From: Kiloniella laminariae DSM 19542
GTDB taxonomy: Bacteria; Pseudomonadota; Alphaproteobacteria; Kiloniellales; Kiloniellaceae
Direction of reading: 5' to 3'
Length of the DNA stretch: 64,000 nt
Assembly: GCF_000374005.1 (NCBI RefSeq)
Contig: NZ_KB893167.1
Span: 62,001-126,000 of the forward strand
Shown here: positions 1 through 64,000 of the stretch, in pieces
How positions within the stretch are numbered: the stretch's first letter is position 1
How the letters are laid out: each line of letters starts with the position of its first letter
Notes under the pieces: model-generated
What the model saw: the letters and a program-made list of their open reading frames with translations, nothing else
The model's database searches: none
Told to the model about the DNA's origin: nothing
Made by a program: the position numbers and the translations under genes

Positions 1-612
1 ACCTGCGGGGGTGCCCGTCATGATGATATCGCCTGAGCGAAGTTCGAAGAGGCGGGAAAGGTGGGCGATAATATTCTCGACGGACCAGATCATGTCGCCG
101 AGCCGGGCTTTCTGTTTTATGTCCAGATTCACAGTAAGAGAGATTGCAGCTGAATCCGGCAATGTGGACTGTTTTTCACTGGGGGTGATCTTTCCACAGG
201 GAGCAGAATGTTCAAAGGCTTTGGCAACATCCCAGGGGTGGCGATTGTCTTTACAGATTTTCTGCAGGTCCCGGCGAGTCAGATCTACGCCGACGGCAAA
301 CCCAAAAACATGCTGCAGGCTCTCTGTGGCAGAGATGTTCGTTCCTCCGCTTTTGAGTGCGACAACAAGCTCAACTTCGTGATGAAAATCTTCTGTCGCT
401 GACGGGTAGGGGATATCTCCTCCTTCAGCAACAAGCGCTTCAGCCGGTTTCAAAAAGAAAACCGGAGTTTCCGTTTCCGGGTTTCCACCCATTTCTCGGG
501 TGTGTTCGGCATAGTTCCTGCCGACACAAAAAATGCGTCGGACAGGAAACAGTTTTTCACTTCCGACAATCGGGAGGCTGGTAATTGCTGCAGGTTCGAA
601 AAGGTATGTCAT
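1..612 (-). CDS. Fumarylacetoacetate hydrolase (FAH) family protein, C-terminus cut by window edge
   Basis: The frame opens at the ATG at 612 and stays open to base 1, giving 204 codons without a stop, so the C-terminus lies outside the window. The translation carries the family's marks: FCVGRNYAEH near residue 32, the metal-binding HHEVELVV near residue 80, GFAVGVDLTRRDLQ near 110, and GDIIMTGTPAG at the cut end. FAH-fold enzymes of this short type bind Mg or Mn and act on fumarylpyruvate, acylpyruvates or related 2-keto acids; which substrate is used here cannot be read from the sequence. It follows the suf operon on the same strand after a gap of about 125 bases that holds a degenerate repeat, so it may be a separate unit. 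Confidence 0.9.
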   Translation of the reverse strand, partial: MTYLFEPAAITSLPIVGSEKLFPVRRIFCVGRNYAEHTREMGGNPETETPVFFLKPAEALVAEGGDIPYPSATEDFHHEVELVVALKSGGTNISATESLQHVFGFAVGVDLTRRDLQKICKDNRHPWDVAKAFEHSAPCGKITPSEKQSTLPDSAAISLTVNLDIKQKARLGDMIWSVENIIAHLSRLFELRSGDIIMTGTPAG

Positions 613-677
613 GGGATGCTCATTATCAGAAACAGTAACTGATAAAAGCACCTCTTACAGGAGAGGGGAAGGGAAAT

Positions 678-741
678 CAGGTCCAGAAAACTTAAGTCCT
701 GAGAAACTTAAATTTAGAAAACTCAGGTCCCGAGAAATCAG
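678..741. repeat. Degenerate short tandem repeat between sufA and the FAH gene
   Basis: About four imperfect copies of a 14-17 base unit lie head to tail. Typical units are AGGTCCAGAAAACTTA, AGTCCTGAGAAACTTA and AGGTCCCGAGAAATCAG. They sit upstream of the FAH start and run into the stop codon of sufA. No function is apparent; low-copy slippage or a multi-site operator are both possible. Confidence 0.4.
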
Positions 742-1109
742 ACGGGGAGTTCTGCTGTATTACTTTCCGGTGCGACATGGAAGCTTTCGCCACAGCCACA
801 GCGGCCTGCTTCATTGGGATTGCTAAAAACAAAAGCACTCTGAAATTTGTCTTCAACAAAATCCATTTCACTGCCGATCAGATACATAACTGCCGTCGGA
901 GCGATAAAGATTTTTACACCTTTGTCTTCGACGACATCTTCGAATTTTTTCTGTTCGTGAGCGTATTCGACAACATAACTCAGGCCAGAACAGCCTTTGG
1001 TGCTGATGCCAACGCGCAAGCCCAAAACCCCGTCATCAGGGCTCTGGTCGATCAGTTTCTTCACACGCGCGGCTGCTGCATCTGTGAGGGTGATCAGTTT
1101 TGGCATCAT
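738..1109 (-). CDS. sufA: Iron-sulfur cluster assembly accessory protein, HesB/IscA family
   Basis: A 123-residue A-type carrier protein that accepts Fe-S clusters from the SufBCD scaffold and passes them to apo-proteins in the cytoplasm. The three conserved cysteines are visible: one in KGCSGLSY near residue 40 and two in GRCGCGESF near residue 105. Length is close to the usual 105-125 residues. It is the last gene of the suf operon, 65 bases after the DUF59 gene. The family includes IscA, SufA and ErpA, which are hard to separate by sequence; SufA is chosen because of the operon. Confidence 0.93.
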   Translation of the reverse strand: MMPKLITLTDAAAARVKKLIDQSPDDGVLGLRVGISTKGCSGLSYVVEYAHEQKKFEDVVEDKGVKIFIAPTAVMYLIGSEMDFVEDKFQSAFVFSNPNEAGRCGCGESFHVAPESNTAELPV

Positions 1110-1174
1110 CTTCTTGGCGCCTTCTTCTTTAATGGGTAACCGGAATATAGTTTACTATATGTAGGTGCTGTTCT

Positions 1175-1576
1175 CTACATGAAAAGCCCCAGGGCCAGTT
1201 GGGCATCTTCGCTCATCATGTTTTGGTTCCAGGGTGGGCTCCAAGTCAGAACGACGGTTACCTCTCCTATGCCTTCAACGGCTGCAACGGCTTCAGCCAC
1301 CTGACCCGGCAATTCTCCGGCGACGGGACAGGCCGGAGCCGTAAGCGTCATGCTGATATCAACGTCCCCGTTTTCGGCAATGTCGTGTTTGTAAATCAGG
1401 CCAAGATCATAAATGTTCACCGGAATTTCCGGGTCATGGACGGATTGAAGGGCATCAATAACCTGAGTTTTGGATGCAATAGCGCTGCCAGCAGGCAAGG
1501 GGATTCCTGCTTTTGCCATAAAACCTTCTTCGGCATTTGGCAGGAAGTCACTCAGGGTTTTTCCATCATTAAACAT
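1175..1576 (-). CDS. sufT: SUF-associated DUF59 (MIP18-family) protein, SufT-like
   Basis: A 133-residue protein with the DUF59 core: HDPEIPVNIYDLGLIY near residue 48, then TLTAPACPVAGELP with the conserved cysteine, and VVLTWSPPWNQNMMSEDAQ near the end. Proteins of this family help insert or mature Fe-S clusters and are often encoded in bacterial suf operons. The start ATG shares its A with the TGA stop of sufS (TGATG), which suggests translational coupling. The first 35 residues form an extension before the DUF59 core. Family membership is clear; the exact biochemical step is not settled. Confidence 0.9.
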   Translation of the reverse strand: MFNDGKTLSDFLPNAEEGFMAKAGIPLPAGSAIASKTQVIDALQSVHDPEIPVNIYDLGLIYKHDIAENGDVDISMTLTAPACPVAGELPGQVAEAVAAVEGIGEVTVVLTWSPPWNQNMMSEDAQLALGLFM

Positions 1577-2859
1577 CAGCTAAAAAGCTCCCGAACTTTT
1601 TCCAGAGCATCTGCAAGGGCATCGACTTCTGCACGGGTATTGTATATCCCGAATGAAGCCCTGGCCGTGGCTGGCAGATCAAACCGCTGCATCAAGGGTT
1701 GGGCGCAGTGATGTCCTGCCCGAACGGCAACACCCCGGCGATCAAGGATTGTTCCAATATCATGGGCGTGTGCTTCTTCCATGATAAAGGACAGGATGCT
1801 GGCTTTTTCTTTTGCCCTGCCAATGATTGTCAGGCCAGGAATACGACTGAGCCGTTCGGTGGCATAGGCCAGAATGCCATGCTCATGAGCGGAGATATTG
1901 TCCTTGCCCAGAGCCTCGACATATTCAATGGCAGCTCCCAGACCTATGGCTTCGACAATGGCCGGGGTTCCGGCTTCAAAGCGGTGCGGGGTATCCTTGT
2001 AAGTCGTCTTCTCAAAGGTGACGAGGTCAATCATTTCACCGCCCCCCTGATAGGGAGGCATACTGTTGAGAAGGTCTCGTTTACCATAGAGAACACCGAT
2101 ACCACTTGGTCCATAGACTTTGTGACCGGAGAAGCAGTAGAAGTCGGCATCAAGGTCTTGGACATCAATGATCGCATGTGGGGCGGCCTGACAGCCATCG
2201 ACCATGACTTTTGCCCCATGTTCATGGGCAACGCGGATAATATCTTTGATCGGGGTGACTGTCCCAACCGCGTTGGAGATATGGGTAATGGCAACCAGCT
2301 TTGTCTTGGGAGTGAAGAGCTTTTCGTATTCATCGAACAGAAAGTTGGCATCTCCGTCAATCGGGACAACCTTGATAACAATACCGATCTGGTCTCTGAG
2401 CAATTGCCAGGGAACTATATTGGAGTGATGCTCCATATGCGAGATGATGATCTCGTCTCCGGCTTTGAGGAAGTGCCTGCCGTAACTGTGAGCCACCAGA
2501 TTGATTGCTTCGGTTGCGCCTTTGGTCAGAACACAAAGTTCAGGAGATTCCGCATTGATAAAGCGGGCCGCTGCGTTACGTCCGGATTCAAAAGCTTCAG
2601 TGCAGGCCTGGCTCAGACTATGAACACCACGGTGGACATTGGAATAGTAGGTTTCATAGGCTTCCTGCATACGTTCCAGTACCTGGCGTGGTTTCTGGGC
2701 CGAAGCTGCACTGTCGAGGTACACCAAGGGACGACCATAAATTTCCCGTTTAAGGATCGGGAAATCTTCCCGTATTTTTTCCACATCAAATGCCAGGAGG
2801 GAATTGTCTCCTGCCTTGTTTACCGTGGCGGGCTTGTCCATTGTGCTATTCGTACTCAT
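1576..2859 (-). CDS. sufS: Cysteine desulfurase, SufS type
   Basis: A 427-residue PLP enzyme that removes sulfur from L-cysteine as a persulfide for cluster assembly. The PLP lysine lies in YCFSGHKVYGPSGIG, and the catalytic cysteine in RAGHHCAQP at about residue 385, in the short-loop form of group II (SufS/CsdA) desulfurases. Length matches SufS plus a short N-terminal extension of about 22 residues. No sufE gene is present within this operon. The gene ends in TGATG with the next gene and starts 29 bases after sufD. Confidence 0.96.
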   Translation of the reverse strand: MSTNSTMDKPATVNKAGDNSLLAFDVEKIREDFPILKREIYGRPLVYLDSAASAQKPRQVLERMQEAYETYYSNVHRGVHSLSQACTEAFESGRNAAARFINAESPELCVLTKGATEAINLVAHSYGRHFLKAGDEIIISHMEHHSNIVPWQLLRDQIGIVIKVVPIDGDANFLFDEYEKLFTPKTKLVAITHISNAVGTVTPIKDIIRVAHEHGAKVMVDGCQAAPHAIIDVQDLDADFYCFSGHKVYGPSGIGVLYGKRDLLNSMPPYQGGGEMIDLVTFEKTTYKDTPHRFEAGTPAIVEAIGLGAAIEYVEALGKDNISAHEHGILAYATERLSRIPGLTIIGRAKEKASILSFIMEEAHAHDIGTILDRRGVAVRAGHHCAQPLMQRFDLPATARASFGIYNTRAEVDALADALEKVRELFS

Positions 2860-2888
2860 TCTACTTAATCCTCTGCCAACAAACAGGG

Positions 2889-4220
2889 CTATTGAGGGTT
2901 TTTGCCAAGCCAGTCAGCAATTCTTGTCAGAAAAAGATCTTTCAGATCTTCGTTTTGCAGTGCTTCCACAGCATCTGCAAGAAAGGCATTCACCAACAGA
3001 GACTGGGCCTGCTCCCTGCTCAGTCCACGGGAACGCAGATAAAACAAGGCATCCTCATCAATCTGGCCCGAGGTACAACCATGACTGCAAATCACGTCAT
3101 CGGCGAAGATCTCAAGCTCTGGTTTGACGTCAACTTCTGCTGTATCAGACAGAAGCATCGCCCGGTGAGACTGATTACCGACAGTTTTCTGCGCCTGTTC
3201 GTGAACAATGATCTTGCCCTGAAACACACCGCGCGACTTACCAGCCAGAATGCCTTTGATAACCTCGTCACAGCTGGTGTGAGGTGTTTTATGATCAACA
3301 CGTGTGGTGATATCACAGTGCTGGTCATCTTTGACCATATAGGCACCGTTGATATGGCAAGATGAATTGGGAGCAATCAGATTGACGTTGATATCCGAAC
3401 GGGCCATGCGACCGCCTGTATTCAAAATAAAGCTGTCATAGCTGGAACCATTGCCAACATCTGCCTGTACAGAGGAGACGTGGAAAGCGGAGGGGGTGCT
3501 TTCCTGAATACGATAATGATGCAGTGTTGCATTCTCAGCCAAGGTGACATCGGTCACAGAGTTTGAAAAATAAACGTGGGCTTCCCTGTCTGCGACCTGT
3601 TCAATGATTGTGGCTTTGCTGCCGGCTCCGACCATAATCATATTACGATTATGATAGGAACTCTGTGGTGTACCGCTCCCGTAATGCAGAATTTCAATGA
3701 TTTTTTCTACAGAGATATCCTTGGCGATCTCGATAATAAATCCGTCTGTCATCAGCGCGGTATTGAGGGCGACCAGTGGCTGTTCCTGCGCCAGATCCCG
3801 TGGCTGGAGCTTTTGTTGAAGATTATTTACTTCGTTGGAATCTGATTGTAGCGCTGCAGAAAAACTCTGTAACTTTACGCCTTTGGGTAAGTCTGTGTCG
3901 GAAAGGTGTTCCGAATAGAAACCATCAACAAAGACCAGACGGTGTGATTTTTGTTCACCAAGTAACCGGGGCAGGTCCTTAACTGAAAGCTTTTCCTCTG
4001 TCCTGGATACTGGTGCGAGAAACTGTTGTTTACGCAGGGGATTCAGACTTGTGAATTTCCACAGTTCGGTTTTGGCAGAGGGAAGACCAACTTCCTTGAA
4101 CAAGGACAGGCCAGTATTGCGCAAATCGGAAATCCAATCGATATCGGCACCGGGAAGACGATTTCTTGCCTGATCAAAATGGGCAATGAATACGTCCTGA
4201 TCGTTAGCGGATGTCATCAT
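2889..4220 (-). CDS. sufD: Fe-S cluster assembly protein SufD
   Basis: A 443-residue member of the SufB/SufD beta-helix family, partner of SufB and SufC in the scaffold complex. Recognisable parts are an N-terminal helical region, DGFYSEHLSD near residue 97, DHKTPHTSCDEVIKGILAG in the second half, and the C-terminal DDVICSHGCTSGQIDEDALF, in which the conserved SHG and DEDALFYLRSRG segments are intact. The start overlaps the stop of sufC as TGATG. SufD has fewer cluster-binding cysteines than SufB, consistent with its supporting role and iron-acquisition function. Confidence 0.95.
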   Translation of the reverse strand: MMTSANDQDVFIAHFDQARNRLPGADIDWISDLRNTGLSLFKEVGLPSAKTELWKFTSLNPLRKQQFLAPVSRTEEKLSVKDLPRLLGEQKSHRLVFVDGFYSEHLSDTDLPKGVKLQSFSAALQSDSNEVNNLQQKLQPRDLAQEQPLVALNTALMTDGFIIEIAKDISVEKIIEILHYGSGTPQSSYHNRNMIMVGAGSKATIIEQVADREAHVYFSNSVTDVTLAENATLHHYRIQESTPSAFHVSSVQADVGNGSSYDSFILNTGGRMARSDINVNLIAPNSSCHINGAYMVKDDQHCDITTRVDHKTPHTSCDEVIKGILAGKSRGVFQGKIIVHEQAQKTVGNQSHRAMLLSDTAEVDVKPELEIFADDVICSHGCTSGQIDEDALFYLRSRGLSREQAQSLLVNAFLADAVEALQNEDLKDLFLTRIADWLGKNPQ

Positions 4221-4969
4221 CAGGCTGCCTCACCGGAATAGTCAGCATAACCTTTCTCTTCCAGCTCGAGAGCCAGTTCCTTGCCGCCGGACCGACGGAT
4301 CTCGCCGTGGGCAAGTACATGTACCTGGTCTGGAACAATGTAATTGAGGAGACGCTGATAGTGGGTAATCACCAGGATCGCATTATTTTCAGAGCGGAGT
4401 TTGTTTACACCGTCAGCCACGATGCGCAGGGCGTCGATATCCAGTCCGGAATCGGTTTCGTCAAGTACGGCCAGTTTGGGGTTAAGAACGGCCATCTGAA
4501 GAATATCGTTACGTTTTTTCTCGCCACCTGAGAAGCCAACATTTACAGCACGTTTCAGCATATCGTCCTTGATGCCGAGCTCTTTGGTTTTCCCGCGGAG
4601 CATTTTCACGAACTCCATGCCATCAAGTTCTTCTTCACCGCGATATTTACGCTGGGCGTTCAGGGCTTCTTTCAGAAAGGTTGTGTTGGTTACACCCGGG
4701 ATTTCAACCGGGTACTGAAACGCCAGGAAAATCCCTTCTCCAGCACGTTCTTCAGGTTCTAGTTCGGAAATATCCTTGCCGTCAAAAAAGATGGAACCCT
4801 GGGTGACTTCATAGTCATCACGACCAGCCAGAACGTTGGCGAGAGTTGACTTACCTGATCCGTTCGGGCCCATGATAGCATGAACCTCACCTTTGTTGAT
4901 GGTCAGGTTGATGCCTTTAAGGATGGATTTTCCCTCGACTTCTGCGTGAAGATTTTTGATTTCCAACAT
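4220..4969 (-). CDS. sufC: Fe-S cluster assembly ATPase SufC
   Basis: A 249-residue ABC-type ATPase without membrane segments that powers the SufBCD scaffold. Walker A is GPNGSGKST near residue 34, the ABC signature is FSGGEKKRNDILQM near 146, and Walker B with the SufC-typical switch is LAVLDETDSGLDIDAL near 168. Length is the usual 245-250 residues. It sits between sufB, 59 bases upstream, and sufD, with which it overlaps. Confidence 0.97.
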   Translation of the reverse strand: MLEIKNLHAEVEGKSILKGINLTINKGEVHAIMGPNGSGKSTLANVLAGRDDYEVTQGSIFFDGKDISELEPEERAGEGIFLAFQYPVEIPGVTNTTFLKEALNAQRKYRGEEELDGMEFVKMLRGKTKELGIKDDMLKRAVNVGFSGGEKKRNDILQMAVLNPKLAVLDETDSGLDIDALRIVADGVNKLRSENNAILVITHYQRLLNYIVPDQVHVLAHGEIRRSGGKELALELEEKGYADYSGEAA

Positions 4970-5028
4970 AGCGCTTAACTCTTCTTTTCTAATCTTTAAA
5001 ATTCAGTCTGGTTTATGGTTCGGCGCGT

Positions 5029-6486
5029 CTAGCCGACGCTGCCTTCCAGGCTGATACTCACCAGTTTCTGGGCTTCAACGGCAAATTCCATCGGCAGTTC
5101 CTGGAGCACTTCCCGGCAAAAGCCGTTCACAACCAAACCAACCGCGTCTTCTTCGGAAATTCCGCGCTGGCGGCAATAGAACAGCTGGTCTTCGCTGATT
5201 TTTGATGTCGTGGCTTCATGTTCGAGCCGGGCAGAACGGTTTTTACTTTCGATGTAGGGCACGGTATGGGCACCACAGGTGTCGCCGACCAGAAGGGAAT
5301 CACACTGGGTGAAGTTACGTGCTCCTTCAGCCTTGGCACTTACCCGGACCAGACCGCGATAGGTGTTCTGGGATTTTCCGGCCGAGATCCCTTTCGAGAT
5401 AATCCGCGAAGTGGTGTTTTTACCCAGATGGATCATCTTGGTGCCGGTATCTGCCTGCTGACGTCCATTGGTGATGGCAACAGAGTAGAACTCGCCGACA
5501 GAATTATCTCCCTGAAGAATACAGCTGGGGTATTTCCAGGTAATTGCCGAACCGGTTTCAACCTGGGTCCAGCTGATCTTGGAATTTTTTCCCCGGCAGA
5601 TACCGCGTTTGGTGACAAAGTTATAAATCCCGCCTTTGCCTTCTGCATCACCAGGATACCAGTTCTGGACGGTCGAGTACTTGATTTCTGCATCATCCAT
5701 GGTGACGAGTTCGACAACGGCTGCATGCAGCTGGTTTTCATCCCGCATCGGAGCGGTACAGCCTTCCAGATAACTCACGTAGGAGCCTTCGTCTGCAACA
5801 ATTAGTGTGCGCTCAAACTGGCCGGTGTTGAGTTCGTTGATGCGGAAATAGGTCGACAGTTCCATGGGGCAGCGGACGCCTTTGGGAATGTAGACAAAGG
5901 ACCCGTCGGTAAAGACAGCCGAGTTCAGGCAGGCATGTTTGTTGTCACCGTAGGGGACCACCGATCCCATGTATTTTTTAACCAGTTCTGGATATTCCTG
6001 AACCGCATCGGAGATCGAACAGAAAATAACGCCAACTTCCTTGAGTTGCTCGCGGAACGTCGTTGCCACAGAAACGGAATCAAAAACGTAATCGACTGCA
6101 ACACCCGCCAGAACTTCCTGCTCGCGGATTGGAATGCCCAATTTTTCGTAAGTTTTTAAAAGCTCGGGGTCTACTTCGTCGAGACTTTGTGGACGGTCTT
6201 CGTTGCTTTTTGGAGCCGCATAATAGTAGGAGTCCTGGTAGTCAATTGGTGCATGCTGCAGTTTGCCCCAGGTTGGTTCCGGCATTGTCAGCCAGTGGCG
6301 ATAGGCCTTCAAACGCCACTCCAGCAGCCATTCCGGTTCGTTTTTCTTTGCTGAGATAAAGCGCACAGTGTCTTCGCTCAACCCTTTGGGAGCCTTGTCG
6401 CTTTCTATATCAGTAACGAAACCGTATTTGTATTTCTCCATCTCAAGAGATTTGACCTGTTCGACGGTTTCTAATGTGGCTGCCAT
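5029..6486 (-). CDS. sufB: Fe-S cluster assembly scaffold SufB
   Basis: A 485-residue SufB, the core scaffold on which the nascent cluster forms. Hallmarks are [18 protein letters not shown] near the N-terminus, [35 protein letters not shown] near residue 240, [19 protein letters not shown], and [19 protein letters not shown] near the C-terminus. It is the first structural gene after the Rrf2 regulator, 45 bases downstream. Length agrees with the family (about 480-500). Confidence 0.97.
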
Positions 6487-6531
6487 ATCTAGTACTCTCC
6501 TACCGGAATGTGTTTCTTGCTTTCGGACCTG

Positions 6532-6999
6532 TCAGGCGTCGACAGTGCCCTTGGGTCTTGTTTCCGGTTTTTGTTTATCAATCATAAAACTGTTTTCGAA
6601 GTCGATCATGTCCGCCAGTGTGACGGTTTTCAGAGCTTCCGCGACAACACTGTTAACCCGGTTCCAGTTGCCCCGCATTGGGCAAAGGTTCTCAACTGTA
6701 CAGTTGTCTGCTGCGCCATCAACACAGGCGGTCAAGGCAATCGGGCCTTCCATTGCCTGGAGAATATCAGCCACGGTAATGGCTGTAGCTTCCTGATGGC
6801 AAATATATCCGCCTCCGGCACCGCGCAGCGAAGTGATGAGTTCTTGTCTGGAGAGAAGGCCAAGAATCTTGGCAACAGTAGGCAGAGGCAATCCTGTCTC
6901 TTCGGATAATTGAAGCGCGGTGACAACACGCTCTTTTTTCCGTGACATCTGTCCAAGAACAACAACTGCATAATCCGTAAGCCGGGTAAGGCGAAACAT
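6532..6999 (-). CDS. Rrf2-family SUF operon regulator (IscR-like)
   Basis: A 155-residue winged-helix regulator of the Rrf2 family. The N-terminal half holds the DNA-binding domain (RLTRLTDYAVVVLGQMSRKK, LPLPTVAKILGLLSRQ, SLRGAGGGYICHQE). A three-cysteine patch follows, CVDGAADNCTVENLCPM at about residues 92-110, the usual place for a [2Fe-2S] cluster in IscR-type sensors. It leads the suf operon, so it probably represses its own operon when clusters are plentiful. The operator-like palindrome at 7016-7030 supports this. It could equally be called SufR or IscR; the functional name is not proven. Confidence 0.93.
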   Translation of the reverse strand: MFRLTRLTDYAVVVLGQMSRKKERVVTALQLSEETGLPLPTVAKILGLLSRQELITSLRGAGGGYICHQEATAITVADILQAMEGPIALTACVDGAADNCTVENLCPMRGNWNRVNSVVAEALKTVTLADMIDFENSFMIDKQKPETRPKGTVDA

Positions 7000-7015
7000 G
7001 GTTTTTCTCCATACT

Positions 7016-7030
7016 GGACTAATTTAGTCC
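7016..7030 (-). promoter_or_regulatory. IscR type 1-like operator upstream of the suf operon
   Basis: GGACTAATTTAGTCC is an inverted repeat with 7-base arms. Its core GACT-AATTT-AGTC fits the GACT-RWWWY-AGTC core of the E. coli IscR type 1 (cluster-bound IscR) site, and the flank ATAC also fits. It lies 17-31 bases upstream of the Rrf2 regulator's ATG and covers the proposed -10 hexamer, as expected for autorepression. Confidence 0.75.
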
Positions 7031-7049
7031 GATTTTTTAAATAGCTCAA
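7021..7049 (-). promoter_or_regulatory. Probable sigma-70 promoter of the suf operon
   Basis: On the minus strand TTGAGC (7049-7044) and TAAATT (7026-7021) are separated by 17 bases. The -10 lies inside the IscR-like palindrome. A second pairing, TTGCAA with TATTTA slightly upstream, is also possible, so the exact start is uncertain. Confidence 0.5.
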
Positions 7050-7395
7050 AAATGCCAAATTGCAACTGCTTTTTTTCAATTTTTTCTGATTCAAGAAATC
7101 CTTCTAATGGACGGTAATTGCTGGAAATTGTCAGAAAAACCAATCTAGCCAAAAAGATAGAGGAAATTCATAATTTAATTTGCGACTATTTGTCGCCTAT
7201 AAAATACATCTTTAGTTTGGTCGAAAAAGAGAAAAGAAAAACTCAAAGCTTAGAGGCAAGGAATTTGCTGTGGTATAGAGGACTCCTGTTTTCAGGATTG
7301 ACCAGGGCTCGACAGGCCGTGTGTAAGAGGGTAAGTAACACTTAAATCACAGAGAAAATCATCGAGTTTCAGAAATTGTAGAAAAGGTAGGCCTC
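7050..7395. other. Intergenic stretch between the suf operon and upp
   Basis: AT-rich divergent spacer. It must contain the upp promoter, but no convincing -35/-10 pair or leader structure was found. An open frame at 7118-7345 lacks any recognisable protein character and was not called. Confidence 0.5.
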
Positions 7396-8040
7396 ATGAA
7401 CAAAAGCGTGCCCGCAAATGTTACCATAGTCGATCACCCGCTGGTGCAGGTCAAGCTGACCCAGATGCGCAGGAAAGAGACCATTTCTTCTGACTTTCGT
7501 CGCCTGCTCAAGGAAATCTCTCTTTTGCTGGCTTATGAGGTAACCCGTGATCTTGCCCTGACCGAGCGCGAGATCGAAACGCCGATTGAGCGTGCAATGT
7601 TTCCTGTGCTTCGCGATCGAGAGCCTTGTTTTATTTCCATTCTTCGTGCTGGAAACGGTATTTTGGATGGTATGATGGATCTCTTGCCTTCTGCACGTGT
7701 CGGGCATGTGGGGCTTTACCGGGACCATGAGACGCTTGAGGCTGTTGAATACTATTACAAGGTGCCTTCGGATATTGCTGATCGTGAGGTTATTGTTGTC
7801 GATCCGATGCTGGCGACGGGTCATACTGCTGTCGCAGCAATTGAAAGACTGAAAAAGGATGGTGCTAAAAATCTGAAATTCCTTTGCCTTCTGGCCGCAC
7901 CGGAAGGAATTGCGGAATTCCATAAAGGCCATCCGGATGTGCCTGTTTTTACAGCATCAGTTGATAAAAAACTCAACGAGCACGGGTATATTGTACCAGG
8001 CTTGGGCGATGCCGGGGACCGTATTTACGGGACAAAATAA
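7396..8040 (+). CDS. upp: Uracil phosphoribosyltransferase
   Basis: A 214-residue cytoplasmic enzyme of pyrimidine salvage that makes UMP from uracil and PRPP. The PRPP loop is [16 protein letters not shown] near residue 130; the family also shows [19 protein letters not shown] near residue 77 and the C-terminal uracil-binding segment [17 protein letters not shown]. Length is typical (208-216). It stands alone, with a strong terminator just downstream. Confidence 0.97.
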
Positions 8041-8077
8041 CCGGTTCTGGTGTCTGTGTTTCAGGCAATAAATTTTT

Positions 8078-8109
8078 AGGGCTCCGCAATTTTCGGAGCC
8101 CTTTTTGTT
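8078..8109 (+). terminator. Rho-independent terminator after upp
   Basis: A 9-bp stem, AGGGCTCCG / CGGAGCCCT (8078-8086 with 8094-8102), with a 7-base loop is followed by a T-rich tail. Confidence 0.9.
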
Positions 8110-8138
8110 CTGTTAAGTCAGAAGAGAAGAACAGTGTT

Positions 8139-8804
8139 TTATTGATAACTCTTCCAGATTTTCTGGTAGGTACCGTTATAGCGGATGACTCTCAATCCGT
8201 GATTGAAGTCTTCAAGCAGTTCATCGACATCTTCAAGTTTTTCTGAAAAACAAAGATAATAAGGCTGGCTGTTCAGCTCACGATACTGAACATTACCGGA
8301 TTGAGCATTATCCGGGCTTCCCTGATGGGACATTGTATAGAGGACAATATCGCGATAGCTGTAGATGGCCTGTACACGCCCGTTTTGCAACATGGAGAGC
8401 AGTTGCTTGTCATCTGTGGCTTCCTGTACCTTGATGCCATGATCCAGGAGTTCCTGATGAGGGGCATAACCCCGTACAGCTGCGACGGTCAGTCCCCGAA
8501 GGTCTTTGAGGGAGTCAAATGCCCCCAACTCTGCTCCTTTGGCCAGGAAGACCCCCTGGCTGTGATTACCCAAAAGGTCGGAAAAGCGAAAGGTACCTTC
8601 CCGTTCGGGCAGATATGAACAGCCGCAAAGACCATCGGCCTGGCCGGTTTCAACCAGCTTAACAGAACGTTTCCAGGGGTAGAATGTCGTAATGACTTCG
8701 TGACCACTCTGCGCAAAAGCAGCGCGCATGACCTCGACATCAATCCCTTCTCGGCCTTGTTCAGCTGTTCCTATCTTGTAGGGAGCAAAGGGACTGCAGG
8801 CCAT
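8139..8804 (-). CDS. Periplasmic solute-binding protein (SBP family 3), signal peptide out of frame
   Basis: The 221-residue frame from the ATG at 8804 encodes a substrate-binding protein of the extracellular family 3 type: it begins MACSPFAPYKIG, contains GREGIDVEVMRAAFAQSGHE and PWKRSVKLVETGQADGLCG, and ends without a membrane segment. Such proteins normally have a signal peptide, and none is present in this frame. A good one (MNSISSYSSVKWQNLIFAAL and following ISLPL) starts at the ATG at 8919 in another frame and runs into this region. Shifting by one base near 8850 would join it to QAQETKRPVNMACSPF, a natural mature N-terminus. The gene is therefore either a recent pseudogene or affected by a one-base sequence error. 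The related proteins bind amino acids, but the ligand is unknown and no permease gene lies next to it. Confidence 0.75.
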   Translation of the reverse strand: MACSPFAPYKIGTAEQGREGIDVEVMRAAFAQSGHEVITTFYPWKRSVKLVETGQADGLCGCSYLPEREGTFRFSDLLGNHSQGVFLAKGAELGAFDSLKDLRGLTVAAVRGYAPHQELLDHGIKVQEATDDKQLLSMLQNGRVQAIYSYRDIVLYTMSHQGSPDNAQSGNVQYRELNSQPYYLCFSEKLEDVDELLEDFNHGLRVIRYNGTYQKIWKSYQ

Positions 8805-9068
8805 GTTGACAGGACGCTTGGTCTCTTGTGCTTGTTTGCAGAGGCAGAGAAATCAGAAAAAGAGCTGCAAATATCAGATTTTGCCATTTCACGGATGAGT
8901 AACTCGAAATACTATTCATAATATATCAAGTAAACGTCAAGAAACTTTATAAAATCTTACCTTTTGTGACGGGGATATTGTTATGTAATTCAATGAAGGG
9001 TTGATAGTTATTGTTGTTTAAGTGCAAGGATTTAAGTGAATATTCCATGTATTCGACAACAGGCAGGG

Positions 9069-10244
9069 TTACGGATGCTCCTGGCCTGTAACATTCTCGG
9101 TTGTGCGTTTGGAACTCATAGGGACTCTGCTTGCAAGATAGAGGATAACCAGGCCGCCGATTGAGGCGAATCCGGCCATGGCGAAAAAAGCATAGGTCGG
9201 CTGGATTTTATAGAGCCAGCTGGAGAGCAGCATGGCCATGCCCATCATAAGACCATTGGCAACCCCGGAATAGAGGCTTTGTGCCGAAGCGGACAAGCCT
9301 GCGGGGGCGTGCCGGGAAATAAAGGCCATTGCGCCGAGGTGGGTCGCGCCGAAAGTTAGGGCGTGCAGCAGCTGAAGGGCGATGATGATAACAAGACTCT
9401 CGCTGAGGCCAAGACCAACCCAGCGCAGCAAAGCTGCAGCAGCTCCTAGTGTGATGAGATGAAGAGAGCGGGCGCTTTTGAACAGCTTGTCACTGAAGGC
9501 AAAAAGCAGAATTTCAGCAACCACACCAATTGCCCAGAGAGTGCCGATCAGGCTTTCACTATAGCCAAGCGACTGCATATAGAGAGAGATAAAGGCATAG
9601 TAAGCGGCATGACTGCCGATAATCATACCGGCACCCAGGGTGAACAGCAGAAATTTTGGGTTCTTTAACAGAAGCTTGATGTTCTTATTGGCTGGTTCTA
9701 CAGGCAGGCTAGGGAGTAACCAGCTGGCTCCGGCGACGCAGGCCAGAGAGATAAGAATGAACCAGAGCCGCCAGTCAACATCAACCCTCTCGAGTACATA
9801 ACCGATAGCAAAGCTGGTGAGGATGAAGGCAAGAGAGCCCCAGAGTCTGATGCGGCCATAGTCCAGATTATGCAGCCGGACGGCGCGGAGAGTCTGGCTG
9901 TCACCAAGAGGAATCAGGGAGAGGTAGGTTGAAGCGGCACAGGCCTGCAAAACCAAAAAGGCAATAAAGCTGTTTGAAAAATAGAACCCGAGAAAACAGG
10001 CAGCGGAAACGAGTGCCGTTGCCGAAAGAATGGTTCTGTGCAGTCCGCTGCGATCTGAGAGATAGGCGATGCTCGGGGATGCAAGGATCTTGATCCAGGG
10101 GGCAATGGAGAGGATCAGGCCGATATCGGATTCTGAGATCCCCCGGCTTTTGAGCCAGAGCGGCCAGAAGGGCAGAACGATCCCCATCATCATGAAGACA
10201 CAGATATAGAAAATAGAATAGGGGGTACCCAGATGGTGCTTCAC
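9069..10244 (-). CDS. MFS transporter, MFS_1-like (LacY/HcaT-type) family
   Basis: A 391-residue inner-membrane protein with about 12 hydrophobic segments. It opens with YSIFYICVFMMMGIVLPFWP and the family motif region LKSRGISESDIGLILSIAPW, then SIAYLSDRSGLHR in the first cytoplasmic loop. This pattern is that of the MFS_1-like family that includes HcaT and nucleoside or sugar permeases. The substrate is not identifiable. It is separated from its neighbours by spacers of 260 and 230 bases and appears to be a single-gene unit. Confidence 0.88.
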   Translation of the reverse strand: MKHHLGTPYSIFYICVFMMMGIVLPFWPLWLKSRGISESDIGLILSIAPWIKILASPSIAYLSDRSGLHRTILSATALVSAACFLGFYFSNSFIAFLVLQACAASTYLSLIPLGDSQTLRAVRLHNLDYGRIRLWGSLAFILTSFAIGYVLERVDVDWRLWFILISLACVAGASWLLPSLPVEPANKNIKLLLKNPKFLLFTLGAGMIIGSHAAYYAFISLYMQSLGYSESLIGTLWAIGVVAEILLFAFSDKLFKSARSLHLITLGAAAALLRWVGLGLSESLVIIIALQLLHALTFGATHLGAMAFISRHAPAGLSASAQSLYSGVANGLMMGMAMLLSSWLYKIQPTYAFFAMAGFASIGGLVILYLASRVPMSSKRTTENVTGQEHP

Positions 10245-10406
10245 TGTGACCTCGTGCTGATAGGGATCTGTCCGGAATTCTGGCTAGAGGTAGCTTACGA
10301 AGCTGGGCAGATGACCGGCGTTAAGGAAATACAACCTATCACCCAGGAAAGAGCTTGCAACTTTTTGTTGAAGGATGAGGGGGATAAAGAAGCAGTCGGG
10401 ATGCAA

Positions 10407-10431
10407 AAAGGCGGCTGAAACAGCCGCCTTT
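10407..10431 (-). terminator. Rho-independent terminator after the DEAD-box helicase gene
   Basis: An 11-bp stem, AAAGGCGGCTG / CAGCCGCCTTT with an AAA loop. On the minus strand it is followed by TTTTTGC, so it ends transcription of the helicase gene. Confidence 0.88.
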
Positions 10432-10480
10432 GCAATCTTTATCCTGCCTAGGAATGTGGCAGATACAACAACTTCTCGGG

Positions 10481-11998
10481 TCAGGCTACTTTTGCTTCGC
10501 GAAGAATAAAAGCAGGGGTGTGATCACCGAAAGAGCTGGTCGGGTTACTTGGTTCAGAAGAGGGTTCTCTTTCGCCGATTGTCGCAGAGGGTTTTGCTCT
10601 TCTGCGGGATGCTGCCGGGGTTCTCCGGTCAGCAGCTGCAGAAGTTTTCCGTTCCGGACGCTCTGTTGTCGTGGTTTCGACCAGGGCAATCTCGGCCTTC
10701 TCTGGCTCGACAGCGGGTTTTTCCGAAGATGCTGCTCTTGCCGGGCGACGTGCAGGTCTTTCCCGGCCAGAGGGTTTCGCTGAATCAGAACGCGCCGGGC
10801 GCTTGCGCCGACGGCCTTTGTTGGCTTCAGCTTCCTCGTCAGTCCAGCTTTCGAAACCTTCGAGGCTCTCGACAGGGACGTCGCTGCCGATCATGTTGAT
10901 CACATTCCGAAGCGATTTGTAATCTTCCATCATGGCCAGAGTGAAGGCCTTGCCCGCCCGACCAGCTCGACCGGTACGACCAATACGGTGGACATAGTCT
11001 TCGGCGTTGATCGGCACATCGAAGTTAAAGACGTGGGACACGGCCGGAATATCGAGACCGCGTGCAGCAACATCCGAGCAAACAAGAAGCTTGACCTTGC
11101 CATCGCGGAAGAGTTCAAGAGTTTCGGTCCGGGATGACTGCGCCATATCACCATGCAGGGCTGCAGCCGAGAAACCGTGAACGTTGAGCGATTTGTTCAG
11201 GATGTCGACGTCTTTTTTGCGGTTGCAGAAAAGAATGCCGGACAGGATATCGCCCTCGTCGCGCATCAACTTTCGCAAAGCGTCGCGTTTATCCTTGGAA
11301 TCCCCGTTGATCTTGATGATCTTCTGTTCAACGGTTACGGCAGTTGATGCCGGTTTGGAGACAGAAATTTCTTTGGGATTGCTCAAGAATTTGTCAGAAA
11401 GTTTCTTGATTTCCGGGGCCATGGTCGCCGAGAAGAACAGGGTCTGGCGCAGCGGTGGCAACAGGGAAACAATTTTTTCGACATCGGGAATGAAGCCCAT
11501 GTCGAGCATGCGATCTGCTTCGTCAATCACCAGAAGTTTGGTGTCGACCAGCATGATTTTGCCGCGTTCAAACAGATCAAGCAGGCGGCCCGGCGTGGCG
11601 ATGAGAACATCAACCCCGCGTTCCAGCAGTTTGATCTGGTCGGCAAAAGACGATCCGCCAATCAGCAGAGCTTTGCTCAGCTTACTGTGCTTGCCGTAGT
11701 TTTCGAAGTTTTCCGAAATCTGGGCGGCAAGTTCGCGGGTTGGTGTCAGGATCAGAGAACGCGGCATTCTTGCCCGCGCCCGACCACTGGACAGCATTTC
11801 AATCATTGGCAGGGTGAAAGAAGCGGTTTTCCCGGTTCCTGTCTGGGCACAGCCCAAAACGTCACGACCCATCAATACGTAGGGGATAGCTTGTTCCTGG
11901 ATAGGCGTAGGTGTCGTGTAGCCGACTTCCTCGATGGCCTGCAGGAGCTTTGGATTTAATCCAAGATCAGAAAAGCTCATGTATTCCTTAGCACGCAA
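10481..11998 (-). CDS. rhlE: DEAD-box ATP-dependent RNA helicase, RhlE type
   Basis: A 505-residue RNA helicase. All core motifs are present in order: the Q motif (TPTPIQEQAIPYVL), motif I AQTGTGKT near 57, Ia PTRELAAQ, II VIDEADRMLDMGF near 155, III SAT, and VI HRIGRTGRAGRAG near 340. MLDMGF after DEAD is typical of RhlE. The last 115 residues are a low-complexity tail rich in Arg, Lys, Ala, Glu and Pro, as found in RhlE proteins and likely to contact RNA. Its role would be ribosome assembly or RNA turnover, often important in the cold. Confidence 0.93.
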   Translation of the reverse strand: MRAKEYMSFSDLGLNPKLLQAIEEVGYTTPTPIQEQAIPYVLMGRDVLGCAQTGTGKTASFTLPMIEMLSSGRARARMPRSLILTPTRELAAQISENFENYGKHSKLSKALLIGGSSFADQIKLLERGVDVLIATPGRLLDLFERGKIMLVDTKLLVIDEADRMLDMGFIPDVEKIVSLLPPLRQTLFFSATMAPEIKKLSDKFLSNPKEISVSKPASTAVTVEQKIIKINGDSKDKRDALRKLMRDEGDILSGILFCNRKKDVDILNKSLNVHGFSAAALHGDMAQSSRTETLELFRDGKVKLLVCSDVAARGLDIPAVSHVFNFDVPINAEDYVHRIGRTGRAGRAGKAFTLAMMEDYKSLRNVINMIGSDVPVESLEGFESWTDEEAEANKGRRRKRPARSDSAKPSGRERPARRPARAASSEKPAVEPEKAEIALVETTTTERPERKTSAAADRRTPAASRRRAKPSATIGEREPSSEPSNPTSSFGDHTPAFILREAKVA

Positions 11999-12232
11999 GA
12001 GCGTTAGTCTATAAAAGCAACGGGAGAGGCAGGTAAACTGCGGAGATATTCCCGAAGCGACGTGCGCATAATACGTAAAGCTTTGAAAAAGTCAATTTCT
12101 GCTTTGATTTTCGGGTAAAATCTATTGTTAATCTATTATTCCAGAGCTTTCGGGCAGGAATTAAGTTTGTTTTCCCTGCGGGTAAGCTTTAAGGACAAAG
12201 AGGTAATTCAACAGCTGCAGGCGGAAGAAGAG

Positions 12233-12793
12233 ATGCTGATTGACGCGCAAAAGGCCCTGGTTGTCGTGATCGATGTCCAGGAAAAACTGGTTCCGGCGAT
12301 CCATGAGCTGGAGCCTTTGCTCAAGGCAAGTGAACTGGTGTTGAAAAGTGCCTGTGAGCTGAATGTGCCTGTACTGGTGACAGAACAGTACCCGCGCGGT
12401 CTGGGTCATACCATCGAACGGCTGAAGACTTACTATGCACCGGGGGATGTCTTTGAGAAAATGTCGTTCAGCTCGGTCGGCTGTAGCCCTTTTATGGCGC
12501 AGCTCAAACAGAGCGGGCGTCAGCAGGTGGTCATCATCGGCATAGAAGCCCATGTCTGCGTACAGCAGACGGTGCTGGAGCTGCTGGACGAGCGGTTTGA
12601 CGTCTTTGTGGTGGCGGATGCTGTCGGATCACGTACGCCGGAAAACAAGCAGCTGGCGCTTGAGCGCATGATCCGCTCTGGTGCCGAGGTGGTTTCGGCC
12701 GAGATGGTTCTGTTTGAGCTGCTGCGCGAAGCGGGAACCCCTGAGTTCAAGACGCTTTCCCGACTGCTGAAGACAGATAAAAGCGAACTTTGA
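12233..12793 (+). CDS. Isochorismatase-family hydrolase (YcaC-like)
   Basis: A 186-residue cysteine hydrolase. It shows VVIDVQEKLVPAI near residue 10 with the catalytic Asp, an EQYPRGLG segment, FEKMSFSSVGC with the conserved Lys, and GIEAHVCVQQTVLEL with the catalytic Cys. The frame is open upstream to an ATG at 12125, but the family begins with the LIDAQKALVVVID strand, and a purine-rich GGAAGAAG lies just before the ATG at 12233, so that start is preferred. The substrate of YcaC-like members is generally unknown. Its stop codon lies just before the following alpha/beta hydrolase gene, and the two probably form an operon. Confidence 0.85.
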   Translation: MLIDAQKALVVVIDVQEKLVPAIHELEPLLKASELVLKSACELNVPVLVTEQYPRGLGHTIERLKTYYAPGDVFEKMSFSSVGCSPFMAQLKQSGRQQVVIIGIEAHVCVQQTVLELLDERFDVFVVADAVGSRTPENKQLALERMIRSGAEVVSAEMVLFELLREAGTPEFKTLSRLLKTDKSEL

Positions 12794-12798
12794 ACAGC

Positions 12799-13503
12799 AT
12801 GTCCGATAAAGAACGCCTTGTTTTCCTGCCCGGCCTACTGTGCAACCAGCGGCTCTGGCGGCCTCAGATCACCTTTCTGGGCGAGGATTACGTCTGTAAC
12901 GTGCCGGATCTGACGCGGCAGGACAGCATTCCTGATCTGGCGCTTTCGGTGTTGCAGCAGATCCGGGGCAAGTTCAATCTGGTTGGCCTGTCCATGGGCG
13001 GCTACGTCGCGCTGGAGATACTACGGCAGGCCCCGGAGCGGGTAAAGCGACTGGCCCTGATTGATACCAAGGCACGGGCGGATACGCCTGAGCAGCAACG
13101 CCGTCGCCGCGGGCTGCTGGCGCTGGCGGGCAAAGGGCGTTTCAAGGGAGTGACTCCCCACCTGATGCCGCTGCTGATCCACCCCGACCGCATGGCGGAT
13201 GAAAGCCTGACCGGGCCGATATACCAGATGGCCGAAGAGGTCGGGCAGGAAGCCTTTGTCCGTCAGCAGACCGCAATCCTGACGCGGGAAAGTCATCTGG
13301 ATGTCCTGGCGAAAATCAAATGCCCGACCCAGATTATCTGTGGACGACAGGACCTGATTACCCCGCTGGACTGTGCCGAGGAAATACAGGCGGGGATTGC
13401 CGGATCAGAGCTGCTGGTTGTTGAAAATTGCGGCCATCTCGCCAATCTGGAAGCGCCCGATCTGGTCAATAAAACACTGAAAAGTTGGCTGAAAACATCT
13501 TGA
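12799..13503 (+). CDS. Alpha/beta-hydrolase fold protein
   Basis: About 234 residues. It shows LVFLPGLLCNQRLW with the oxyanion-hole HG-like turn, the nucleophile elbow GLSMGGYVALE near residue 64, the acid GRQDLITPLD near 185, and the base NCGHLANLE near 212, so a full Ser-Asp-His triad is present. The family covers esterases, lipases and dehalogenases and the substrate is unknown. A TTG start at 12790 would overlap the upstream stop; the ATG at 12799 is preferred. It is probably co-transcribed with the isochorismatase-family gene. Confidence 0.87.
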   Translation: MSDKERLVFLPGLLCNQRLWRPQITFLGEDYVCNVPDLTRQDSIPDLALSVLQQIRGKFNLVGLSMGGYVALEILRQAPERVKRLALIDTKARADTPEQQRRRRGLLALAGKGRFKGVTPHLMPLLIHPDRMADESLTGPIYQMAEEVGQEAFVRQQTAILTRESHLDVLAKIKCPTQIICGRQDLITPLDCAEEIQAGIAGSELLVVENCGHLANLEAPDLVNKTLKSWLKTS

Positions 13504-13557
13504 TGTTTTGAATTATATATTTCCTTTAATGGGCTGATAATAAAATATATTTATGTG

Positions 13558-14220
13558 TTATTGAGGGCCTGTTTCATTGACCAGATGCCCTTCGACAATA
13601 TAACGCAAAGGGCCGGGTTCAAGCGCATCAAAGGGCCAGCAGGTCACCAGGGCAATCCGGCGTTCATAATCATCGCCATAGAGTGCCGAGGCATCCCATG
13701 GCGCGACACGCAACTGATCCACCGCATAGTCAAACTGTTGCCCCCGGTTGTTGGTCACGGTGATGATATCACCTTTGCTGACCTGTTCGAGATAGGCAAA
13801 ATGGGTGTCGCGGTGCGCGGCAAAGATGGCGGTACCAAACTCGCCGGGGCTGGCCGAATTGCCAAGGTGACCGGGACCGAAAGCCAGGGCTTCACCGCTG
13901 CTGCCGTTTAGGACAATGGTCTTCCCGCTGGAGATCGCCGGGATCTCGATACTGGCAACCGGGAAGGTATCGGCCCAGGGCCAGGCCTTGGCCGGGCGAC
14001 CTGAATGCAGGGTCTCGCTCCAGGCCTGTTGCAATAACAGCTGGGCCAATCCGGCCTTGGCCTTGATGTAGAGACCTTGCCCGAGCAGGGTAATGCCAAT
14101 GAGGAAAGACCCCAGCAGCAGAAAATTCACTGCCTGTCGGCGGAGCAGACGGGGGAGATATTTAGACGACCAGAGGCTTTCCGCGCTATCTTTCTGGAGG
14201 TGCCGGGGAGGCTTCTTCAT
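13558..14220 (-). CDS. Class GN sortase
   Basis: About 220 residues with an N-terminal membrane anchor (LLLGSFLIGITLLGQGLYI) followed by the sortase beta-barrel. The catalytic His is in FAAHRDTHF, the Cys in LVTCWPFDAL, and the Arg in PGPLRYIVEGH. This is the Gram-negative class GN group, which is nearly always encoded next to one dedicated target. Here the target gene is immediately upstream. A TTG start at 14238 would overlap the target's stop by four bases; the ATG at 14220 is the more ordinary choice. The enzyme would act on the periplasmic side of the inner membrane. Confidence 0.93.
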   Translation of the reverse strand: MKKPPRHLQKDSAESLWSSKYLPRLLRRQAVNFLLLGSFLIGITLLGQGLYIKAKAGLAQLLLQQAWSETLHSGRPAKAWPWADTFPVASIEIPAISSGKTIVLNGSSGEALAFGPGHLGNSASPGEFGTAIFAAHRDTHFAYLEQVSKGDIITVTNNRGQQFDYAVDQLRVAPWDASALYGDDYERRIALVTCWPFDALEPGPLRYIVEGHLVNETGPQ

Positions 14221-14234
14221 CAAGGAACCCCCGA

Positions 14235-16808
14235 TCAAGAGCTTTCTCCTTCTCTGTTGTCACGGGCTCTGTTGTTTTGGTCTCTGACGTTCAGGCGATG
14301 ACCGTTAACAACGTGGCTGATCGGGGCGTGGTCAAGGCGTTGACGAATCAGCCAGAACAGCAGGCTGAACATCAACAGCAGCAGGCCGATCAGCATTCTG
14401 GTCTCCGCATCGGTTGCCGTGGCGGGCAGGGGGATAGACTTTTTGCCACTGCTCTGGCTTGTCACGCGGGTGGGGCTGGTCGCAATCAGGGAGAGTGCGG
14501 CCTGATCATTTTCGAAGCCCCTTTGTTCGGCTTGACCCGGTTGTTGAGGTAAAGGACGGGTGCCTTGATCCGGGGTGCCCTTTTCCAGCGGGCCAAAGAC
14601 CTTGTCAAAATCCCATCCTGCGGGCAGGTTCAGTGGAACTTCTGTGCTGCCAAGCTCTGCGTCTTGTGGGCGGCTGGGGGTTACGTCAACGGCGACCAGA
14701 CTGGTCAGGCGGCTGATCAGGTGAAAATCCATCGCTGTGGTGGTGATGAGCTGATCCAGCTCTGCGGGATTGTTGCCAAGGAACATCTGACCTTCGTAAT
14801 CGGCGATCTTCTTCCGGGCCCAAAGCTTGTCGATCCCGCTTGAAACCGTGGCCTGTGCCAGTGGCAGACGCACCGACCAGGGCTGATCGTTGAAACGGCC
14901 CGACAGCACCATAAAGTCTTCGGGCTGGCCTACATCAGGCTGGCCTGAAGGGGTGTCCGCTGGGCTGTTGTTCCCCGAAATTTCATCAGAGGGGGGCACT
15001 TTGCGTCTTGCAGCAATCACCAGCGGTTCACCGCTATAGAGATCGGGCAGGGTCGCGGGACTGAGTTCGTAGGTGGCTGAGCTTGCCTTTTTTCCTTCCC
15101 AAGTGAGGGCAAGATCGGTCATCACCGGGTTTTCCAGTTTGGTGAAGAGGGCGGCCATACGCTCGCGCACCTGTTGTTCTGAGCCGATATGGGTAAAGCT
15201 GCCTTTGCCCATTTCCGAAGCCCGGGCCATAAAGTGGCTGTTAGGGGCGGAACCAATGCCGACGGTAAAGATCCGCGAGCGGCCGCGTTGTTTGACGATG
15301 GTATCAAACATTTCCTGTTCGTTGCCGATCGCCCCGTCGGTCAGGAAAACCACCTGCCGCAGGATATCGCTGTTGCTGACATCACCATCCTGAAGGGCGG
15401 CTTTGAGCGCGGGCAGCATTTCGGTGCCGCCGTTGGCTTCGAGGCCAGAGACAAAACGCCGGGCCTGATCAAGGTTTGTCGCAGAGGCATCGACAGCCCC
15501 GTTAAAGAGCACATCATAGGTGTCGTCAAAGCGCACAACGTTAAAACGGTCCTGCGGGGCGAGCCTGTCCAGGGCAAAAAGCAGGCTGTCTTTGGCCTGG
15601 ACCATGGAGGGACCCGCCATGGAGCCGGAATTATCAATGACAAAGATAATCTCGCGCGCAGGGTTGGCAAAGTCTTTGGCTTGCAGATCGACCAGCTTGG
15701 GCGGGGTGATAAAGGCGAGCAGGAAATCGCCCTTGTCTGTGTTCTGACTGAAGAGGGCGGCACGGGGGCTTGCCCCCTTGTCAGCCTGCCAGGTCAGCTC
15801 AAAATCCCGGTCTGCGGGCACGACGTCTTCGCTGAGTTTGATCCGGGTATCGTCAGGGCTGTCGTGATCAATGGTCACCGCGTGAAACGGGCTTCTGATT
15901 TCGCCCAGCGGAAAGCCTGCGGCCAGATGAACGCTCAGGTAAACCGGATTGCTTGGGGCAGAAACCCGGGGATCAAGCACGGGGGCCGTGATTGTGTCGC
16001 GATCGGGCACCGGATCTTTGCCTGTTGTGCTGTTTTGATCGTTTGCAGCCTCATCTGCTGTTTCAACGCTGCCCCACTGGCTTTTGTCGCCATTGTTTGG
16101 GTCGTTGTTAAAAGAGACAGTTTCGACCAAACGGGGTTTGGGATTGTAGCGCGGGGCCACCACCATGGGATAACGCAGCGAGAACTGCCCGTCAGACTGT
16201 TTGACAGTTTCCTGGTATTCGATCTGGACCACGATGATTTCACCGGGGCCGATATTGGCAACCGCATTGGTGAAAAGATTGGGGCGCTGCTGTTCCACCA
16301 GGGCGGTTTTTTTGCCTTCGCGTTTTGCTTCCTCATAGATCTGTCGGGCTTCTTCGCGGGGTTTGATCTGCCCTTCGATAAAGCGTGTACCGATCTGCAT
16401 CTTCAGACTGTCCACAGCGGCCTGTTCGGGCAGGGGAAAGACATATTTGCCCTCGACCCAGCCATTGGTCGGATTGCGAAAGCGCTGGGTGACCTTGGTC
16501 CGGGCAATCGGGCCGTTGATATCAATCTCGACCGAGGTCGCCAGCTGCGGTGCCTCGACCATCAAACCCGGCTCGGTCCCCTGAAGCAGCAACGAGCCAC
16601 GGGTGGATTCCCCCGCTTTCACCACAGCCGTTCCATTACTGGGTGCAACATTGGGGAGAGGGCTATTGGCCCAGCCAACCGAGGGAAAGGCAAAGCTGCT
16701 CGCCAGAGCCAGCGCAGAGAGCCATCTCCGGCTGTTTCGTCTGCAGAATCTGTCAGACAAGGAACGGGATACGAAAAGAAGCGAAGTTTTGCAGCGAGAG
16801 ATACCCAT
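14235..16808 (-). CDS. Marine proteobacterial sortase target protein (VIT and vWA domains)
   Basis: An 857-residue exported protein. It has a long N-region and signal sequence (WLSALALASSFAFPSVGWA), a VIT domain at about residues 80-210 (VSVEIDINGPIARTKVTQRF-like start, NPTNGWVEGKYVFPLPE), a vWA domain at about 385-560 with the MIDAS motif FVIDNSGSMAGPS, and a C-terminal sorting signal. The signal consists of an LPATA pentapeptide-like motif, a hydrophobic helix (MLIGLLLLMFSLLFWLI) and a short basic tail (RQRLDH). VIT/vWA proteins resemble inter-alpha-trypsin inhibitor heavy chains and mediate protein-protein contacts. What it is attached to in a Gram-negative cell is unknown. Confidence 0.94.
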   Translation of the reverse strand: MGISRCKTSLLFVSRSLSDRFCRRNSRRWLSALALASSFAFPSVGWANSPLPNVAPSNGTAVVKAGESTRGSLLLQGTEPGLMVEAPQLATSVEIDINGPIARTKVTQRFRNPTNGWVEGKYVFPLPEQAAVDSLKMQIGTRFIEGQIKPREEARQIYEEAKREGKKTALVEQQRPNLFTNAVANIGPGEIIVVQIEYQETVKQSDGQFSLRYPMVVAPRYNPKPRLVETVSFNNDPNNGDKSQWGSVETADEAANDQNSTTGKDPVPDRDTITAPVLDPRVSAPSNPVYLSVHLAAGFPLGEIRSPFHAVTIDHDSPDDTRIKLSEDVVPADRDFELTWQADKGASPRAALFSQNTDKGDFLLAFITPPKLVDLQAKDFANPAREIIFVIDNSGSMAGPSMVQAKDSLLFALDRLAPQDRFNVVRFDDTYDVLFNGAVDASATNLDQARRFVSGLEANGGTEMLPALKAALQDGDVSNSDILRQVVFLTDGAIGNEQEMFDTIVKQRGRSRIFTVGIGSAPNSHFMARASEMGKGSFTHIGSEQQVRERMAALFTKLENPVMTDLALTWEGKKASSATYELSPATLPDLYSGEPLVIAARRKVPPSDEISGNNSPADTPSGQPDVGQPEDFMVLSGRFNDQPWSVRLPLAQATVSSGIDKLWARKKIADYEGQMFLGNNPAELDQLITTTAMDFHLISRLTSLVAVDVTPSRPQDAELGSTEVPLNLPAGWDFDKVFGPLEKGTPDQGTRPLPQQPGQAEQRGFENDQAALSLIATSPTRVTSQSSGKKSIPLPATATDAETRMLIGLLLLMFSLLFWLIRQRLDHAPISHVVNGHRLNVRDQNNRARDNREGESS

Positions 16809-16860
16809 GACACGGCCCTGTTGGTTTTGAATTTATTTTTTCAACAGGAGGATGTTGGGC

Positions 16861-16916
16861 GCACTTTATGCCCAAACCGAGGTCATTTATGACCAAAAAA
16901 CGGCCATATCAGGGGG
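16861..16916. repeat. Hairpin-bearing repeat, copy A (left border of the small-ORF island)
   Basis: About 55 bases starting GCACTTTATGCCCAAAC and containing the inverted repeat GGTCATTTATGACC. It is imperfectly repeated at 18494-18547. It lies where the GC-richer sortase locus gives way to the AT-rich small ORFs. Confidence 0.55.
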
Positions 16917-16976
16917 AGTTTGTGGGAGCCGCTATTGTCTGTTGTTGGTTATCTCTGCACTAAAACGGTACTTGTC

Positions 16977-17330
16977 TCAGCGTTTTAAATTTTCAAAATC
17001 CAACTTCACCTCAGGTGACGTAAAAACTAAAATAATATCCCGTCCACCAAGCATAGTAACAATCATTTCTACCCTGTTACCTTGGGCCTCTACATGTAAT
17101 ATCATGTCTATGATACCCAAATGAGATTCTAAGGATTGATATACTCCTATACCATACTGCTTACTTCGAGCATCTTTCCAATTACTGATAACAAGCTTAC
17201 AAGGTTTTTCTATAGTCTCATTTTCATAAATATAATCATAGTACATTTCGATTACTTTAGCTTCTGAATCATAAAAAAATGCTTCAACTACATTATCTGC
17301 AAATTCGTATTTCAATAAATCATCAAACAT
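16977..17330 (-). CDS. Hypothetical protein, candidate orphan immunity protein
   Basis: A 117-residue acidic, soluble protein with no signal peptide and no family that I recognise. It alternates predicted beta strands and short helices (VEAFFYDSEAKVIEMYYDYI, LGIIDMILHVEAQGNRVEMI, GRDIILVF), a style common among small immunity proteins of polymorphic toxins. The gene is clearly more AT-rich than its sortase neighbours, which suggests horizontal origin. No toxin gene accompanies it. Function is inferred only from style and context. Confidence 0.6.
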   Translation of the reverse strand: MFDDLLKYEFADNVVEAFFYDSEAKVIEMYYDYIYENETIEKPCKLVISNWKDARSKQYGIGVYQSLESHLGIIDMILHVEAQGNRVEMIVTMLGGRDIILVFTSPEVKLDFENLKR

Positions 17331-17389
17331 TCTCTAGGTCTTTGTTTGGGTGCTATCGTCAGGGAGGATTTTTGCTATTGGAATAAAAA

Positions 17390-17824
17390 ATGTTCAAAAA
17401 AATGATATCAGCTTTGTTTTTGATTTTCCTAGCGGCAGGATCTTTGTTGGTCTGGAAATGTTACTCGGAACAACCAGCCAATATAATCAAATCGGCTGTA
17501 CCAATGTTGGATTTTACTGATCATGAGATACTTTACAGTAATAGAGATAAAGGTGTTTTTGGTGGAACAACAATTTATTTGATAAAAATATCAGATATTG
17601 AGTCTCAGGATATAATAAACAACTGTGAGAATTTGGGATTCACAAAACAAGTATATGACTATAAAGATTTTACTGATGATTTATGGAGTGATTTGAATAA
17701 CACGAAAGAAAGCCTCGGCGTAGGTATGTTCCCTGCCTGTTTCCATTCATCGAGAACAAAGTTAGACCGGAGCTTTATAATTATTGATAGAGGATATATT
17801 TATTTTCAATCCTCTTATCTCTAA
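17390..17824 (+). CDS. Hypothetical exported or membrane-anchored protein
   Basis: A 144-residue protein with a clear N-terminal hydrophobic segment (MFKKMISALFLIFLAAGSLL), which is either a signal peptide or an anchor. The rest is soluble, with three cysteines (in WKCYSE, NNCENLGF and PACFHSS). No family recognised. It is AT-rich and stands divergently from the 117-residue gene, inside the island. Confidence 0.55.
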   Translation: MFKKMISALFLIFLAAGSLLVWKCYSEQPANIIKSAVPMLDFTDHEILYSNRDKGVFGGTTIYLIKISDIESQDIINNCENLGFTKQVYDYKDFTDDLWSDLNNTKESLGVGMFPACFHSSRTKLDRSFIIIDRGYIYFQSSYL

Positions 17825-17964
17825 CGGCATTTATATAAAATATAAATGATCTCAAATGTATTCGAAGTGCATGTTAGGAAAATGGACACTTCTATTAACG
17901 TGTTTTTGGCGGCTTGTTGGTCTGACGGGTGCTTTGATGTCGACAAGTGAACAGTTTAAAAAGG

Positions 17965-18171
17965 CTAAATGATTTCTATTATTGATTTAACCTCTTTAAG
18001 TAAATTCATCACCTCGGCCTGAGTCGCACCCATACGTGGATGGTAATCAAAATCATCTAGTCCATCAAAAGTTTCATTCAAAGCGTTGTTGATAATTATT
18101 AACTCTTCAAGAGAAACATTTATGATTATTCTACCATTATCTATCTTATCTAATTCCACAGTAATACCCAT
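17965..18171 (-). CDS. Small hypothetical protein, candidate immunity protein
   Basis: A 68-residue acidic protein with SLEELIIINNALNETFDGLD in its centre and GATQAEVMNLLKEVKSIIE at the end, giving a strand-helix-helix layout. Similar small INNALNE-type proteins are familiar to me from toxin-immunity neighbourhoods, but I cannot name a family. On the same strand a short open remnant ending GKGYFDDLK-stop lies directly upstream, which would be the expected place for a toxin C-terminus. AT-rich. Confidence 0.6.
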   Translation of the reverse strand: MGITVELDKIDNGRIIINVSLEELIIINNALNETFDGLDDFDYHPRMGATQAEVMNLLKEVKSIIEII

Positions 18172-18493
18172 TATTTAAGATCATCAAAATACCCTTTACC
18201 TCTGGTTGGTTATCTATTTTTTATCAAAATATCTTTTTGAATATGGCCAATTTGTTCAATCCGACTTTAGGGATGAACACAAAAGAAATCATCATTTATT
18301 TGGAGATTTATATCTCTGGCGTTTGAAATTTCGTTTTAAATACAGAGAAGTTCACGCTAAATACTATTATTATTTTGCAAAATCTATGTTTGTATTTTTT
18401 CGCATCTCTGTTTTTGGTTTTATTGTTATCCCCTCGATTAAGAAAATATCATATTGATGATTTTGATAGAGGAAATGTGGACACGATTATGAT

Positions 18494-18547
18494 GCGCTTT
18501 ATGCCCAAACGAAGTTATTTATAACTAATAAAGCGGCAATCCTGGGG
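18494..18547. repeat. Hairpin-bearing repeat, copy B
   Basis: It matches copy A at 16861 in GC-CTTTATGCCCAAAC and the following 35 bases with about 75-80% identity. The internal hairpin is AGTTATTTATAACT. The stem differs from copy A (GGTCATTTATGACC) by paired changes that keep every base pair. Confidence 0.5.
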
Positions 18548-18628
18548 CGGTCCAGAGGCCGGAAAAATTGTTGAACTAAGGTTAGGTGATCGTCAGCCAA
18601 TTACCGTTCCTGTACACGTCTTCAACAC

Positions 18629-18898
18629 CTAATCAAAGTCATACTTCCTCACAATACCTTTCGAGTTCACCATAATTTCAATTAGCATATCAAGATCTAG
18701 CCGGAAGGGTTCATCTCTTGGAAACATCAAAACCTGAAGTACCCCTCGGTTATCGACAACGATATGAAATATTTCCTCCCCATTTTGATCCATTATCTCC
18801 AGGGCTGTACCTTCATATTCAATGTCCCCGGTTGTTAGGCAAGAATCGTATTTTTCAATGAGTAGAGAGCTCTCGATTATATCTTTATACTTTGTCAT
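18629..18898 (-). CDS. Hypothetical protein, candidate immunity protein
   Basis: An 89-residue protein: IEYEGTALEIMDQNGEEIFH near residue 26, then VVDNRGVLQVLMF and a C-terminal helix (LDLDMLIEIMVNSKGIV). The YEGTALE...GEEI.H.VVD pattern is one I associate with a small conserved bacterial family near polymorphic toxins; this is recollection, not a search result. A short toxin-tip-like open remnant (18935-19044) lies directly upstream on the same strand, about 36 bases away. Confidence 0.65.
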   Translation of the reverse strand: MTKYKDIIESSLLIEKYDSCLTTGDIEYEGTALEIMDQNGEEIFHIVVDNRGVLQVLMFPRDEPFRLDLDMLIEIMVNSKGIVRKYDFD

Positions 18899-18934
18899 AA
18901 AACTCTTCCCCAGACTTTATCTGTACCTTCAATT

Positions 18935-19044
18935 CAGTCATGATCCCCACCCAATAGCGAAGTAAACCCCATTACATTATATGCCTGATAACCAATCTTA
19001 TTCGGAAAAATTAAAGCAGAACGCCCAGTCCAACTGAAGTGATC
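18935..19044 (-). pseudogene. Remnant resembling the C-terminal tip of a larger protein
   Basis: A 36-codon open stretch without a start codon reads DHFSWTGRSALIFPNKI..., continues GYQAYNVMGFTSLLGG and stops as DHD. It has protein-like composition and is followed by the 89-residue candidate immunity gene, the normal toxin-then-immunity order. The upstream part is lost before the transposase remnant. No family recognised. This is inference from arrangement and composition. Confidence 0.4.
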
Positions 19045-19124
19045 CTAGAACTTGGCCCGAAAGTATTTGAGTGATTACAATTGGTTATGGTTTTATTGGT
19101 TTTCAACAACAAATGGATCTCACC

Positions 19125-19323
19125 ATGGTTCGGACTGCAACCACTCGGCGAGATTATGATCGGCCTAATTGCGGTTGTGCAAGTGATTTGACTGATCCGG
19201 AATGGGATTTGATAAAGGGCTTCATGCCGTTTCCCTATTTCAGGGTCGTACTCGGACAACGGATTTACGTGAGGTGATGAATGGTATTCTTTATATTGCA
19301 ACAACTGGATGCCAATGGGTGAT
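19125..19323 (+). pseudogene. Truncated, frameshifted IS5-type transposase remnant
   Basis: The N-terminal domain of an IS5-family transposase is recognisable in two frames. The first frame reads CASDLTDPEWDLIKGFMP after an ATG at 19125, and after a frameshift near 19225 the second reads GRTRTTDLREVMNGILYIAT then TGCQW. Sequence similarity stops about 19323, exactly where the duplicated DUF1989 copy begins. The catalytic region is missing and no terminal inverted repeats are visible, so it is dead. Confidence 0.85.
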
Positions 19324-19630
19324 ACTTGCCCGCCTGAGAGTTTCAGTCACAGTCTGGAGGATAAAAAATCAACTCCAGGACCCGAAATGAAAACCATCCA
19401 CGATCATCCCACCCCAAAAGATGCCGACGCCCGCAAGGCGGTCGCGTCCGTGATCTGTTATCCCAATACGACCTTGCCTGCCTTTGATACTGCGTTTTTT
19501 GATCGCGCGCGCGGGGATGGAACTGGTGGCCGAGACCTATATCCCGCCGCGGGATGCACGTTGTTTTGAGGTGTCTGCCGGGCACTTTGACCACATTGTC
19601 TCGATGCAGGTAGGAGATGTTTCCGACAAG
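19324..19630 (+). pseudogene. Broken duplicate of the 5' part of the DUF1989 gene
   Basis: From about 19324 the sequence repeats 23220-23520 (leader plus first 75 codons of the DUF1989 gene) with roughly 93-95% identity. The copy of the start codon is at 19387. A two-base loss in the GC-alternating run near 19503 shifts the frame, so reading ends at 19569. Similarity then fades after a further small deletion near 19605. It is a non-functional fragment. Confidence 0.88.
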
Positions 19631-19674
19631 ATGCCCGATTAGTCTTTACTCAAAATCCAGCTCAGAGATTAAGC

Positions 19675-21063
19675 CTACTGGCTTGGCAAGATAATGGTAA
19701 CCTGAAAGCCGTTATGGTTTTCAAGTTTGAGTTGACCATTGTGAATGCGAAGCACTGCGGCAACCAATGACAGTCCAAGGCCGTTACCCGGGAGATTCCT
19801 GCTTGATTCAACCCGATAAAAGCGTTCGAGAACGTTGGATTGTTCGTTTTCCGGTATTCCAGACCCGGCATCATGAATAACGATTTCTGCGCCCGTTTCG
19901 ACAGCGGAGAGGGTAATTGTGATTGTGCTGTTGGCCGGGCCGTATTTGACGGCATTGTCGATCAGGTTGGTAAAACATTGGGTGATCAGGTCACGATCCC
20001 CTAGGATCTGGCCCGCAACAGACTGTCCACTTAGGGTATCCTTCAGGATAATGTTTTGCCCCTTGTCTTCGGCAAGGGGTTCATAGATTTCAATCGCGTC
20101 TTCGATCAGCGATCCCAGAGGCATGGGGGCAAAGTTTGTCTCAAGTTCTCCGGTTTCCAGTCTTGTGATGCTCAATAGAGCGGAAAAGGTAACGAGCAGC
20201 TGGTCGACTTCGGCGATTGCCGCCTCAACCAGTTTTCTGTTCTCGTCATTTTCAGTCAGGGGAACCAGGCGTTCAAGACGGCCATGCAATCTGGTCAAAG
20301 GGGTTCTTAGATCATGTGCGATGTTGTCGGTCACATGACGGATGCCATCCATCAGGGTTTCGATACGGTCAAGCATGGAGTTCAGGGTATGGCCCATGAC
20401 GTCGATTTCATCGCTGGTCCGGGAGACGGGGATGCGTTTGGAAAAGCGCCCGAGCATGATTTCAGAACAGGTCGCACTGATGAGGGAGAGACGCTTTTTC
20501 AGGCCGCGATGAAGGATAACGCCGGCAATCGTCCCGCCACAGAGGCTCAAAAGCAGGGCGCCCAGAAAAACAATAAAAACCTGATCTTCGAGCTCTTCTT
20601 CCTTGGTCGTATCCAGGCCGAGCAATAGGTGATACTGCCCGCCGAGAGGCCTGCTTAAAAAACGGTACTCGAGAGGGGTTGTATGATCATCTTCAAGCTC
20701 GGTAAAACCTGCGGTTTTGGGCACCTTTTCAGGCCAGGCGGGGATGTTTCCCGAGAGCTTTCTATAAGTTTTATCGGTCAAGAGGTAGATCTTTGACGCT
20801 GAAAGCTCTTGCCTTGCCCGGCGATCAATCAGGGTCTGGAGCAAGGTTATTCCCCCCAGATCATAGACTTCGTTCAGATCATTGATTTTGGTCTGGAGGC
20901 GGCTGTCGATTTCCTTTTCCATGAAGTGTTCCGAAGTTTCTGAAACGATGCCCTCAAAAATGAAATTGATCAGAAAGAAGACCCCGCCAATACTCAGGGC
21001 GAATTTGAGGGAAAGGGAAAGACGGGGAAGCTTAATCTTCACGGATACAATACCCCGCGCCAC
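19675..21063 (-). CDS. Two-component sensor histidine kinase
   Basis: A 462-residue inner-membrane kinase. It has TM1 at about residues 18-38 (FALSIGGVFFLINFIFEGI), a periplasmic domain, TM2 at about 165-187 (VFIVFLGALLLSLCGGTIAG), a HAMP domain, the H-box DNIAHDLRTPLTRLHGRLER, the N-box CFTNLIDNAVKYGP, and G-boxes DAGSGIPENE and GNGLGLSLVAAV. The start is GTG at 21063 or a later GTG at 21042; both overlap the end of the regulator gene. The periplasmic signal is unknown. Together with the response regulator it lies divergent to a secreted beta-helix gene. Confidence 0.93.
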   Translation of the reverse strand: MARGIVSVKIKLPRLSLSLKFALSIGGVFFLINFIFEGIVSETSEHFMEKEIDSRLQTKINDLNEVYDLGGITLLQTLIDRRARQELSASKIYLLTDKTYRKLSGNIPAWPEKVPKTAGFTELEDDHTTPLEYRFLSRPLGGQYHLLLGLDTTKEEELEDQVFIVFLGALLLSLCGGTIAGVILHRGLKKRLSLISATCSEIMLGRFSKRIPVSRTSDEIDVMGHTLNSMLDRIETLMDGIRHVTDNIAHDLRTPLTRLHGRLERLVPLTENDENRKLVEAAIAEVDQLLVTFSALLSITRLETGELETNFAPMPLGSLIEDAIEIYEPLAEDKGQNIILKDTLSGQSVAGQILGDRDLITQCFTNLIDNAVKYGPANSTITITLSAVETGAEIVIHDAGSGIPENEQSNVLERFYRVESSRNLPGNGLGLSLVAAVLRIHNGQLKLENHNGFQVTIILPSQ

Positions 21064-21706
21064 GAATTGTATGAAGGAGTTCGACGTTAAAGCCTTTGTC
21101 GATTTTATTGCGCAGTCTGCTCATATGAACATCAATAACATTGGTCTGAGGAGCAAAGTTATAATCCCAGACCTGTTCAAGCAGGATCGTTCGCGTGACG
21201 ACCTGTCCCGCATGTCGCATCAGGAATTCCAGTAATTTGTATTCTTTGGGCTTGAGGTCGATTGTTTTACCCGCGCGGGTGGCCTTGCGCGATAGCAGGT
21301 CAATGCGCAGGTCCCCGACCGTCAGTTCGGTTTCCCCGCCAGAGGGCAGGGTTCTTTTCAGCAGAACCTGTACCCGGGCAACCAACTCGGCGACAGAAAA
21401 GGGTTTGACCATATAGTCATCCCCCCCGGAATGCAGGCCGTCAATTCTGTGACGGACTTCACCCAATGCGGAAAGTAACAGAACCGGGGTGGTGATTTCG
21501 GTCGCCCGAAGCGTCCGCAAGAGCGACAGCCCGTCCTTGCCGGGAAGCATGCGATCGAGAATGATAATGTCGTAATTTTCGTTCGCGGCCATATAGAGAC
21601 CTTCGCGGCCATCGTGAACGCTGTCGGTAACAAAGCCGGATTCAGCCAGAGCCTGGGAAACAAAATCAGCGACTTCGAGGTCATCTTCGATTATCAGCGC
21701 TCGCAT
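21032..21706 (-). CDS. OmpR/PhoB-family response regulator
   Basis: A 224-residue regulator with an N-terminal receiver domain (phospho-acceptor Asp in IIILDRMLPGKDG, conserved Lys in DYMVKPFSVAEL) and a C-terminal winged-helix domain (LTVGDLRIDL, KEYKLLEFLMRHAGQVVTR, NVIDVHMSRLRNKID). It is the first gene of the pair; its stop lies inside the kinase gene, so they are co-translated. Likely targets include its own promoter and the divergent beta-helix gene. Confidence 0.95.
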   Translation of the reverse strand: MRALIIEDDLEVADFVSQALAESGFVTDSVHDGREGLYMAANENYDIIILDRMLPGKDGLSLLRTLRATEITTPVLLLSALGEVRHRIDGLHSGGDDYMVKPFSVAELVARVQVLLKRTLPSGGETELTVGDLRIDLLSRKATRAGKTIDLKPKEYKLLEFLMRHAGQVVTRTILLEQVWDYNFAPQTNVIDVHMSRLRNKIDKGFNVELLHTIRGAGYCIRED

Positions 21707-21960
21707 TTCTTAAGGTCATTTCATAGCTGTCTGAGAGGGAATCCGGCCAGTAAGTCCAGACGGGTAAGTCCTCCTGATCGGTAAATCCGGACAAGAACCG
21801 CCTGGGTCCGTTTGTTATGCGCGGATAATAACACGGGGAAAAGATGAATAAACAACATGAACAAAAATTTAGAATTCAACCACATTGGGGATAGGTAGAA
21901 TGCCTTAACTTCTCGCTCGAGATCAGGTTTCAGCAGATCAAGAGGGATGGTTAAGCGGTT

Positions 21961-23112
21961 ATGATTAAAAAGCGGAAACTCAATAGACTGTTCACATTGT
22001 CGATTTTCTCGGTTTCCATTCTTTCCGTCGCAAATATATCGGGGGTGATCCCGGGCCCCGTTTCAGTGGAAAAGGTTATTGAAACACTGCGTGATGTGGG
22101 AACCTCAAGCTATCTAAACTTGAGCAAGCAGCCTTTTCTGGTGGGGGAGCTGTCGAGCAATTCCTTGTTTTTTGCCCGGAAACACCCGGACATCTTTCAA
22201 GATAACCAGGGTGTCCTTGAGATAAAACCCGGGGTACATGACATTGATTTCCCTATTAATCTTGATGGATCTTTGCTGATCCAGCCCGGAACAACCCTTA
22301 ATTTTTCCGCCAACAGCTACCTTCTGGTCAGGGGGGCGTTGACGGCTCTGGGGTCATCAGATGCGCCTGTCGTTCTGCGGGGGCAGAAAGATCAGTTGTG
22401 GAAAGGAATATATGTTCATGATGCAGGTAATCTGTCTGAACTGGATCATGTGATTATTTCCGATACCACAGCGTTCGAAGACGGGTATCTGAAGTTAACC
22501 GGAGGGGTGACGTTTTATAAATCGGCCCTGAAAATCACAAACAGTGACTTTAAAAACTCCGTGGCTGAGGACGGGTTGAATATCATCAACTCTGAATTCT
22601 CGCTTGCGCACACGCGATTTGAAAACATGCGTTCGGACGCGCTGGACAGTGATTTCTCGCAGGGAAGTATCAACAACGGCGTGTTCCATACCATCGGTGG
22701 GGACGCGATTGATCTTTCGGGAACCAGAAGCTGGATCCAAAGCCCGCAGATTACTTCTGTGCACGACAAGGCGATTTCTGCGGGCGAAAACTCGACAGTG
22801 GATGTGATCGGCGGGTCTGTCAGATCTGTGGGGGTCGCGGCGGCGTCCAAAGACGGCAGTCTCGTGAAAATCAGCGAGACACGTATAGACGATGTCACCT
22901 TGTTTGGACTGATGACCTATATCAAGAAATCATCTTATAGCTTTCCCACCCTGGAAGCCCATAACCTTTTCTGGGGAGAAGGGAGCGCCGGACCTGCTGC
23001 GAACAACTGGATCCGGCAGGCAGGAACCGTTCTGACCGTAGATGGTCACAATGTTGTTGAGGAGACTGTTGATGTCAAGGCGCTCTATAAAGGGGCCGTG
23101 ATGTCCAAATAA
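21961..23112 (+). CDS. Secreted parallel beta-helix repeat protein
   Basis: A 383-residue protein with an N-terminal signal or anchor (RLFTLSIFSVSILSVANISG). From about residue 85 there are repeated short-strand rungs of right-handed beta-helix type (VLEIKPGVHDIDFPINLDGS, LKITNSDFKNSVAEDGLNII, ALDSDFSQGSINNGVFHTIG). Such folds bind or cleave polysaccharides or act as surface proteins; no catalytic signature of pectate lyases or glycosidases is evident. It stands divergently from the two-component system across a 254-base spacer, so control by that system is plausible. Confidence 0.85.
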   Translation: MIKKRKLNRLFTLSIFSVSILSVANISGVIPGPVSVEKVIETLRDVGTSSYLNLSKQPFLVGELSSNSLFFARKHPDIFQDNQGVLEIKPGVHDIDFPINLDGSLLIQPGTTLNFSANSYLLVRGALTALGSSDAPVVLRGQKDQLWKGIYVHDAGNLSELDHVIISDTTAFEDGYLKLTGGVTFYKSALKITNSDFKNSVAEDGLNIINSEFSLAHTRFENMRSDALDSDFSQGSINNGVFHTIGGDAIDLSGTRSWIQSPQITSVHDKAISAGENSTVDVIGGSVRSVGVAAASKDGSLVKISETRIDDVTLFGLMTYIKKSSYSFPTLEAHNLFWGEGSAGPAANNWIRQAGTVLTVDGHNVVEETVDVKALYKGAVMSK

Positions 23113-23282
23113 TGCCCTGATGGTGAGCAGCTATCGGGACTTTGAGTGTTTTCTTGTGGGGGAGGTCTTGTGGTTGGCAGGGTGAGCAAACCAAACCCCG
23201 GTTTGGGGCAAATCCGTTTCTTGCCCGCGCTGAGAGTTTCCGTCACAGTCTGGAGGATAAAAAATCAACTCCAGGACCCGAA

Positions 23283-24146
23283 ATGAAAACCATCCACGAT
23301 CATCCCGCCCCAAAAGACGCCGACGCCCGCAAGGCGGTCGCGCCCGTGATCTGTTATCCCAATACGACCTTGCCTGCCTTTGATGCTGCGTTTTTTGATC
23401 GCGCGCGCGCGGGGATGGAACTGGTGGCCGAGACCTATATCCCGCCGCGGGATGCGCGTTGTTTTGAGGTACCTGCCGGGCATTTTGTCCGCATTGTCTC
23501 GATTGAAGGGCCGCAGGTCGGTGATCTGAATTTCTGGAACGCGCACGATCTGACCGAGCGGTTTTTCAGTGGCAAGACCCGGGCGCTGCACGGTACCCAT
23601 ATCAGTACCGGGGATCGGCTCTGGAGTACCTTGCCACATCTGCGTCCGCTGGCGACGGTGACCCGTGACACGCTGGACTGGTACGGCTTTGATGAATTTG
23701 GTGGCGGGGTACACGATGTGATCGGTACACGCTGTGACCCCTATACCAATGCGGTGCTGCAGGGGACGGATTATCACTATTGCTGTCATTCCAATCTGAC
23801 CCGGGCGCTGGCGGCACATTGCAGCCTGCCGATGGATGAGGCGGAACTGCTGGTCCATGATGTGCTCAATGTCTTTATGTGTACCGGCTTTACCAAAGAT
23901 ACCCACCAGTACTTTATGAAAGCCAGTCCGGTGCGCCCGGGGGATTATCTGGAGTTCTTTGCCGAAACCGATCTGCTGGGCGGCATGTCGGCCTGTCCGG
24001 GCGGGGATTGCGGATCATCGCATTCGGGCGATGCCGCGGCCTGTTATCCCATGAAAGTTGAGGTCTACAAGCCGCAGGCCGGGACGCTGGAGGGCTGGAG
24101 CCCGTCGCGGCCTTCTCCCTATTCCGGGGGGCATGGCGTGGCCTAA
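23283..24146 (+). CDS. DUF1989 family protein (urea carboxylase-associated type)
   Basis: A 287-residue protein of the DUF1989 family, often encoded beside urea/guanidine carboxylases or amino-acid catabolic genes. It shows YIPPRDARCFEVPAGHFVRI, the conserved GPQVGDLNFWNAHD near residue 81, the cysteine-rich segment HYCCHSNL, and DYLEFFAETDLLGGMSACPG near the end. The frame extends upstream to 23142, but family alignment and the duplicated copy both point to the ATG at 23283. No urea carboxylase gene is nearby. The leader and first 75 codons are duplicated at 19324-19630. Confidence 0.88.
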   Translation: MKTIHDHPAPKDADARKAVAPVICYPNTTLPAFDAAFFDRARAGMELVAETYIPPRDARCFEVPAGHFVRIVSIEGPQVGDLNFWNAHDLTERFFSGKTRALHGTHISTGDRLWSTLPHLRPLATVTRDTLDWYGFDEFGGGVHDVIGTRCDPYTNAVLQGTDYHYCCHSNLTRALAAHCSLPMDEAELLVHDVLNVFMCTGFTKDTHQYFMKASPVRPGDYLEFFAETDLLGGMSACPGGDCGSSHSGDAAACYPMKVEVYKPQAGTLEGWSPSRPSPYSGGHGVA

Positions 24147-24252
24147 TATGGCCAGGTTTTTGCCAAAGGACAGAAGGGATCAAGAAAAGGGCGCTGGTTC
24201 TGTTGATCCCGTTTGTTCTGCGGGAGTGACGGGGTAGCGGAATTTCCATAAA

Positions 24253-24290
24253 AATGGCGGCTCACCATGTGGGCCGCCATTCGTTGTTTG
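24253..24290 (+). terminator. Terminator-like hairpin after the DUF1989 gene
   Basis: A 13-bp stem with one G-U pair, AATGGCGGCTCAC / GTGGGCCGCCATT (24253-24265 with 24269-24281), is followed by CGTTGTTTG. The T tail is weak, but position and stability fit a terminator. Confidence 0.7.
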
Positions 24291-24382
24291 GGCGTGTTTA
24301 TGTCGGTTGTGGCATGACGCCCGGATTTTTCAACCCTGCCAGTGTGTGGTCTGGTTTTGTCTTGTTTGCCTTTATTGAGGTC

Positions 24383-24952
24383 CTATGAGGCCAAAAGTTC
24401 TTTTGTTGTGACAACCTGACAGAATTCGTTATGCAGATCAGACAAGGACATTGCATGGATCATGTCAGCAGTATAGACGGTGCCGTCTGGCCCCACACGG
24501 TCAAAGGTTGCACAGGCATCACCGACCAGACGCACATCGTAATCCATGTTACCCGCCATTCGGACCGTGGTTGAAACGCAATGATTGGTTGTCAGCCCGG
24601 AGATCACCAGTTGCGGGGCCTGAGCCCGACGTAAAAATCCATCGAGATCGCTGCCGACAAAGGCGCTGTTCTGGCGCTTTACAAAAACCGCTTCATCGCC
24701 AAACGGCGTTAGTTCGGCGATGATTTCGCCGCCGGGTTTTTCCTGTCGCAACAGGCTGTCAGGGTTGAGGCTGTGATGCAGGGCATGGGCGATGGGCCAG
24801 CCTTTGGTTCGCCAGTGGTTCAGCAGCGCGGCAGCTTGCTGTTCGGCGTTGGGGTTGTTGCGGTTTCCACCCCAATAGTCCCAATCCTTAAAGCCGTTTT
24901 GCCAATCGATGAGCAGGAGGACTGGCGGGTTCGTGTTTGGCATAGCTGGCAT
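24383..24952 (-). CDS. Cysteine hydrolase, isochorismatase family
   Basis: A 189-residue enzyme: catalytic Asp in LLLIDWQNGFKDWDYWGG, Lys in AVFVKRQNSAFVGSDL, and Cys in SGLTTNHCVSTTVRMAGN. This HCVSTT form, with WQNGF, is that of nicotinamidase-like or ureidoacrylate-type hydrolases; the substrate cannot be fixed. A start at the fourth codon is also possible. It faces the DUF1989 gene convergently. Confidence 0.88.
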   Translation of the reverse strand: MPAMPNTNPPVLLLIDWQNGFKDWDYWGGNRNNPNAEQQAAALLNHWRTKGWPIAHALHHSLNPDSLLRQEKPGGEIIAELTPFGDEAVFVKRQNSAFVGSDLDGFLRRAQAPQLVISGLTTNHCVSTTVRMAGNMDYDVRLVGDACATFDRVGPDGTVYTADMIHAMSLSDLHNEFCQVVTTKELLAS

Positions 24953-25155
24953 ATCGGGGTTTCCTTAAGGTTATGAACGAAAGCAGGGGATCGACAAGTC
25001 TTGTGGGCGGTTGCCGGGTTGGGGAAAACGTTTGGTTGCAAGGCTCATCTTGTTGATTATGATCGGGGAAATAAGACCTTTGCTCAATATGGCGATCGCG
25101 CCATTGTTTTGCGTAAAGATGTCAGATCCACCAGGACAAGGTTCGATTCCGCATA

Positions 25156-25596
25156 ATGGCCAAAAATCAGCTTGATGACCGCGATCAAAAAATACTGTCG
25201 ATACTGTCAGCGGATGCCCGAACGACGATCAGTGAATTGGCCCGTAACATCAGCCTGTCGCCGACGGCGGTGCGTCAGCGGATTGCCCGGCTGGAACGCG
25301 ATGGTGTGATCGAGGGCTACACCATTCGCACAGCCCGGCTGGAAACTGAAACTGCGATCAAGGCCGTGGTCATGCTGACCCTGACAGGGGCCTTTTGCAG
25401 CAAGATCAAGGCGGCCTTTGGCCATCTGCCAGAGATCCGAAAGTTCTGGTCAACAACAGGGGAGCTGGACGCCACCATGATCTTGCAGGTGCCAACGATC
25501 GAACGTCTGCAGGAAGTGACCGAGCAATTCAGTGCGCATGAACTGGTCAAGCGTGTCCAGACCCATGTGATTATCGCAACCCACATCGATCGCTGA
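25156..25596 (+). CDS. Lrp/AsnC-family transcriptional regulator
   Basis: A 146-residue regulator with an N-terminal helix-turn-helix (LDDRDQKILSILSADARTTI then SELARNISLSPTAVRQRIAR) and a C-terminal ligand-binding RAM-like domain (VVMLTLTGAFCSKIKAAF, RKFWSTTGELDATMILQV). Members sense amino acids or related small molecules. It is divergent from the cysteine hydrolase gene, which may be its target. Confidence 0.92.
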   Translation: MAKNQLDDRDQKILSILSADARTTISELARNISLSPTAVRQRIARLERDGVIEGYTIRTARLETETAIKAVVMLTLTGAFCSKIKAAFGHLPEIRKFWSTTGELDATMILQVPTIERLQEVTEQFSAHELVKRVQTHVIIATHIDR

Positions 25597-25683
25597 ACAG
25601 GGTACTGGTTGGGGAAGGCGGAAGGGAGGTTCTGGATTGCTTGAATTTTACCAGACAAGGGGATATAACAAGGAACAGAGATC

Positions 25684-25708
25684 AGTCCGACCTGTGTCGG
25701 ATTGTTTT
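25684..25708 (+). terminator. Terminator-like hairpin after the Lrp-family gene
   Basis: A stem TCCGAC / GTCGGA (25686-25691 with 25696-25701) with a CTGT loop is followed by TTGTTTTC. It lies immediately before the riboswitch, so it would insulate the riboswitch from the upstream gene. Confidence 0.6.
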
Positions 25709-25710
25709 CA

Positions 25711-25783
25711 CCGCTTCGTATAACCCCGATAATATGGTTCGGGGGTCTCTACCAGGATCCGATAAATTCTGATTACGAAGAGC
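25711..25783 (+). ncRNA. Purine riboswitch aptamer, adenine-specific type
   Basis: The three-way junction is readable. P1 is CTTCGTA (25714-25720) paired with TACGAAG (25774-25780). P2 is CCCCGA / TCGGGG with loop AATATGG. P3 is CAGGAT / ATTCTG with loop CCGATAA. The junction strand TCTCTACC (25746-25753) and both loop consensus sequences are kept. The specificity base, equivalent to position 74, is T at 25773 in GATTACG; a T there marks adenine-binding aptamers, while guanine ones have C. It lies 112 bases upstream of a purine deaminase gene, like the Vibrio vulnificus add riboswitch. Confidence 0.93.
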
Positions 25784-25856
25784 AAAGCCCGTTAAGTGCT
25801 TTTCTCTTTGTATGGCTGAATGGTTTATGATTATTCCGGGTCCGGCAGACTGAAAA

Positions 25857-25888
25857 GCTCTTGATTTCGATCAACACAAGTTAAGAGC
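25857..25888 (+). promoter_or_regulatory. Ribosome-site-sequestering hairpin (riboswitch expression platform)
   Basis: GCTCTT (25857-25862) can pair with AAGAGC (25883-25888), which contains the purine-rich ribosome-binding region six bases before the ATG at 25895. GATTT next to the stem extends it with wobble pairs. The same AAGAGC sequence also occurs at 25778-25783, overlapping the 3' side of aptamer stem P1, so it is a competing partner. This suggests translational control; whether adenine switches it on or off cannot be decided by eye. Confidence 0.6.
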
Positions 25889-25894
25889 AATTCC

Positions 25895-26920
25895 ATGAAT
25901 ACCTTTTCAACACAGAAATTTATCGAAAAACTTCCCAAGGTTGAACTGCATCTGCATCTCGAAGGCTCGCTGGAGCCCGAGCTGATGTTTGAGCTGGCAA
26001 AACGCAACGGGGTCGAGATCCCCTTTTCCTCGCCGGATGAGGTTCGCGCGGCCTATGATTTTCACAATCTGCAATCCTTCCTCGATATCTATTATCAAGG
26101 GGCCAATGTCCTGATCAACGAGCAGGATTTCTTTGACCTCACCTGGGCCTATCTGCTGCGCTGTCAGGCCGATAATGTGGTGCATGTCGAGGTGTTTTTT
26201 GACCCGCAGACCCATACGGACCGGGGCATTGCCTTTGATGTTGTGATCGGTGGCATTCACCGCGCGCTGGAGCAGGGGCGGCGCGAGCTGGGCATCACCA
26301 GCCAGCTGATCATGTGTTTCCTGCGCCATCTGGATGAGACGGCGGCACTGGCCACGCTGGAACAGGCGCTGCCGCATCGGGACAAGATCATCGGGGTCGG
26401 GCTGGATTCATCGGAAGTCGGGCATCCACCGGAAAAATTCCAACGGGTTTTTGCCCGGGCGCTCGAGCTTGGTTTCCTGACCGTGGCGCATGCCGGTGAA
26501 GAAGGCCCGGCCAGTAACATTCACGGTGCGCTGGAACTGCTGGGAGTAACGCGGATTGATCACGGGGTGCGCTGTGTCGATGATGCCGAACTGGTGCAAA
26601 AACTGATTGCCGATCGCACACCGCTGACGGTCTGTCCGCTGTCCAACACCCGGCTCAAGGTGTTTGAGCGGATGGAACAGCACAATATTGTCGCGCTGTT
26701 GCGGCAGGGGCTTTGTGTGACCATAAATTCCGATGATCCGGCCTATTTCGGCGGCTATATGAACGCCAATTTTCTTGCTGTTGCCGAGGCACACCCCATG
26801 AGCCACGCCGAGATCGCCCGCTTTACCCTGAACGCGATTGAAGCCAGTTTTATCTCGGCAGAAGAAAAAGCCCGGCTGGCAGGAATAACGAATGATTATC
26901 TCAAGAAACACGCTGCCTGA
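25895..26920 (+). CDS. add: Adenosine/adenine deaminase family protein, probably adenine deaminase
   Basis: A 341-residue zinc metalloenzyme of purine salvage that converts adenine (or adenosine) to hypoxanthine (or inosine). Zinc ligands and catalytic residues are visible: [17 protein letters not shown] near residue 14, [12 protein letters not shown] near 200, DHGVRC near 225, and [20 protein letters not shown] near 280. The [10 protein letters not shown] form is the one found in the eukaryotic Aah1-like and bacterial adenine deaminases rather than classic adenosine deaminases. The adenine-type riboswitch in the leader supports adenine as a related metabolite. Gene symbol given for the family; substrate specificity needs assay. 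Confidence 0.9.
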
Positions 26921-26948
26921 GGCAGGACAGGTCTGAGCAGTAAAAAAT

Positions 26949-26982
26949 AGGGGCCCAAGATTTTGTCTCGGGCCTCTTGTTC
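26949..26982 (-). terminator. Terminator between the deaminase gene and parE
   Basis: A stem AGGGGCCC-AGA / TCT-GGGCCTCT with one A-C mismatch. On the minus strand it is followed by TATTTTTTAC, so it serves parE, and it may act in both directions. Confidence 0.75.
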
Positions 26983-27013
26983 TTGTCTGTACTTTTTGAA
27001 CCTCTGAAAGAGG

Positions 27014-29005
27014 TCAGATATCAATGTTGGAAACGAATCTGGCGTTTTCCTGAATGAAATTAAAGCGCAGTTCCGGTTTTTTACCCATCAGACAGTTAAC
27101 CCGGTCAGCGGCATCGCGCTGGCTTTCCGCCGGGTCAAAGTCATCGACATGATGGATCATCACGCGCAGCAGGGTGCGCTTGGCCGGATCCATGGTGGTT
27201 TCCTTGAGCTGGCGCGGCGGCATTTCGCCCAGACCCTTAAAGCGGCTGACGTCAATCTTGCCCCGGCCGGCAAAATGGGTTTTCTCCAGCCGCTCGCGGT
27301 CCTGGTCATCCATGGCATAGACGGTTTTGCTGCCCTGGGTCAGGCGATAGAGGGGGGGCATGGCCAGATAAAGATGCCCACTTTCGATCAGGCCCGGCAT
27401 CTCCTGATAGAAGAAAGTCATGAGCAGCGAGGCAATATGCGCTCCGTCGACATCCGCATCAGTCATGATGATGACGCGCTCGTAACGCAGCTTGTCCTTA
27501 TCGAACTGTCCCTTGGTGCCACAGCCCAGCGCCTGGATAATGTCGGCAATTTCCTGATTGGCCTTGATCTTGTCGGCGGTGGCCGAAGCCACGTTGAGGA
27601 TCTTGCCACGCAGGGGCAGGATGGCCTGGGTCTTGCGATCTCGGGCCTGTTTGGCGGAACCACCCGCGGAATCGCCCTCGACCAGAAAGATTTCGGTGTC
27701 GTTTGACTTGCCGCTGCTGCAATCGGCGAGTTTGCCGGGCAGGCGAACCTTGCGCGTCGCGGTCTTGCGGCTGGTTTCCTTGTCCATGCGTCGGCGCAGA
27801 CGTTCTTCGGAGCGTTCGATAATCCGTTCGAGAAGAACGCGCGAGCTTTCAGGATTGCTGGAGAGCCAGAGATCAAAGTGATCCTTGATTGAGGTCTCAA
27901 CCAGCTTTGCCGCCAAAGGTGTGGCCAGACGATCCTTGGTCTGTCCCTGGAACTGGGGATTACGGATAAAGGTCGAGAGCACGGCAATAGAACCATTCAC
28001 GAGGTCATCTGCAGTGATCTGGGCGGCTTTCTTGTTACCAGTCAGTTCGCCATAAGCCTTGAGCCCTCGCAACAGGCCGCTGCGCATGCCGCTTTCGTGG
28101 CTGCCACCATCGTGGGTCGGAATAGTGTTGCAGTAGGAATTGACAAAACCTTCTTCATCCCGTGGCCAGCAGACGGCCCATTCGACCCGACCTTCGTTGT
28201 CAGGGAAGGCGGCTTCACCAGCAAAGCTGTCAGCGGTAATCGCAGTACGATTGCCCAGCTCGCCCGTGATGAAGTCCTTCAGTCCGTTGGGGAAATGAAT
28301 GGTTTCATTCGAAGGGGTTTTTGTGCCTTCAACCAATGCCGGATCACAGGTCCAGCGGATCTGGACACCGCGGTAGAGATAGGCTTTGGAACGGGCCATC
28401 TTGAAGAGACGGGCCGGGCGGAAATGGCTGCCTTCCTCAAAGATCTCTTCATCCGGGTGGAAGGTAATGCTGGTCCCGCGACGGTTGTTGGTATTGCCGA
28501 TCAGCTCCAGTTTGGTCACGGGGTGACCCCGACTGTAGTCCTGCTTGAAAACCTTGCGGTCGCGGGCGACCTCGACCGACATGGCATCAGAAAGGGCGTT
28601 AACCACTGATATTCCGACGCCGTGCAGGCCACCAGAGGTCGCATAGGCATTCTGGGTGAACTTGGCCCCGGAATGCAGGGTCGTCAGGATTACTTCCAGC
28701 GCCGACTTGTCTTTGTATTTTGGATGCGGATCAACCGGAATACCCCGACCGTTGTCGCGGATGGTGATCACGTTGTCCGCAGCAAGTTCGATGTCGATTC
28801 GGGTTGCATGCCCGGCGACCGCTTCATCCATGGAGTTGTCGAGCACCTCGGCGGCAAGGTGATGCATCGCGCGTTCATCGTTGCCGCCGATATACATACC
28901 GGGGCGATGGCGAACGGGCTCTAGTCCTTCGAGGACCTCGATATCCTTGGCTGAGTATTCAACGGGGGAATCGGTCTGAGGGGCGGATTGAAATAGATCT
29001 GACAT
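27014..29005 (-). CDS. parE: DNA topoisomerase IV subunit B
   Basis: A 663-residue type IIA topoisomerase ATPase subunit that, with ParC, unlinks daughter chromosomes. It shows the GHKL ATPase motifs EVLDNSMDEAVAG, IRDNGRGIPVDPHPKY and GGLHGVGISVVNALS; the ATP lid; the TOPRIM segment FLVEGDSAGGSAKQARDR with IMTDADVDGAHIASLL; and KGLGEMPPRQLKETTMDP near the end. RDRKTQAILPLRGKILNV and the length of about 660 favour ParE over GyrB, which is about 800 in Proteobacteria. Upstream in-frame starts reach 29041, but MSDLFQ at 29005 fits family N-termini. Confidence 0.95.
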   Translation of the reverse strand: MSDLFQSAPQTDSPVEYSAKDIEVLEGLEPVRHRPGMYIGGNDERAMHHLAAEVLDNSMDEAVAGHATRIDIELAADNVITIRDNGRGIPVDPHPKYKDKSALEVILTTLHSGAKFTQNAYATSGGLHGVGISVVNALSDAMSVEVARDRKVFKQDYSRGHPVTKLELIGNTNNRRGTSITFHPDEEIFEEGSHFRPARLFKMARSKAYLYRGVQIRWTCDPALVEGTKTPSNETIHFPNGLKDFITGELGNRTAITADSFAGEAAFPDNEGRVEWAVCWPRDEEGFVNSYCNTIPTHDGGSHESGMRSGLLRGLKAYGELTGNKKAAQITADDLVNGSIAVLSTFIRNPQFQGQTKDRLATPLAAKLVETSIKDHFDLWLSSNPESSRVLLERIIERSEERLRRRMDKETSRKTATRKVRLPGKLADCSSGKSNDTEIFLVEGDSAGGSAKQARDRKTQAILPLRGKILNVASATADKIKANQEIADIIQALGCGTKGQFDKDKLRYERVIIMTDADVDGAHIASLLMTFFYQEMPGLIESGHLYLAMPPLYRLTQGSKTVYAMDDQDRERLEKTHFAGRGKIDVSRFKGLGEMPPRQLKETTMDPAKRTLLRVMIHHVDDFDPAESQRDAADRVNCLMGKKPELRFNFIQENARFVSNIDI

Positions 29006-29337
29006 GGGGCGCATTATGTGGTGACCGCAAAAGGAAGGCAAGATGCTCTTGCTGGGGAGCGTTTATTTATTCTGGCAAGATTCGCGACCTTGATTAAAGG
29101 GGAATGACCCTGGATTTCAGGCCCAAATCTGTTCAAGATCGTTTGAGGGGATTGAGCTAATTTTTAGTGAAATTTGTTTGATGCTCCGTCTGTCTTTGGC
29201 CCTTTTGTGGGTGGTTTGATTTAAGAGTTTGTTCAATGTAATTTTCCCCCGGTTTGACCTTTGGCTTTGAGCGGGTAGTGTTGTGAAGTCCTCAAGGCTG
29301 GATAAACCAGCGAGCTGGTGTGAAAAGGGAGTATGAC

Positions 29338-29739
29338 TTGAACCGCCGGAACCAGATTCTTTTTACTGCTTCACTGCTGTTTGCTTTTGTCTTTGCTCCC
29401 GTCTTGATTGGGGGAGTGTCCGGGCCTGTTTTTGCCGGAGAAGCGGATGTGTTGTCCGTTGAAGCGGTAAAGGAGCGTGGAGGCAGTTGGCGGTTTAATG
29501 TTTCTGTGCGACATGATGACACAGGTTGGGACCACTACGCGGACAAATGGGAAATTGTTTCACAAGAGGGCTTGGTTCTTGGCACACGTGTGCTACACCA
29601 TCCTCATGAGAACGAGCAACCCTTTGTCCGCTCTCTGTCTGGCGTGATCTTGCCCGAGGGCACAACCCGGGTAATTGTTCGGGCACATGACACTGTCCAT
29701 GGCCTTGGTGGCATTGAGAAAATTGTCGATCTGGAATAA
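29338..29739 (+). CDS. Conserved hypothetical secreted protein
   Basis: About 133 residues with a signal peptide (LFTASLLFAFVFAPVLIGGV, ending VFAGEA) and a small beta-rich domain: FNVSVRHDDTGWDHYADKWE, VLGTRVLHHPHENEQPF, RVIVRAHDTVHGLGG. I recognise this arrangement as a conserved alphaproteobacterial family of unknown function. The start is a TTG at 29338, chosen because AAAAGGGAG lies six bases before it; a GTG at 29320 has no such site. Stands alone. Confidence 0.8.
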   Translation: MNRRNQILFTASLLFAFVFAPVLIGGVSGPVFAGEADVLSVEAVKERGGSWRFNVSVRHDDTGWDHYADKWEIVSQEGLVLGTRVLHHPHENEQPFVRSLSGVILPEGTTRVIVRAHDTVHGLGGIEKIVDLE

Positions 29740-30127
29740 AATCCTGTGTCCGGATTGAAAAAGACATGGCAGATATAACAGGACTGCAGTTGATTTTTTT
29801 TCCAACATCCCTTATTTAATAGTTGTGCATTGCACAAAGCGCCTTTGGTGTGTCTCCGTTCCGTATTGATTCGCATACTGTTTTTGTGGTCTACTGTCGG
29901 AATCGCTACAATCACTGACGCAGTCGGATATGTAACCGGAAAGGATATCTAGTCACATCCTCTTCGGTTTTACACGTCGCTGCTCTGTCGGAATTGTGTA
30001 TCGTTTGTGTTGGCTCTTGATAGGGCCTGGAGGCTGTTTCTTCTTCGGAAGGAATGAGAATTGTGTCTGTATGACCCTGACGACAATTCGTAGAGGCGTA
30101 AGTATGCCGGATCCTACGGAGGGATGA
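29740..30127. other. Intergenic stretch with one perfect palindrome
   Basis: The spacer before the zinc-ribbon gene contains TTGTGCATTGCACAA (29823-29837) and a GGAGG ribosome site at its end (30118-30122). No other gene or RNA is seen. Confidence 0.5.
29823..29837. promoter_or_regulatory. Candidate operator palindrome
   Basis: TTGTGCA-T-TGCACAA is a perfect inverted repeat with 7-base arms around one base, about 290 bases upstream of the small zinc-ribbon gene. The size suits a dimeric repressor. No known regulator is assigned. Confidence 0.3.
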
Positions 30128-30292
30128 ATGAGCGATCAGTCCAATACAAAGCCGGTTTCTGACCGGGTGTATGAAAAAAAGAAGCGTAACTGCCTGAAGT
30201 GCCGGGAAAAATTCGTGAGCGAATGGCCTGGTGAGCGCATTTGCAAAACCTGCAAGTCCTCGACAGCTTGGCGCGAGGGTATTGCTGCTTAA
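30128..30292 (+). CDS. Small zinc-ribbon protein, 54 residues
   Basis: The frame ATG AGC GAT CAG ... TAA encodes a basic 54-residue protein with two CxxC knuckles, NCLKCREKF near residue 21 and ICKTCKSS near 39, spaced as in a zinc ribbon. The segment between them is VSEWPGER. A strong GGAGG lies at 30118-30122 and a long terminator follows, so it looks like a real single-gene unit. Small proteins of this pattern are common in Alphaproteobacteria, with no known function; DNA, RNA or protein binding is possible. Confidence 0.85.
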   Translation: MSDQSNTKPVSDRVYEKKKRNCLKCREKFVSEWPGERICKTCKSSTAWREGIAA

Positions 30293-30331
30293 GCTATTGC
30301 TGCCTGAGTCTTAAATTTCAAGACAGCGGGC

Positions 30332-30375
30332 ATACAACAAAGGCGCGGCTCTTTTAGACCGCGCTTTTGTTGTAT
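30332..30375 (+). terminator. Long terminator after the zinc-ribbon gene
   Basis: A 17-bp stem with a single G-U pair: ATACAACAAAGGCGCGG (30332-30348) with CCGCGCTTTTGTTGTAT (30359-30375) and a loop CTCTTTTAGA. The T-rich arm follows the GC core, and the structure may work in both directions. Confidence 0.88.
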
Positions 30376-30565
30376 CTGCCATCAGACTGTCGGGCTCTCC
30401 TCGCAGCCTGAATACAATAAATTATCCTGTTCTCAAGTATGTTGAAACGAGGGAGGGCTCTTGTCGAGAAGCTCTCGCTGGCGGTTTCGCAGGTGAATTT
30501 TAGGAACAGCTTTCGGGGGATAATTCATCAAAATACCTTGCGCGATGGTCTTGCCGGGTGATTTG

Positions 30566-30763
30566 TTAAACCAGAATATCCACGCGGCTTCCCCGGCCAT
30601 CAGAGGGCGGTGGCAGCAGCTTTTTTGTGCTGCTGGCAGACTTTTCTGTGGCCTGAATTTCCAGCACCGTATCTTTTGCTGTCTTGAACGCCAGTCCCCT
30701 GTTCGGCGGGGGCTCTGGGGTGATCAGTGTTCCCGTCCTGGTGTAGAGGGGAGGGATATACAT
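30566..30763 (-). CDS. Small hypothetical protein ending RGSRVDILV
   Basis: A 65-residue basic protein beginning MYIPPLYTRTG, with LAFKTAKDTVLEIQ in its centre and ending RGSRVDILV. I have a sense that short alphaproteobacterial proteins end in a similar RGS.VDI.V tail, but I cannot name a family. The frame opens further upstream with a TTG at 30781; the ATG at 30763 is preferred. Moderately supported. Confidence 0.5.
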   Translation of the reverse strand: MYIPPLYTRTGTLITPEPPPNRGLAFKTAKDTVLEIQATEKSASSTKKLLPPPSDGRGSRVDILV

Positions 30764-30824
30764 CAGGTGATCCCGCTGCAAACATAGTTAATGAAATGTT
30801 AACAATAAAGTCAGTAGCACTGAT

Positions 30825-31079
30825 TTAAATCCATGTCTTTAAAAACTTGTCAGTGACTAGCGCAATAGGTGTTTTGCCTGAGACGACGTATGCTTCATAA
30901 TATGCTGCGAACCAGCTTATAGGTAACTGCGGGATGTTGTCCTCAAACGAAGGAATAACCCATGCCACACTGTTCCTGATGTGTCTTATGTATTTTGACT
31001 TTTGTCGCAAGGCGCAGGCAGGAGTATACGCCAAGTCAAGGTATTTGGAAATATTCTGATAATAACGGCTCAAATACAT
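30825..31079 (-). CDS. Hypothetical protein, weakly supported
   Basis: An 84-residue frame starting MYLSRYYQNISKYLDLAYTP with a middle segment SVAWVIPSFEDNIPQLPISW. Composition is protein-like, but no family is recognised and the ribosome site is weak. It may be spurious. Confidence 0.3.
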   Translation of the reverse strand: MYLSRYYQNISKYLDLAYTPACALRQKSKYIRHIRNSVAWVIPSFEDNIPQLPISWFAAYYEAYVVSGKTPIALVTDKFLKTWI

Positions 31080-31418
31080 TATTATCCAGATGAAATAGAG
31101 AAGGCAGGGGAGAGGTTTCTGGGAGAAGGTCTGTCAGACAATTTTGCAGAGAGTACTATAAAGGCGTAATTTGAAAATCGTAATTTCGCCCTGGCAGATG
31201 GAGCCGTAAAATTTTCAACATAGAAAGTAATCAATTGATTTGATTGCTATAAACGAACGGATGATTTGATCTCTCTTGTTGTAAAGTCTTCTCAGGTTTT
31301 GTTATCACTATAATTCAGTCTGGTGTCGAATTCTGCTGATCGTGCAATCAGGAGAAGAAATTCGTCATAATTTAGACTATGGTGGACGTCTGTACTCAAA
31401 ACCCGAGGTTCTGATACT
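31080..31418. other. Intergenic stretch upstream of the FecR-domain gene
   Basis: AT-rich spacer of about 340 bases. It should hold the promoter of the FecR/OmpA pair, but I see no convincing core promoter or known operator. Confidence 0.4.
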
Positions 31419-31955
31419 ATGATCTTATCGTGTATGTTATCCGGGATGTCATCCGTGATATCCTTTGTAAAGTCTTCCGCGATAGCTTCCCGGAAAATAC
31501 AGATCTCTTGCTCCCTCCTTTTTGCTTTTGCTTTGGCAAACATGTTTTGCTTTTCTGTACGGGCAGAGGAAAGCCCTATTGCTTATGTAAAAGTGGTCAA
31601 TGGCACCTGCATCGCAATACAGCAAGGCGAAGAGCGGCCGCTCAACCTCGGAGACCCCCTGTTTAAAGCGGATGTTCTAAAAACCAGCAAAGAATCTTCT
31701 TTGGGTGTTTCCTTTCGCGACAATACCCTGATTTCCCTTGGCAGCAGCAGCCAACTGAAGCTGGAAAACTTCGAGTTCGATCCGGATAACAATCAACTGG
31801 CTTTTGCTGTCGAGTTGTTTGAAGGAACCCTGCTCTATATTTCCGGGTTGATAGCCAAGCTGACAAAGAAACCGGAGGAAGAATTGAGGATCACTACACC
31901 TGCGGGAACAGTGACTGTCCGCGGGACAAGACTGTTCATCAATGCTGAACAATGA
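31419..31955 (+). CDS. FecR-domain secreted protein
   Basis: A 178-residue protein with an N-terminal export segment (QISCSLLFAFALANMFCFSV then RAEES) and a FecR domain: PLNLGDPLFKADVLKTSKES, GVSFRDNTLISLGSSSQLKL, and RITTPAGTVTVRGTRLFI. Stand-alone FecR-domain proteins of this kind often accompany CHASE2 signalling proteins and OmpA-like lipoproteins. Its stop overlaps an ATG of the next gene (ATGA at 31952). Alternative in-frame starts exist at 31446. Confidence 0.82.
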   Translation: MILSCMLSGMSSVISFVKSSAIASRKIQISCSLLFAFALANMFCFSVRAEESPIAYVKVVNGTCIAIQQGEERPLNLGDPLFKADVLKTSKESSLGVSFRDNTLISLGSSSQLKLENFEFDPDNNQLAFAVELFEGTLLYISGLIAKLTKKPEEELRITTPAGTVTVRGTRLFINAEQ

Positions 31956-31978
31956 CGGGTAAGAAAGAGGCTGTTTCG

Positions 31979-32587
31979 ATGTTAGATAAAACCTTTATCA
32001 AGTTTCTGTTTCCCTTGTCATTACTGTTACTGGCAGCTTGTTCCGCCCCCCGGGGGAACTATGTTATCCTCCTGGCAGAAGAAGACGGAACTGTGGGGCA
32101 AGCCAGTGTAAGCAACGCCCAGGGAGAATCCACTCTTGTAGCGGCCAATTCTGTGGTCGAAGTTCCTCGTCAAAAAGCGCCAAAGAAGGCGCGGGAGCTG
32201 GAAGCGGAAACTGTTGCAAAGCTGACAGCAGAAACCGAGGCGGCTCAGCCTCCCAAACCTTTGAACTTTGTGTTCTTCTTCGGTTTTGACAGCACGGAAC
32301 TTACCGGAGATTCCGATGTTATCTTTGCCAGAGTTCTTGAGAATATCAAAAGCCGTGAGACGGTCGATATAAGTTTGATCGGACATACTGATTCAACCGG
32401 TTCCGTTGAATATAACCGGGAACTTGGCTTGAAGCGGGCAGACAAGTTACGTCAGCAACTGGTTGATAATGGCATTCCATCGTCCCTGATCGATATCAAA
32501 TCCCTTGGTGAGGACAGCCCGCTTGCGGCTGACGAGGGACTTGACCAGCGTGCTTTGAACCGTCGGGTCGTAATGGTTTTGAGATAA
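31979..32587 (+). CDS. OmpA-family lipoprotein
   Basis: About 202 residues. The lipobox LLLLAAC gives a lipid-anchored N-terminus after a short signal peptide (MLDKTFIKFLFPLS). A coiled or linker region follows, then the OmpA C-terminal domain: FVFFFGFDSTELTGDSDVIF, ISLIGHTDSTGSVEYNRELG, LKRADKLRQQLVDNGIP and DQRALNRRVVMVL, with the peptidoglycan-binding Asp and Arg. It would link the outer membrane to peptidoglycan. The ATG at 31979 gives the best signal peptide; one at 31952 overlaps the FecR gene. Confidence 0.88.
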   Translation: MLDKTFIKFLFPLSLLLLAACSAPRGNYVILLAEEDGTVGQASVSNAQGESTLVAANSVVEVPRQKAPKKARELEAETVAKLTAETEAAQPPKPLNFVFFFGFDSTELTGDSDVIFARVLENIKSRETVDISLIGHTDSTGSVEYNRELGLKRADKLRQQLVDNGIPSSLIDIKSLGEDSPLAADEGLDQRALNRRVVMVLR

Positions 32588-32622
32588 AAACGAATAGCGC
32601 CAACTGCTGAGGTAAAAATCTG

Positions 32623-34740
32623 TTAATCTTTTGCCTGATCAATGGGAAGGGTGAAGAGAAAGACGGCTCCCCTTTTGTCTTTTTCTTCCATCTCGTTGTT
32701 TTTTTCCACCCAGAGCGCCCCACCGAGGGCCTCGATGATTGAGCGGCAAATGGAAAGACCCAGCCCCATTCCATGCATCTTGGTTGTGTAGAAGGGTTTG
32801 AAAAGGTTCTTCATTTCAGCCTTGCTCAAGCCAGGTCCTGTGTCTCTGATCGAGACCAGGATCATGTTGTTTTCGGTCTGGCTTGTTCGAACCGTAATCT
32901 TCCCCGGTTCACCGCTTGACGTAATGGCCTGCATGGCATTGCGGATCAGATTCATTACGACCTGGTGCAGCTGGATTTCATTGGCGCTGGCTGCTGGAAG
33001 ATCGTGGGATTGCTCGAAATGCAGAGATACCAGATCACTGTCTCCGACGTCGTGGATCAGCTCGATTTCTTCCTGAATAATTTGATTTACATCAACAGCC
33101 CTCACTGTCGTGCTGCCGGTTTCGGCGACTTCCCTGATGCTTTTGAGAATATCATTGCCCCGGTGGGCCTGGGACAGGATTTTTTCGAGGGCTGTCTTGA
33201 GGATTTCCGGTTTAAGTGTTTCCGGATCATCCTGAGCATTTTCAAGCAGTCTTTTGGCGGCGTTGGTGTAATTGCAGATCGCCGCCATAGGCTGGTTCAT
33301 CTCGTGGGCAATCGAGGAGGAAAGTTTCTGGACGGAGCTTTTGCCAATGGTGTGCATAAGTTCATTTTGCAGCCGTCGAATACGGGATTCCTTCTCGCGT
33401 TCACGTTTGGCTGCTTCGAGAGCATCAAAGTGCCGCTGGCGTTGTTCGGTAATGAATCCCGAAGTGGCCGAGACGAGAAACATTACCAGAGTGAGCAAAA
33501 AGGGCAGTGTTGGATCAATGAGGAATCCGCGAAAATAGAATCCTCCCCAGGAAAGCAGGATTGTCGTCCAGCCTAGAACAGCGAAGGTGACTGTCAGCTC
33601 CAGCGCGCTATAGCGCTGGGCAATGAAAATCAAGGAAAGGCCGATTACAAGAAATAGGCCCAGCTCAATTGCCATCATCGCAGGTGTGCTGACGAGCAGG
33701 GAATTGGTCAGGATGCTGTCGAGGGCCTGGGCGTGAAAGGACAGGCCGGAAAGGTTCTCGCCCGTGGGAGAAAGGGTATAGTCGGCAATGCCCACAGCAG
33801 TCACACCAAGAAGGACGATCTTGTCAAAAAAGAGATCGCCAGTGATTTCACCGGCGAGAACTTGTCTGGCAGATACATGTTGAATGTTGCTGTTTGGCGT
33901 GAAGTGGATCCAGACATGCCCATGTTGATCCGTTGGAATGTTATAGCGACCAATCCTGACTTTTTTAACTTCGGATTCTGTCATGAAGGCTTCGCCTAAT
34001 GCGGCACCAGAGGCAACACGGAGGACTTCTGTTTCAAAAGAGGGGATCAGGCTGTGGCTGATATTGTAGAGCAGAGGGATTTTCCTAATCAAACCATCCT
34101 GATCAGGAGCGAGGTTGGATATCCCCTGACCGATGGCAGCTTCGTCCAGAAGAGGAATGTTGCGCAGGAGATTCCCGACTGCGGGGAGCACCTTTCGACC
34201 ATCTTTGCCAATCATGACCATTTTGTTCAGATTGGGAGAGGGGATGTTGCTTTCCGGGCCAAATCCTGCCGCCAAGCTGAGGACAACGGGATACCTGGCA
34301 ATGCTGTTGGCAAGTTTTTGATCATTTGAAGGGGCGAGAGAGAGCTGTTGTCTCAAATCCTCGGGCAGGTGCTGATTTGAAAGGGCGATTTGTTCGGGGG
34401 AGCTTCTGTCTGCTTCGGGAAAGAGAATGTCTACCCCCAAGGCTTTTGGGTTCTGCCTGGTAATTTGTTCAATCAATTCTGTCAGCAGATCCCGGGGCCA
34501 GGGCCATTGGCCAAGAGTCATCAGGCTTTTTTCATCAATCTGTACCAGAACGATCTGATCAGATGTTGTTTGCCTGGGGCTGATTTGCTGATAGCTGTCG
34601 AGGATGTTCCAGCGTAAGAGTTGCAAGGGCCAGGGATCATTAAAACGAACAAGTACAGTTGTTATGACAATCAGAGCCAGAAAGCGGCTCAATGTCAGAT
34701 GTCGCATTAAAAGCGCAAGAGCTGTGTTGTTCTTCCTCAT
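32623..34740 (-). CDS. CHASE2-domain sensor histidine kinase
   Basis: A 705-residue kinase. It has TM1 at about residues 17-33, a periplasmic CHASE2 domain at about 45-330 (QIVLVQIDEKSLMTLGQWPW, LGVDILFPEADRSS, FFDKIVLLGVTAVGIADY), three further TM segments at about 345-425, a short coil, then the H-box KLSSSIAHEMNQPMAAI and an HATPase domain with MNLIRNAMQAI, DTGPGLSKAE and GMGLGLSICRSI. No PAS domain separates the membrane and kinase parts. The H-box sequence is of the FixL/TodS-like group, matching the FixJ-type regulator encoded divergently. Confidence 0.92.
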   Translation of the reverse strand: MRKNNTALALLMRHLTLSRFLALIVITTVLVRFNDPWPLQLLRWNILDSYQQISPRQTTSDQIVLVQIDEKSLMTLGQWPWPRDLLTELIEQITRQNPKALGVDILFPEADRSSPEQIALSNQHLPEDLRQQLSLAPSNDQKLANSIARYPVVLSLAAGFGPESNIPSPNLNKMVMIGKDGRKVLPAVGNLLRNIPLLDEAAIGQGISNLAPDQDGLIRKIPLLYNISHSLIPSFETEVLRVASGAALGEAFMTESEVKKVRIGRYNIPTDQHGHVWIHFTPNSNIQHVSARQVLAGEITGDLFFDKIVLLGVTAVGIADYTLSPTGENLSGLSFHAQALDSILTNSLLVSTPAMMAIELGLFLVIGLSLIFIAQRYSALELTVTFAVLGWTTILLSWGGFYFRGFLIDPTLPFLLTLVMFLVSATSGFITEQRQRHFDALEAAKREREKESRIRRLQNELMHTIGKSSVQKLSSSIAHEMNQPMAAICNYTNAAKRLLENAQDDPETLKPEILKTALEKILSQAHRGNDILKSIREVAETGSTTVRAVDVNQIIQEEIELIHDVGDSDLVSLHFEQSHDLPAASANEIQLHQVVMNLIRNAMQAITSSGEPGKITVRTSQTENNMILVSIRDTGPGLSKAEMKNLFKPFYTTKMHGMGLGLSICRSIIEALGGALWVEKNNEMEEKDKRGAVFLFTLPIDQAKD

Positions 34741-34960
34741 GAGATTGAACTGAAACGCCTTTTACTCTACCTTGTCATGTGCTTAGTGCGATACCACGCT
34801 TTTATGTGTCTTATAACAGAGTAAATAGAAGCAACACATTCTTGTACACTGGTTTCGTCGGCTGCAAAGGCAAGCTTTGTATGATTAGGCTCTTTGACAA
34901 GCTGGGGCACTTTCTTGTCATCTGAGCGGCAGGGCAAAGTGAAATATAGAAGGTTGATAG

Positions 34961-35587
34961 ATGTATATATACATTGTTGATGACGATGATGCTGTACGTG
35001 AATCTACGCAGATGCTCCTGCAATCTTCAGGGCTGGAGGCCACGACCCGTACTTTTCCCTCCGGTGAGGAATTCCTTGCCGAAGACCTGCTGGCGACATC
35101 CGGGTGTGTTTTGCTGGATATTCGCATGCCGGGAATGAACGGGGTAGAAGTGCTTAAAAAAGTCCGTGAGGCGAACAGCAGTCTTTCAGTCGTCATGATT
35201 TCCGGACATGGAGACATCCCAAAAGCCGTTGAAACAATGAAAGCCGGTGCTTTCGGGTTCGTCGAAAAGCCTTTTTCTGATACTGAAATCATTTCTGTGG
35301 TTTCAGAGGCTTTGCAGGACAGCCAGAGCCATGAAAAAGAAGCAAGTCAGCGGCAAAATGCCGAGGAAATTTTGGCAAAGTTGACACCACGGGAAGCTGA
35401 AGTGCTTACAAAACTGGTTCTGGGGTTGCAGAACAAGATTATTGCCTATGAACTGAGCATCAGTACCCGTACGGTTGAAGTCCATCGCGCCAGAATAATG
35501 GAAAAGCTTGAAGCCAGAAGTCTGCCTGATCTTGTTCGACTGTATTTTACGGCTGGCCTTGATACGGAAACCTTGTCGCAGGGCTAA
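34961..35587 (+). CDS. FixJ-family response regulator
   Basis: A 208-residue regulator. The receiver domain has IYIVDDDDAVREST and the phospho-acceptor Asp in CVLLDIRMPGMNGVEVL, with Lys in VEKPFSDTEI. The C-terminal LuxR/FixJ helix-turn-helix reads LTPREAEVLTKLVLGLQNKI then ISTRTVEVHRARIMEKL. It is the likely partner of the divergent CHASE2 kinase. Its targets are unknown; the neighbouring FecR and OmpA genes are candidates. Confidence 0.93.
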   Translation: MYIYIVDDDDAVRESTQMLLQSSGLEATTRTFPSGEEFLAEDLLATSGCVLLDIRMPGMNGVEVLKKVREANSSLSVVMISGHGDIPKAVETMKAGAFGFVEKPFSDTEIISVVSEALQDSQSHEKEASQRQNAEEILAKLTPREAEVLTKLVLGLQNKIIAYELSISTRTVEVHRARIMEKLEARSLPDLVRLYFTAGLDTETLSQG

Positions 35588-35945
35588 AATGTCCTGATCC
35601 TCTGAGGAACAAAAAGATTATTCGTGCCGTTCTCATGATAATAGCACGGGTCTGAACGACTGATTGTCGAGTAAAATTAACTGTCTCAAACCTGGGTTTT
35701 TGCCTGGTTGTGCATGGATAGCTGATCTGCATCAGCCTGATTAATCTGTGGCGATCCCGACCTATATGTGGGGGAAATACCCAGAACTGCGCCCTTTTTA
35801 AGAAGGTGTGGTCGTATTTGCCACATTAGGCTGCGCTTTCAGCGACATCCACCTTGCGACTGGGACGTATATATATTCATTGAATAGCCTGAAAAGGGGC
35901 AGCGGGATTATCCAGCTTTTTCAACAACAGAAATGTCGTTGAAAA
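35588..35945. other. Intergenic stretch upstream of the aminotransferase-dehydrogenase gene
   Basis: About 360 bases without a gene call. A run of TATATATA occurs near 35867, but no clear promoter was identified. The leader structure starts at 35946. Confidence 0.4.
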
Positions 35946-36022
35946 AAGACCTTGATCCTGTTTGATTTCAATAGCGGATTAGCTGTTTTGTTTCTTGGAT
36001 TAGGAACAAAACAAGGGGTCTT
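35946..36022 (+). promoter_or_regulatory. Candidate structured leader of the aminotransferase-dehydrogenase gene
   Basis: A long-range stem AAGACC / GGTCTT (35946-35951 with 36017-36022), extendable by CTTG / CAAG, closes a region that also contains a hairpin TGTTTTGTT / AACAAAACA (35984-35992 with 36005-36013). The two inner elements partly compete. No known riboswitch or serC leader motif is matched by eye. Confidence 0.35.
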
Positions 36023-36077
36023 ATATACCTACAGGCCACACCACAAAAGCCAATGAAAATACAGGGGAACTAAAGCC

Positions 36078-39056
36078 ATGCCTTCGATTGATGACCTTAA
36101 GGCCCAGCGCGCAGCGTCAATGGTAATTACAGCGAACGGAGCACCCAAAAGGACGTCGAACCAGTTCTTTGGTGTGGGGCCGATTACAGATATGACTTCT
36201 GACGAGGTTGACGGTCGTCGTTTGCGTTTTCAATTCGATGCCTGGCTGGAAAACAACTATGCCAAGGTAGATGATCGTGGCAATCGTATCGGTAGTTTTA
36301 CGACTTCTGAAATTGGCCGCAGCATGCACCGGGGATACCCTGCCGACAAGGTGCTGCTGGACATGGCCCGCGAAATTCATCGTTATTTCGAATTCCCCAA
36401 GAAAAACAAGATGGCCATTGGTCTGGGCGGAGGACACAGCGGCTTCACGGTTTCCATTCTCCATCTGATGAATGCCAATGACGAAAGCCAGCGGCTGTAT
36501 GTTGATACCCCCCGCCCTGAATCAGAAGAAGCCAAAGCCGGTGGGTTTTTCCGTCAGTCCTGGGGCTCTCAGATCCTTGAACTGCAACAGTTTGCGGCAA
36601 AAGGTGATGTAAACCGCATCAGCTTTAGCGAGGGTGAAGGCTCTATTCCGACGGCTGATGAACTGGTTGCGCTGGGCACAAAGATTTTTGTCGGTGTTGG
36701 TCATGAAACCACAGGGGCGACGACCTATAGAGAGTCCGAAATTAAAAACCTGCTTGAATGGATTGATCGTAACCCGGCAGAACACCATGCAATTATCGAC
36801 AGTACTTCCATGCTGGGCGCCATGCCCTGGGCGGAAGAAGTGGTTCTGGCTGTTCTTGACAAGTGCTGTATGTTTATGCCGTTCCAGAAGGCAATTGGCG
36901 GTATTTCCGGTTACTTCATCGCCTCTTATACACCACAGGCAATGGCGCTGATTGATGCGAACCAGAAAGATCCTTCCTGGGCCATTCCACGCCAGCTTAA
37001 GATCGCTGTTCCAAAAGATGCCAGACATCCTTTGAGCAGTGAAAAGACCTTTGCTCTCGGCCCCGTCTATGACCCGGCAGAACACAAGATGCTGGGGGGA
37101 ATTATCAACACCTATTCCACCCTTGCTTTTGCCGAGACAACATTCGGTTTGCTGCGGGCTGAAAAAGCAATTGGTTCTGTCCGGGAAATGAACAAACGGT
37201 CGGCTGAAAATCGTAAAAAAATCAATGAATGGATTGACAGTAATCCAACCTTGGAACTCGGTGTTGCCGCCCCTGATAACCGGGGTGCTGCTGTGACACT
37301 GCTCAAGGTAACTGAAGGCAATACAGCTGATCCCGAGTTGCACGCCAGAATTATCGCCCGTTCCAAACAGATTCTTGGTTACGAAGGTCTGACGCATCCG
37401 AACGGTGAACATGAAAAAGGCCTTGATGTCGCGCGTTATGTAAATGCCTTCCCCGGTACTCCGGGGGATTATCGTGCCTGGATCGGCGGTATTCGTCCGG
37501 CTGCTGATGTTGTGGCGTTGCTTGAGAACCTAGAATACGCCTATCACCGTGCCAAGATCGTTGTTCTGGAAGAAATCCTGGCAGAACAGGGCGTAATCTT
37601 TGAGGCTTCTGCCACAGCCAATGCCAATGTCAAAGTACGTCAGGATGACCCGAGCAAAGCCTACAAGGTGCTGGTTGCTGATCTGGTTGGATTGAAATTC
37701 GATGTCCAGGGCAAGCCGGATCACTCTGAAGTGCGCCGTTATATCGAAGCCAAAGGCGGGGTGTTTCATGACGGCCCTATTGCCGATGATGCCAAACTTG
37801 AAGCCGGAAAAATTCACTTCTCATATCAGCCGGACCTGAGCAGGGAAGAAGAACTGCTGCCGCAGACTGATAAGGGGCAGTATGATGCAACAATTGTTGC
37901 CGCAACTTTCTTGCCAAAGGCTTCTGTCTTCAAGCATGGTGGTGTGCGTATCGGCGCAGGTACTGGCAATATGGGATCTGATTCCTGGGGCGGCGGTAAC
38001 GGTGTCGGGGGTGAAGCTCCCCTGATGAATACACCAAGCTTCAACAGCCGGGCTACGGCCCAGATGGCGATGAAAGCCCTGTTGAAGGTTATGCCGGATC
38101 TGCCTGTGGATGAAATGCACAAGCTGGTTATTGCAGGTGATTTCGATACCGGTAAGGATCTTTGCAAGTTTCCGACTGAAAAGCTTGAAGGCAAGCGTCT
38201 GGCCGTTATCGGCTATGGTAATATCGGCCGCGAGCTTGCCCACTTGGGTAAGGCCTTTGGTATGGAAGTAGCAATCCATGCCCGTCCGCATCACAAGGCG
38301 TGGATTGAATCTGAAGGCTTTATCTATGCAGAAACCGCAGAGGAAGCTGCCAGAGAAGCAGATGTTCTCAGTCCGCATACAGGGCTTGGGCCTTTGAATG
38401 CAGAAACTGGCAAGTTTGCCAATGATAGCCTGGTTGGAGAAGCTGTTCTCTCTCTGCTTAACAATGGTGCTGTGATTGTGAACTATGACCGGGGTGAAGT
38501 GATCAATGTCGCTGCACTGGATGCGGCACTGACTTCCGGCAAGGTTCGTTATGCCGCGATTGATGCCGATCTGTTCAAGAATGCAGAAACTGGCGCCCTG
38601 AGCGGGCCAATGGTTCCTTATCTTGATCTGGTTGAACGTCATGGAGATAAGCTCGAGCTGCTACCGCATGCCGCAGCGGATACAGAGCATATGTCCCGGG
38701 TGCAGGGCGCAAAGCAGGCTGTTGACCAGATTTTTGATGTGATCCAGTTCAAGTCTGTAATGAACCTTAAGGGAGATCTGCCAGCAGGCTATAGTGATGC
38801 CGGTGCAACAACGGTGAACGGTGTTGGTAAAGTTACGTCCAATGCTCTGGTTGCTGTGGCAGCTGCGGACGAAACTGCAGCAGAGCTTCGCAAGTTGACC
38901 GAAGACATGGCTGCGATCTGGGGTGCCCTGTCTGTAACCAAGGATGCTGACCGTCGTCAGGATCTGGTCGAGCGCTATGGTGCCCAGCTGACTCTGGGCA
39001 GTAACCGTTACATCACCTTGATTGAGAAGCTCGGTCTGAAAGGTCCTTACGGCTGA
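36078..39056 (+). CDS. Fused class V aminotransferase (SerC-like) and D-2-hydroxyacid dehydrogenase (SerA-like)
   Basis: A 992-residue protein with two enzyme halves. Residues 25-490 resemble phosphoserine aminotransferase: FFGVGPITDM at the start, AIIDSTSMLGAMPW with the PLP-binding Asp, and the probable Schiff-base lysine K271 in MPFQKAIGG. Residues about 560-955 resemble D-3-phosphoglycerate dehydrogenase: NTPSFNSRATAQMA, the Rossmann motif VIGYGNIGREL near 712, NYDRGEVIN with the catalytic Arg near 804, and LLPHAAADTEH with His near 864. SerA and SerC carry out consecutive steps of serine synthesis, so the fusion could channel 3-phosphohydroxypyruvate. The aminotransferase half is divergent, so another keto-acid substrate is possible. 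Single-gene unit with its own terminator. Confidence 0.85.
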   Translation: MPSIDDLKAQRAASMVITANGAPKRTSNQFFGVGPITDMTSDEVDGRRLRFQFDAWLENNYAKVDDRGNRIGSFTTSEIGRSMHRGYPADKVLLDMAREIHRYFEFPKKNKMAIGLGGGHSGFTVSILHLMNANDESQRLYVDTPRPESEEAKAGGFFRQSWGSQILELQQFAAKGDVNRISFSEGEGSIPTADELVALGTKIFVGVGHETTGATTYRESEIKNLLEWIDRNPAEHHAIIDSTSMLGAMPWAEEVVLAVLDKCCMFMPFQKAIGGISGYFIASYTPQAMALIDANQKDPSWAIPRQLKIAVPKDARHPLSSEKTFALGPVYDPAEHKMLGGIINTYSTLAFAETTFGLLRAEKAIGSVREMNKRSAENRKKINEWIDSNPTLELGVAAPDNRGAAVTLLKVTEGNTADPELHARIIARSKQILGYEGLTHPNGEHEKGLDVARYVNAFPGTPGDYRAWIGGIRPAADVVALLENLEYAYHRAKIVVLEEILAEQGVIFEASATANANVKVRQDDPSKAYKVLVADLVGLKFDVQGKPDHSEVRRYIEAKGGVFHDGPIADDAKLEAGKIHFSYQPDLSREEELLPQTDKGQYDATIVAATFLPKASVFKHGGVRIGAGTGNMGSDSWGGGNGVGGEAPLMNTPSFNSRATAQMAMKALLKVMPDLPVDEMHKLVIAGDFDTGKDLCKFPTEKLEGKRLAVIGYGNIGRELAHLGKAFGMEVAIHARPHHKAWIESEGFIYAETAEEAAREADVLSPHTGLGPLNAETGKFANDSLVGEAVLSLLNNGAVIVNYDRGEVINVAALDAALTSGKVRYAAIDADLFKNAETGALSGPMVPYLDLVERHGDKLELLPHAAADTEHMSRVQGAKQAVDQIFDVIQFKSVMNLKGDLPAGYSDAGATTVNGVGKVTSNALVAVAAADETAAELRKLTEDMAAIWGALSVTKDADRRQDLVERYGAQLTLGSNRYITLIEKLGLKGPYG

Positions 39057-39097
39057 TTAATTTCTCGTGGGAGCCTGGCTCCCTCGCTTTCCGTTAG

Positions 39098-39134
39098 AAA
39101 AGGGGCTGGTCTATCAGACCAGCCCCTTTTCTGT
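39098..39134 (+). terminator. Terminator after the fused aminotransferase-dehydrogenase gene
   Basis: A perfect 15-bp stem, AAAAGGGGCTGGTCT / AGACCAGCCCCTTTT (39098-39112 with 39116-39130), with a three-base loop and T-rich arm. Confidence 0.92.
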
Positions 39135-39183
39135 TTGCGGAAGAAGTCATGCTGAGGATTGGCACATTGGGCCAAAGGCAAAA

Positions 39184-39215
39184 TAAAAAGCCCCCCGAAC
39201 AAGTCAGGGGGCTTT
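39184..39215 (-). terminator. Terminator after glnA
   Basis: Stem AAAGCCCCC / GGGGGCTTT (39187-39195 with 39207-39215). On the minus strand it continues into TTTTTATTT, placing it as the end of the glnB-glnA transcript. Confidence 0.88.
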
Positions 39216-39289
39216 CAAGTTGCTTGATACCCAGGTTACTGCGCCTTGCAGGGCTGCTGCAGAAACCGGGAGCTATCAGTCAAACAGTC

Positions 39290-40699
39290 TTAGGCGCTGT
39301 AATACATATCGAACTCGATCGGGTGCGGCGCCATTTCAAAGCGCTGTACTTCGTGCCATTTCAGGTTGATGTAGGCATCAATCTGGTCTTTGGAGAAGAC
39401 GTCACCAGCCAACAGGAACTCGTGATCAGCTTCGAGAGCTTCGAGAGCTTCGCGCAGGGAACCACAAACTGTTGGAATGTCTTTCAGCTCTTCTGCTGGG
39501 AGATCATAGAGATCCTTGTCCATTGCTTCGCCTGGATGGATCTTGTTGCGGATACCGTCAAGGCCAGCCATCAACAGAGCAGAGAAGGCCAGATAGGGGT
39601 TGGCAACCGGATCAGGGAAACGAACTTCTACACGTTTGGTTTTGGGGTTCGAGCCGTGTGGAATACGACAGGAAGCAGAGCGGTTTCTGGCGGAATAAGC
39701 CAGCAGAACAGGTGCTTCAAAACCGGGAACCAGCCGCTTGTAGCTGTTAGTTGAAGGGTTGGTGAAAGCGTTCAGTGCTTTGGCATGTTTGATAACGCCG
39801 CCGATGTAATAGAGGCAGGTCTCGGAAAGGCCGGCATAGCCTTCGCCAGCAAACATGGCTTTTCCGTCTTTCCAGATGGACTGGTGACAGTGCATGCCCG
39901 AACCGTTATCGCCGGAGATTGGTTTGGGCATAAAGGTTGCTGTCTTGCCGTAGGCATGGGCAACGTTGTGAACCACGTACTTGTAGATCTGCATTTCGTC
40001 TGCAGCGCGAACCAGCGTATTGAATTTCACCCCGAGTTCATGCTGGGAAGGAGCAACTTCGTGGTGATGTTTTTCAGCAGTAACGCCCATGGCTTTCAGG
40101 ACAGTAACCATTTCTGCACGCAGGTCGATCCCTGTGTCTACTGGTCCAACTGGAACATAACCACCCTTGACGCGCGGGCGATGACCACAGTTGCCGCCAT
40201 CCTGCTCTGCACGGTTCATGTGGGGAGACTCTTCGTCGTCCAGCTTGAAGAAACTGTGATGGCTGTTGGTGTCGAACTGAACGTTATCGAAAACAAAGAA
40301 TTCGGCTTCCGGGCCAAAATATACAGTATCACCAATACCGGTTGACTGCAGATAGGCTTCAGCACGAACAGCAGTCGCACGGGGGTCACGGTTGTAAAGC
40401 TGGCCTGAATCCGGCTCGTACACTGTACAGGTAAGAATGATCTGTGCCTGTGCAGAGAAGGGATCCATCACGGCGGAGGTAAGGTCAGGCTTGATGATCA
40501 TGTCTGATTCGTTGATCGCTCTCCAGCCTTCGATGGAGGAGCCGTCGAACAGGATCCCTTCATCCAGTTCATCTTCGCCAACAGCGGAGGCACACATGGT
40601 CATGTGGTGCCATTTACCACGTGGGTCAGTAAAGCGGTAATCAACAAACTCGACTTCGTTTTCCTTGATCATGTCAAGGACGCTCTGCACGTCAGACAT
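39290..40699 (-). CDS. glnA: Type I glutamine synthetase
   Basis: A 469-residue enzyme that makes glutamine from glutamate, ammonia and ATP, the main entry of ammonia into metabolism. It shows [16 protein letters not shown] near residue 50, [11 protein letters not shown] with metal-binding Glu residues near 128, [14 protein letters not shown] near 210, [20 protein letters not shown] near 258, and the adenylylation tyrosine in DLYDLPAEE near residue 398. Activity is therefore likely tuned by GlnE. It lies 54 bases after glnB, the usual alphaproteobacterial arrangement. Confidence 0.97.
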
Positions 40700-40753
40700 A
40701 AACTCTTTCCTTTGTTTTGATAGGTATTTTTTTGATGATTTTAACAGACAGGA

Positions 40754-41588
<835 letters not shown>

Positions 41589-41666
41589 GGTGGCTGTAGC
41601 TCAGTTGGTTAGAGCACCGGTTTGTGGTACCGGGGGTCGGGGGTTCAAGTCCCCTCAGCCACCCCA
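41589..41666 (+). tRNA. tRNA-His (GUG)
   Basis: Cloverleaf with acceptor GTGGCTG / CAGCCAC, anticodon arm CCGGTTTGTGGTACCGG reading GTG, T-arm GGGGTTCAAGTCCCC, and encoded CCA. The extra G(-1) at 41589 opposite discriminator C is present, as required for tRNA-His. Confidence 0.95.
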
Positions 41667-41674
41667 TGATTTAC

Positions 41675-41710
41675 AAAAACGCGGCAGCCTCAGGCGCCGC
41701 GTTTTTTGTT
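41675..41710 (+). terminator. Terminator after tRNA-His
   Basis: An 11-bp stem, AAAAACGCGGC / GCCGCGTTTTT (41675-41685 with 41696-41706), whose loop can form a further small helix, followed by T residues. Confidence 0.88.
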
Positions 41711-41845
41711 TTTATTATCCTGTTTTTTTTTGTGGTTTCTATCGGCAGGATTGCCACGCTGCCAGACCGCTCGGGATTAACGACTATTTAGTCAATTTAG
41801 ATCTATCCTGTCGGGGATAAATATTGTTTTGAAAAGGCTAGGATA

Positions 41846-42199
41846 ATGGAAAACAACGGGCTTTCAGCTGAAGATCGTCGATTGGCTCCCCGATTTCCTG
41901 CTTCTGATCCCATCTCTCTTAAAGTGGTCGACAGGGAAGGCAAAGTGGTCATTACGACTATTGCAGATCTTTCTTTTGGCGGATTTTGTCTCAAGAGTAA
42001 TGATGAATTTTCCGGAGTTGGCGAGCAGGTGACCCTAACTCATTCAATCGCCGGAGAATTCAAGGGAGAAGTTATGTGGCACAGGGGAGACCAGATCGGT
42101 GTTCGGGTGATCATGTCATCCGGTGATCGGGAAAAGCTTCTGCAGTACACATGTCTGGCGCTCTACCCTGACAAGGATATCCCGGCGCAGATTAAATAA
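41846..42199 (+). CDS. PilZ-domain protein
   Basis: A 117-residue single-domain PilZ protein. The c-di-GMP-binding motifs are present: RLAPRFP as the RxxxR element near residue 11, and DLSFGGFCLK as the D/NxSxxG element near 43. MWHRGDQIGVRVI completes the barrel. Likely a cytoplasmic c-di-GMP receptor affecting motility or surface polysaccharide. Partners are not encoded nearby. Confidence 0.9.
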   Translation: MENNGLSAEDRRLAPRFPASDPISLKVVDREGKVVITTIADLSFGGFCLKSNDEFSGVGEQVTLTHSIAGEFKGEVMWHRGDQIGVRVIMSSGDREKLLQYTCLALYPDKDIPAQIK

Positions 42200-42307
42200 G
42201 ATTCCTGAACCAGGACGCTGTGGATTAAATTAGGCCTTGGTTGAGCCATATTGTTTCTGCATATAAACTCTGATGAAGCAGTTTGGTCTTATCAGAGTAG
42301 TGAAGTA

Positions 42308-43258
42308 ATGAAACAGACCCTTTTAGGCATCGCAGCGGCATGCGGTATTATTCTCTTTACCTTTTCTCCGGCTCTGCCCGATGAATATCTGAAGGGGGTT
42401 GATGCTTATGAAAGTGGCGATTTGTCTGCGGCAACAGCCTATTGGTTGCCTCTGGCCGAGGCGGGAGATGCCCGCGCGCAATACAGTCTTGGAAAACTCT
42501 TTGAATCCGAGAGTGAAGGGGTGACGCCTCACTATCAAGAAGCTATTCACTGGTATCAGAAGGCGGCGGACCAGAATGTTGTGGCAGCCCTGAACAATCT
42601 TGGACGGCTCTATGCCCAGGGTAAGGGATTTGCTCCCAATCAGGAAAAGGCCGTTGAGTACTGGCAGAGAGCTGCGCAGGCGGACCATGCCATGGCTCAA
42701 TATAATCTGGGATTGGCTTATTTGCGGGGGGAGGGTGTTCCCCGGAATCTAACCCAGGCAGTCTTCTGGTTCCATCAATCAGCGAATGGTAATGAATCGG
42801 GTGCCCAATTTGCCCTTGGCGAGGTGTACAGATTGGGGATATCTGTTCCTCCAGATCGGCAGCAGGCAGAGAAATGGTACAGGTTGGCGTATGAGGCGGG
42901 TGATACTAGAGCAGAATTGATGCTTGATCGCCTGGCATCAATAAATAATCTCGAGCAAGCTCAAGAGAACCTGTCAAATTCATATGATGAAGAAGCTTCA
43001 GCAGCTTTGCAGGGTAAATCAGAAACTATTGTTTCTGTTCCGGTGGCTGGTGCTCTCCCGGATGCTCCTGATCCAGGCGCCGTTGTCCCTGGGGCAGCGA
43101 AGACTGTTGAAATTGCCGTTGTCGAGGCTGGGGCCGATGGACAGGAGGCGGTTGCCCTGCTTGAAGGCACTGCACCTATTCCCCTTCGAAACCCTCGCCG
43201 GTATGAGGGGAATAGTCGTGATGTTGCAGCAAAGCCCAAACCGAATCCCCGACGATAG
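42308..43258 (+). CDS. SEL1-repeat (tetratricopeptide-like) secreted protein
   Basis: A 316-residue protein with a signal peptide (MKQTLLGIAAACGIILFTFS) and at least four SEL1 repeats: AEAGDARAQYSLGKLFESE, NVVAALNNLGRLYAQGKG, HAMAQYNLGLAYLRGEGV and GAQFALGEVYRLG. The last 90 residues are low-complexity, rich in Ala, Val, Pro and Gly. Such proteins act as scaffolds in the envelope. An upstream in-frame start exists, but the ATG at 42308 gives a proper signal peptide. Confidence 0.88.
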   Translation: MKQTLLGIAAACGIILFTFSPALPDEYLKGVDAYESGDLSAATAYWLPLAEAGDARAQYSLGKLFESESEGVTPHYQEAIHWYQKAADQNVVAALNNLGRLYAQGKGFAPNQEKAVEYWQRAAQADHAMAQYNLGLAYLRGEGVPRNLTQAVFWFHQSANGNESGAQFALGEVYRLGISVPPDRQQAEKWYRLAYEAGDTRAELMLDRLASINNLEQAQENLSNSYDEEASAALQGKSETIVSVPVAGALPDAPDPGAVVPGAAKTVEIAVVEAGADGQEAVALLEGTAPIPLRNPRRYEGNSRDVAAKPKPNPRR

Positions 43259-43367
43259 AATATGGTATATCTTCACAGTATCTATGCTGGATCTATAGGG
43301 GGAACCACAGTTCTCATATTTTCAGTCAAGAGCCATAGTTCCGGTATTGCAATCAGGAACAGCTAAA

Positions 43368-44831
43368 ATGAGCTGGAACAAAACGCCGCTTCTTACAGTG
43401 GAGGAAATGTACCTTGCTGATCGTTCCACGATTCAAGACGGGGTTTCTGGTTGTGCTTTGATGGAGCGAGCCGGGGCGGCGGTGGCAGAGGTGGTGCAAT
43501 CCTGCCATGGCGAAGGGCAAATTCTTGTACTTTGTGGCCCGGGAAATAATGGTGGAGACGGTTTTGTCGCAGCAAGGCTTCTTCGAAAAAGTGGTCGGAA
43601 GGTAAAACTTTTTCTGTCAATTGAAGGGGAGAAACTGAAAGGTGATGCCCGACTTATGGCTCGGCGATGGTCTGGGGGAATTCATTTTTCTCTGACCGAA
43701 AAGGATTTTAATGAAAGTTCCTTGATTATTGATGCCCTCTTCGGAACAGGGTTGGCGCGCCCCCTGGAAAAGCGGCTTCTTGATTTTTCTGTTTGGGCAG
43801 TCGGAAAAGAAGTGGTTTCGGTTGATATACCAAGCGGCATTAGCGGAGATACCGGGCAGGTAATTGGTGCAGGAGCTTTCGCGGCCTTGAGAACAGTGAC
43901 GTTTTTCAGGAAAAAAACCGGGCACCTGCTTTTCCCCGGGAGAGCGCATTGTGGTGAGATCATCCTCGCTGATATCGGGATAGATAAAAGCTGCCTTGAT
44001 GTTCTGGAACCGAAAGTAGCGGAGAATTCTCCTGTTCTCTGGCGGCAGACGCTGCCGGACATCAGTTTTGATAAACACAAGTATCATTTTGGCCATGCGG
44101 TAATCTATGGTGGTGAAATGTCAGGTGCAGCACGTCTTGCTGCTTTGGCGGCGCTCCGTATAGGTGCCGGGCTTGTCACGGTTACCTGTCCGCAGGCCGA
44201 TAAACTGATCTATGCCCTGGCTTCTCCAAGCCTGATCATCAAGGAGAGGGAACGGGGCGGCGCACTGAAAGCGCTTCTCGTGGATAAGCGGAAAAACGCG
44301 GTGCTTGTCGGGCCGGGAGCCGGGTGCTCAGAGGAAGTTGTTGCCGAAATTCGTTCTGCAGCAGATGACCCGGAGAGAGCGATTGTTCTGGATGCGGATG
44401 CCTTGACTGTCTTTTCAGAAGATCCTGCCGGGTTATTTGCACTTTGCCATGGCAAGATGGTTCTTACGCCACACGAGGGAGAATTCAGAAAACTTTTTCC
44501 GGATCTGAAACAGAGCAGAATCGAAAATATTCGGATTGCAGCCCGGCGGGCCGACTGTGTTGTGATACTCAAGGGGGCGGATACTCTTGTCGCGGCACCG
44601 GACGGACGTCTGGTGATTAACGCCAATGCACCTTTCTGGCTGGCAAAAGGAGGAACCGGGGATGTTTTGGCCGGAATGGTTTGTGGATTTCTGGCTCAAG
44701 GGATGCCAGCTTTCGAGGCTGCTGCTGCCGCGGTTTGGTTTCATGGTGAGGCGGCCAAAGTCGCCGGAAGAGGCATGCTGGCGGAAGATTTGCTTCTTGG
44801 CATAAAAGAAGTGAATGCTGGATTTTTTTAG
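43368..44831 (+). CDS. nnr: Bifunctional NAD(P)H-hydrate repair enzyme (epimerase and dehydratase)
   Basis: About 487 residues. The N-terminal YjeF_N epimerase domain (residues 10-210) has ALMERAGAAVAEVV, the nucleotide motif LCGPGNNGGDGFVAARLL and IDALFGTGLARPL. The C-terminal ADP/ATP-dependent dehydratase domain (220-480) has HKYHFGHAVIYGGEMSGAAR, VGPGAGCSEE, VLDADALTVF, LTPHEGEFRKLF and LAKGGTGDVLAGMVCGFLAQ. It repairs damaged NAD(P)H hydrates. A TTG at 43347 is an alternative start. In many Alphaproteobacteria it lies near glnB, as here. Confidence 0.94.
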   Translation: MSWNKTPLLTVEEMYLADRSTIQDGVSGCALMERAGAAVAEVVQSCHGEGQILVLCGPGNNGGDGFVAARLLRKSGRKVKLFLSIEGEKLKGDARLMARRWSGGIHFSLTEKDFNESSLIIDALFGTGLARPLEKRLLDFSVWAVGKEVVSVDIPSGISGDTGQVIGAGAFAALRTVTFFRKKTGHLLFPGRAHCGEIILADIGIDKSCLDVLEPKVAENSPVLWRQTLPDISFDKHKYHFGHAVIYGGEMSGAARLAALAALRIGAGLVTVTCPQADKLIYALASPSLIIKERERGGALKALLVDKRKNAVLVGPGAGCSEEVVAEIRSAADDPERAIVLDADALTVFSEDPAGLFALCHGKMVLTPHEGEFRKLFPDLKQSRIENIRIAARRADCVVILKGADTLVAAPDGRLVINANAPFWLAKGGTGDVLAGMVCGFLAQGMPAFEAAAAAVWFHGEAAKVAGRGMLAEDLLLGIKEVNAGFF

Positions 44832-44986
44832 TAAATAATATCTCTTATTGTCTCGCGTTAGTTGTGATTTGTATTAATAGAAAAATTCCCAAGTATTTGA
44901 TCTATATATTTACTCTTAATTAATTGCTTTCTGTCATTCTTGATAGAATGTTTTGATAAAGTGTGTTCGTTGCTGCAGGTAAAGTC

Positions 44987-45238
44987 ATGTCATTTATAGA
45001 TAGTATCCGTAAAGTAAAACGTAATTCTGACGAGGTGAAAGTCGGCGGAAGTTATCGTTATGTTGGTCCGCATCGGGTCATTGAGACGGCTAAGGTCCTT
45101 AAGGTTCAGACGGATACCTTTGGTATTCCCCATGTTCATTTTTCTATTTCGGTGGATGGGGATCACCTTACTGGATTTGAAGATTACCGGACGCTTGGAA
45201 TATCAAGTTTTTCTGAACGCTATCGCCAGGCCGTCTAG
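44987..45238 (+). CDS. Small conserved hypothetical protein
   Basis: An 83-residue soluble protein beginning MSFIDSIRKVKRNSDEVKVG, with a beta-rich centre (GSYRYVGPHRVIETAKVLKV, HVHFSISVDGDHLTGFEDYR) and the end LGISSFSERYRQAV. No family name recalled. Start chosen at the ATG at 44987 with AGGT a few bases upstream. Flanked by AT-rich spacers. Confidence 0.7.
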   Translation: MSFIDSIRKVKRNSDEVKVGGSYRYVGPHRVIETAKVLKVQTDTFGIPHVHFSISVDGDHLTGFEDYRTLGISSFSERYRQAV

Positions 45239-45404
45239 GCCAAATCTCACCCCGCTCATCATACGGCTATGGATGTGATCCAATTCTGATCGCGGGTGTT
45301 TTCCTGTTTTTTACAGATGTCTTTCACTTGCAGTGGAAAGTCGTTATCCCTTCTGGATAAAGAGGGGCTATTGGACCTCTCGGGCTCATTACCAGGAGGG
45401 GTTC

Positions 45405-46145
45405 ATGATTCGTGTACTTATGCTTTTTCCACTTTTTTCTTTACTGGCATTTCAGGTCGCCTTGGCGCAGGGGAGTTTTCTTGATCAGGGGCTTAAGCTT
45501 TTGAGGAAAGATTCCGGGGCAGAGCAGGAGGGCGGAAATTTCTCTTCTGAAAAAATATCTTCCGGTCTTAAAGAGGCATTGCGTATCGGTTCCGGGAAAG
45601 TTGTCGACCAGATCAGTCAGGCAGGAGGCTATGGCAATGACCCTTCCATTCACATTCCTCTTCCTAAAAATCTTCAGACGGTTCAGACGGCTTTGAAGAC
45701 GATTGGTCAAAGCTCATTGGCGGACGAACTTGAAGCGAAGCTCAATCAGGGGGCGGAAAAAGCCGCCATCGAGGCCCGAACTCTTTTTGTTGAGGCGATC
45801 TCTGAAATGACTCTGGAGGATGCTCAGCGCATTTATAATGGGGAAAAAGATGCGGCAACCCGATATTTTCAGAAGAAAATGACACCGGAACTTACAGATA
45901 AATTCAGACCAATTGTGAGTGAGAATTTGGCTGATGTTGGTGCTATAAGTACTTACAATAAAATGATAGATGACTATAAAACCATTCCTTTTGTGCCCGA
46001 TGTAAAAGGGAATTTGACGGACTATACGGTGGGAAAGGCTCTTGAAGGGTTGTTTTATTACCTGGCAAAGGAAGAAGAGCAGATTCGCCAGAATCCGGCT
46101 GCAAGAACAACAGAGCTGTTGCGGGAAGTCTTCGGTGCGAACTGA
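45405..46145 (+). CDS. DUF4197 family secreted protein
   Basis: A 246-residue protein with a signal peptide (MIRVLMLFPLFSLLAFQVAL then AQG) and the DUF4197 domain: SSGLKEALRIGSGKVVDQIS, NDPSIHIPLPKNLQTVQTAL, ISEMTLEDAQRIYNGEKDAA, FFYLA-like C-terminal helices (LEGLFYYLAKEEEQIRQNPA) and TTELLREVFG. A strong AGGAGGGG lies just before the ATG at 45405, which decides the start. Function of the family is unknown; it is likely periplasmic. Confidence 0.88.
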   Translation: MIRVLMLFPLFSLLAFQVALAQGSFLDQGLKLLRKDSGAEQEGGNFSSEKISSGLKEALRIGSGKVVDQISQAGGYGNDPSIHIPLPKNLQTVQTALKTIGQSSLADELEAKLNQGAEKAAIEARTLFVEAISEMTLEDAQRIYNGEKDAATRYFQKKMTPELTDKFRPIVSENLADVGAISTYNKMIDDYKTIPFVPDVKGNLTDYTVGKALEGLFYYLAKEEEQIRQNPAARTTELLREVFGAN

Positions 46146-46252
46146 CCATAGCATTGGGCGCTAAGCTAATATACTGATAATAATGAATATTTTGTTGTAT
46201 CTCTTTTCTTGACAGTGTTATTCCGAAAAAAATCTCGGAAAACTGAAAAGTC

Positions 46253-46282
46253 TTGGTTGCGCAGTCTGCGGGGATGTATTAA
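46253..46282 (+). promoter_or_regulatory. Possible promoter of tRNA-Leu and tig
   Basis: TTGGTT (46253-46258) and TATTAA (46277-46282) are separated by 18 bases, about 20 bases before the tRNA. A GC-rich CGGGG stretch lies between the two boxes. Moderate fit only. Confidence 0.4.
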
Positions 46283-46303
46283 ACCCCCAAAATCGAAAAG
46301 AGC

Positions 46304-46388
46304 GCGGGTGTGGCGGAATTGGTAGACGCACCAGATTTAGGTTCTGGCGCCGAGAGGCGTGGAGGTTCAAGTCCTCTCTCCCGCACCA
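46304..46388 (+). tRNA. tRNA-Leu (UAG)
   Basis: An 85-base class II tRNA: acceptor GCGGGTG / CTCCCGC with one U-U mismatch at the sixth pair, anticodon arm CCAGATTTAGGTTCTGG reading TAG, a long variable arm CGCCGAGAGGCG, T-loop TTCAAGT and encoded CCA. Confidence 0.95.
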
Positions 46389-46494
46389 TTCGAAAATTAT
46401 TGTTAAGACCCTGGAAGGCCAGCGCTGCCCGGGCAGCTTGCTTTTGCGCCTTTCAGGTTATTGCCATGAATATTATGAAAGGCGTCGCCGGCAA

Positions 46495-47922
46495 ATGCAG
46501 GTAACTGAGACTAACGCGGACAATCTGAAACGCGAATTCACGGTGGTCGTACCCGCCACGGACATCGACGCAAAAATCGATAGCCGTCTGGTCGAGTTGA
46601 GCTCACAAGTTAAGCTCCCTGGCTTCCGTCCAGGTAAAATACCCATGACAATGCTGAAACAGCGTTACGGGAAATCCGTAATGGGTGAGGTACTTGAGGC
46701 ACTGGTGAACGAAACTTCCCAGAATATTATTTCCGAGCGCAGCCTGCGTCCAGCAATGCAGCCAAAAATCGAAGTGACTTCCTTCGATGAAGGAAAAGAT
46801 CTTGAGTACACAATTGCTTTCGAGATCATTCCTGATGTTGAGCCAATGGATTTCTCGACGCTGAAGCTGGAAAAGATTTCTGTTGAAGTGCCTGCGTCTG
46901 AAGTTGATGAAGCGCTGGAGCGTATTGCATCAAACCACAAGACAACTGTTGCTCTCAAGCGTAAGCGCAAGGCCCGTGAAGGTGACATCGTTACTATTGA
47001 CTTCAAGGGAACTGTCGGCGGAGAGGCGCTTCCAGGTATGGCCGGGGATGATTTCAAACTCGAACTTGGTTCTGGCCAGTTTATTCCGGGTTTTGAAGAC
47101 CAGGTTGTTGGCGCAAACGTCGATGATGATGTGACTGTTAATGTGACCTTCCCTGAAGGTTATGGTAACGAGAAGTTGTCTGGCAAAGACGCTGTTTTCG
47201 AAGTGAAGGTCAAGGATATCGAAGAAACAGCAGCTGCTGAAATCGATGATGCTCTTGCCGAGAAGCTTGGCGAAGAAAACCTTGAGAAGCTCAAGGCACG
47301 TGTTGCCGAGCAGATCAAAGGTGAATATGACCGTGTTGCTCATTCCCGCCTGAAGCGTGACCTGCTCGACAAGCTAGCAGAAAGTCATGATTTTGACGTT
47401 CCGGAATCGATGGTCGAGTCAGAGTTCGAAGGCATTTGGCGTCAGATTGAGTCTGATAAAGATCAGGGCAAACTTGATGAAGAAGATGCCGCCAAGTCAG
47501 ATGATGAGTTGAAAACGGAATATCAGGCGATTGCGGTTCGTCGTGTACGTTTGGGTCTGCTGTTGTCTGAAGTCGGTACTAAGAACCAGATTGAAGTGAC
47601 CCAGGATGAGCTGAATTCAGCTCTGTTGCAGGAAGCGCGCAACTACCCTGGTCAAGAGCAAGCTGTCTTTGAATTCTATCAGAAGAACCCGCAGGCAATT
47701 GCCAATCTGCGTGCGCCAGTCTTTGAGGACAAGGTCGTCAATTACATCGTTGACCTCGCCAAGGTAACTGAGAAATCAATGTCTCCTGACGAGCTGCGCA
47801 AGGCCTTTGAAGCGGAAGGCGTTTCGACTTCCGATGATAAGCCTGCAAAAAAAGCAGCCGCTAAAAAAGCACCAGCAAAAAAGCCTGCTGCCAAGAAAGC
47901 GAAAGCTGACGCGGAAGCATAA
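46495..47922 (+). CDS. tig: Trigger factor, ribosome-associated chaperone and peptidyl-prolyl isomerase
   Basis: About 475 residues. The N-terminal ribosome-binding domain carries the signature GFRPGKIPMTMLKQRYG near residue 44. The FKBP-type isomerase domain at about 150-235 includes GDIVTIDFKGTVGGEALPGM and GSGQFIPGFEDQVVGA. A helical C-terminal domain follows. The last 30 residues are a Lys/Ala-rich tail (KKAAAKKAPAKKPAAKKAKA), common as an extension in Alphaproteobacteria. The frame is open upstream into the tRNA region; the ATG at 46495 matches the family N-terminus. Precedes clpP and clpX as usual. Confidence 0.95.
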   Translation: MQVTETNADNLKREFTVVVPATDIDAKIDSRLVELSSQVKLPGFRPGKIPMTMLKQRYGKSVMGEVLEALVNETSQNIISERSLRPAMQPKIEVTSFDEGKDLEYTIAFEIIPDVEPMDFSTLKLEKISVEVPASEVDEALERIASNHKTTVALKRKRKAREGDIVTIDFKGTVGGEALPGMAGDDFKLELGSGQFIPGFEDQVVGANVDDDVTVNVTFPEGYGNEKLSGKDAVFEVKVKDIEETAAAEIDDALAEKLGEENLEKLKARVAEQIKGEYDRVAHSRLKRDLLDKLAESHDFDVPESMVESEFEGIWRQIESDKDQGKLDEEDAAKSDDELKTEYQAIAVRRVRLGLLLSEVGTKNQIEVTQDELNSALLQEARNYPGQEQAVFEFYQKNPQAIANLRAPVFEDKVVNYIVDLAKVTEKSMSPDELRKAFEAEGVSTSDDKPAKKAAAKKAPAKKPAAKKAKADAEA

Positions 47923-47952
47923 GAATTCTGCTTTTGAAAGCTAACGTGTTTG

Positions 47953-47995
47953 TATGGGTTGTGCGAATCTATCGCGCAACCCATATTACTTTCTG
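47953..47995 (+). terminator. Probable terminator after tig
   Basis: A 13-bp stem with one G-U pair, TATGGGTTGTGCG / CGCGCAACCCATA (47953-47965 with 47973-47985), followed by TTACTTTC. The T tail is imperfect, so partial read-through to clpP is possible. Confidence 0.65.
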
Positions 47996-48044
47996 AGACA
48001 TATAGTTAAGTTGTCCAAGACACGCGTATTTCTAAGAGGAAGCC

Positions 48045-48686
48045 ATGAGTGATCCCCGCGATATATTTATGAATACACTTGTCCCCATGGTCGTTGAGCA
48101 GACGAGCAGAGGGGAACGTTCTTACGATATTTACTCCCGGCTTCTAAAAGAGCGTATTATTTTTCTGACTGGTCAGGTTCATGACCAGGTAGCGAGTCTG
48201 ATTTGCGCTCAGTTGCTGTTTCTGGAGTCAGAAAACCCTAAAAAGGATATTTCCTTCTACATCAACTCTCCGGGCGGTGTTGTGACAGCTGGTTTGGCTA
48301 TGTACGACACGATGCAGTACATCAAGCCGCAGGTCTCGACCGTTTGTGTCGGTCAGGCTGCTTCTGCTGGTTCTCTCCTGTTAATGGCTGGTGCCAAGGG
48401 CAAGCGCTATGCCTTGCCAAATGCCAAGGTTATGATCCACCAGCCGTCTGGTGGTTTCCAGGGGCAGGCAACAGACATTGAGATCCATGCCAAGGAGATC
48501 ATCAAGACACGATCCCGTCTGAATGATCTCTACGCCAAACACACAGGTCAGCCGATTGAGAAAATTGAAGCCGGTATGGAGCGTGATAATTTCATGTCTC
48601 CAGAAGAAGCTTTGGCATTCGGTCTGATCGATGAGGTGGTTTCGCACCGCAAGGCTGATGTGGAGAGTGAAGGTTCTTCATCCTGA
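48045..48686 (+). CDS. clpP: ATP-dependent Clp protease proteolytic subunit
   Basis: A 213-residue serine peptidase that forms the tetradecameric chamber. Active-site residues are visible: Ser in [17 protein letters not shown] near residue 108, His in [20 protein letters not shown] near 133, and Asp in the [10 protein letters not shown] segment near 182. The N-terminus ([20 protein letters not shown]) is typical. AAGAGGAAG precedes the ATG. Works with ClpX, encoded 206 bases downstream. Confidence 0.98.
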
Positions 48687-48892
48687 TAAGGGCGGACCCG
48701 ATTCACAGGGATAGGTATTTTCCTGTTGGGAAGAGTTCATTAACGAAGGTTTGTTATCCTTCGGGAAAAGAGGGCGAATATGATGGGTGTTAATCCCGAA
48801 TTTGCTTTGATAATGGACAATTTACCATTGTGTGGGTCGGGTCGGTCTGTCAACATACCCTTGATGGGAATTGATTTCGAGGCTCAAACGTA

Positions 48893-50158
48893 ATGTCAAA
48901 ATCGAGCGGTAACGACTCGAAAAATACTCTCTACTGTTCCTTCTGTGGCAAGAGCCAGCATGAAGTCCGCAAGCTTATTGCGGGACCCACCGTCTTTATT
49001 TGTGACGAGTGTGTCGAACTTTGTATGGATATCATTCGTGAAGAACATAAATCATCACTGGTAAAATCGGGCGACGGAGTGCCATCGCCTCAGGATATCT
49101 GTGATGTGTTAAATGATTATGTCATTGGTCAGACACACGCCAAAAAAGTTCTCTCGGTCGCGGTTCACAACCACTACAAGCGGCTGGCGCATGGGAATAA
49201 AACTGGCGATGTGGAGTTGGCAAAGTCGAACATCATGCTGGTCGGTCCGACGGGTTGCGGTAAAACGCTTTTGGCCCAAACATTGGCCCGTATTCTTGAT
49301 GTGCCCTTTACCATGGCAGATGCAACGACCTTGACCGAGGCTGGTTATGTCGGAGAGGATGTGGAAAACATCATTCTCAAGCTTCTGCAGTCTGCCGATT
49401 ACAATGTTGAACGTGCCCAAAGAGGGATCGTTTACATTGATGAAGTGGACAAGATCAGCAGGAAGTCTGATAACCCTTCGATTACCCGGGATGTATCGGG
49501 TGAAGGTGTCCAGCAGGCACTTCTGAAGATTATGGAAGGGACTGTTGCTTCGGTTCCGCCTCAGGGTGGACGCAAGCATCCGCAACAGGAATTCCTCCAG
49601 GTCGACACCACGAATATTCTCTTTATCTGTGGTGGGGCCTTCGCGGGTCTCGACAAGATTATCTCAACACGAGGCAAGGGATCTTCTATTGGTTTCGGTG
49701 CTGATGTGCAGGGGCCGGATGAGCGTCGTATGGGCGATATTCTGCGGGAAATTGAACCTGAGGATCTTCTCAAGTTCGGATTGATTCCCGAGTTTGTCGG
49801 AAGACTGCCTGTTGTTGCTACTCTGGAAGATCTGGACGCAGATGCTCTGATCGAAATTCTCTCGCAACCGAAGAATGCGCTGGTCAAGCAGTACAAGCGT
49901 CTCTTTGAGATGGAGAATGTAAATCTGAGTTTCTCGGATGGGGCTTTGCTTGAGATTGCGAAAAAGGCGATCGATCGTAAAACCGGAGCACGCGGACTGC
50001 GCTCTATCATGGAAAGTATCCTTCTGGATACGATGTATGAGCTCCCTGGTTTGAAGGGTGTCGAGGAAATCGTCATTAACAGTGAGGTTGTGGTGGGTAA
50101 AGCCAAGCCGCTTCACATCTATGGCGACAGCAAGGAAGATACCGGAACAGATTCCTGA
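48893..50158 (+). CDS. clpX: ATP-dependent Clp protease ATP-binding subunit ClpX
   Basis: A 421-residue AAA+ unfoldase. It has an N-terminal C4 zinc-binding domain ([15 protein letters not shown] and ICDECVELC), Walker [19 protein letters not shown] near residue 120, Walker [12 protein letters not shown] near 183, sensor motifs and the RKTGARGLR arginine element, and an IGF-type ClpP loop region ([13 protein letters not shown]). Feeds substrates into ClpP. Confidence 0.98.
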
Positions 50159-50294
50159 TTTATCTTCGTAGGTGCCATTGATCGGCACTTGAAGATAAAG
50201 GAAGGTTTCATATCTATCATTTGTTTTGTTTTATTGGGGGGTGATTGTTTCATCCCCCGAACCTGCTTTTAAGCCAGTGTGCTTGTGAGGATAC

Positions 50295-52694
50295 ATGTTA
50301 GAAATTTCTCACGGTGATGTTTATCCCGTTCTCCCCCTGCGCGACATTGTGGTTTTCCCACATATGATTGTGCCTCTTTTTGTTGGCCGCGATAAATCGG
50401 TCCGGGCACTGGAAGACGTGATGAAAGACGACAAGCAGATCCTGCTTGTCACACAAAAGAATGCATCACAGGATGATCCAAGCCCGTCTGATATCTATAG
50501 TGTCGGGACCATCGGGACCGTGCTTCAGCTTCTGAAGCTGCCGGACGGCACTGTAAAGGTTCTGGTGGAAGGGGCCAAGCGTGCCCGGATTACCAAGTTC
50601 TCGGAAAATGATGAGTTTTTCCAGGCGGAAGCCATTCCCCTTGATGATAGCGAAGGGGATGAAAAGGAACTTGATGCGCTTTCTCGCAGTGTGGTTTCGC
50701 AGTTTGAGCAATATATCAAGCTCAACAAGAAGATTCCGCCCGAGGTTCTTGTCTCGATTAATCAGATAGACGAATCTGGCAAGCTGGCAGACACAGTCGC
50801 TTCGCACCTGACGTTGAAGATTGCCGAGAAGCAGGAGCTGCTTGAATGTGCCACGATCGCCGAGCGGTTGGAGAAGATCTACGGCTTCATGGAAGGCGAG
50901 ATCGGGGTGCTGCAGGTTGAGAAGCGTATTCGTAACCGCGTGAAGCGGCAGATGGAGAAGACCCAGCGCGAGTATTACCTCAATGAACAGCTCAAGGCGA
51001 TTCAGAAAGAGCTGGGTGAGGGTGAAGACGGGCGCGACGAGCTGGCGGAGATCGAGGAGAAGATCTCCAAAACCAAGTTGACCAAGGAAGCCATGGAAAA
51101 GGCCACTGCCGAGCTGAAAAAGCTCCGCAATATGAGCCCCATGTCAGCCGAGGCGACGGTCGTCCGGAATTATCTCGACTGGATGCTTTCTATTCCCTGG
51201 AAAAAACGCACAAAGATTAAGAAAGACATCCCCAATGCCGGACTGGTTCTTGATAAAGAACATTTCGGCCTCAAAGAGGTTAAGGAACGTATCCTTGAGT
51301 ATCTCGCTGTGCAGCAGCGGATGCAAAAAGTAAAGGGGCCGATTCTCTGTCTGGTTGGGCCGCCTGGTGTTGGTAAAACTTCTCTGGGGAAATCTATTGC
51401 CCAGGCAACCGGCCGGAACTTTGTCCGCATGAGCCTTGGTGGTGTGCGGGATGAATCCGAAGTTCGCGGACACCGTCGGACCTATATTGGCTCCATGCCG
51501 GGCAAGGTGATCCAGGGGATGAAGAAGGCGAAGTCTTCCAATCCGCTTTTCCTGCTGGACGAGATTGACAAGCTTGGCAATGACTGGCGCGGTGACCCGT
51601 CTTCTGCACTGCTTGAGGTTCTGGATCCGGAACAGAACAACACTTTTAACGATCATTATCTGGAAGTTGATTATGATCTTTCTGATGTGATGTTCGTGAC
51701 GACCGCGAATTCACTTCGCATGCCGCAGCCTTTGCTGGACCGGATGGAAATCATTCGGATTCCTGGTTATACCGAGGACGAGAAGCTCCAGATTGCCATT
51801 CGTCACCTGATTCCCAAGCAGTTAAAAGACCACGGTGTCAAAGCTGGAGAGTGGAAGGTCGACGACGAAGCACTGCGCAAGTTGATTCAGCACTATACCC
51901 GGGAATCCGGTGTGCGTAATCTTGAGCGGGAAATCGCCAAGCTGTTGCGCAAGGCCATCAAGGACATCGAGATGGGTGTGACAGAGTCGGTTCACGTGAC
52001 AGTGGACAATCTGGGTGATTTTGCCGGTATTCAGCGCTATCGCTATGGCGAGGCTGAGCAAGAAGATCTGGTTGGTGTTGTTACTGGTCTGGCCTGGACA
52101 GAAGTTGGTGGTGAGTTGCTGACCATCGAATCTGTTACTGTTGCCGGAAAGGGGAAGGTTTCCTCGACGGGTAAACTGGGCGATGTGATGAAAGAATCGA
52201 TCCAGGCAGCAGAATATTTTGTCAAAAGTCGCAGTCTTGATTTTGGTATCAAGCCATCGCTCTTTGATAAAAAGGATATTCACGTACACGTTCCCGAGGG
52301 AGCTACGCCCAAAGATGGTCCTTCAGCAGGGGTGGCGATGGTCACGTCCATCGTTTCTGTCCTGACAGGAACGCCGATTCGACACGATGTCGCGATGACT
52401 GGTGAAGTCACACTGCGTGGTCGGGTTCTGCCAATCGGTGGTTTGAAGGAAAAACTTCTTGCGGCTCTTCGCGGGAATATCAAGACGGTCGTGATCCCGA
52501 AGGAAAACGAAAAAGATCTTGCTGATATCCCCGAGAATGTCCTGAAGGGACTGACCATAATTCCCTGTTCTACGGTAGATCAGGTGTTGAAAGAGGCACT
52601 TACAGAGACTCTGGTGCCTATTGAGGACTGGGTTGAGGGAAGTGATGTTGAAAAGCGTCATGGAACAGACCTGGAGGGAGTTATTACGCACTAG
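50295..52694 (+). CDS. lon: ATP-dependent protease Lon
   Basis: A 799-residue AAA+ protease. It has an N-terminal substrate-binding domain ([20 protein letters not shown]), Walker [16 protein letters not shown] near residue 352, Walker [16 protein letters not shown] near 416, and a C-terminal Ser/Lys protease domain with [11 protein letters not shown] (Ser near 675) and [16 protein letters not shown] (Lys near 718). Length is normal. A GC-rich hairpin at about 50236-50258 lies in the leader. Sits in the usual clpX-lon-hupB order. Confidence 0.98.
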
Positions 52695-52871
52695 TTTGTG
52701 CTTTTTGTGGGGCAAGTTTGGCGGAGATAGATAAAATGCCGCCAAAACCCTTGAGATTCGGTCGTTTCTTACATTGACGTCGAGATAGGAAGCGATCTAC
52801 AATCACCGCACAATCAAGAAGTCGTGAGACATTTTTCAAACTTATCCCGTTTAAATAGAGGGGGGGTCAAC

Positions 52872-53144
52872 ATGAATAAAAATGATTTGGTCGCTGCAGT
52901 TGCAGAGAAAACTGGTCTGTCTAAAGCAGATGCTGGCAAAGCTGTAGATGGCGTTTTTGACGCTGTGACAGATGCACTGAAAGGTGGTGATGAGGTTCGC
53001 CTTGTTGGCTTCGGTACTTTCAGTGTTGCAGCTCGGGCAGCTTCACAGGGTCGTAACCCACGTACAGGTGAGGTTATCCAGATCCCTGCTTCCAAGCAGC
53101 CAAAGTTCAAAGCAGGCAAAGGCCTGAAAGACGCTGTAAACTAA
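52872..53144 (+). CDS. hupB: DNA-binding protein HU
   Basis: A 90-residue histone-like protein: MNKNDLVAAVAEKTGLSKAD, then DEVRLVGFGTFSVAARAA and the DNA-binding arm GRNPRTGEVIQIPASKQPKF. Length and the RNPxTG motif are exact for HU. The frame is open upstream, but the ATG at 52872 behind AGGGGGGG is clearly right. Organises the nucleoid; typically follows lon. Confidence 0.97.
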   Translation: MNKNDLVAAVAEKTGLSKADAGKAVDGVFDAVTDALKGGDEVRLVGFGTFSVAARAASQGRNPRTGEVIQIPASKQPKFKAGKGLKDAVN

Positions 53145-53165
53145 GTTTAACTGTTTGTAGCTATT

Positions 53166-53209
53166 AGAAAAAACCGGTTGGCACTATGCCAGCCGGTTTT
53201 TTTTTATTT
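53166..53209 (+). terminator. Terminator after hupB
   Basis: Stem AACCGGTTGGCA / TGCCAGCCGGTT (one G-U pair) with a CTA loop, followed by a run of nine or more T. Confidence 0.92.
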
Positions 53210-53279
53210 TGTCATATTTTCCTCTTGCCATGCCCGGCGAATCACCTTAAAAGCTCCTTCATCAGACGGGACGTCTGGT

Positions 53280-53355
53280 GGGCGATTAGCTCAGTTGGTA
53301 GAGCATCTCGTTTACACCGAGAGGGTCGGCAGTTCGAGCCTGTCATCGCCCACCA
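53280..53355 (+). tRNA. tRNA-Val (UAC)
   Basis: A 76-base cloverleaf: acceptor GGGCGAT / ATCGCCC, anticodon arm TCTCGTTTACACCGAGA reading TAC, T-loop TTCGAGC, encoded CCA. Confidence 0.96.
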
Positions 53356-53368
53356 GACGTCTTGATAA

Positions 53369-53400
53369 AAAGCGCTTCATTCGTGAAGCGCTTTTTTTGC
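53369..53400 (+). terminator. Terminator after tRNA-Val
   Basis: An 11-bp stem, AAAGCGCTTCA / TGAAGCGCTTT (53369-53379 with 53384-53394), with a TTCG loop and a T tail. Confidence 0.92.
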
Positions 53401-53749
53401 GTCTTTATTATGGCTCCTTGGTAGTATGGTGAAGAGGGGCAAAAAAGGCTGTACTTCTTTTGAGAAGCGGCTTTCTTTTCGAAGGCGAGGGGCTATTTAA
53501 TTGTTGGAAAGTCCGTAACTGTTTCTGGGGGCTATTCACTGTATCGCTTCCCCGGGTTTATTCTGACCCATGTTTATTCTGATAGCAGAGGGAAAAAGGA
53601 TTCTGTTTTCCACTGTTTCGGGCATTGGATTGCTGCTTTTATTCCCCGTAAATCGATTCGTCATTCTATTGAAGTAAAAGGATTTTCTGCCTTTTTGTGA
53701 CTTTATTCAGAAAAGCTGTAAAAAAACTTTCGAAATTGGATTCAGTTGC
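53401..53749. other. Intergenic stretch before the tRNA-Asp genes
   Basis: About 350 bases with no gene. TTTATTCTGA occurs twice, near 53556 and 53572, without an obvious role. Confidence 0.4.
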
Positions 53750-53778
53750 TTGACAGGGGCAGGACACTACATTAAACA
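53750..53778 (+). promoter_or_regulatory. Promoter of the tandem tRNA-Asp genes
   Basis: A consensus -35 TTGACA (53750-53755) is followed 16-17 bases later by the AT-rich -10 candidate TTAAAC / TAAACA (53772-53778), about 27 bases upstream of the first tRNA. Confidence 0.6.
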
Positions 53779-53804
53779 AACCCTCGTCCGCAGGGACGGT
53801 TTGT

Positions 53805-53881
53805 GGGGGTGTAGCTCAGTTGGTTAGAGCGCTGGCCTGTCACGCCAGAGGTCGCGAGTTCAAGTCTCGTCATCCTCGCCA
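53805..53881 (+). tRNA. tRNA-Asp (GUC), first copy
   Basis: A 77-base cloverleaf: acceptor GGGGGTG / CATCCTC with two G-U pairs, anticodon arm CTGGCCTGTCACGCCAG reading GTC, T-loop TTCAAGT, discriminator G, encoded CCA. Confidence 0.96.
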
Positions 53882-53910
53882 TACAACCGTTCATCGATGG
53901 CACCTGCTGC

Positions 53911-53987
53911 GGGGGTGTAGCTCAGTTGGTTAGAGCGCTGGCCTGTCACGCCAGAGGTCGCGAGTTCAAGTCTCGTCATCCTCGCCA
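53911..53987 (+). tRNA. tRNA-Asp (GUC), second copy
   Basis: Identical in sequence to the copy at 53805-53881, with a 29-base unique spacer between them. A recent tandem duplication or gene conversion keeps them the same. Confidence 0.96.
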
Positions 53988-54263
53988 TCACTTCTCAAAA
54001 TATATTCCCTTCGAAAATAATACTTATTTAAAGAACTTGAGGCAACATGGTCTGCTTCGGGTTATACTTGATTCCTTTACTCGGAATACACGATTTTTTT
54101 AGGAATTGTGGCGATTCTATGTTTGCTTATGTCGCCTATGGGCGATATTAAGTACGTACCAAAAAAATAGGGCCGGTTAAGGCATCTTGTCATTTTCGAC
54201 ATGAAAGGCGATTTACGCAATTCCCATTGTGTAGATTGTATTGGAGAGATGGGCTTAGATGGG

Positions 54264-54620
54264 ATGTTGGCAGAATATCTGCCAATTCTGATCTTCCTCG
54301 GAATTGCGGTAGGTCTTGCTATCGTTATGATGATGGCTTCCGTCATCATGGCAAAGCAGCACCCCGATTCAGAAAAGATCAGTTCTTATGAATGTGGCTT
54401 CGAGGCATTTGACGATGCGCGTGGCCGCTTTGATGTTCGCTTCTACTTGGTAGCAATCCTCTTCATTATTTTTGACCTTGAAGTTGCCTTCCTGTTTCCC
54501 TGGGCCGTCTCACTGAGTGATGTCGGCCTGTTCGGTTTCTGGTCGATGGTGATCTTTCTGGTTATCTTGACGATCGGGTTTGCTTACGAATGGAAGAAAG
54601 GGGCTTTGGAATGGGAGTAA
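54264..54620 (+). CDS. nuoA: NADH-quinone oxidoreductase subunit A
   Basis: A 118-residue membrane subunit of complex I with three TM helices ([59 protein letters not shown]). The loop with [19 protein letters not shown] contains the quinone-site cysteine segment. The frame is open upstream to 54201, but MLAEYLPI at 54264 matches the family. Its last 10 bases overlap nuoB. Confidence 0.94.
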
Positions 54621-55165
54621 TCTCTAATCCGGCTCTCAAGGAAGGAGCGCCTCTGCCTCCTGGGCCAGCACAGGATCTCATCCTGAAAAGTGTTGGTGAG
54701 GAACTGGCAGAACGCGGTTTCGTTCTCGCACAGATGGACAAGCTGACAGGCTGGGCCCAGTCAGGTTCTTTGTGGCCGATGACCTTTGGTCTCGCCTGCT
54801 GTGCGGTTGAGATGATGCATGCGGCCTGTAGCCGATATGATATGGACCGTTTCGGGATGGTTTTCCGACCTTCTCCGCGTCAGTCTGATGTTATGATCGT
54901 TGCTGGAACTCTGACCAACAAGATGGCGCCGGCATTGCGCAAGGTCTATGACCAGATGCCGGAGCCGCGCTGGGTGATCTCCATGGGGTCCTGCGCCAAC
55001 GGGGGAGGGTACTATCACTATTCCTATTCCGTGGTGCGTGGATGCGACCGTGTTGTTCCGGTGGATATCTATGTTCCTGGCTGTCCTCCAACTGCTGAAG
55101 CATTGATCTATGGTATCTTGCAGCTGCAGAAGAAAATCAAACGTACCGCGAAGTTCCGCAGGTAA
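54611..55165 (+). CDS. nuoB: NADH-quinone oxidoreductase subunit B
   Basis: A 184-residue subunit that holds the terminal 4Fe-4S cluster N2, next to the quinone site. The cluster cysteines are in [37 protein letters not shown] and [12 protein letters not shown]. The start ATG overlaps the end of nuoA. Confidence 0.96.
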
Positions 55166-55198
55166 GCCTAACGGCATCCCAAAAAACTGGTGAACTAT

Positions 55199-55819
55199 AT
55201 GAATCAGGCTTTATTGGACTTGGGCGAATATATCGCCTCCGCCTTGGGAGAAGCGATTACTGGCACAGAGCTTAAGAACGACGAACTCGTTCTCTGGGCA
55301 AAACCAGATACGCTTCTCAAGGTGTTGAAGTTCCTTCGAGACAATCAGAATTGCCAGTTCCGGCAATTGGCAGAAGTAACGGCTGTGGATTATCCCAGCC
55401 GTGAAATGCGTTTTGAACTTGTCTATTGTCTTCTTTCGCTGACACATAATCAGCGGATCAAGGTCAAGATTGCTGCGACCGAAGAAGAGCCGGTTGACTC
55501 GGCTACTTCTCTTTTCAGTTCCGCAATCTGGTATGAGCGCGAAGTTTGGGATATGTACGGCATCTTCTTTGCCAACCATCCCGATCTGCGTCGTATCCTG
55601 ACAGATTATGGTTTTGAGGGGCATCCTCTGCGCAAGGATTTCCCGCTGACTGGTTATGTCGAGGTCCGGTATGACGAAACGCAAAAGCGTGTTGTCTATG
55701 AGCCGGTCAAGCTCAGTCAGGAGTTCCGTAACTTTGATTTCTCCAGCCCTTGGGAAGGGATTGTCCAGCTTCCCGGTGACGAGAAAGCCGAGAAGGAAAA
55801 AGAAGGGGGCGCTGCTTAA
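55199..55819 (+). CDS. nuoC: NADH-quinone oxidoreductase subunit C
   Basis: A 206-residue 30-kDa-type subunit of the hydrophilic arm, separate from NuoD (not the fused NuoCD form of E. coli). It shows [20 protein letters not shown] and the signature [20 protein letters not shown], with [24 protein letters not shown] at 55190 is an alternative start. Confidence 0.95.
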
Positions 55820-56998
55820 ATGGCTGAAGCTACAATCAAGCCGCTTACGCTCAACTTTGGTCCGCAGCATCCAGCCGCACACGGTGTTCTCCGCCTTGTT
55901 ATGGAAATGGATGGCGAGATCATCGAGCGGGCAGATCCGCATATCGGACTCCTGCATCGCGGCACCGAGAAGCTGATCGAATACAAGACCTATCTGCAGG
56001 CTTTGCCTTATTTTGACCGTCTCGATTATGTCGCACCAATGAACCAGGAGCATGTTTATGCCCTGGCTATTGAAAAGCTGCTGAACATCGAGGTGCCAAA
56101 ACGCGGCCAGTATATCCGGGTCCTTTATTGCGAGATCGGCCGTATTCTGAACCACATTCTGAATATCACGACCTTCGCAATTGACGTTGGCGCGATGACC
56201 CCAATTCTCTGGGGTTTCGAGCAGCGTGAAAAACTGATGGAGTTTTACGAAAGAGCCTGTGGTGCAAGACTCCATGCAGCTTATTTCCGTCCCGGTGGTG
56301 TGCATCAGGATCTGCCCGCAGGTCTTCTTGCTGATATCCTGACATTCTGTGAGCAGTTCCCGGCCTTTCTTGATGACCTTGAGGGACTTCTTACGGAAAA
56401 CCGGATTTTCCGTCAGCGTACTGTCGATATCGGCACGATCAATTTTGATGAAGCGATGGACTGGGGTTTCTCTGGTCCGATGCTCCGGGGCTCCGGTATC
56501 GCCTGGGATCTTCGCAAGTCACAGCCTTATGATTGCTATGACGAGATTGATTTTGATATCCCGGTTGGTAAAAACGGGGACTGTTTTGATCGCTATCTCG
56601 TTCGCATCGAGGAAATGCGCCAGTCCCAGCGGATTATTGAGCAGTGCATCGAAAAAATGCCTGAAGGGCCTGTTCTGGCGCCTAATCACAAGGTCACTCC
56701 ACCTCGACGCGATGATATGAAGCGTTCGATGGAGGCGTTGATCCATCACTTTAAACTCTATACCGAAGGATTCCACGTGCCAGAAGGGGAAACCTATACA
56801 GCCGTAGAAGCTCCCAAGGGAGAGTTCGGTGTCTATCTTGTTGCTGACGGATCAAACAGACCGTACCGCTGCAAAATCAAAGCACCGGGATTTGCCCATC
56901 TGGCGGCCATGGATTACATGTGCCGTGGCCATATGTTGGCTGACAGTGTCGCAATTCTCGGATCCATGGATATCGTGTTCGGCGAGGTCGACCGATGA
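55820..56998 (+). CDS. nuoD: NADH-quinone oxidoreductase subunit D
   Basis: A 392-residue 49-kDa-type subunit that lines the quinone cavity. It shows [20 protein letters not shown] near residue 10, [57 protein letters not shown] and the C-terminal VFGEVDR. It starts directly after the nuoC stop. Confidence 0.97.
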
Positions 56999-57612
56999 AA
57001 ACCAGTAGTTTTCCAAAAGCAAAAACCGGCGATTTCAAGTTTACCGAAGAGAATCTTCGCGAAGCCGAAAAACTCGTCGCAAAATATCCCGAAGGCCGTC
57101 AGGCCAGTGCAATTATCAGTATGTTCTATCTGGCTCAGAAGCAGAACGACGGCTGGTTGCCACCTGAAGCCATTGAGTATGTTGCTGAATATCTCGACAT
57201 CGCGCCTATCCGTGCGCATGAGGTCGCGACTTTCTATACCATGTTCAATCTCAAACCTGTCGGGACTTATTTTATCCAGGTTTGTCGTACCACACCCTGC
57301 TGGCTGCGCGGATCCGAAGAGATCCTCAAGGCTGCGCTTGAGAAAATCGGCGTGAGCAAGGCCGGAGATGTCAGCGAAGATGGTCTCTTCTCTGTTGTTG
57401 AGGTCGAGTGTCTAGGTGCCTGCTGTAATGCGCCGATGGTGCAGATCAATGACTGGTATTACGAAGACCTGACAGTTGAAAGCATCTCGAGAATTATTGA
57501 CGAGTTGCGGGCAGGCAAGGAGGTCGCGATCGGGTCACAGACCGGACGTCTGACCTCTGCCCCTGAGGGCGAGAGAACAACCCTGAAGGAGGGTGGCGAT
57601 GCAGATGCTTGA
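56995..57612 (+). CDS. nuoE: NADH-quinone oxidoreductase subunit E
   Basis: A 205-residue 24-kDa-type subunit with a [2Fe-2S] cluster bound by cysteines in [17 protein letters not shown] and [17 protein letters not shown]. It follows nuoD with an ATGA overlap. The C-terminal 35 residues beyond the core are polar and poorly conserved. Its last bases include the AAGGAGG that serves nuoF. Confidence 0.96.
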
Positions 57613-58891
57613 AGATAAGGATCGTATCTTTACCAACCTTTATGGCCAGAATGACTGGGGTATCAAAGGTGCCAAGAAACGTGGCATCTGGGATAACACC
57701 CATGCTTTGGTTGCGCTGGGACGTGAGGAAATTGTCAACCGAATGAAAGACTCCGGGTTGCGTGGCCGTGGTGGTGCGGGTTTCCCTGCAGGTATCAAAT
57801 GGTCATTTATGCCCAAGGAAGATCAGTCGCGTCCAAGTTATCTTGTTGTGAACGCGGATGAGTCCGAACCAGGGTCCTGTAAAGACCGCGAGATCATGCG
57901 TAATGATCCGCACCGTCTGATCGAAGGATGTCTGATTGCTGGTTTTGCGATGGGGGCTCATACGGCTTACATCTATATTCGGGGCGAGTATTACCTCGAA
58001 TCAACCCGTCTTGAAACTGCAGTTGAAGAAGCCCGGGCAGCCGGGTTGCTCGGCAAGGATGCCTGTGGCTCCGGATGGGCTTTTGATGTGCATGTTCATC
58101 GCGGGGCAGGGGCCTATATTTGCGGCGAAGAAACCGCGCTTCTGGAAAGCCTTGAAGGTAAAAAAGGCCAGCCTCGTCTGAAGCCTCCTTTCCCTGCTGC
58201 CTGTGGTCTTTATGGTTGCCCAACAACGGTGACCAACGTTGAAACGGTTGCTGTCTCTCCGACAATCCTGCGCCGTGGTGCAGACTGGTGGAAGCAGTTC
58301 GGACGGGAAAACAATACCGGAACCAAGATCTTCTCGATCTCTGGCCATGTAAACCGTCCCTGCAACGTTGAAGAAGCCATGAGCATTCCGTTGCGAGAAT
58401 TGATCGAAAAACATGCCGGTGGCGTCCGTGGCGGTTGGGATAACCTTCTTGCGGTGATCCCAGGTGGATCTTCGGTGCCGATGTTGCCAAAACATGTCTG
58501 CGATACCATGACAATGGACTTTGACGCCCTGCGTGAAGCAGGTTCCGGTCTCGGGACAGCTGCGGTTATTGTGATGGACAAGTCTACGGATGTGATTGAG
58601 GCGATCTGCCGCCTGTCACACTTCTATCAGCATGAAAGCTGTGGTCAGTGCACACCGTGTCGCGAAGGAACCGGCTGGATGTTCCGTCTGATGCAACGCA
58701 TGGTTCGCGGTGAGGCTGATGTCGACGAGATTGACATGCTTTGGGATGTTACCAAGCAGGTTGAAGGTCATACCATCTGTGCACTTGGTGATGCTGCTGC
58801 CTGGCCAATCCAGGGGTTGATCCGCAATTTCCGTCCCGAGATGGAAAAACGGATTGAGGCATACAAGCAAGCTCGCCGGGCCGCGGAATAG
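57599..58891 (+). CDS. nuoF: NADH-quinone oxidoreductase subunit F
   Basis: A 430-residue 51-kDa-type subunit that binds FMN and NADH and the N3 4Fe-4S cluster. It shows [20 protein letters not shown] near residue 50, [39 protein letters not shown] and the cluster motif [16 protein letters not shown] near 345. AAGGAGG six bases before the ATG at 57599 selects that start; it overlaps the end of nuoE. Confidence 0.97.
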
Positions 58892-58900
58892 GAGATACTG

Positions 58901-60967
58901 ATGCCAAAGTTGACGATTGACGGCAAGGAAATCGAAGTCGCTAACGGCCTGACAGTGCTTCAGGCCTGCGAACTTGCCGGAGCGGAAATTCCCCGCTTCT
59001 GTTACCACGAACGTCTGTCCGTTGCAGGAAACTGCCGGATGTGTCTGGTGGAAATGGAACGGGCGCCGAAGCCCATTGCATCCTGTGCGATGCCTGTGGG
59101 CGAAGGCATGGTTATTAAAACCGATACCGATCTCGTGAAAAAAGCCCGCAAGGGCGTGATGGAATTCCTGCTGATCAACCACCCGCTTGACTGTCCGATC
59201 TGTGACCAGGGCGGTGAGTGTGACCTGCAGGATCAGGCCATGGCCTTTGGTCTTGATCACGGACGCTACAAGGAAAACAAACGCGCGGTTAAAGAAAAAT
59301 ACATGGGGCCTTTGATCAAGACGATCATGACCCGTTGTATCCAGTGTACCCGCTGTGTGCGTTTCTCCACCGAAGTTGCCGGTATCGAGGAAGTCGGGTT
59401 GCTTCATCGCGGTGAAAAAGTCGAGATCACCACTCTGGAGAAGGCAGTTAATTCCGAACTTTCCGGAAACCTGGTTGATGTCTGTCCGGTTGGTGCCCTG
59501 ACGTCCAAGCCTTATGCTTTCAACGCCCGTCCCTGGGAGCTGAAAAAAGTCAACTCCATTGACGTGATGGATGCGCTTGGTTCCAACATTCGCATCGATG
59601 TTCGTGGGCGAGAAGTTCTCCGTGTTCTTCCCCGTATTCATGAAGATGTGAATGAAGAGTGGATTACCGATAAAACCCGTTACATTACCGATGGTCTGAA
59701 GCGCCAGCGTCTTGACCGTCCTTATGTTCGTGTTGATGGCAAACTGCGTGCGGCGAGCTGGGATGAAGCTTTTGCGGTGATCAAAGACAAGATCACAGGC
59801 CTTAAAGGTACTGAAATTGCAGCTCTTGCCGGTGATCTTTGTGATGCAGAATCAATGCTGGCGCTCAAGGATCTGATGGCGAACCTTGGCTCCGAGAATA
59901 TTGATTGTCGCCAGGACGGCGCCAAACTGGATGCTTCAAGCCGGGCTGATTATCTTTTCAACAGCTCTATTGCCGGTATTGAAGAGGCGGACGCCGTTCT
60001 TATCGTCGGTAGTAACCCGCGTTGGGAAGCTGCTTTGATCAATACCCGTCTTCGCAAGCGTTTCCTGACTGGTGCGCTCAAAGTTGGTGTCATTGGGGAA
60101 GCGGTCGATCTGACTTATGATTACGATTATCTTGGGGCGGGTCCTGACACACTCAAGGAAGTTGCTGAGGGTAAAAATGCCTTTGCCAAAGTTCTTGAAG
60201 GCGCAAAGAAACCGATGATCATTCTTGGAATGGGCGCTCTGGCACGTAAAGACGGTGCTGGGGTTTTCGCTTTGGCCAAGAAAATTAGTAAAAAGTTTGA
60301 TCTGGTTCACGAAGGCTGGAACGGTTTTAACGTTCTGCATACAGCGGCCTCTCGGGTTGCTGCCCTGGATCTGGGATTTGTCCCCGGCAAGAAAGGCCTT
60401 GATGTCGAGGCAACACTTGCTGCTGCTGAAAAAGGTAAGATCAAGGCTGTGTATCTGCTCGGGGCTGATGAACTTGATGTTTCAAAGCTGAAAGACGCTT
60501 TTGTGATCTATCAGGGGCATCATGGTGACAAAGGAGCTTCGGTTGCAGATGTCATTCTGCCGGGGGCTGCCTATACCGAAAAGAACGGTACCTATGTGAA
60601 TACTGAAGGTCGTGTACAGCTGGGACGTCTGGCTGCATTCCCTCCGGGCGAAGCACGAGAAGACTGGACCATTATCCGAGCTCTCTCGGAACAGGTTGGT
60701 GAGGCATTGCCTTATGACAACCTTGGTCAGCTTCGTCAGCGCCTGATTGAAGTCAATCCGGTTTTTGCTGCGGTTGACCAGATTGGCCAGAGTGACTGGA
60801 ATGATAAGGCCTCAGACAAGGGAGAGATCAGCTCGGACCCGTTTGTTCTGGCAATTGAGAACTTCTATATGACTGATCCAATCAGCCGTTCATCCGAAAC
60901 GATGTCTGCCTGTACAGCACAGTTTGTATTGGGCAAAGAGCAGGGAGCTACTGGAACAAATGGCTGA
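58901..60967 (+). CDS. nuoG: NADH-quinone oxidoreductase subunit G
   Basis: A 688-residue 75-kDa-type subunit. The N-terminal ferredoxin-like domain has a [2Fe-2S] set ([19 protein letters not shown]), and 4Fe-4S ligands lie in [20 protein letters not shown] and [19 protein letters not shown] molybdopterin-oxidoreductase-like domain lacking its cofactor follows. Length is that of the mitochondrial-type subunit (about 690). It overlaps nuoH by eight bases. Confidence 0.97.
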
Positions 60968-61991
60968 ACTCTGGGAAGGATACGCTCTGCCGACGATTAT
61001 TATCGTTGCACAGATCATGGCAATCGTCGGACCTCTGTTGATTGCGGTGGCCTACCTGACGTTGGCTGAGCGCAAGGTGATTGGTGCGATGCAGCTGCGC
61101 AAGGGACCCAACGTGGTTGGTCCTTTTGGCCTGTTGCAGCCTTTTGCCGATGCTGTAAAGCTGATGATGAAAGAAACAATCATGCCTTCCGGGGCAAACA
61201 GGATTGTTTTCATCATGGCCCCGATGCTTACTTTCATTCTCAGCCTTGTTGCCTGGGCGGTTATTCCTTTTGGCGAAGGTCTGGTTGTCAGTGACATCAA
61301 TGTTGGAATTCTCTACCTCTTTGCTATTTCATCTCTCGGTGTTTACGGGGTGATCATGGCGGGGTGGGCATCGAACTCTAAATACCCCTTCATCGGGGCA
61401 TTGCGCTCTGCGGCCCAGATGGTTTCCTACGAAGTCTCCATGGGACTTGTGATTATCACTGTGCTGATGTGTGTCGGGTCTTTGAACCTGTCTGATATCG
61501 TGATGGCACAGAAGGGCGATTACGGCTTGCTTAACTGGTATGCCTTTCCACTTCTGCCGATGTTCGTGATTTTTTTCATCTCCATTTTGGCTGAAACCAA
61601 CCGTTCTCCTTTTGATTTGCCGGAAGGCGAGTCCGAGATTGTTGCTGGTTTTATGGTTGAATATTCCTCGATGAGCTTTGCGCTCTTCTTCCTTGGGGAA
61701 TACGCGAACATGATCCTGATGAGCGCCATGGCTGCAATCCTCTTCATGGGTGGCTGGTTGCCTCCATTTGATATTGCACCGTTCAACTGGATCCCCGGGC
61801 CAATCTGGTTTTCTTTGAAAATCGCTTTTGTTCTTTTCTGTTTTCTCTGGGTTCGTGCCACATTCCCGCGTTTCCGCTATGACCAGCTGATGCGTCTGGG
61901 GTGGAAAGTATTCCTGCCGTTCACTCTTTTCTGGGTGCTCTTGACGGCGGGCGTGCTGGTTGGCTTCGACCTGTTACCTGCTGCACATTGA
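60960..61991 (+). CDS. nuoH: NADH-quinone oxidoreductase subunit H
   Basis: A 343-residue membrane subunit with eight or so TM helices that links the hydrophilic arm to proton pumping. It shows [20 protein letters not shown] near residue 35, [35 protein letters not shown] with [14 protein letters not shown], and [14 protein letters not shown]. The ATG at 60960 overlaps the nuoG end; upstream frame is not used. Confidence 0.96.
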
Positions 61992-62045
61992 GGCCTGGTG
62001 ATGGATAACAAACAAATAAAAAGAAATATGGAGAGATAGAGGACT

Positions 62046-62534
62046 ATGGCATTTATGAGAAACCCCGCCCGCAGTCTTCTCCTTACCGAGCTGATTTCCG
62101 GGATGGCCCTGACCTTGAAGTACTTCTTCAAGCCAAAGGTAACCCTGAACTATCCTTATGAAAAAGGACCAATCAGTGCGCGTTTTCGCGGCGAGCATGC
62201 CTTGCGCCGTTATCCAAACGGTGAAGAGCGCTGCATTGCCTGTAAACTGTGCGAAGCGATTTGTCCGGCTCAGGCGATTACGATTGAAGCCGAACCTCGT
62301 GATGACGGCAGTCGACGGACGACCCGTTACGACATCGATATGACGAAGTGTATCTATTGCGGTTTCTGTCAGGAAGCTTGCCCGGTTGACGCCATTGTGG
62401 AAGGTCCGAACTTTGAGTTCGCGACCGAAACACGTGAAGAGCTGTTCTACAACAAGGACAAGCTGCTCGAGAATGGTGATCGCTGGGAAACTGAACTTGC
62501 CCAGAGCATCGCACTGGATGCGCCTTACCGCTAA
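62046..62534 (+). CDS. nuoI: NADH-quinone oxidoreductase subunit I
   Basis: A 162-residue ferredoxin-type subunit with two 4Fe-4S motifs, [16 protein letters not shown] near residue 60 and [16 protein letters not shown] near 100. The [17 protein letters not shown] lead-in is typical of the TYKY/NuoI family. It lies 54 bases after nuoH. Confidence 0.97.
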
Positions 62535-62608
62535 GAGCTTGGGATTGAGATTGTGTCAAAATACAACACTGTTTGCCGAAACCGGGCTCGTAAAGAAAGG
62601 GTAGCCAA

Positions 62609-63220
62609 ATGATTATACAGGCTCTCGTCTTTTATGTTTTTGCTGCTGTTACCATCGCCGCAGGGCTGATGGTTATCACGGCTCGTAACCCTGTACATTC
62701 TGTACTGTTCCTGATCCTCGCTTTCTTCAATGCTGCCGGACTTTTTGTCCTGATGGGCGCTGAGTTTCTGGCGATGATCCTGGTTGTGGTCTATGTCGGG
62801 GCTGTTGCTGTTCTCTTCCTTTTTGTCGTGATGATGCTTGATATCAATGTCGAGAAAGCACGGCAGGGGTTTAAGAAGTATCTCTTTATCGGTGGGGCGA
62901 TTGGACTGGTCCTGCTGGTTGAGTTGGTCTTGATCCTCAGCAGCGTTGTTTCTACCGATGTGAGTGTGGTTGCCTCTGTACCGATCCCGGCGATTGACGA
63001 TGTGCATAACACCCGTGCTCTGGGGCAGGTCCTCTACACCAAATACGTATATCTCTTTGAAGCTTCCGGGATGATCCTTCTCGTTGCGATGATTGGTGCC
63101 ATTGTGCTGACCTTGCGTAAACGCGAAGGTGTCCGCCGTCAGGTAATTGCCGATCAGGTGAACCGGAGCCGTGAAGAGGCCGTTGAAATCAAAAAAGTAT
63201 CCAGCGGGAGTGGCATCTAA
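62609..63220 (+). CDS. nuoJ: NADH-quinone oxidoreductase subunit J
   Basis: A 203-residue membrane subunit with five TM helices ([93 protein letters not shown]). The polar tail after residue 175 is alphaproteobacterial in style. Confidence 0.95.
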
Positions 63221-63222
63221 CC

Positions 63223-63534
63223 ATGTTAGAAATTGGTCTGGCCCATTACCTGATCGTTGCGGCGGTTTTGTTTACAATGGGTATCTTTGGCATCTTTCTG
63301 AACAGAAAGAACGTCATTGTTATCATGATGTCCATTGAGCTGATGTTGCTTGCCGTAAACATCAATTTTGTGGCGTTCTCAACTCACCTGGGTGACCTGG
63401 TTGGTCAGGTCTTCTCGATCTTCATCCTGACTGTTGCAGCCGCTGAGGCTGCGATCGGGCTGGCGATCCTGGTGATCTACTTCCGTAACCGCGGATCTAT
63501 CGCGGTTGAAGACATCAACGTGATGAAGGGCTAG
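63223..63534 (+). CDS. nuoK: NADH-quinone oxidoreductase subunit K
   Basis: A 103-residue subunit with three TM helices and the conserved acidic residue in [19 protein letters not shown] near residue 36 and [20 protein letters not shown] near 73. Spaced three bases from nuoJ. Confidence 0.97.
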
Positions 63535-63541
63535 TTTGACG

Positions 63542-64000
63542 ATGGAAAACTATATTGTCTTTCTGCCCTTGCTCGGTGCTTTTATTGCCGGACTGTTCGG
63601 GCGCTTTATCGGAGATCGCGGGGCGCAGGTTGTAACCACAGGGTTACTGCTTGTATCTGCTTTCCTGTCCATTCTGGTTTTCAAAGATGTGGCTCTGGAC
63701 GGCAACAGCCGTTCCACCGACCTCTTTACCTGGATCAACTCCGGCGATTTCATCCTCTCCTGGGCGTTGAATATCGATACCCTGACGGCTGTCATGCTGA
63801 TTGTTGTGACTGTGGTTTCCTCCATGGTGCACCTCTATTCAGTCGGTTACATGTCCGAAGACAAATCGATTTCCCGCTTTTTCTCCTATCTGTCGCTCTT
63901 TACCTTCTTCATGCTGATGCTGGTGACCTCTTCCAATCTGGTCCAGATGTTCTTTGGCTGGGAAGGGGTGGGACTGGCATCGTACCTTCTGATCGGTTTC
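63542..64000 (+). CDS. nuoL: NADH-quinone oxidoreductase subunit L, cut by window edge
   Basis: The first 153 codons of the antiporter-like proton-pumping subunit. It shows MENYIVFLPLLGAFIAGLFG, SWALNIDTLTAVMLIVVTVV, HLYSVGYMSEDKSISRFFSY and QMFFGWEGVGLASYLLIGF up to the edge. It follows nuoK by seven bases. nuoM and nuoN presumably lie beyond the window. Confidence 0.96.
   Translation, partial: MENYIVFLPLLGAFIAGLFGRFIGDRGAQVVTTGLLLVSAFLSILVFKDVALDGNSRSTDLFTWINSGDFILSWALNIDTLTAVMLIVVTVVSSMVHLYSVGYMSEDKSISRFFSYLSLFTFFMLMLVTSSNLVQMFFGWEGVGLASYLLIGF

Follow-up and report, generated by a model that had tools for sequence, protein, structure and literature searches.

A 64,000-nucleotide stretch of the Kiloniella laminariae DSM 19542 genome (the window) contains a confirmed purine riboswitch of family RF00167, and the best overall explanation, which we consider probable, is that it is an adenine riboswitch exerting translational ON control over a purine deaminase by way of a relay of hairpins, in a unit that was acquired horizontally. 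The fuller proposal is that the leader is a portable switch whose relay consists of mutually exclusive hairpins (P1 with H1, H1 with H2, H2 with H3), distinct from the one in Vibrio vulnificus, common to marine Gammaproteobacteria, moved intact with its gene and under selection in an alphaproteobacterium; for this claim the chances seem to us evenly balanced.

A purine riboswitch ahead of a deaminase gene

A sequence-only reading had placed a purine riboswitch at 25711-25783. A cmscan search of the whole window gave six Rfam matches above gathering scores, of which five are tRNAs and the sixth is a Purine riboswitch. That match (RF00167, 25696-25795, + strand) covers the complete model, 1-102, and scores 71.1 bits (gathering score 37, E 1.4e-10). 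A score below the family threshold would, by the sequence-only reading's own terms, have refuted it; the score is about twice the cut-off, and the span fits the proposed one. In the draft genome as a whole (4.44 Mb, 38 contigs) the window element is the sole RF00167 match at E <= 0.001. A separate observation is that the window carries tandem tRNA-Asp (GTC) genes, 53805-53881 and 53911-53987, 29 bases apart and alike letter for letter in the Rfam alignments. The features around the riboswitch are:

25641..25669, + strand: candidate sigma-70-like promoter, TTGAAT-17-TATAAC, read from the sequence
25714..25780, + strand: aptamer of apparent adenine type, P1-P2-P3 core (RF00167, 71.1 bits; 66/67 identical in L005)
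25895..26920, + strand: deaminase gene, adenosine/adenine deaminase family, acquired copy, 341 aa (PF00962, NF006850, PDB group)
26952..26974, no strand assigned: terminator-like hairpin, with the deaminase gene and parE converging on it (scan, reported on the - strand)

The three helices, both conserved loops and the junction strand described earlier all align in the RF00167 match. P1 pairs 25714-25720 with 25774-25780 (7 pairs); P2 pairs 25724-25729 with 25739-25744 (6 pairs, with a U-U at 25730/25738 on top); and P3 pairs 25753-25758 with 25766-25771 (6 pairs). The loops read AAUAUGG and CCGAUAA, the junction strand is GUCUCUAC, and the conserved J1/2, J2/3, L2 and L3 letters align along with the helices of the three-way junction. 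In the cmscan alignment only the outermost model pair of P1 is non-standard, and one model P3 pair is absent. At position 74 of purine riboswitches, U denotes the adenine type and C the guanine type. The window has A at 25772 and U at 25773, which we take, in numbering and in meaning, to be the equivalents of positions 73 and 74; the alignment puts U where the sequence-only reading had seen a position-74 T and adenine specificity. From these letters we infer that the ligand is adenine, and binding of adenine is predicted.

The gene that follows the riboswitch had been called a purine deaminase gene, and family and structure matches agree: the 341-aa product of 25895-26920 scores 314.4 bits against PF00962, 547.4 bits against the NCBIfam equivalog NF006850 and 416.8 bits against the PDB group 3ou8/3pan/3pao/3pbm. 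The reading frame is open and full length, and it starts 114 nt after P1. Although the database name of the family is adenosine deaminase, the 3ou8 group is, we assume, PA0148, an adenine deaminase that prefers adenine. By family profile and closest solved relatives the window protein is PA0148-like, and its putative substrate is adenine.

In an alignment, TTGAAC-17-TATAAC sits at the place of the candidate promoter in K. laminariae G21630-S1; the list from a stricter promoter scan does not include the candidate at 25641..25669. Another promoter-like match, overlapping the aptamer, was dismissed as chance. Because parE is convergent and a terminator-like hairpin lies between the two genes, the transcript probably consists of the deaminase alone.

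Related loci came from a scan of genome contigs, and the best 80 of 579 deaminase loci were kept. RF00167 matches above threshold lie just upstream in 16 of the 80, one of them Kiloniella, and the window brings the set of riboswitch leaders to 17. A73/U74 is present in all 17.

Leader hairpins and predicted switching

Between P1 and the start codon, three hairpins are predicted, with coordinates counted from dot-bracket strings:

25774..25812, + strand: H1, mutually exclusive with P1 (25774-25782 with 25804-25812, 25784-25788 with 25798-25802; apo fold)
25791..25865, + strand: H2, mutually exclusive with H1 and H3 (25791-25811 with 25845-25865, interrupted; downstream-part fold and P1-forced fold)
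25857..25888, + strand: H3, sequestering hairpin (25857-25867 with 25878-25888), covering the Shine-Dalgarno AAGAG at 25883-25887

H1 is predicted to use 25774-25782, a segment that includes the P1 3' strand, as would a platform that competes with P1. In the proposed mechanism, when adenine is absent the P1 3' strand would pair into H1; with H1 formed, the anti-Shine-Dalgarno strand would be left free, H3 would form and AAGAG would be hidden. When adenine is present, P1 would keep its own strand and the released 3' strand of H1 would pair downstream as H2. Formation of H2 would consume the anti-Shine-Dalgarno strand and open the ribosome site (ON), and abundant adenine would then be deaminated to hypoxanthine.

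Each leader's own strands were scored as a duplex against dinucleotide shuffles (p <= 0.05) in the 17 leaders, which are related and hence not independent. The H1 duplex was better than shuffles in 16/17, the exception being L014, which is without H1, and the H2 duplex in 15/17, with L012 and L029 as exceptions. H3 had a shuffle p of 0.025 in the window and fell below 0.05 in 7/17 leaders, near-duplicates among them. When strands were exchanged between species, a foreign partner often did no worse than the native one in H1 as well as in H2, which means that much of both helices is sequence conservation rather than covariation. H1 was also aligned in 15 of the 17 leaders (13 distinct), L014 and L033 being left out for insertions. 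In these 15 rows H1 pairs in 87.9% of the alignment cells, and slid versions pair in 35-64%. The H1 covariation score was 0.140 vs 0.099 shuffled, with 0/500 shuffles as high, in rows whose relatedness inflates such scores; weaker measures gave both-side changes matched by 20/500 shuffles and further pair types matched by 67/500. Inner H1 and H2 positions change together, in pairs picked by a duplex program and so biased towards pairing. Computation shows that H1 and H2 exist as competing predicted helices; that adenine is the ON signal, and that H2 in turn acts on H3, is how we would read the modelled folds.

Folds that included the 5' tail made long-range pairs that broke P3 or trapped the Shine-Dalgarno, and the fold test was therefore redone from P1 on. 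In the window fold, the P1-forced state is 1.8 kcal/mol costlier than the H1 state without ligand, a modelled balance that ligand binding could tip. With P1 forced, the unpaired value of the window's Shine-Dalgarno goes from 0.21 to 0.35 in the fold from P1 on, a small opening; with a longer 5' leader it goes from 0.21 to 0.23, and the value for a region including the start codon drops from 0.30 to 0.27. Among the 17 leaders, forcing P1 raised Shine-Dalgarno access in 13, left it level in one and lowered it in three, and most of the rises were small.

An adenine riboswitch that turns translation ON, and that arrived by the same transfer, might free its ribosome site otherwise, for example during transcription or by a different helix. 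The small predicted opening would be consistent with this, as would the persistence of H3 in the best P1-forced folds of L005 (the other Kiloniella), L007 and L008, and the fact that H3 beats shuffles in 7/17 leaders only. We nevertheless think it unlikely: H2 beats shuffles in 15/17 leaders and has strands in common with H1 and with H3, and these strands are 45/46 and 32/32 identical in two species while the loop drifts.

A transcriptional platform, in which P1 leaves a short hairpin at 25784-25802 followed by UUCUCUUUGU as a weak terminator and adenine turns expression OFF, strikes us as improbable. In its favour, the compared leaders are rich in U on the 3' side of H1, and a short inner hairpin stays formed alongside P1 in several best folds (such as L006, L007, L031). 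Its stem, however, has 5-6 pairs and is followed by no uninterrupted U tract, a terminator scan of the leader listed no transcription terminator, and H2 and H3 would be left unexplained. The available text of one study describes a tendency of Proteobacteria towards translational control (PMC10907184). Shut-off of an adenine-degrading enzyme by adenine would, moreover, make little sense.

Conservation between two Kiloniella species

Aligned with each other, the two Kiloniella species agree in 66/67 columns of the aptamer, in 32/32 of the H1 tail and in 45/46 of the H2-3'/H3 strands. The H2 loop drifts (25/39 identical), the upstream region has 85/139 identical columns, and the first 66 coding columns have 48 identical. 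Nothing points more strongly to use of the whole switch in Kiloniella than this conservation of aptamer and switching strands while loop and flanks drift, and on this evidence riboswitch and gene appear still to be under selection there. If the switch had instead arrived with the gene and no longer worked in Kiloniella, a decaying remnant might be expected in acquired DNA, in a genus with the riboswitch in 2/9 genomes and in a genome that already has another deaminase of the same family. With aptamer and switching strands nearly identical in the two species, and with a full-length deaminase reading frame, such decay is very unlikely.

Origin of the riboswitch-deaminase unit

Among the best 80 of the 579 loci, those nearest to the window deaminase outside the genus are from Amphritea, Photobacterium and a Vibrio, at 77% identity. 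A maximum-likelihood tree was built from 110 of 111 deaminases, L086 being left out as the same gene as L005. Both acquired Kiloniella copies fall in a 39-row clade with support 100/96, and the record titles assign its remaining 37 rows to the Gammaproteobacteria. The clade contains all 17 riboswitch-led rows, together with 22 rows that have no riboswitch above threshold. The tree does not resolve the branching inside the clade, so a donor lineage is not singled out. The aptamer nearest to the window's outside Kiloniella is that of Amphritea (62/67 identical). In nine Vibrio-group deaminases of the clade (L015, L018-L021, L025, L027, L030, L036), neither a purine riboswitch above threshold nor a core motif was found in the 400 bases upstream; these may be cases in which the switch was lost and the gene kept.

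The genome of the window has a second deaminase (G000:C34:218869-219834), which is alphaproteobacterial and 57% identical to the window copy. It groups with 28 rows from other genomes of the order, in a 29-row group apart from the 39-row clade. A copy of 56-58% identity is found in 8/9 Kiloniella genomes and is missing in the least complete one. The window's genome also has a third, distant homologue (34% identity).

The unit lies at the parE end of a segment that sister genomes lack:

16809..27013, no strand assigned: segment of about 10 kb, absent in six sister Kiloniella, with the riboswitch-deaminase unit at its parE end (locus comparison; borders approximate)

In all six sister loci compared, the segment is missing and parE lies about 200 bp from a gene of about 760 aa, whose window orthologue is at 14235-16808; the ninth Kiloniella genome, G045, gave a partial parE match alone and was left out of the comparison. 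The gap between parE and that orthologue is about 10 kb in the window and about 12 kb in K. laminariae G21630-S1. Within the segment is an AT-rich stretch at 17-19 kb (GC 0.33-0.36). The rest, 16809-25596, holds genes for a two-component pair, named from its sequence, and for a DUF1989 protein, an isochorismatase-family hydrolase and an AsnC-type regulator, named by family match. A search for relatives of the AsnC-type regulator in viral contigs found none. In the flanks fetched for other organisms (<=3 kb), the deaminase genes had none of the AsnC, isochorismatase and DUF1989 neighbours, so the riboswitch and the deaminase alone appear to travel together.

Horizontal transfer is supported by the tree placement, by the second, alphaproteobacterial copy and by the absence of the segment in the six sisters. 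Switch and gene would have moved together, and the unit of aptamer, expression platform and gene would have been acquired by an ancestor of the two Kiloniella species; we infer a marine gammaproteobacterium as donor. The transfer was probably not very recent, since at third codon positions the deaminase gene (GC 0.645) comes near to parE (0.67).

Without transfer, the element would have to be either an ancestral alphaproteobacterial riboswitch lost nearly everywhere or a contaminant of the assembly, which we regard as extremely improbable. One other above-threshold element in the class, in genome G165, might speak for ancestry; that element, however, is of the guanine type (C74), stands before a purL-like gene and is not an orthologue. 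The deaminase groups with Gammaproteobacteria at 100/96, with the other genomic copy separate. The unit, moreover, is found in two assemblies, inside contigs of 278 kb and 273 kb, next to a Kiloniella parE. Where the sequence-only reading had left a choice between horizontal transfer and an overlooked distribution, the tree, the second copy and the empty site favour transfer, and the low counts reported below (2/61, 3/385 and 2/385) give, at the sensitivity of those searches, no support to a wide distribution that had been overlooked.

Distribution of the riboswitch

The sequence-only reading had considered a purine riboswitch unusual in this lineage and had proposed a covariance search of related alphaproteobacterial genomes. 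In that search, 2 of 61 genomes from the host's order had an RF00167 match; both belong to Kiloniella, of which nine genomes were covered. A first draw from the class gave matches in 3/385 genomes, own genome included, two of them above cut-off, and a second draw with another centre, whose genomes were mostly shared with the first, gave 2/385, one above cut-off; each draw thus had one match below cut-off. A draw from the phylum gave 11/398, own included, with 9 of the 11 in one family, to which Vibrio seems to belong because a locus is shared with a named Vibrio record, and a draw from the class of genome G598 gave 1/369, G598 itself. In searches over more than 40 genomes a limited number of candidates was scored per genome under stricter filters, and weak elements could escape these counts. 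Within that sensitivity, the low counts indicate a real scarcity in the class, not an element that had just escaped notice, which agrees with the earlier view of an unusual occurrence.

The sole other above-cut-off element in both class draws is the one in G165 (L003), which has C at the position-74 equivalent. This guanine-type purine riboswitch (L003 1501-1598, G165:C7:59286-59383; 58.6 bits) lies between a divergent purH and the purL-like gene; its AT-rich genome of 2 Mb is assigned to the Alphaproteobacteria. L004 was rejected as a riboswitch, as its 35.7 bits are below cut-off; it is absent from the list at E <= 0.01. In genomes of family f209 (L144, L146, L147, L150, L151, L152) we noted purine elements of 48-57 bits with C at the position-74 equivalent, apparently of the guanine type; those of L146 and L151 are upstream of a gene that by look is permease-like. 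The open literature covered on purine riboswitches and their distribution contained no report of the Kiloniella case; subscription papers and Rfam or RefSeq annotation, outside that scope, may list the element.

Comparison with known systems

In the proteobacterium V. vulnificus, the add riboswitch has an adenine-type aptamer (U74) and is followed by a purine deaminase gene. The Kiloniella leader likewise has a U74 aptamer ahead of a deaminase gene and a P1 3' strand that would switch. For add, the available text of PMC5847336 describes translational ON control with the P1 3' strand as the switching strand, in which nts 76-81 join a P4 domain whose own pairing takes in the Shine-Dalgarno and the AUG. 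In Kiloniella, by contrast, 114 nt separate P1 from the AUG, and the predicted partner of the P1 strand is an intermediate strand, 25804-25812, 70 nt upstream of the Shine-Dalgarno, so the platform is predicted not to be of the add type and the signal would run via H2 to H3. The likeness to add drawn by the sequence-only reading thus extends to the pairing with a deaminase gene and stops at the predicted expression platform, where the P1 strand exchanges with an intermediate strand.

A closer likeness is offered by 15 gammaproteobacterial riboswitch-led loci (within L006-L035) from Amphritea, Photobacterium, Colwellia, Moritella, Psychromonas, Parendozoicomonas, Aliivibrio and Vibrio. They have the same aptamer and an orthologous gene (71-77% identity, among the best 80 of 579), and in the shuffle test H1 is found in 14/15 and H2 in 13/15. 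They differ from Kiloniella in host class and in the helix at the ribosome site, H3, which differs in sequence and is weak in many. In Shewanella, the available text of PMC3223726 reports a purine riboswitch that controls an adenosine deaminase and a purine transporter. Control of a deaminase is common to that regulon and the Kiloniella case; the Shewanella regulon is gammaproteobacterial and includes the purine transporter too. In pbuE of Bacillus subtilis, which encodes an efflux pump, an adenine aptamer is followed by a competing hairpin that takes the P1 3' strand, and this hairpin is a transcription terminator. Kiloniella shares the adenine aptamer and the predicted hairpin competing for the P1 3' strand; unlike pbuE, its leader has no listed terminator.

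Purine riboswitches are described as sporadic in Proteobacteria, and horizontal transfer has been suggested, in the available text of PMC2258182 and PMC3766115. The Kiloniella case shows together a donor clade, a homologue of the host lineage, an empty site in sisters and conserved regulatory strands, and would be consistent with the idea that a switch made of RNA alone can cross classes without a host factor. In sum, a known riboswitch family appears to have reached an unusual host by horizontal transfer, with a platform that is possibly distinct; the relay, if real, would be a second proteobacterial design beside the much-studied add switch of V. vulnificus.
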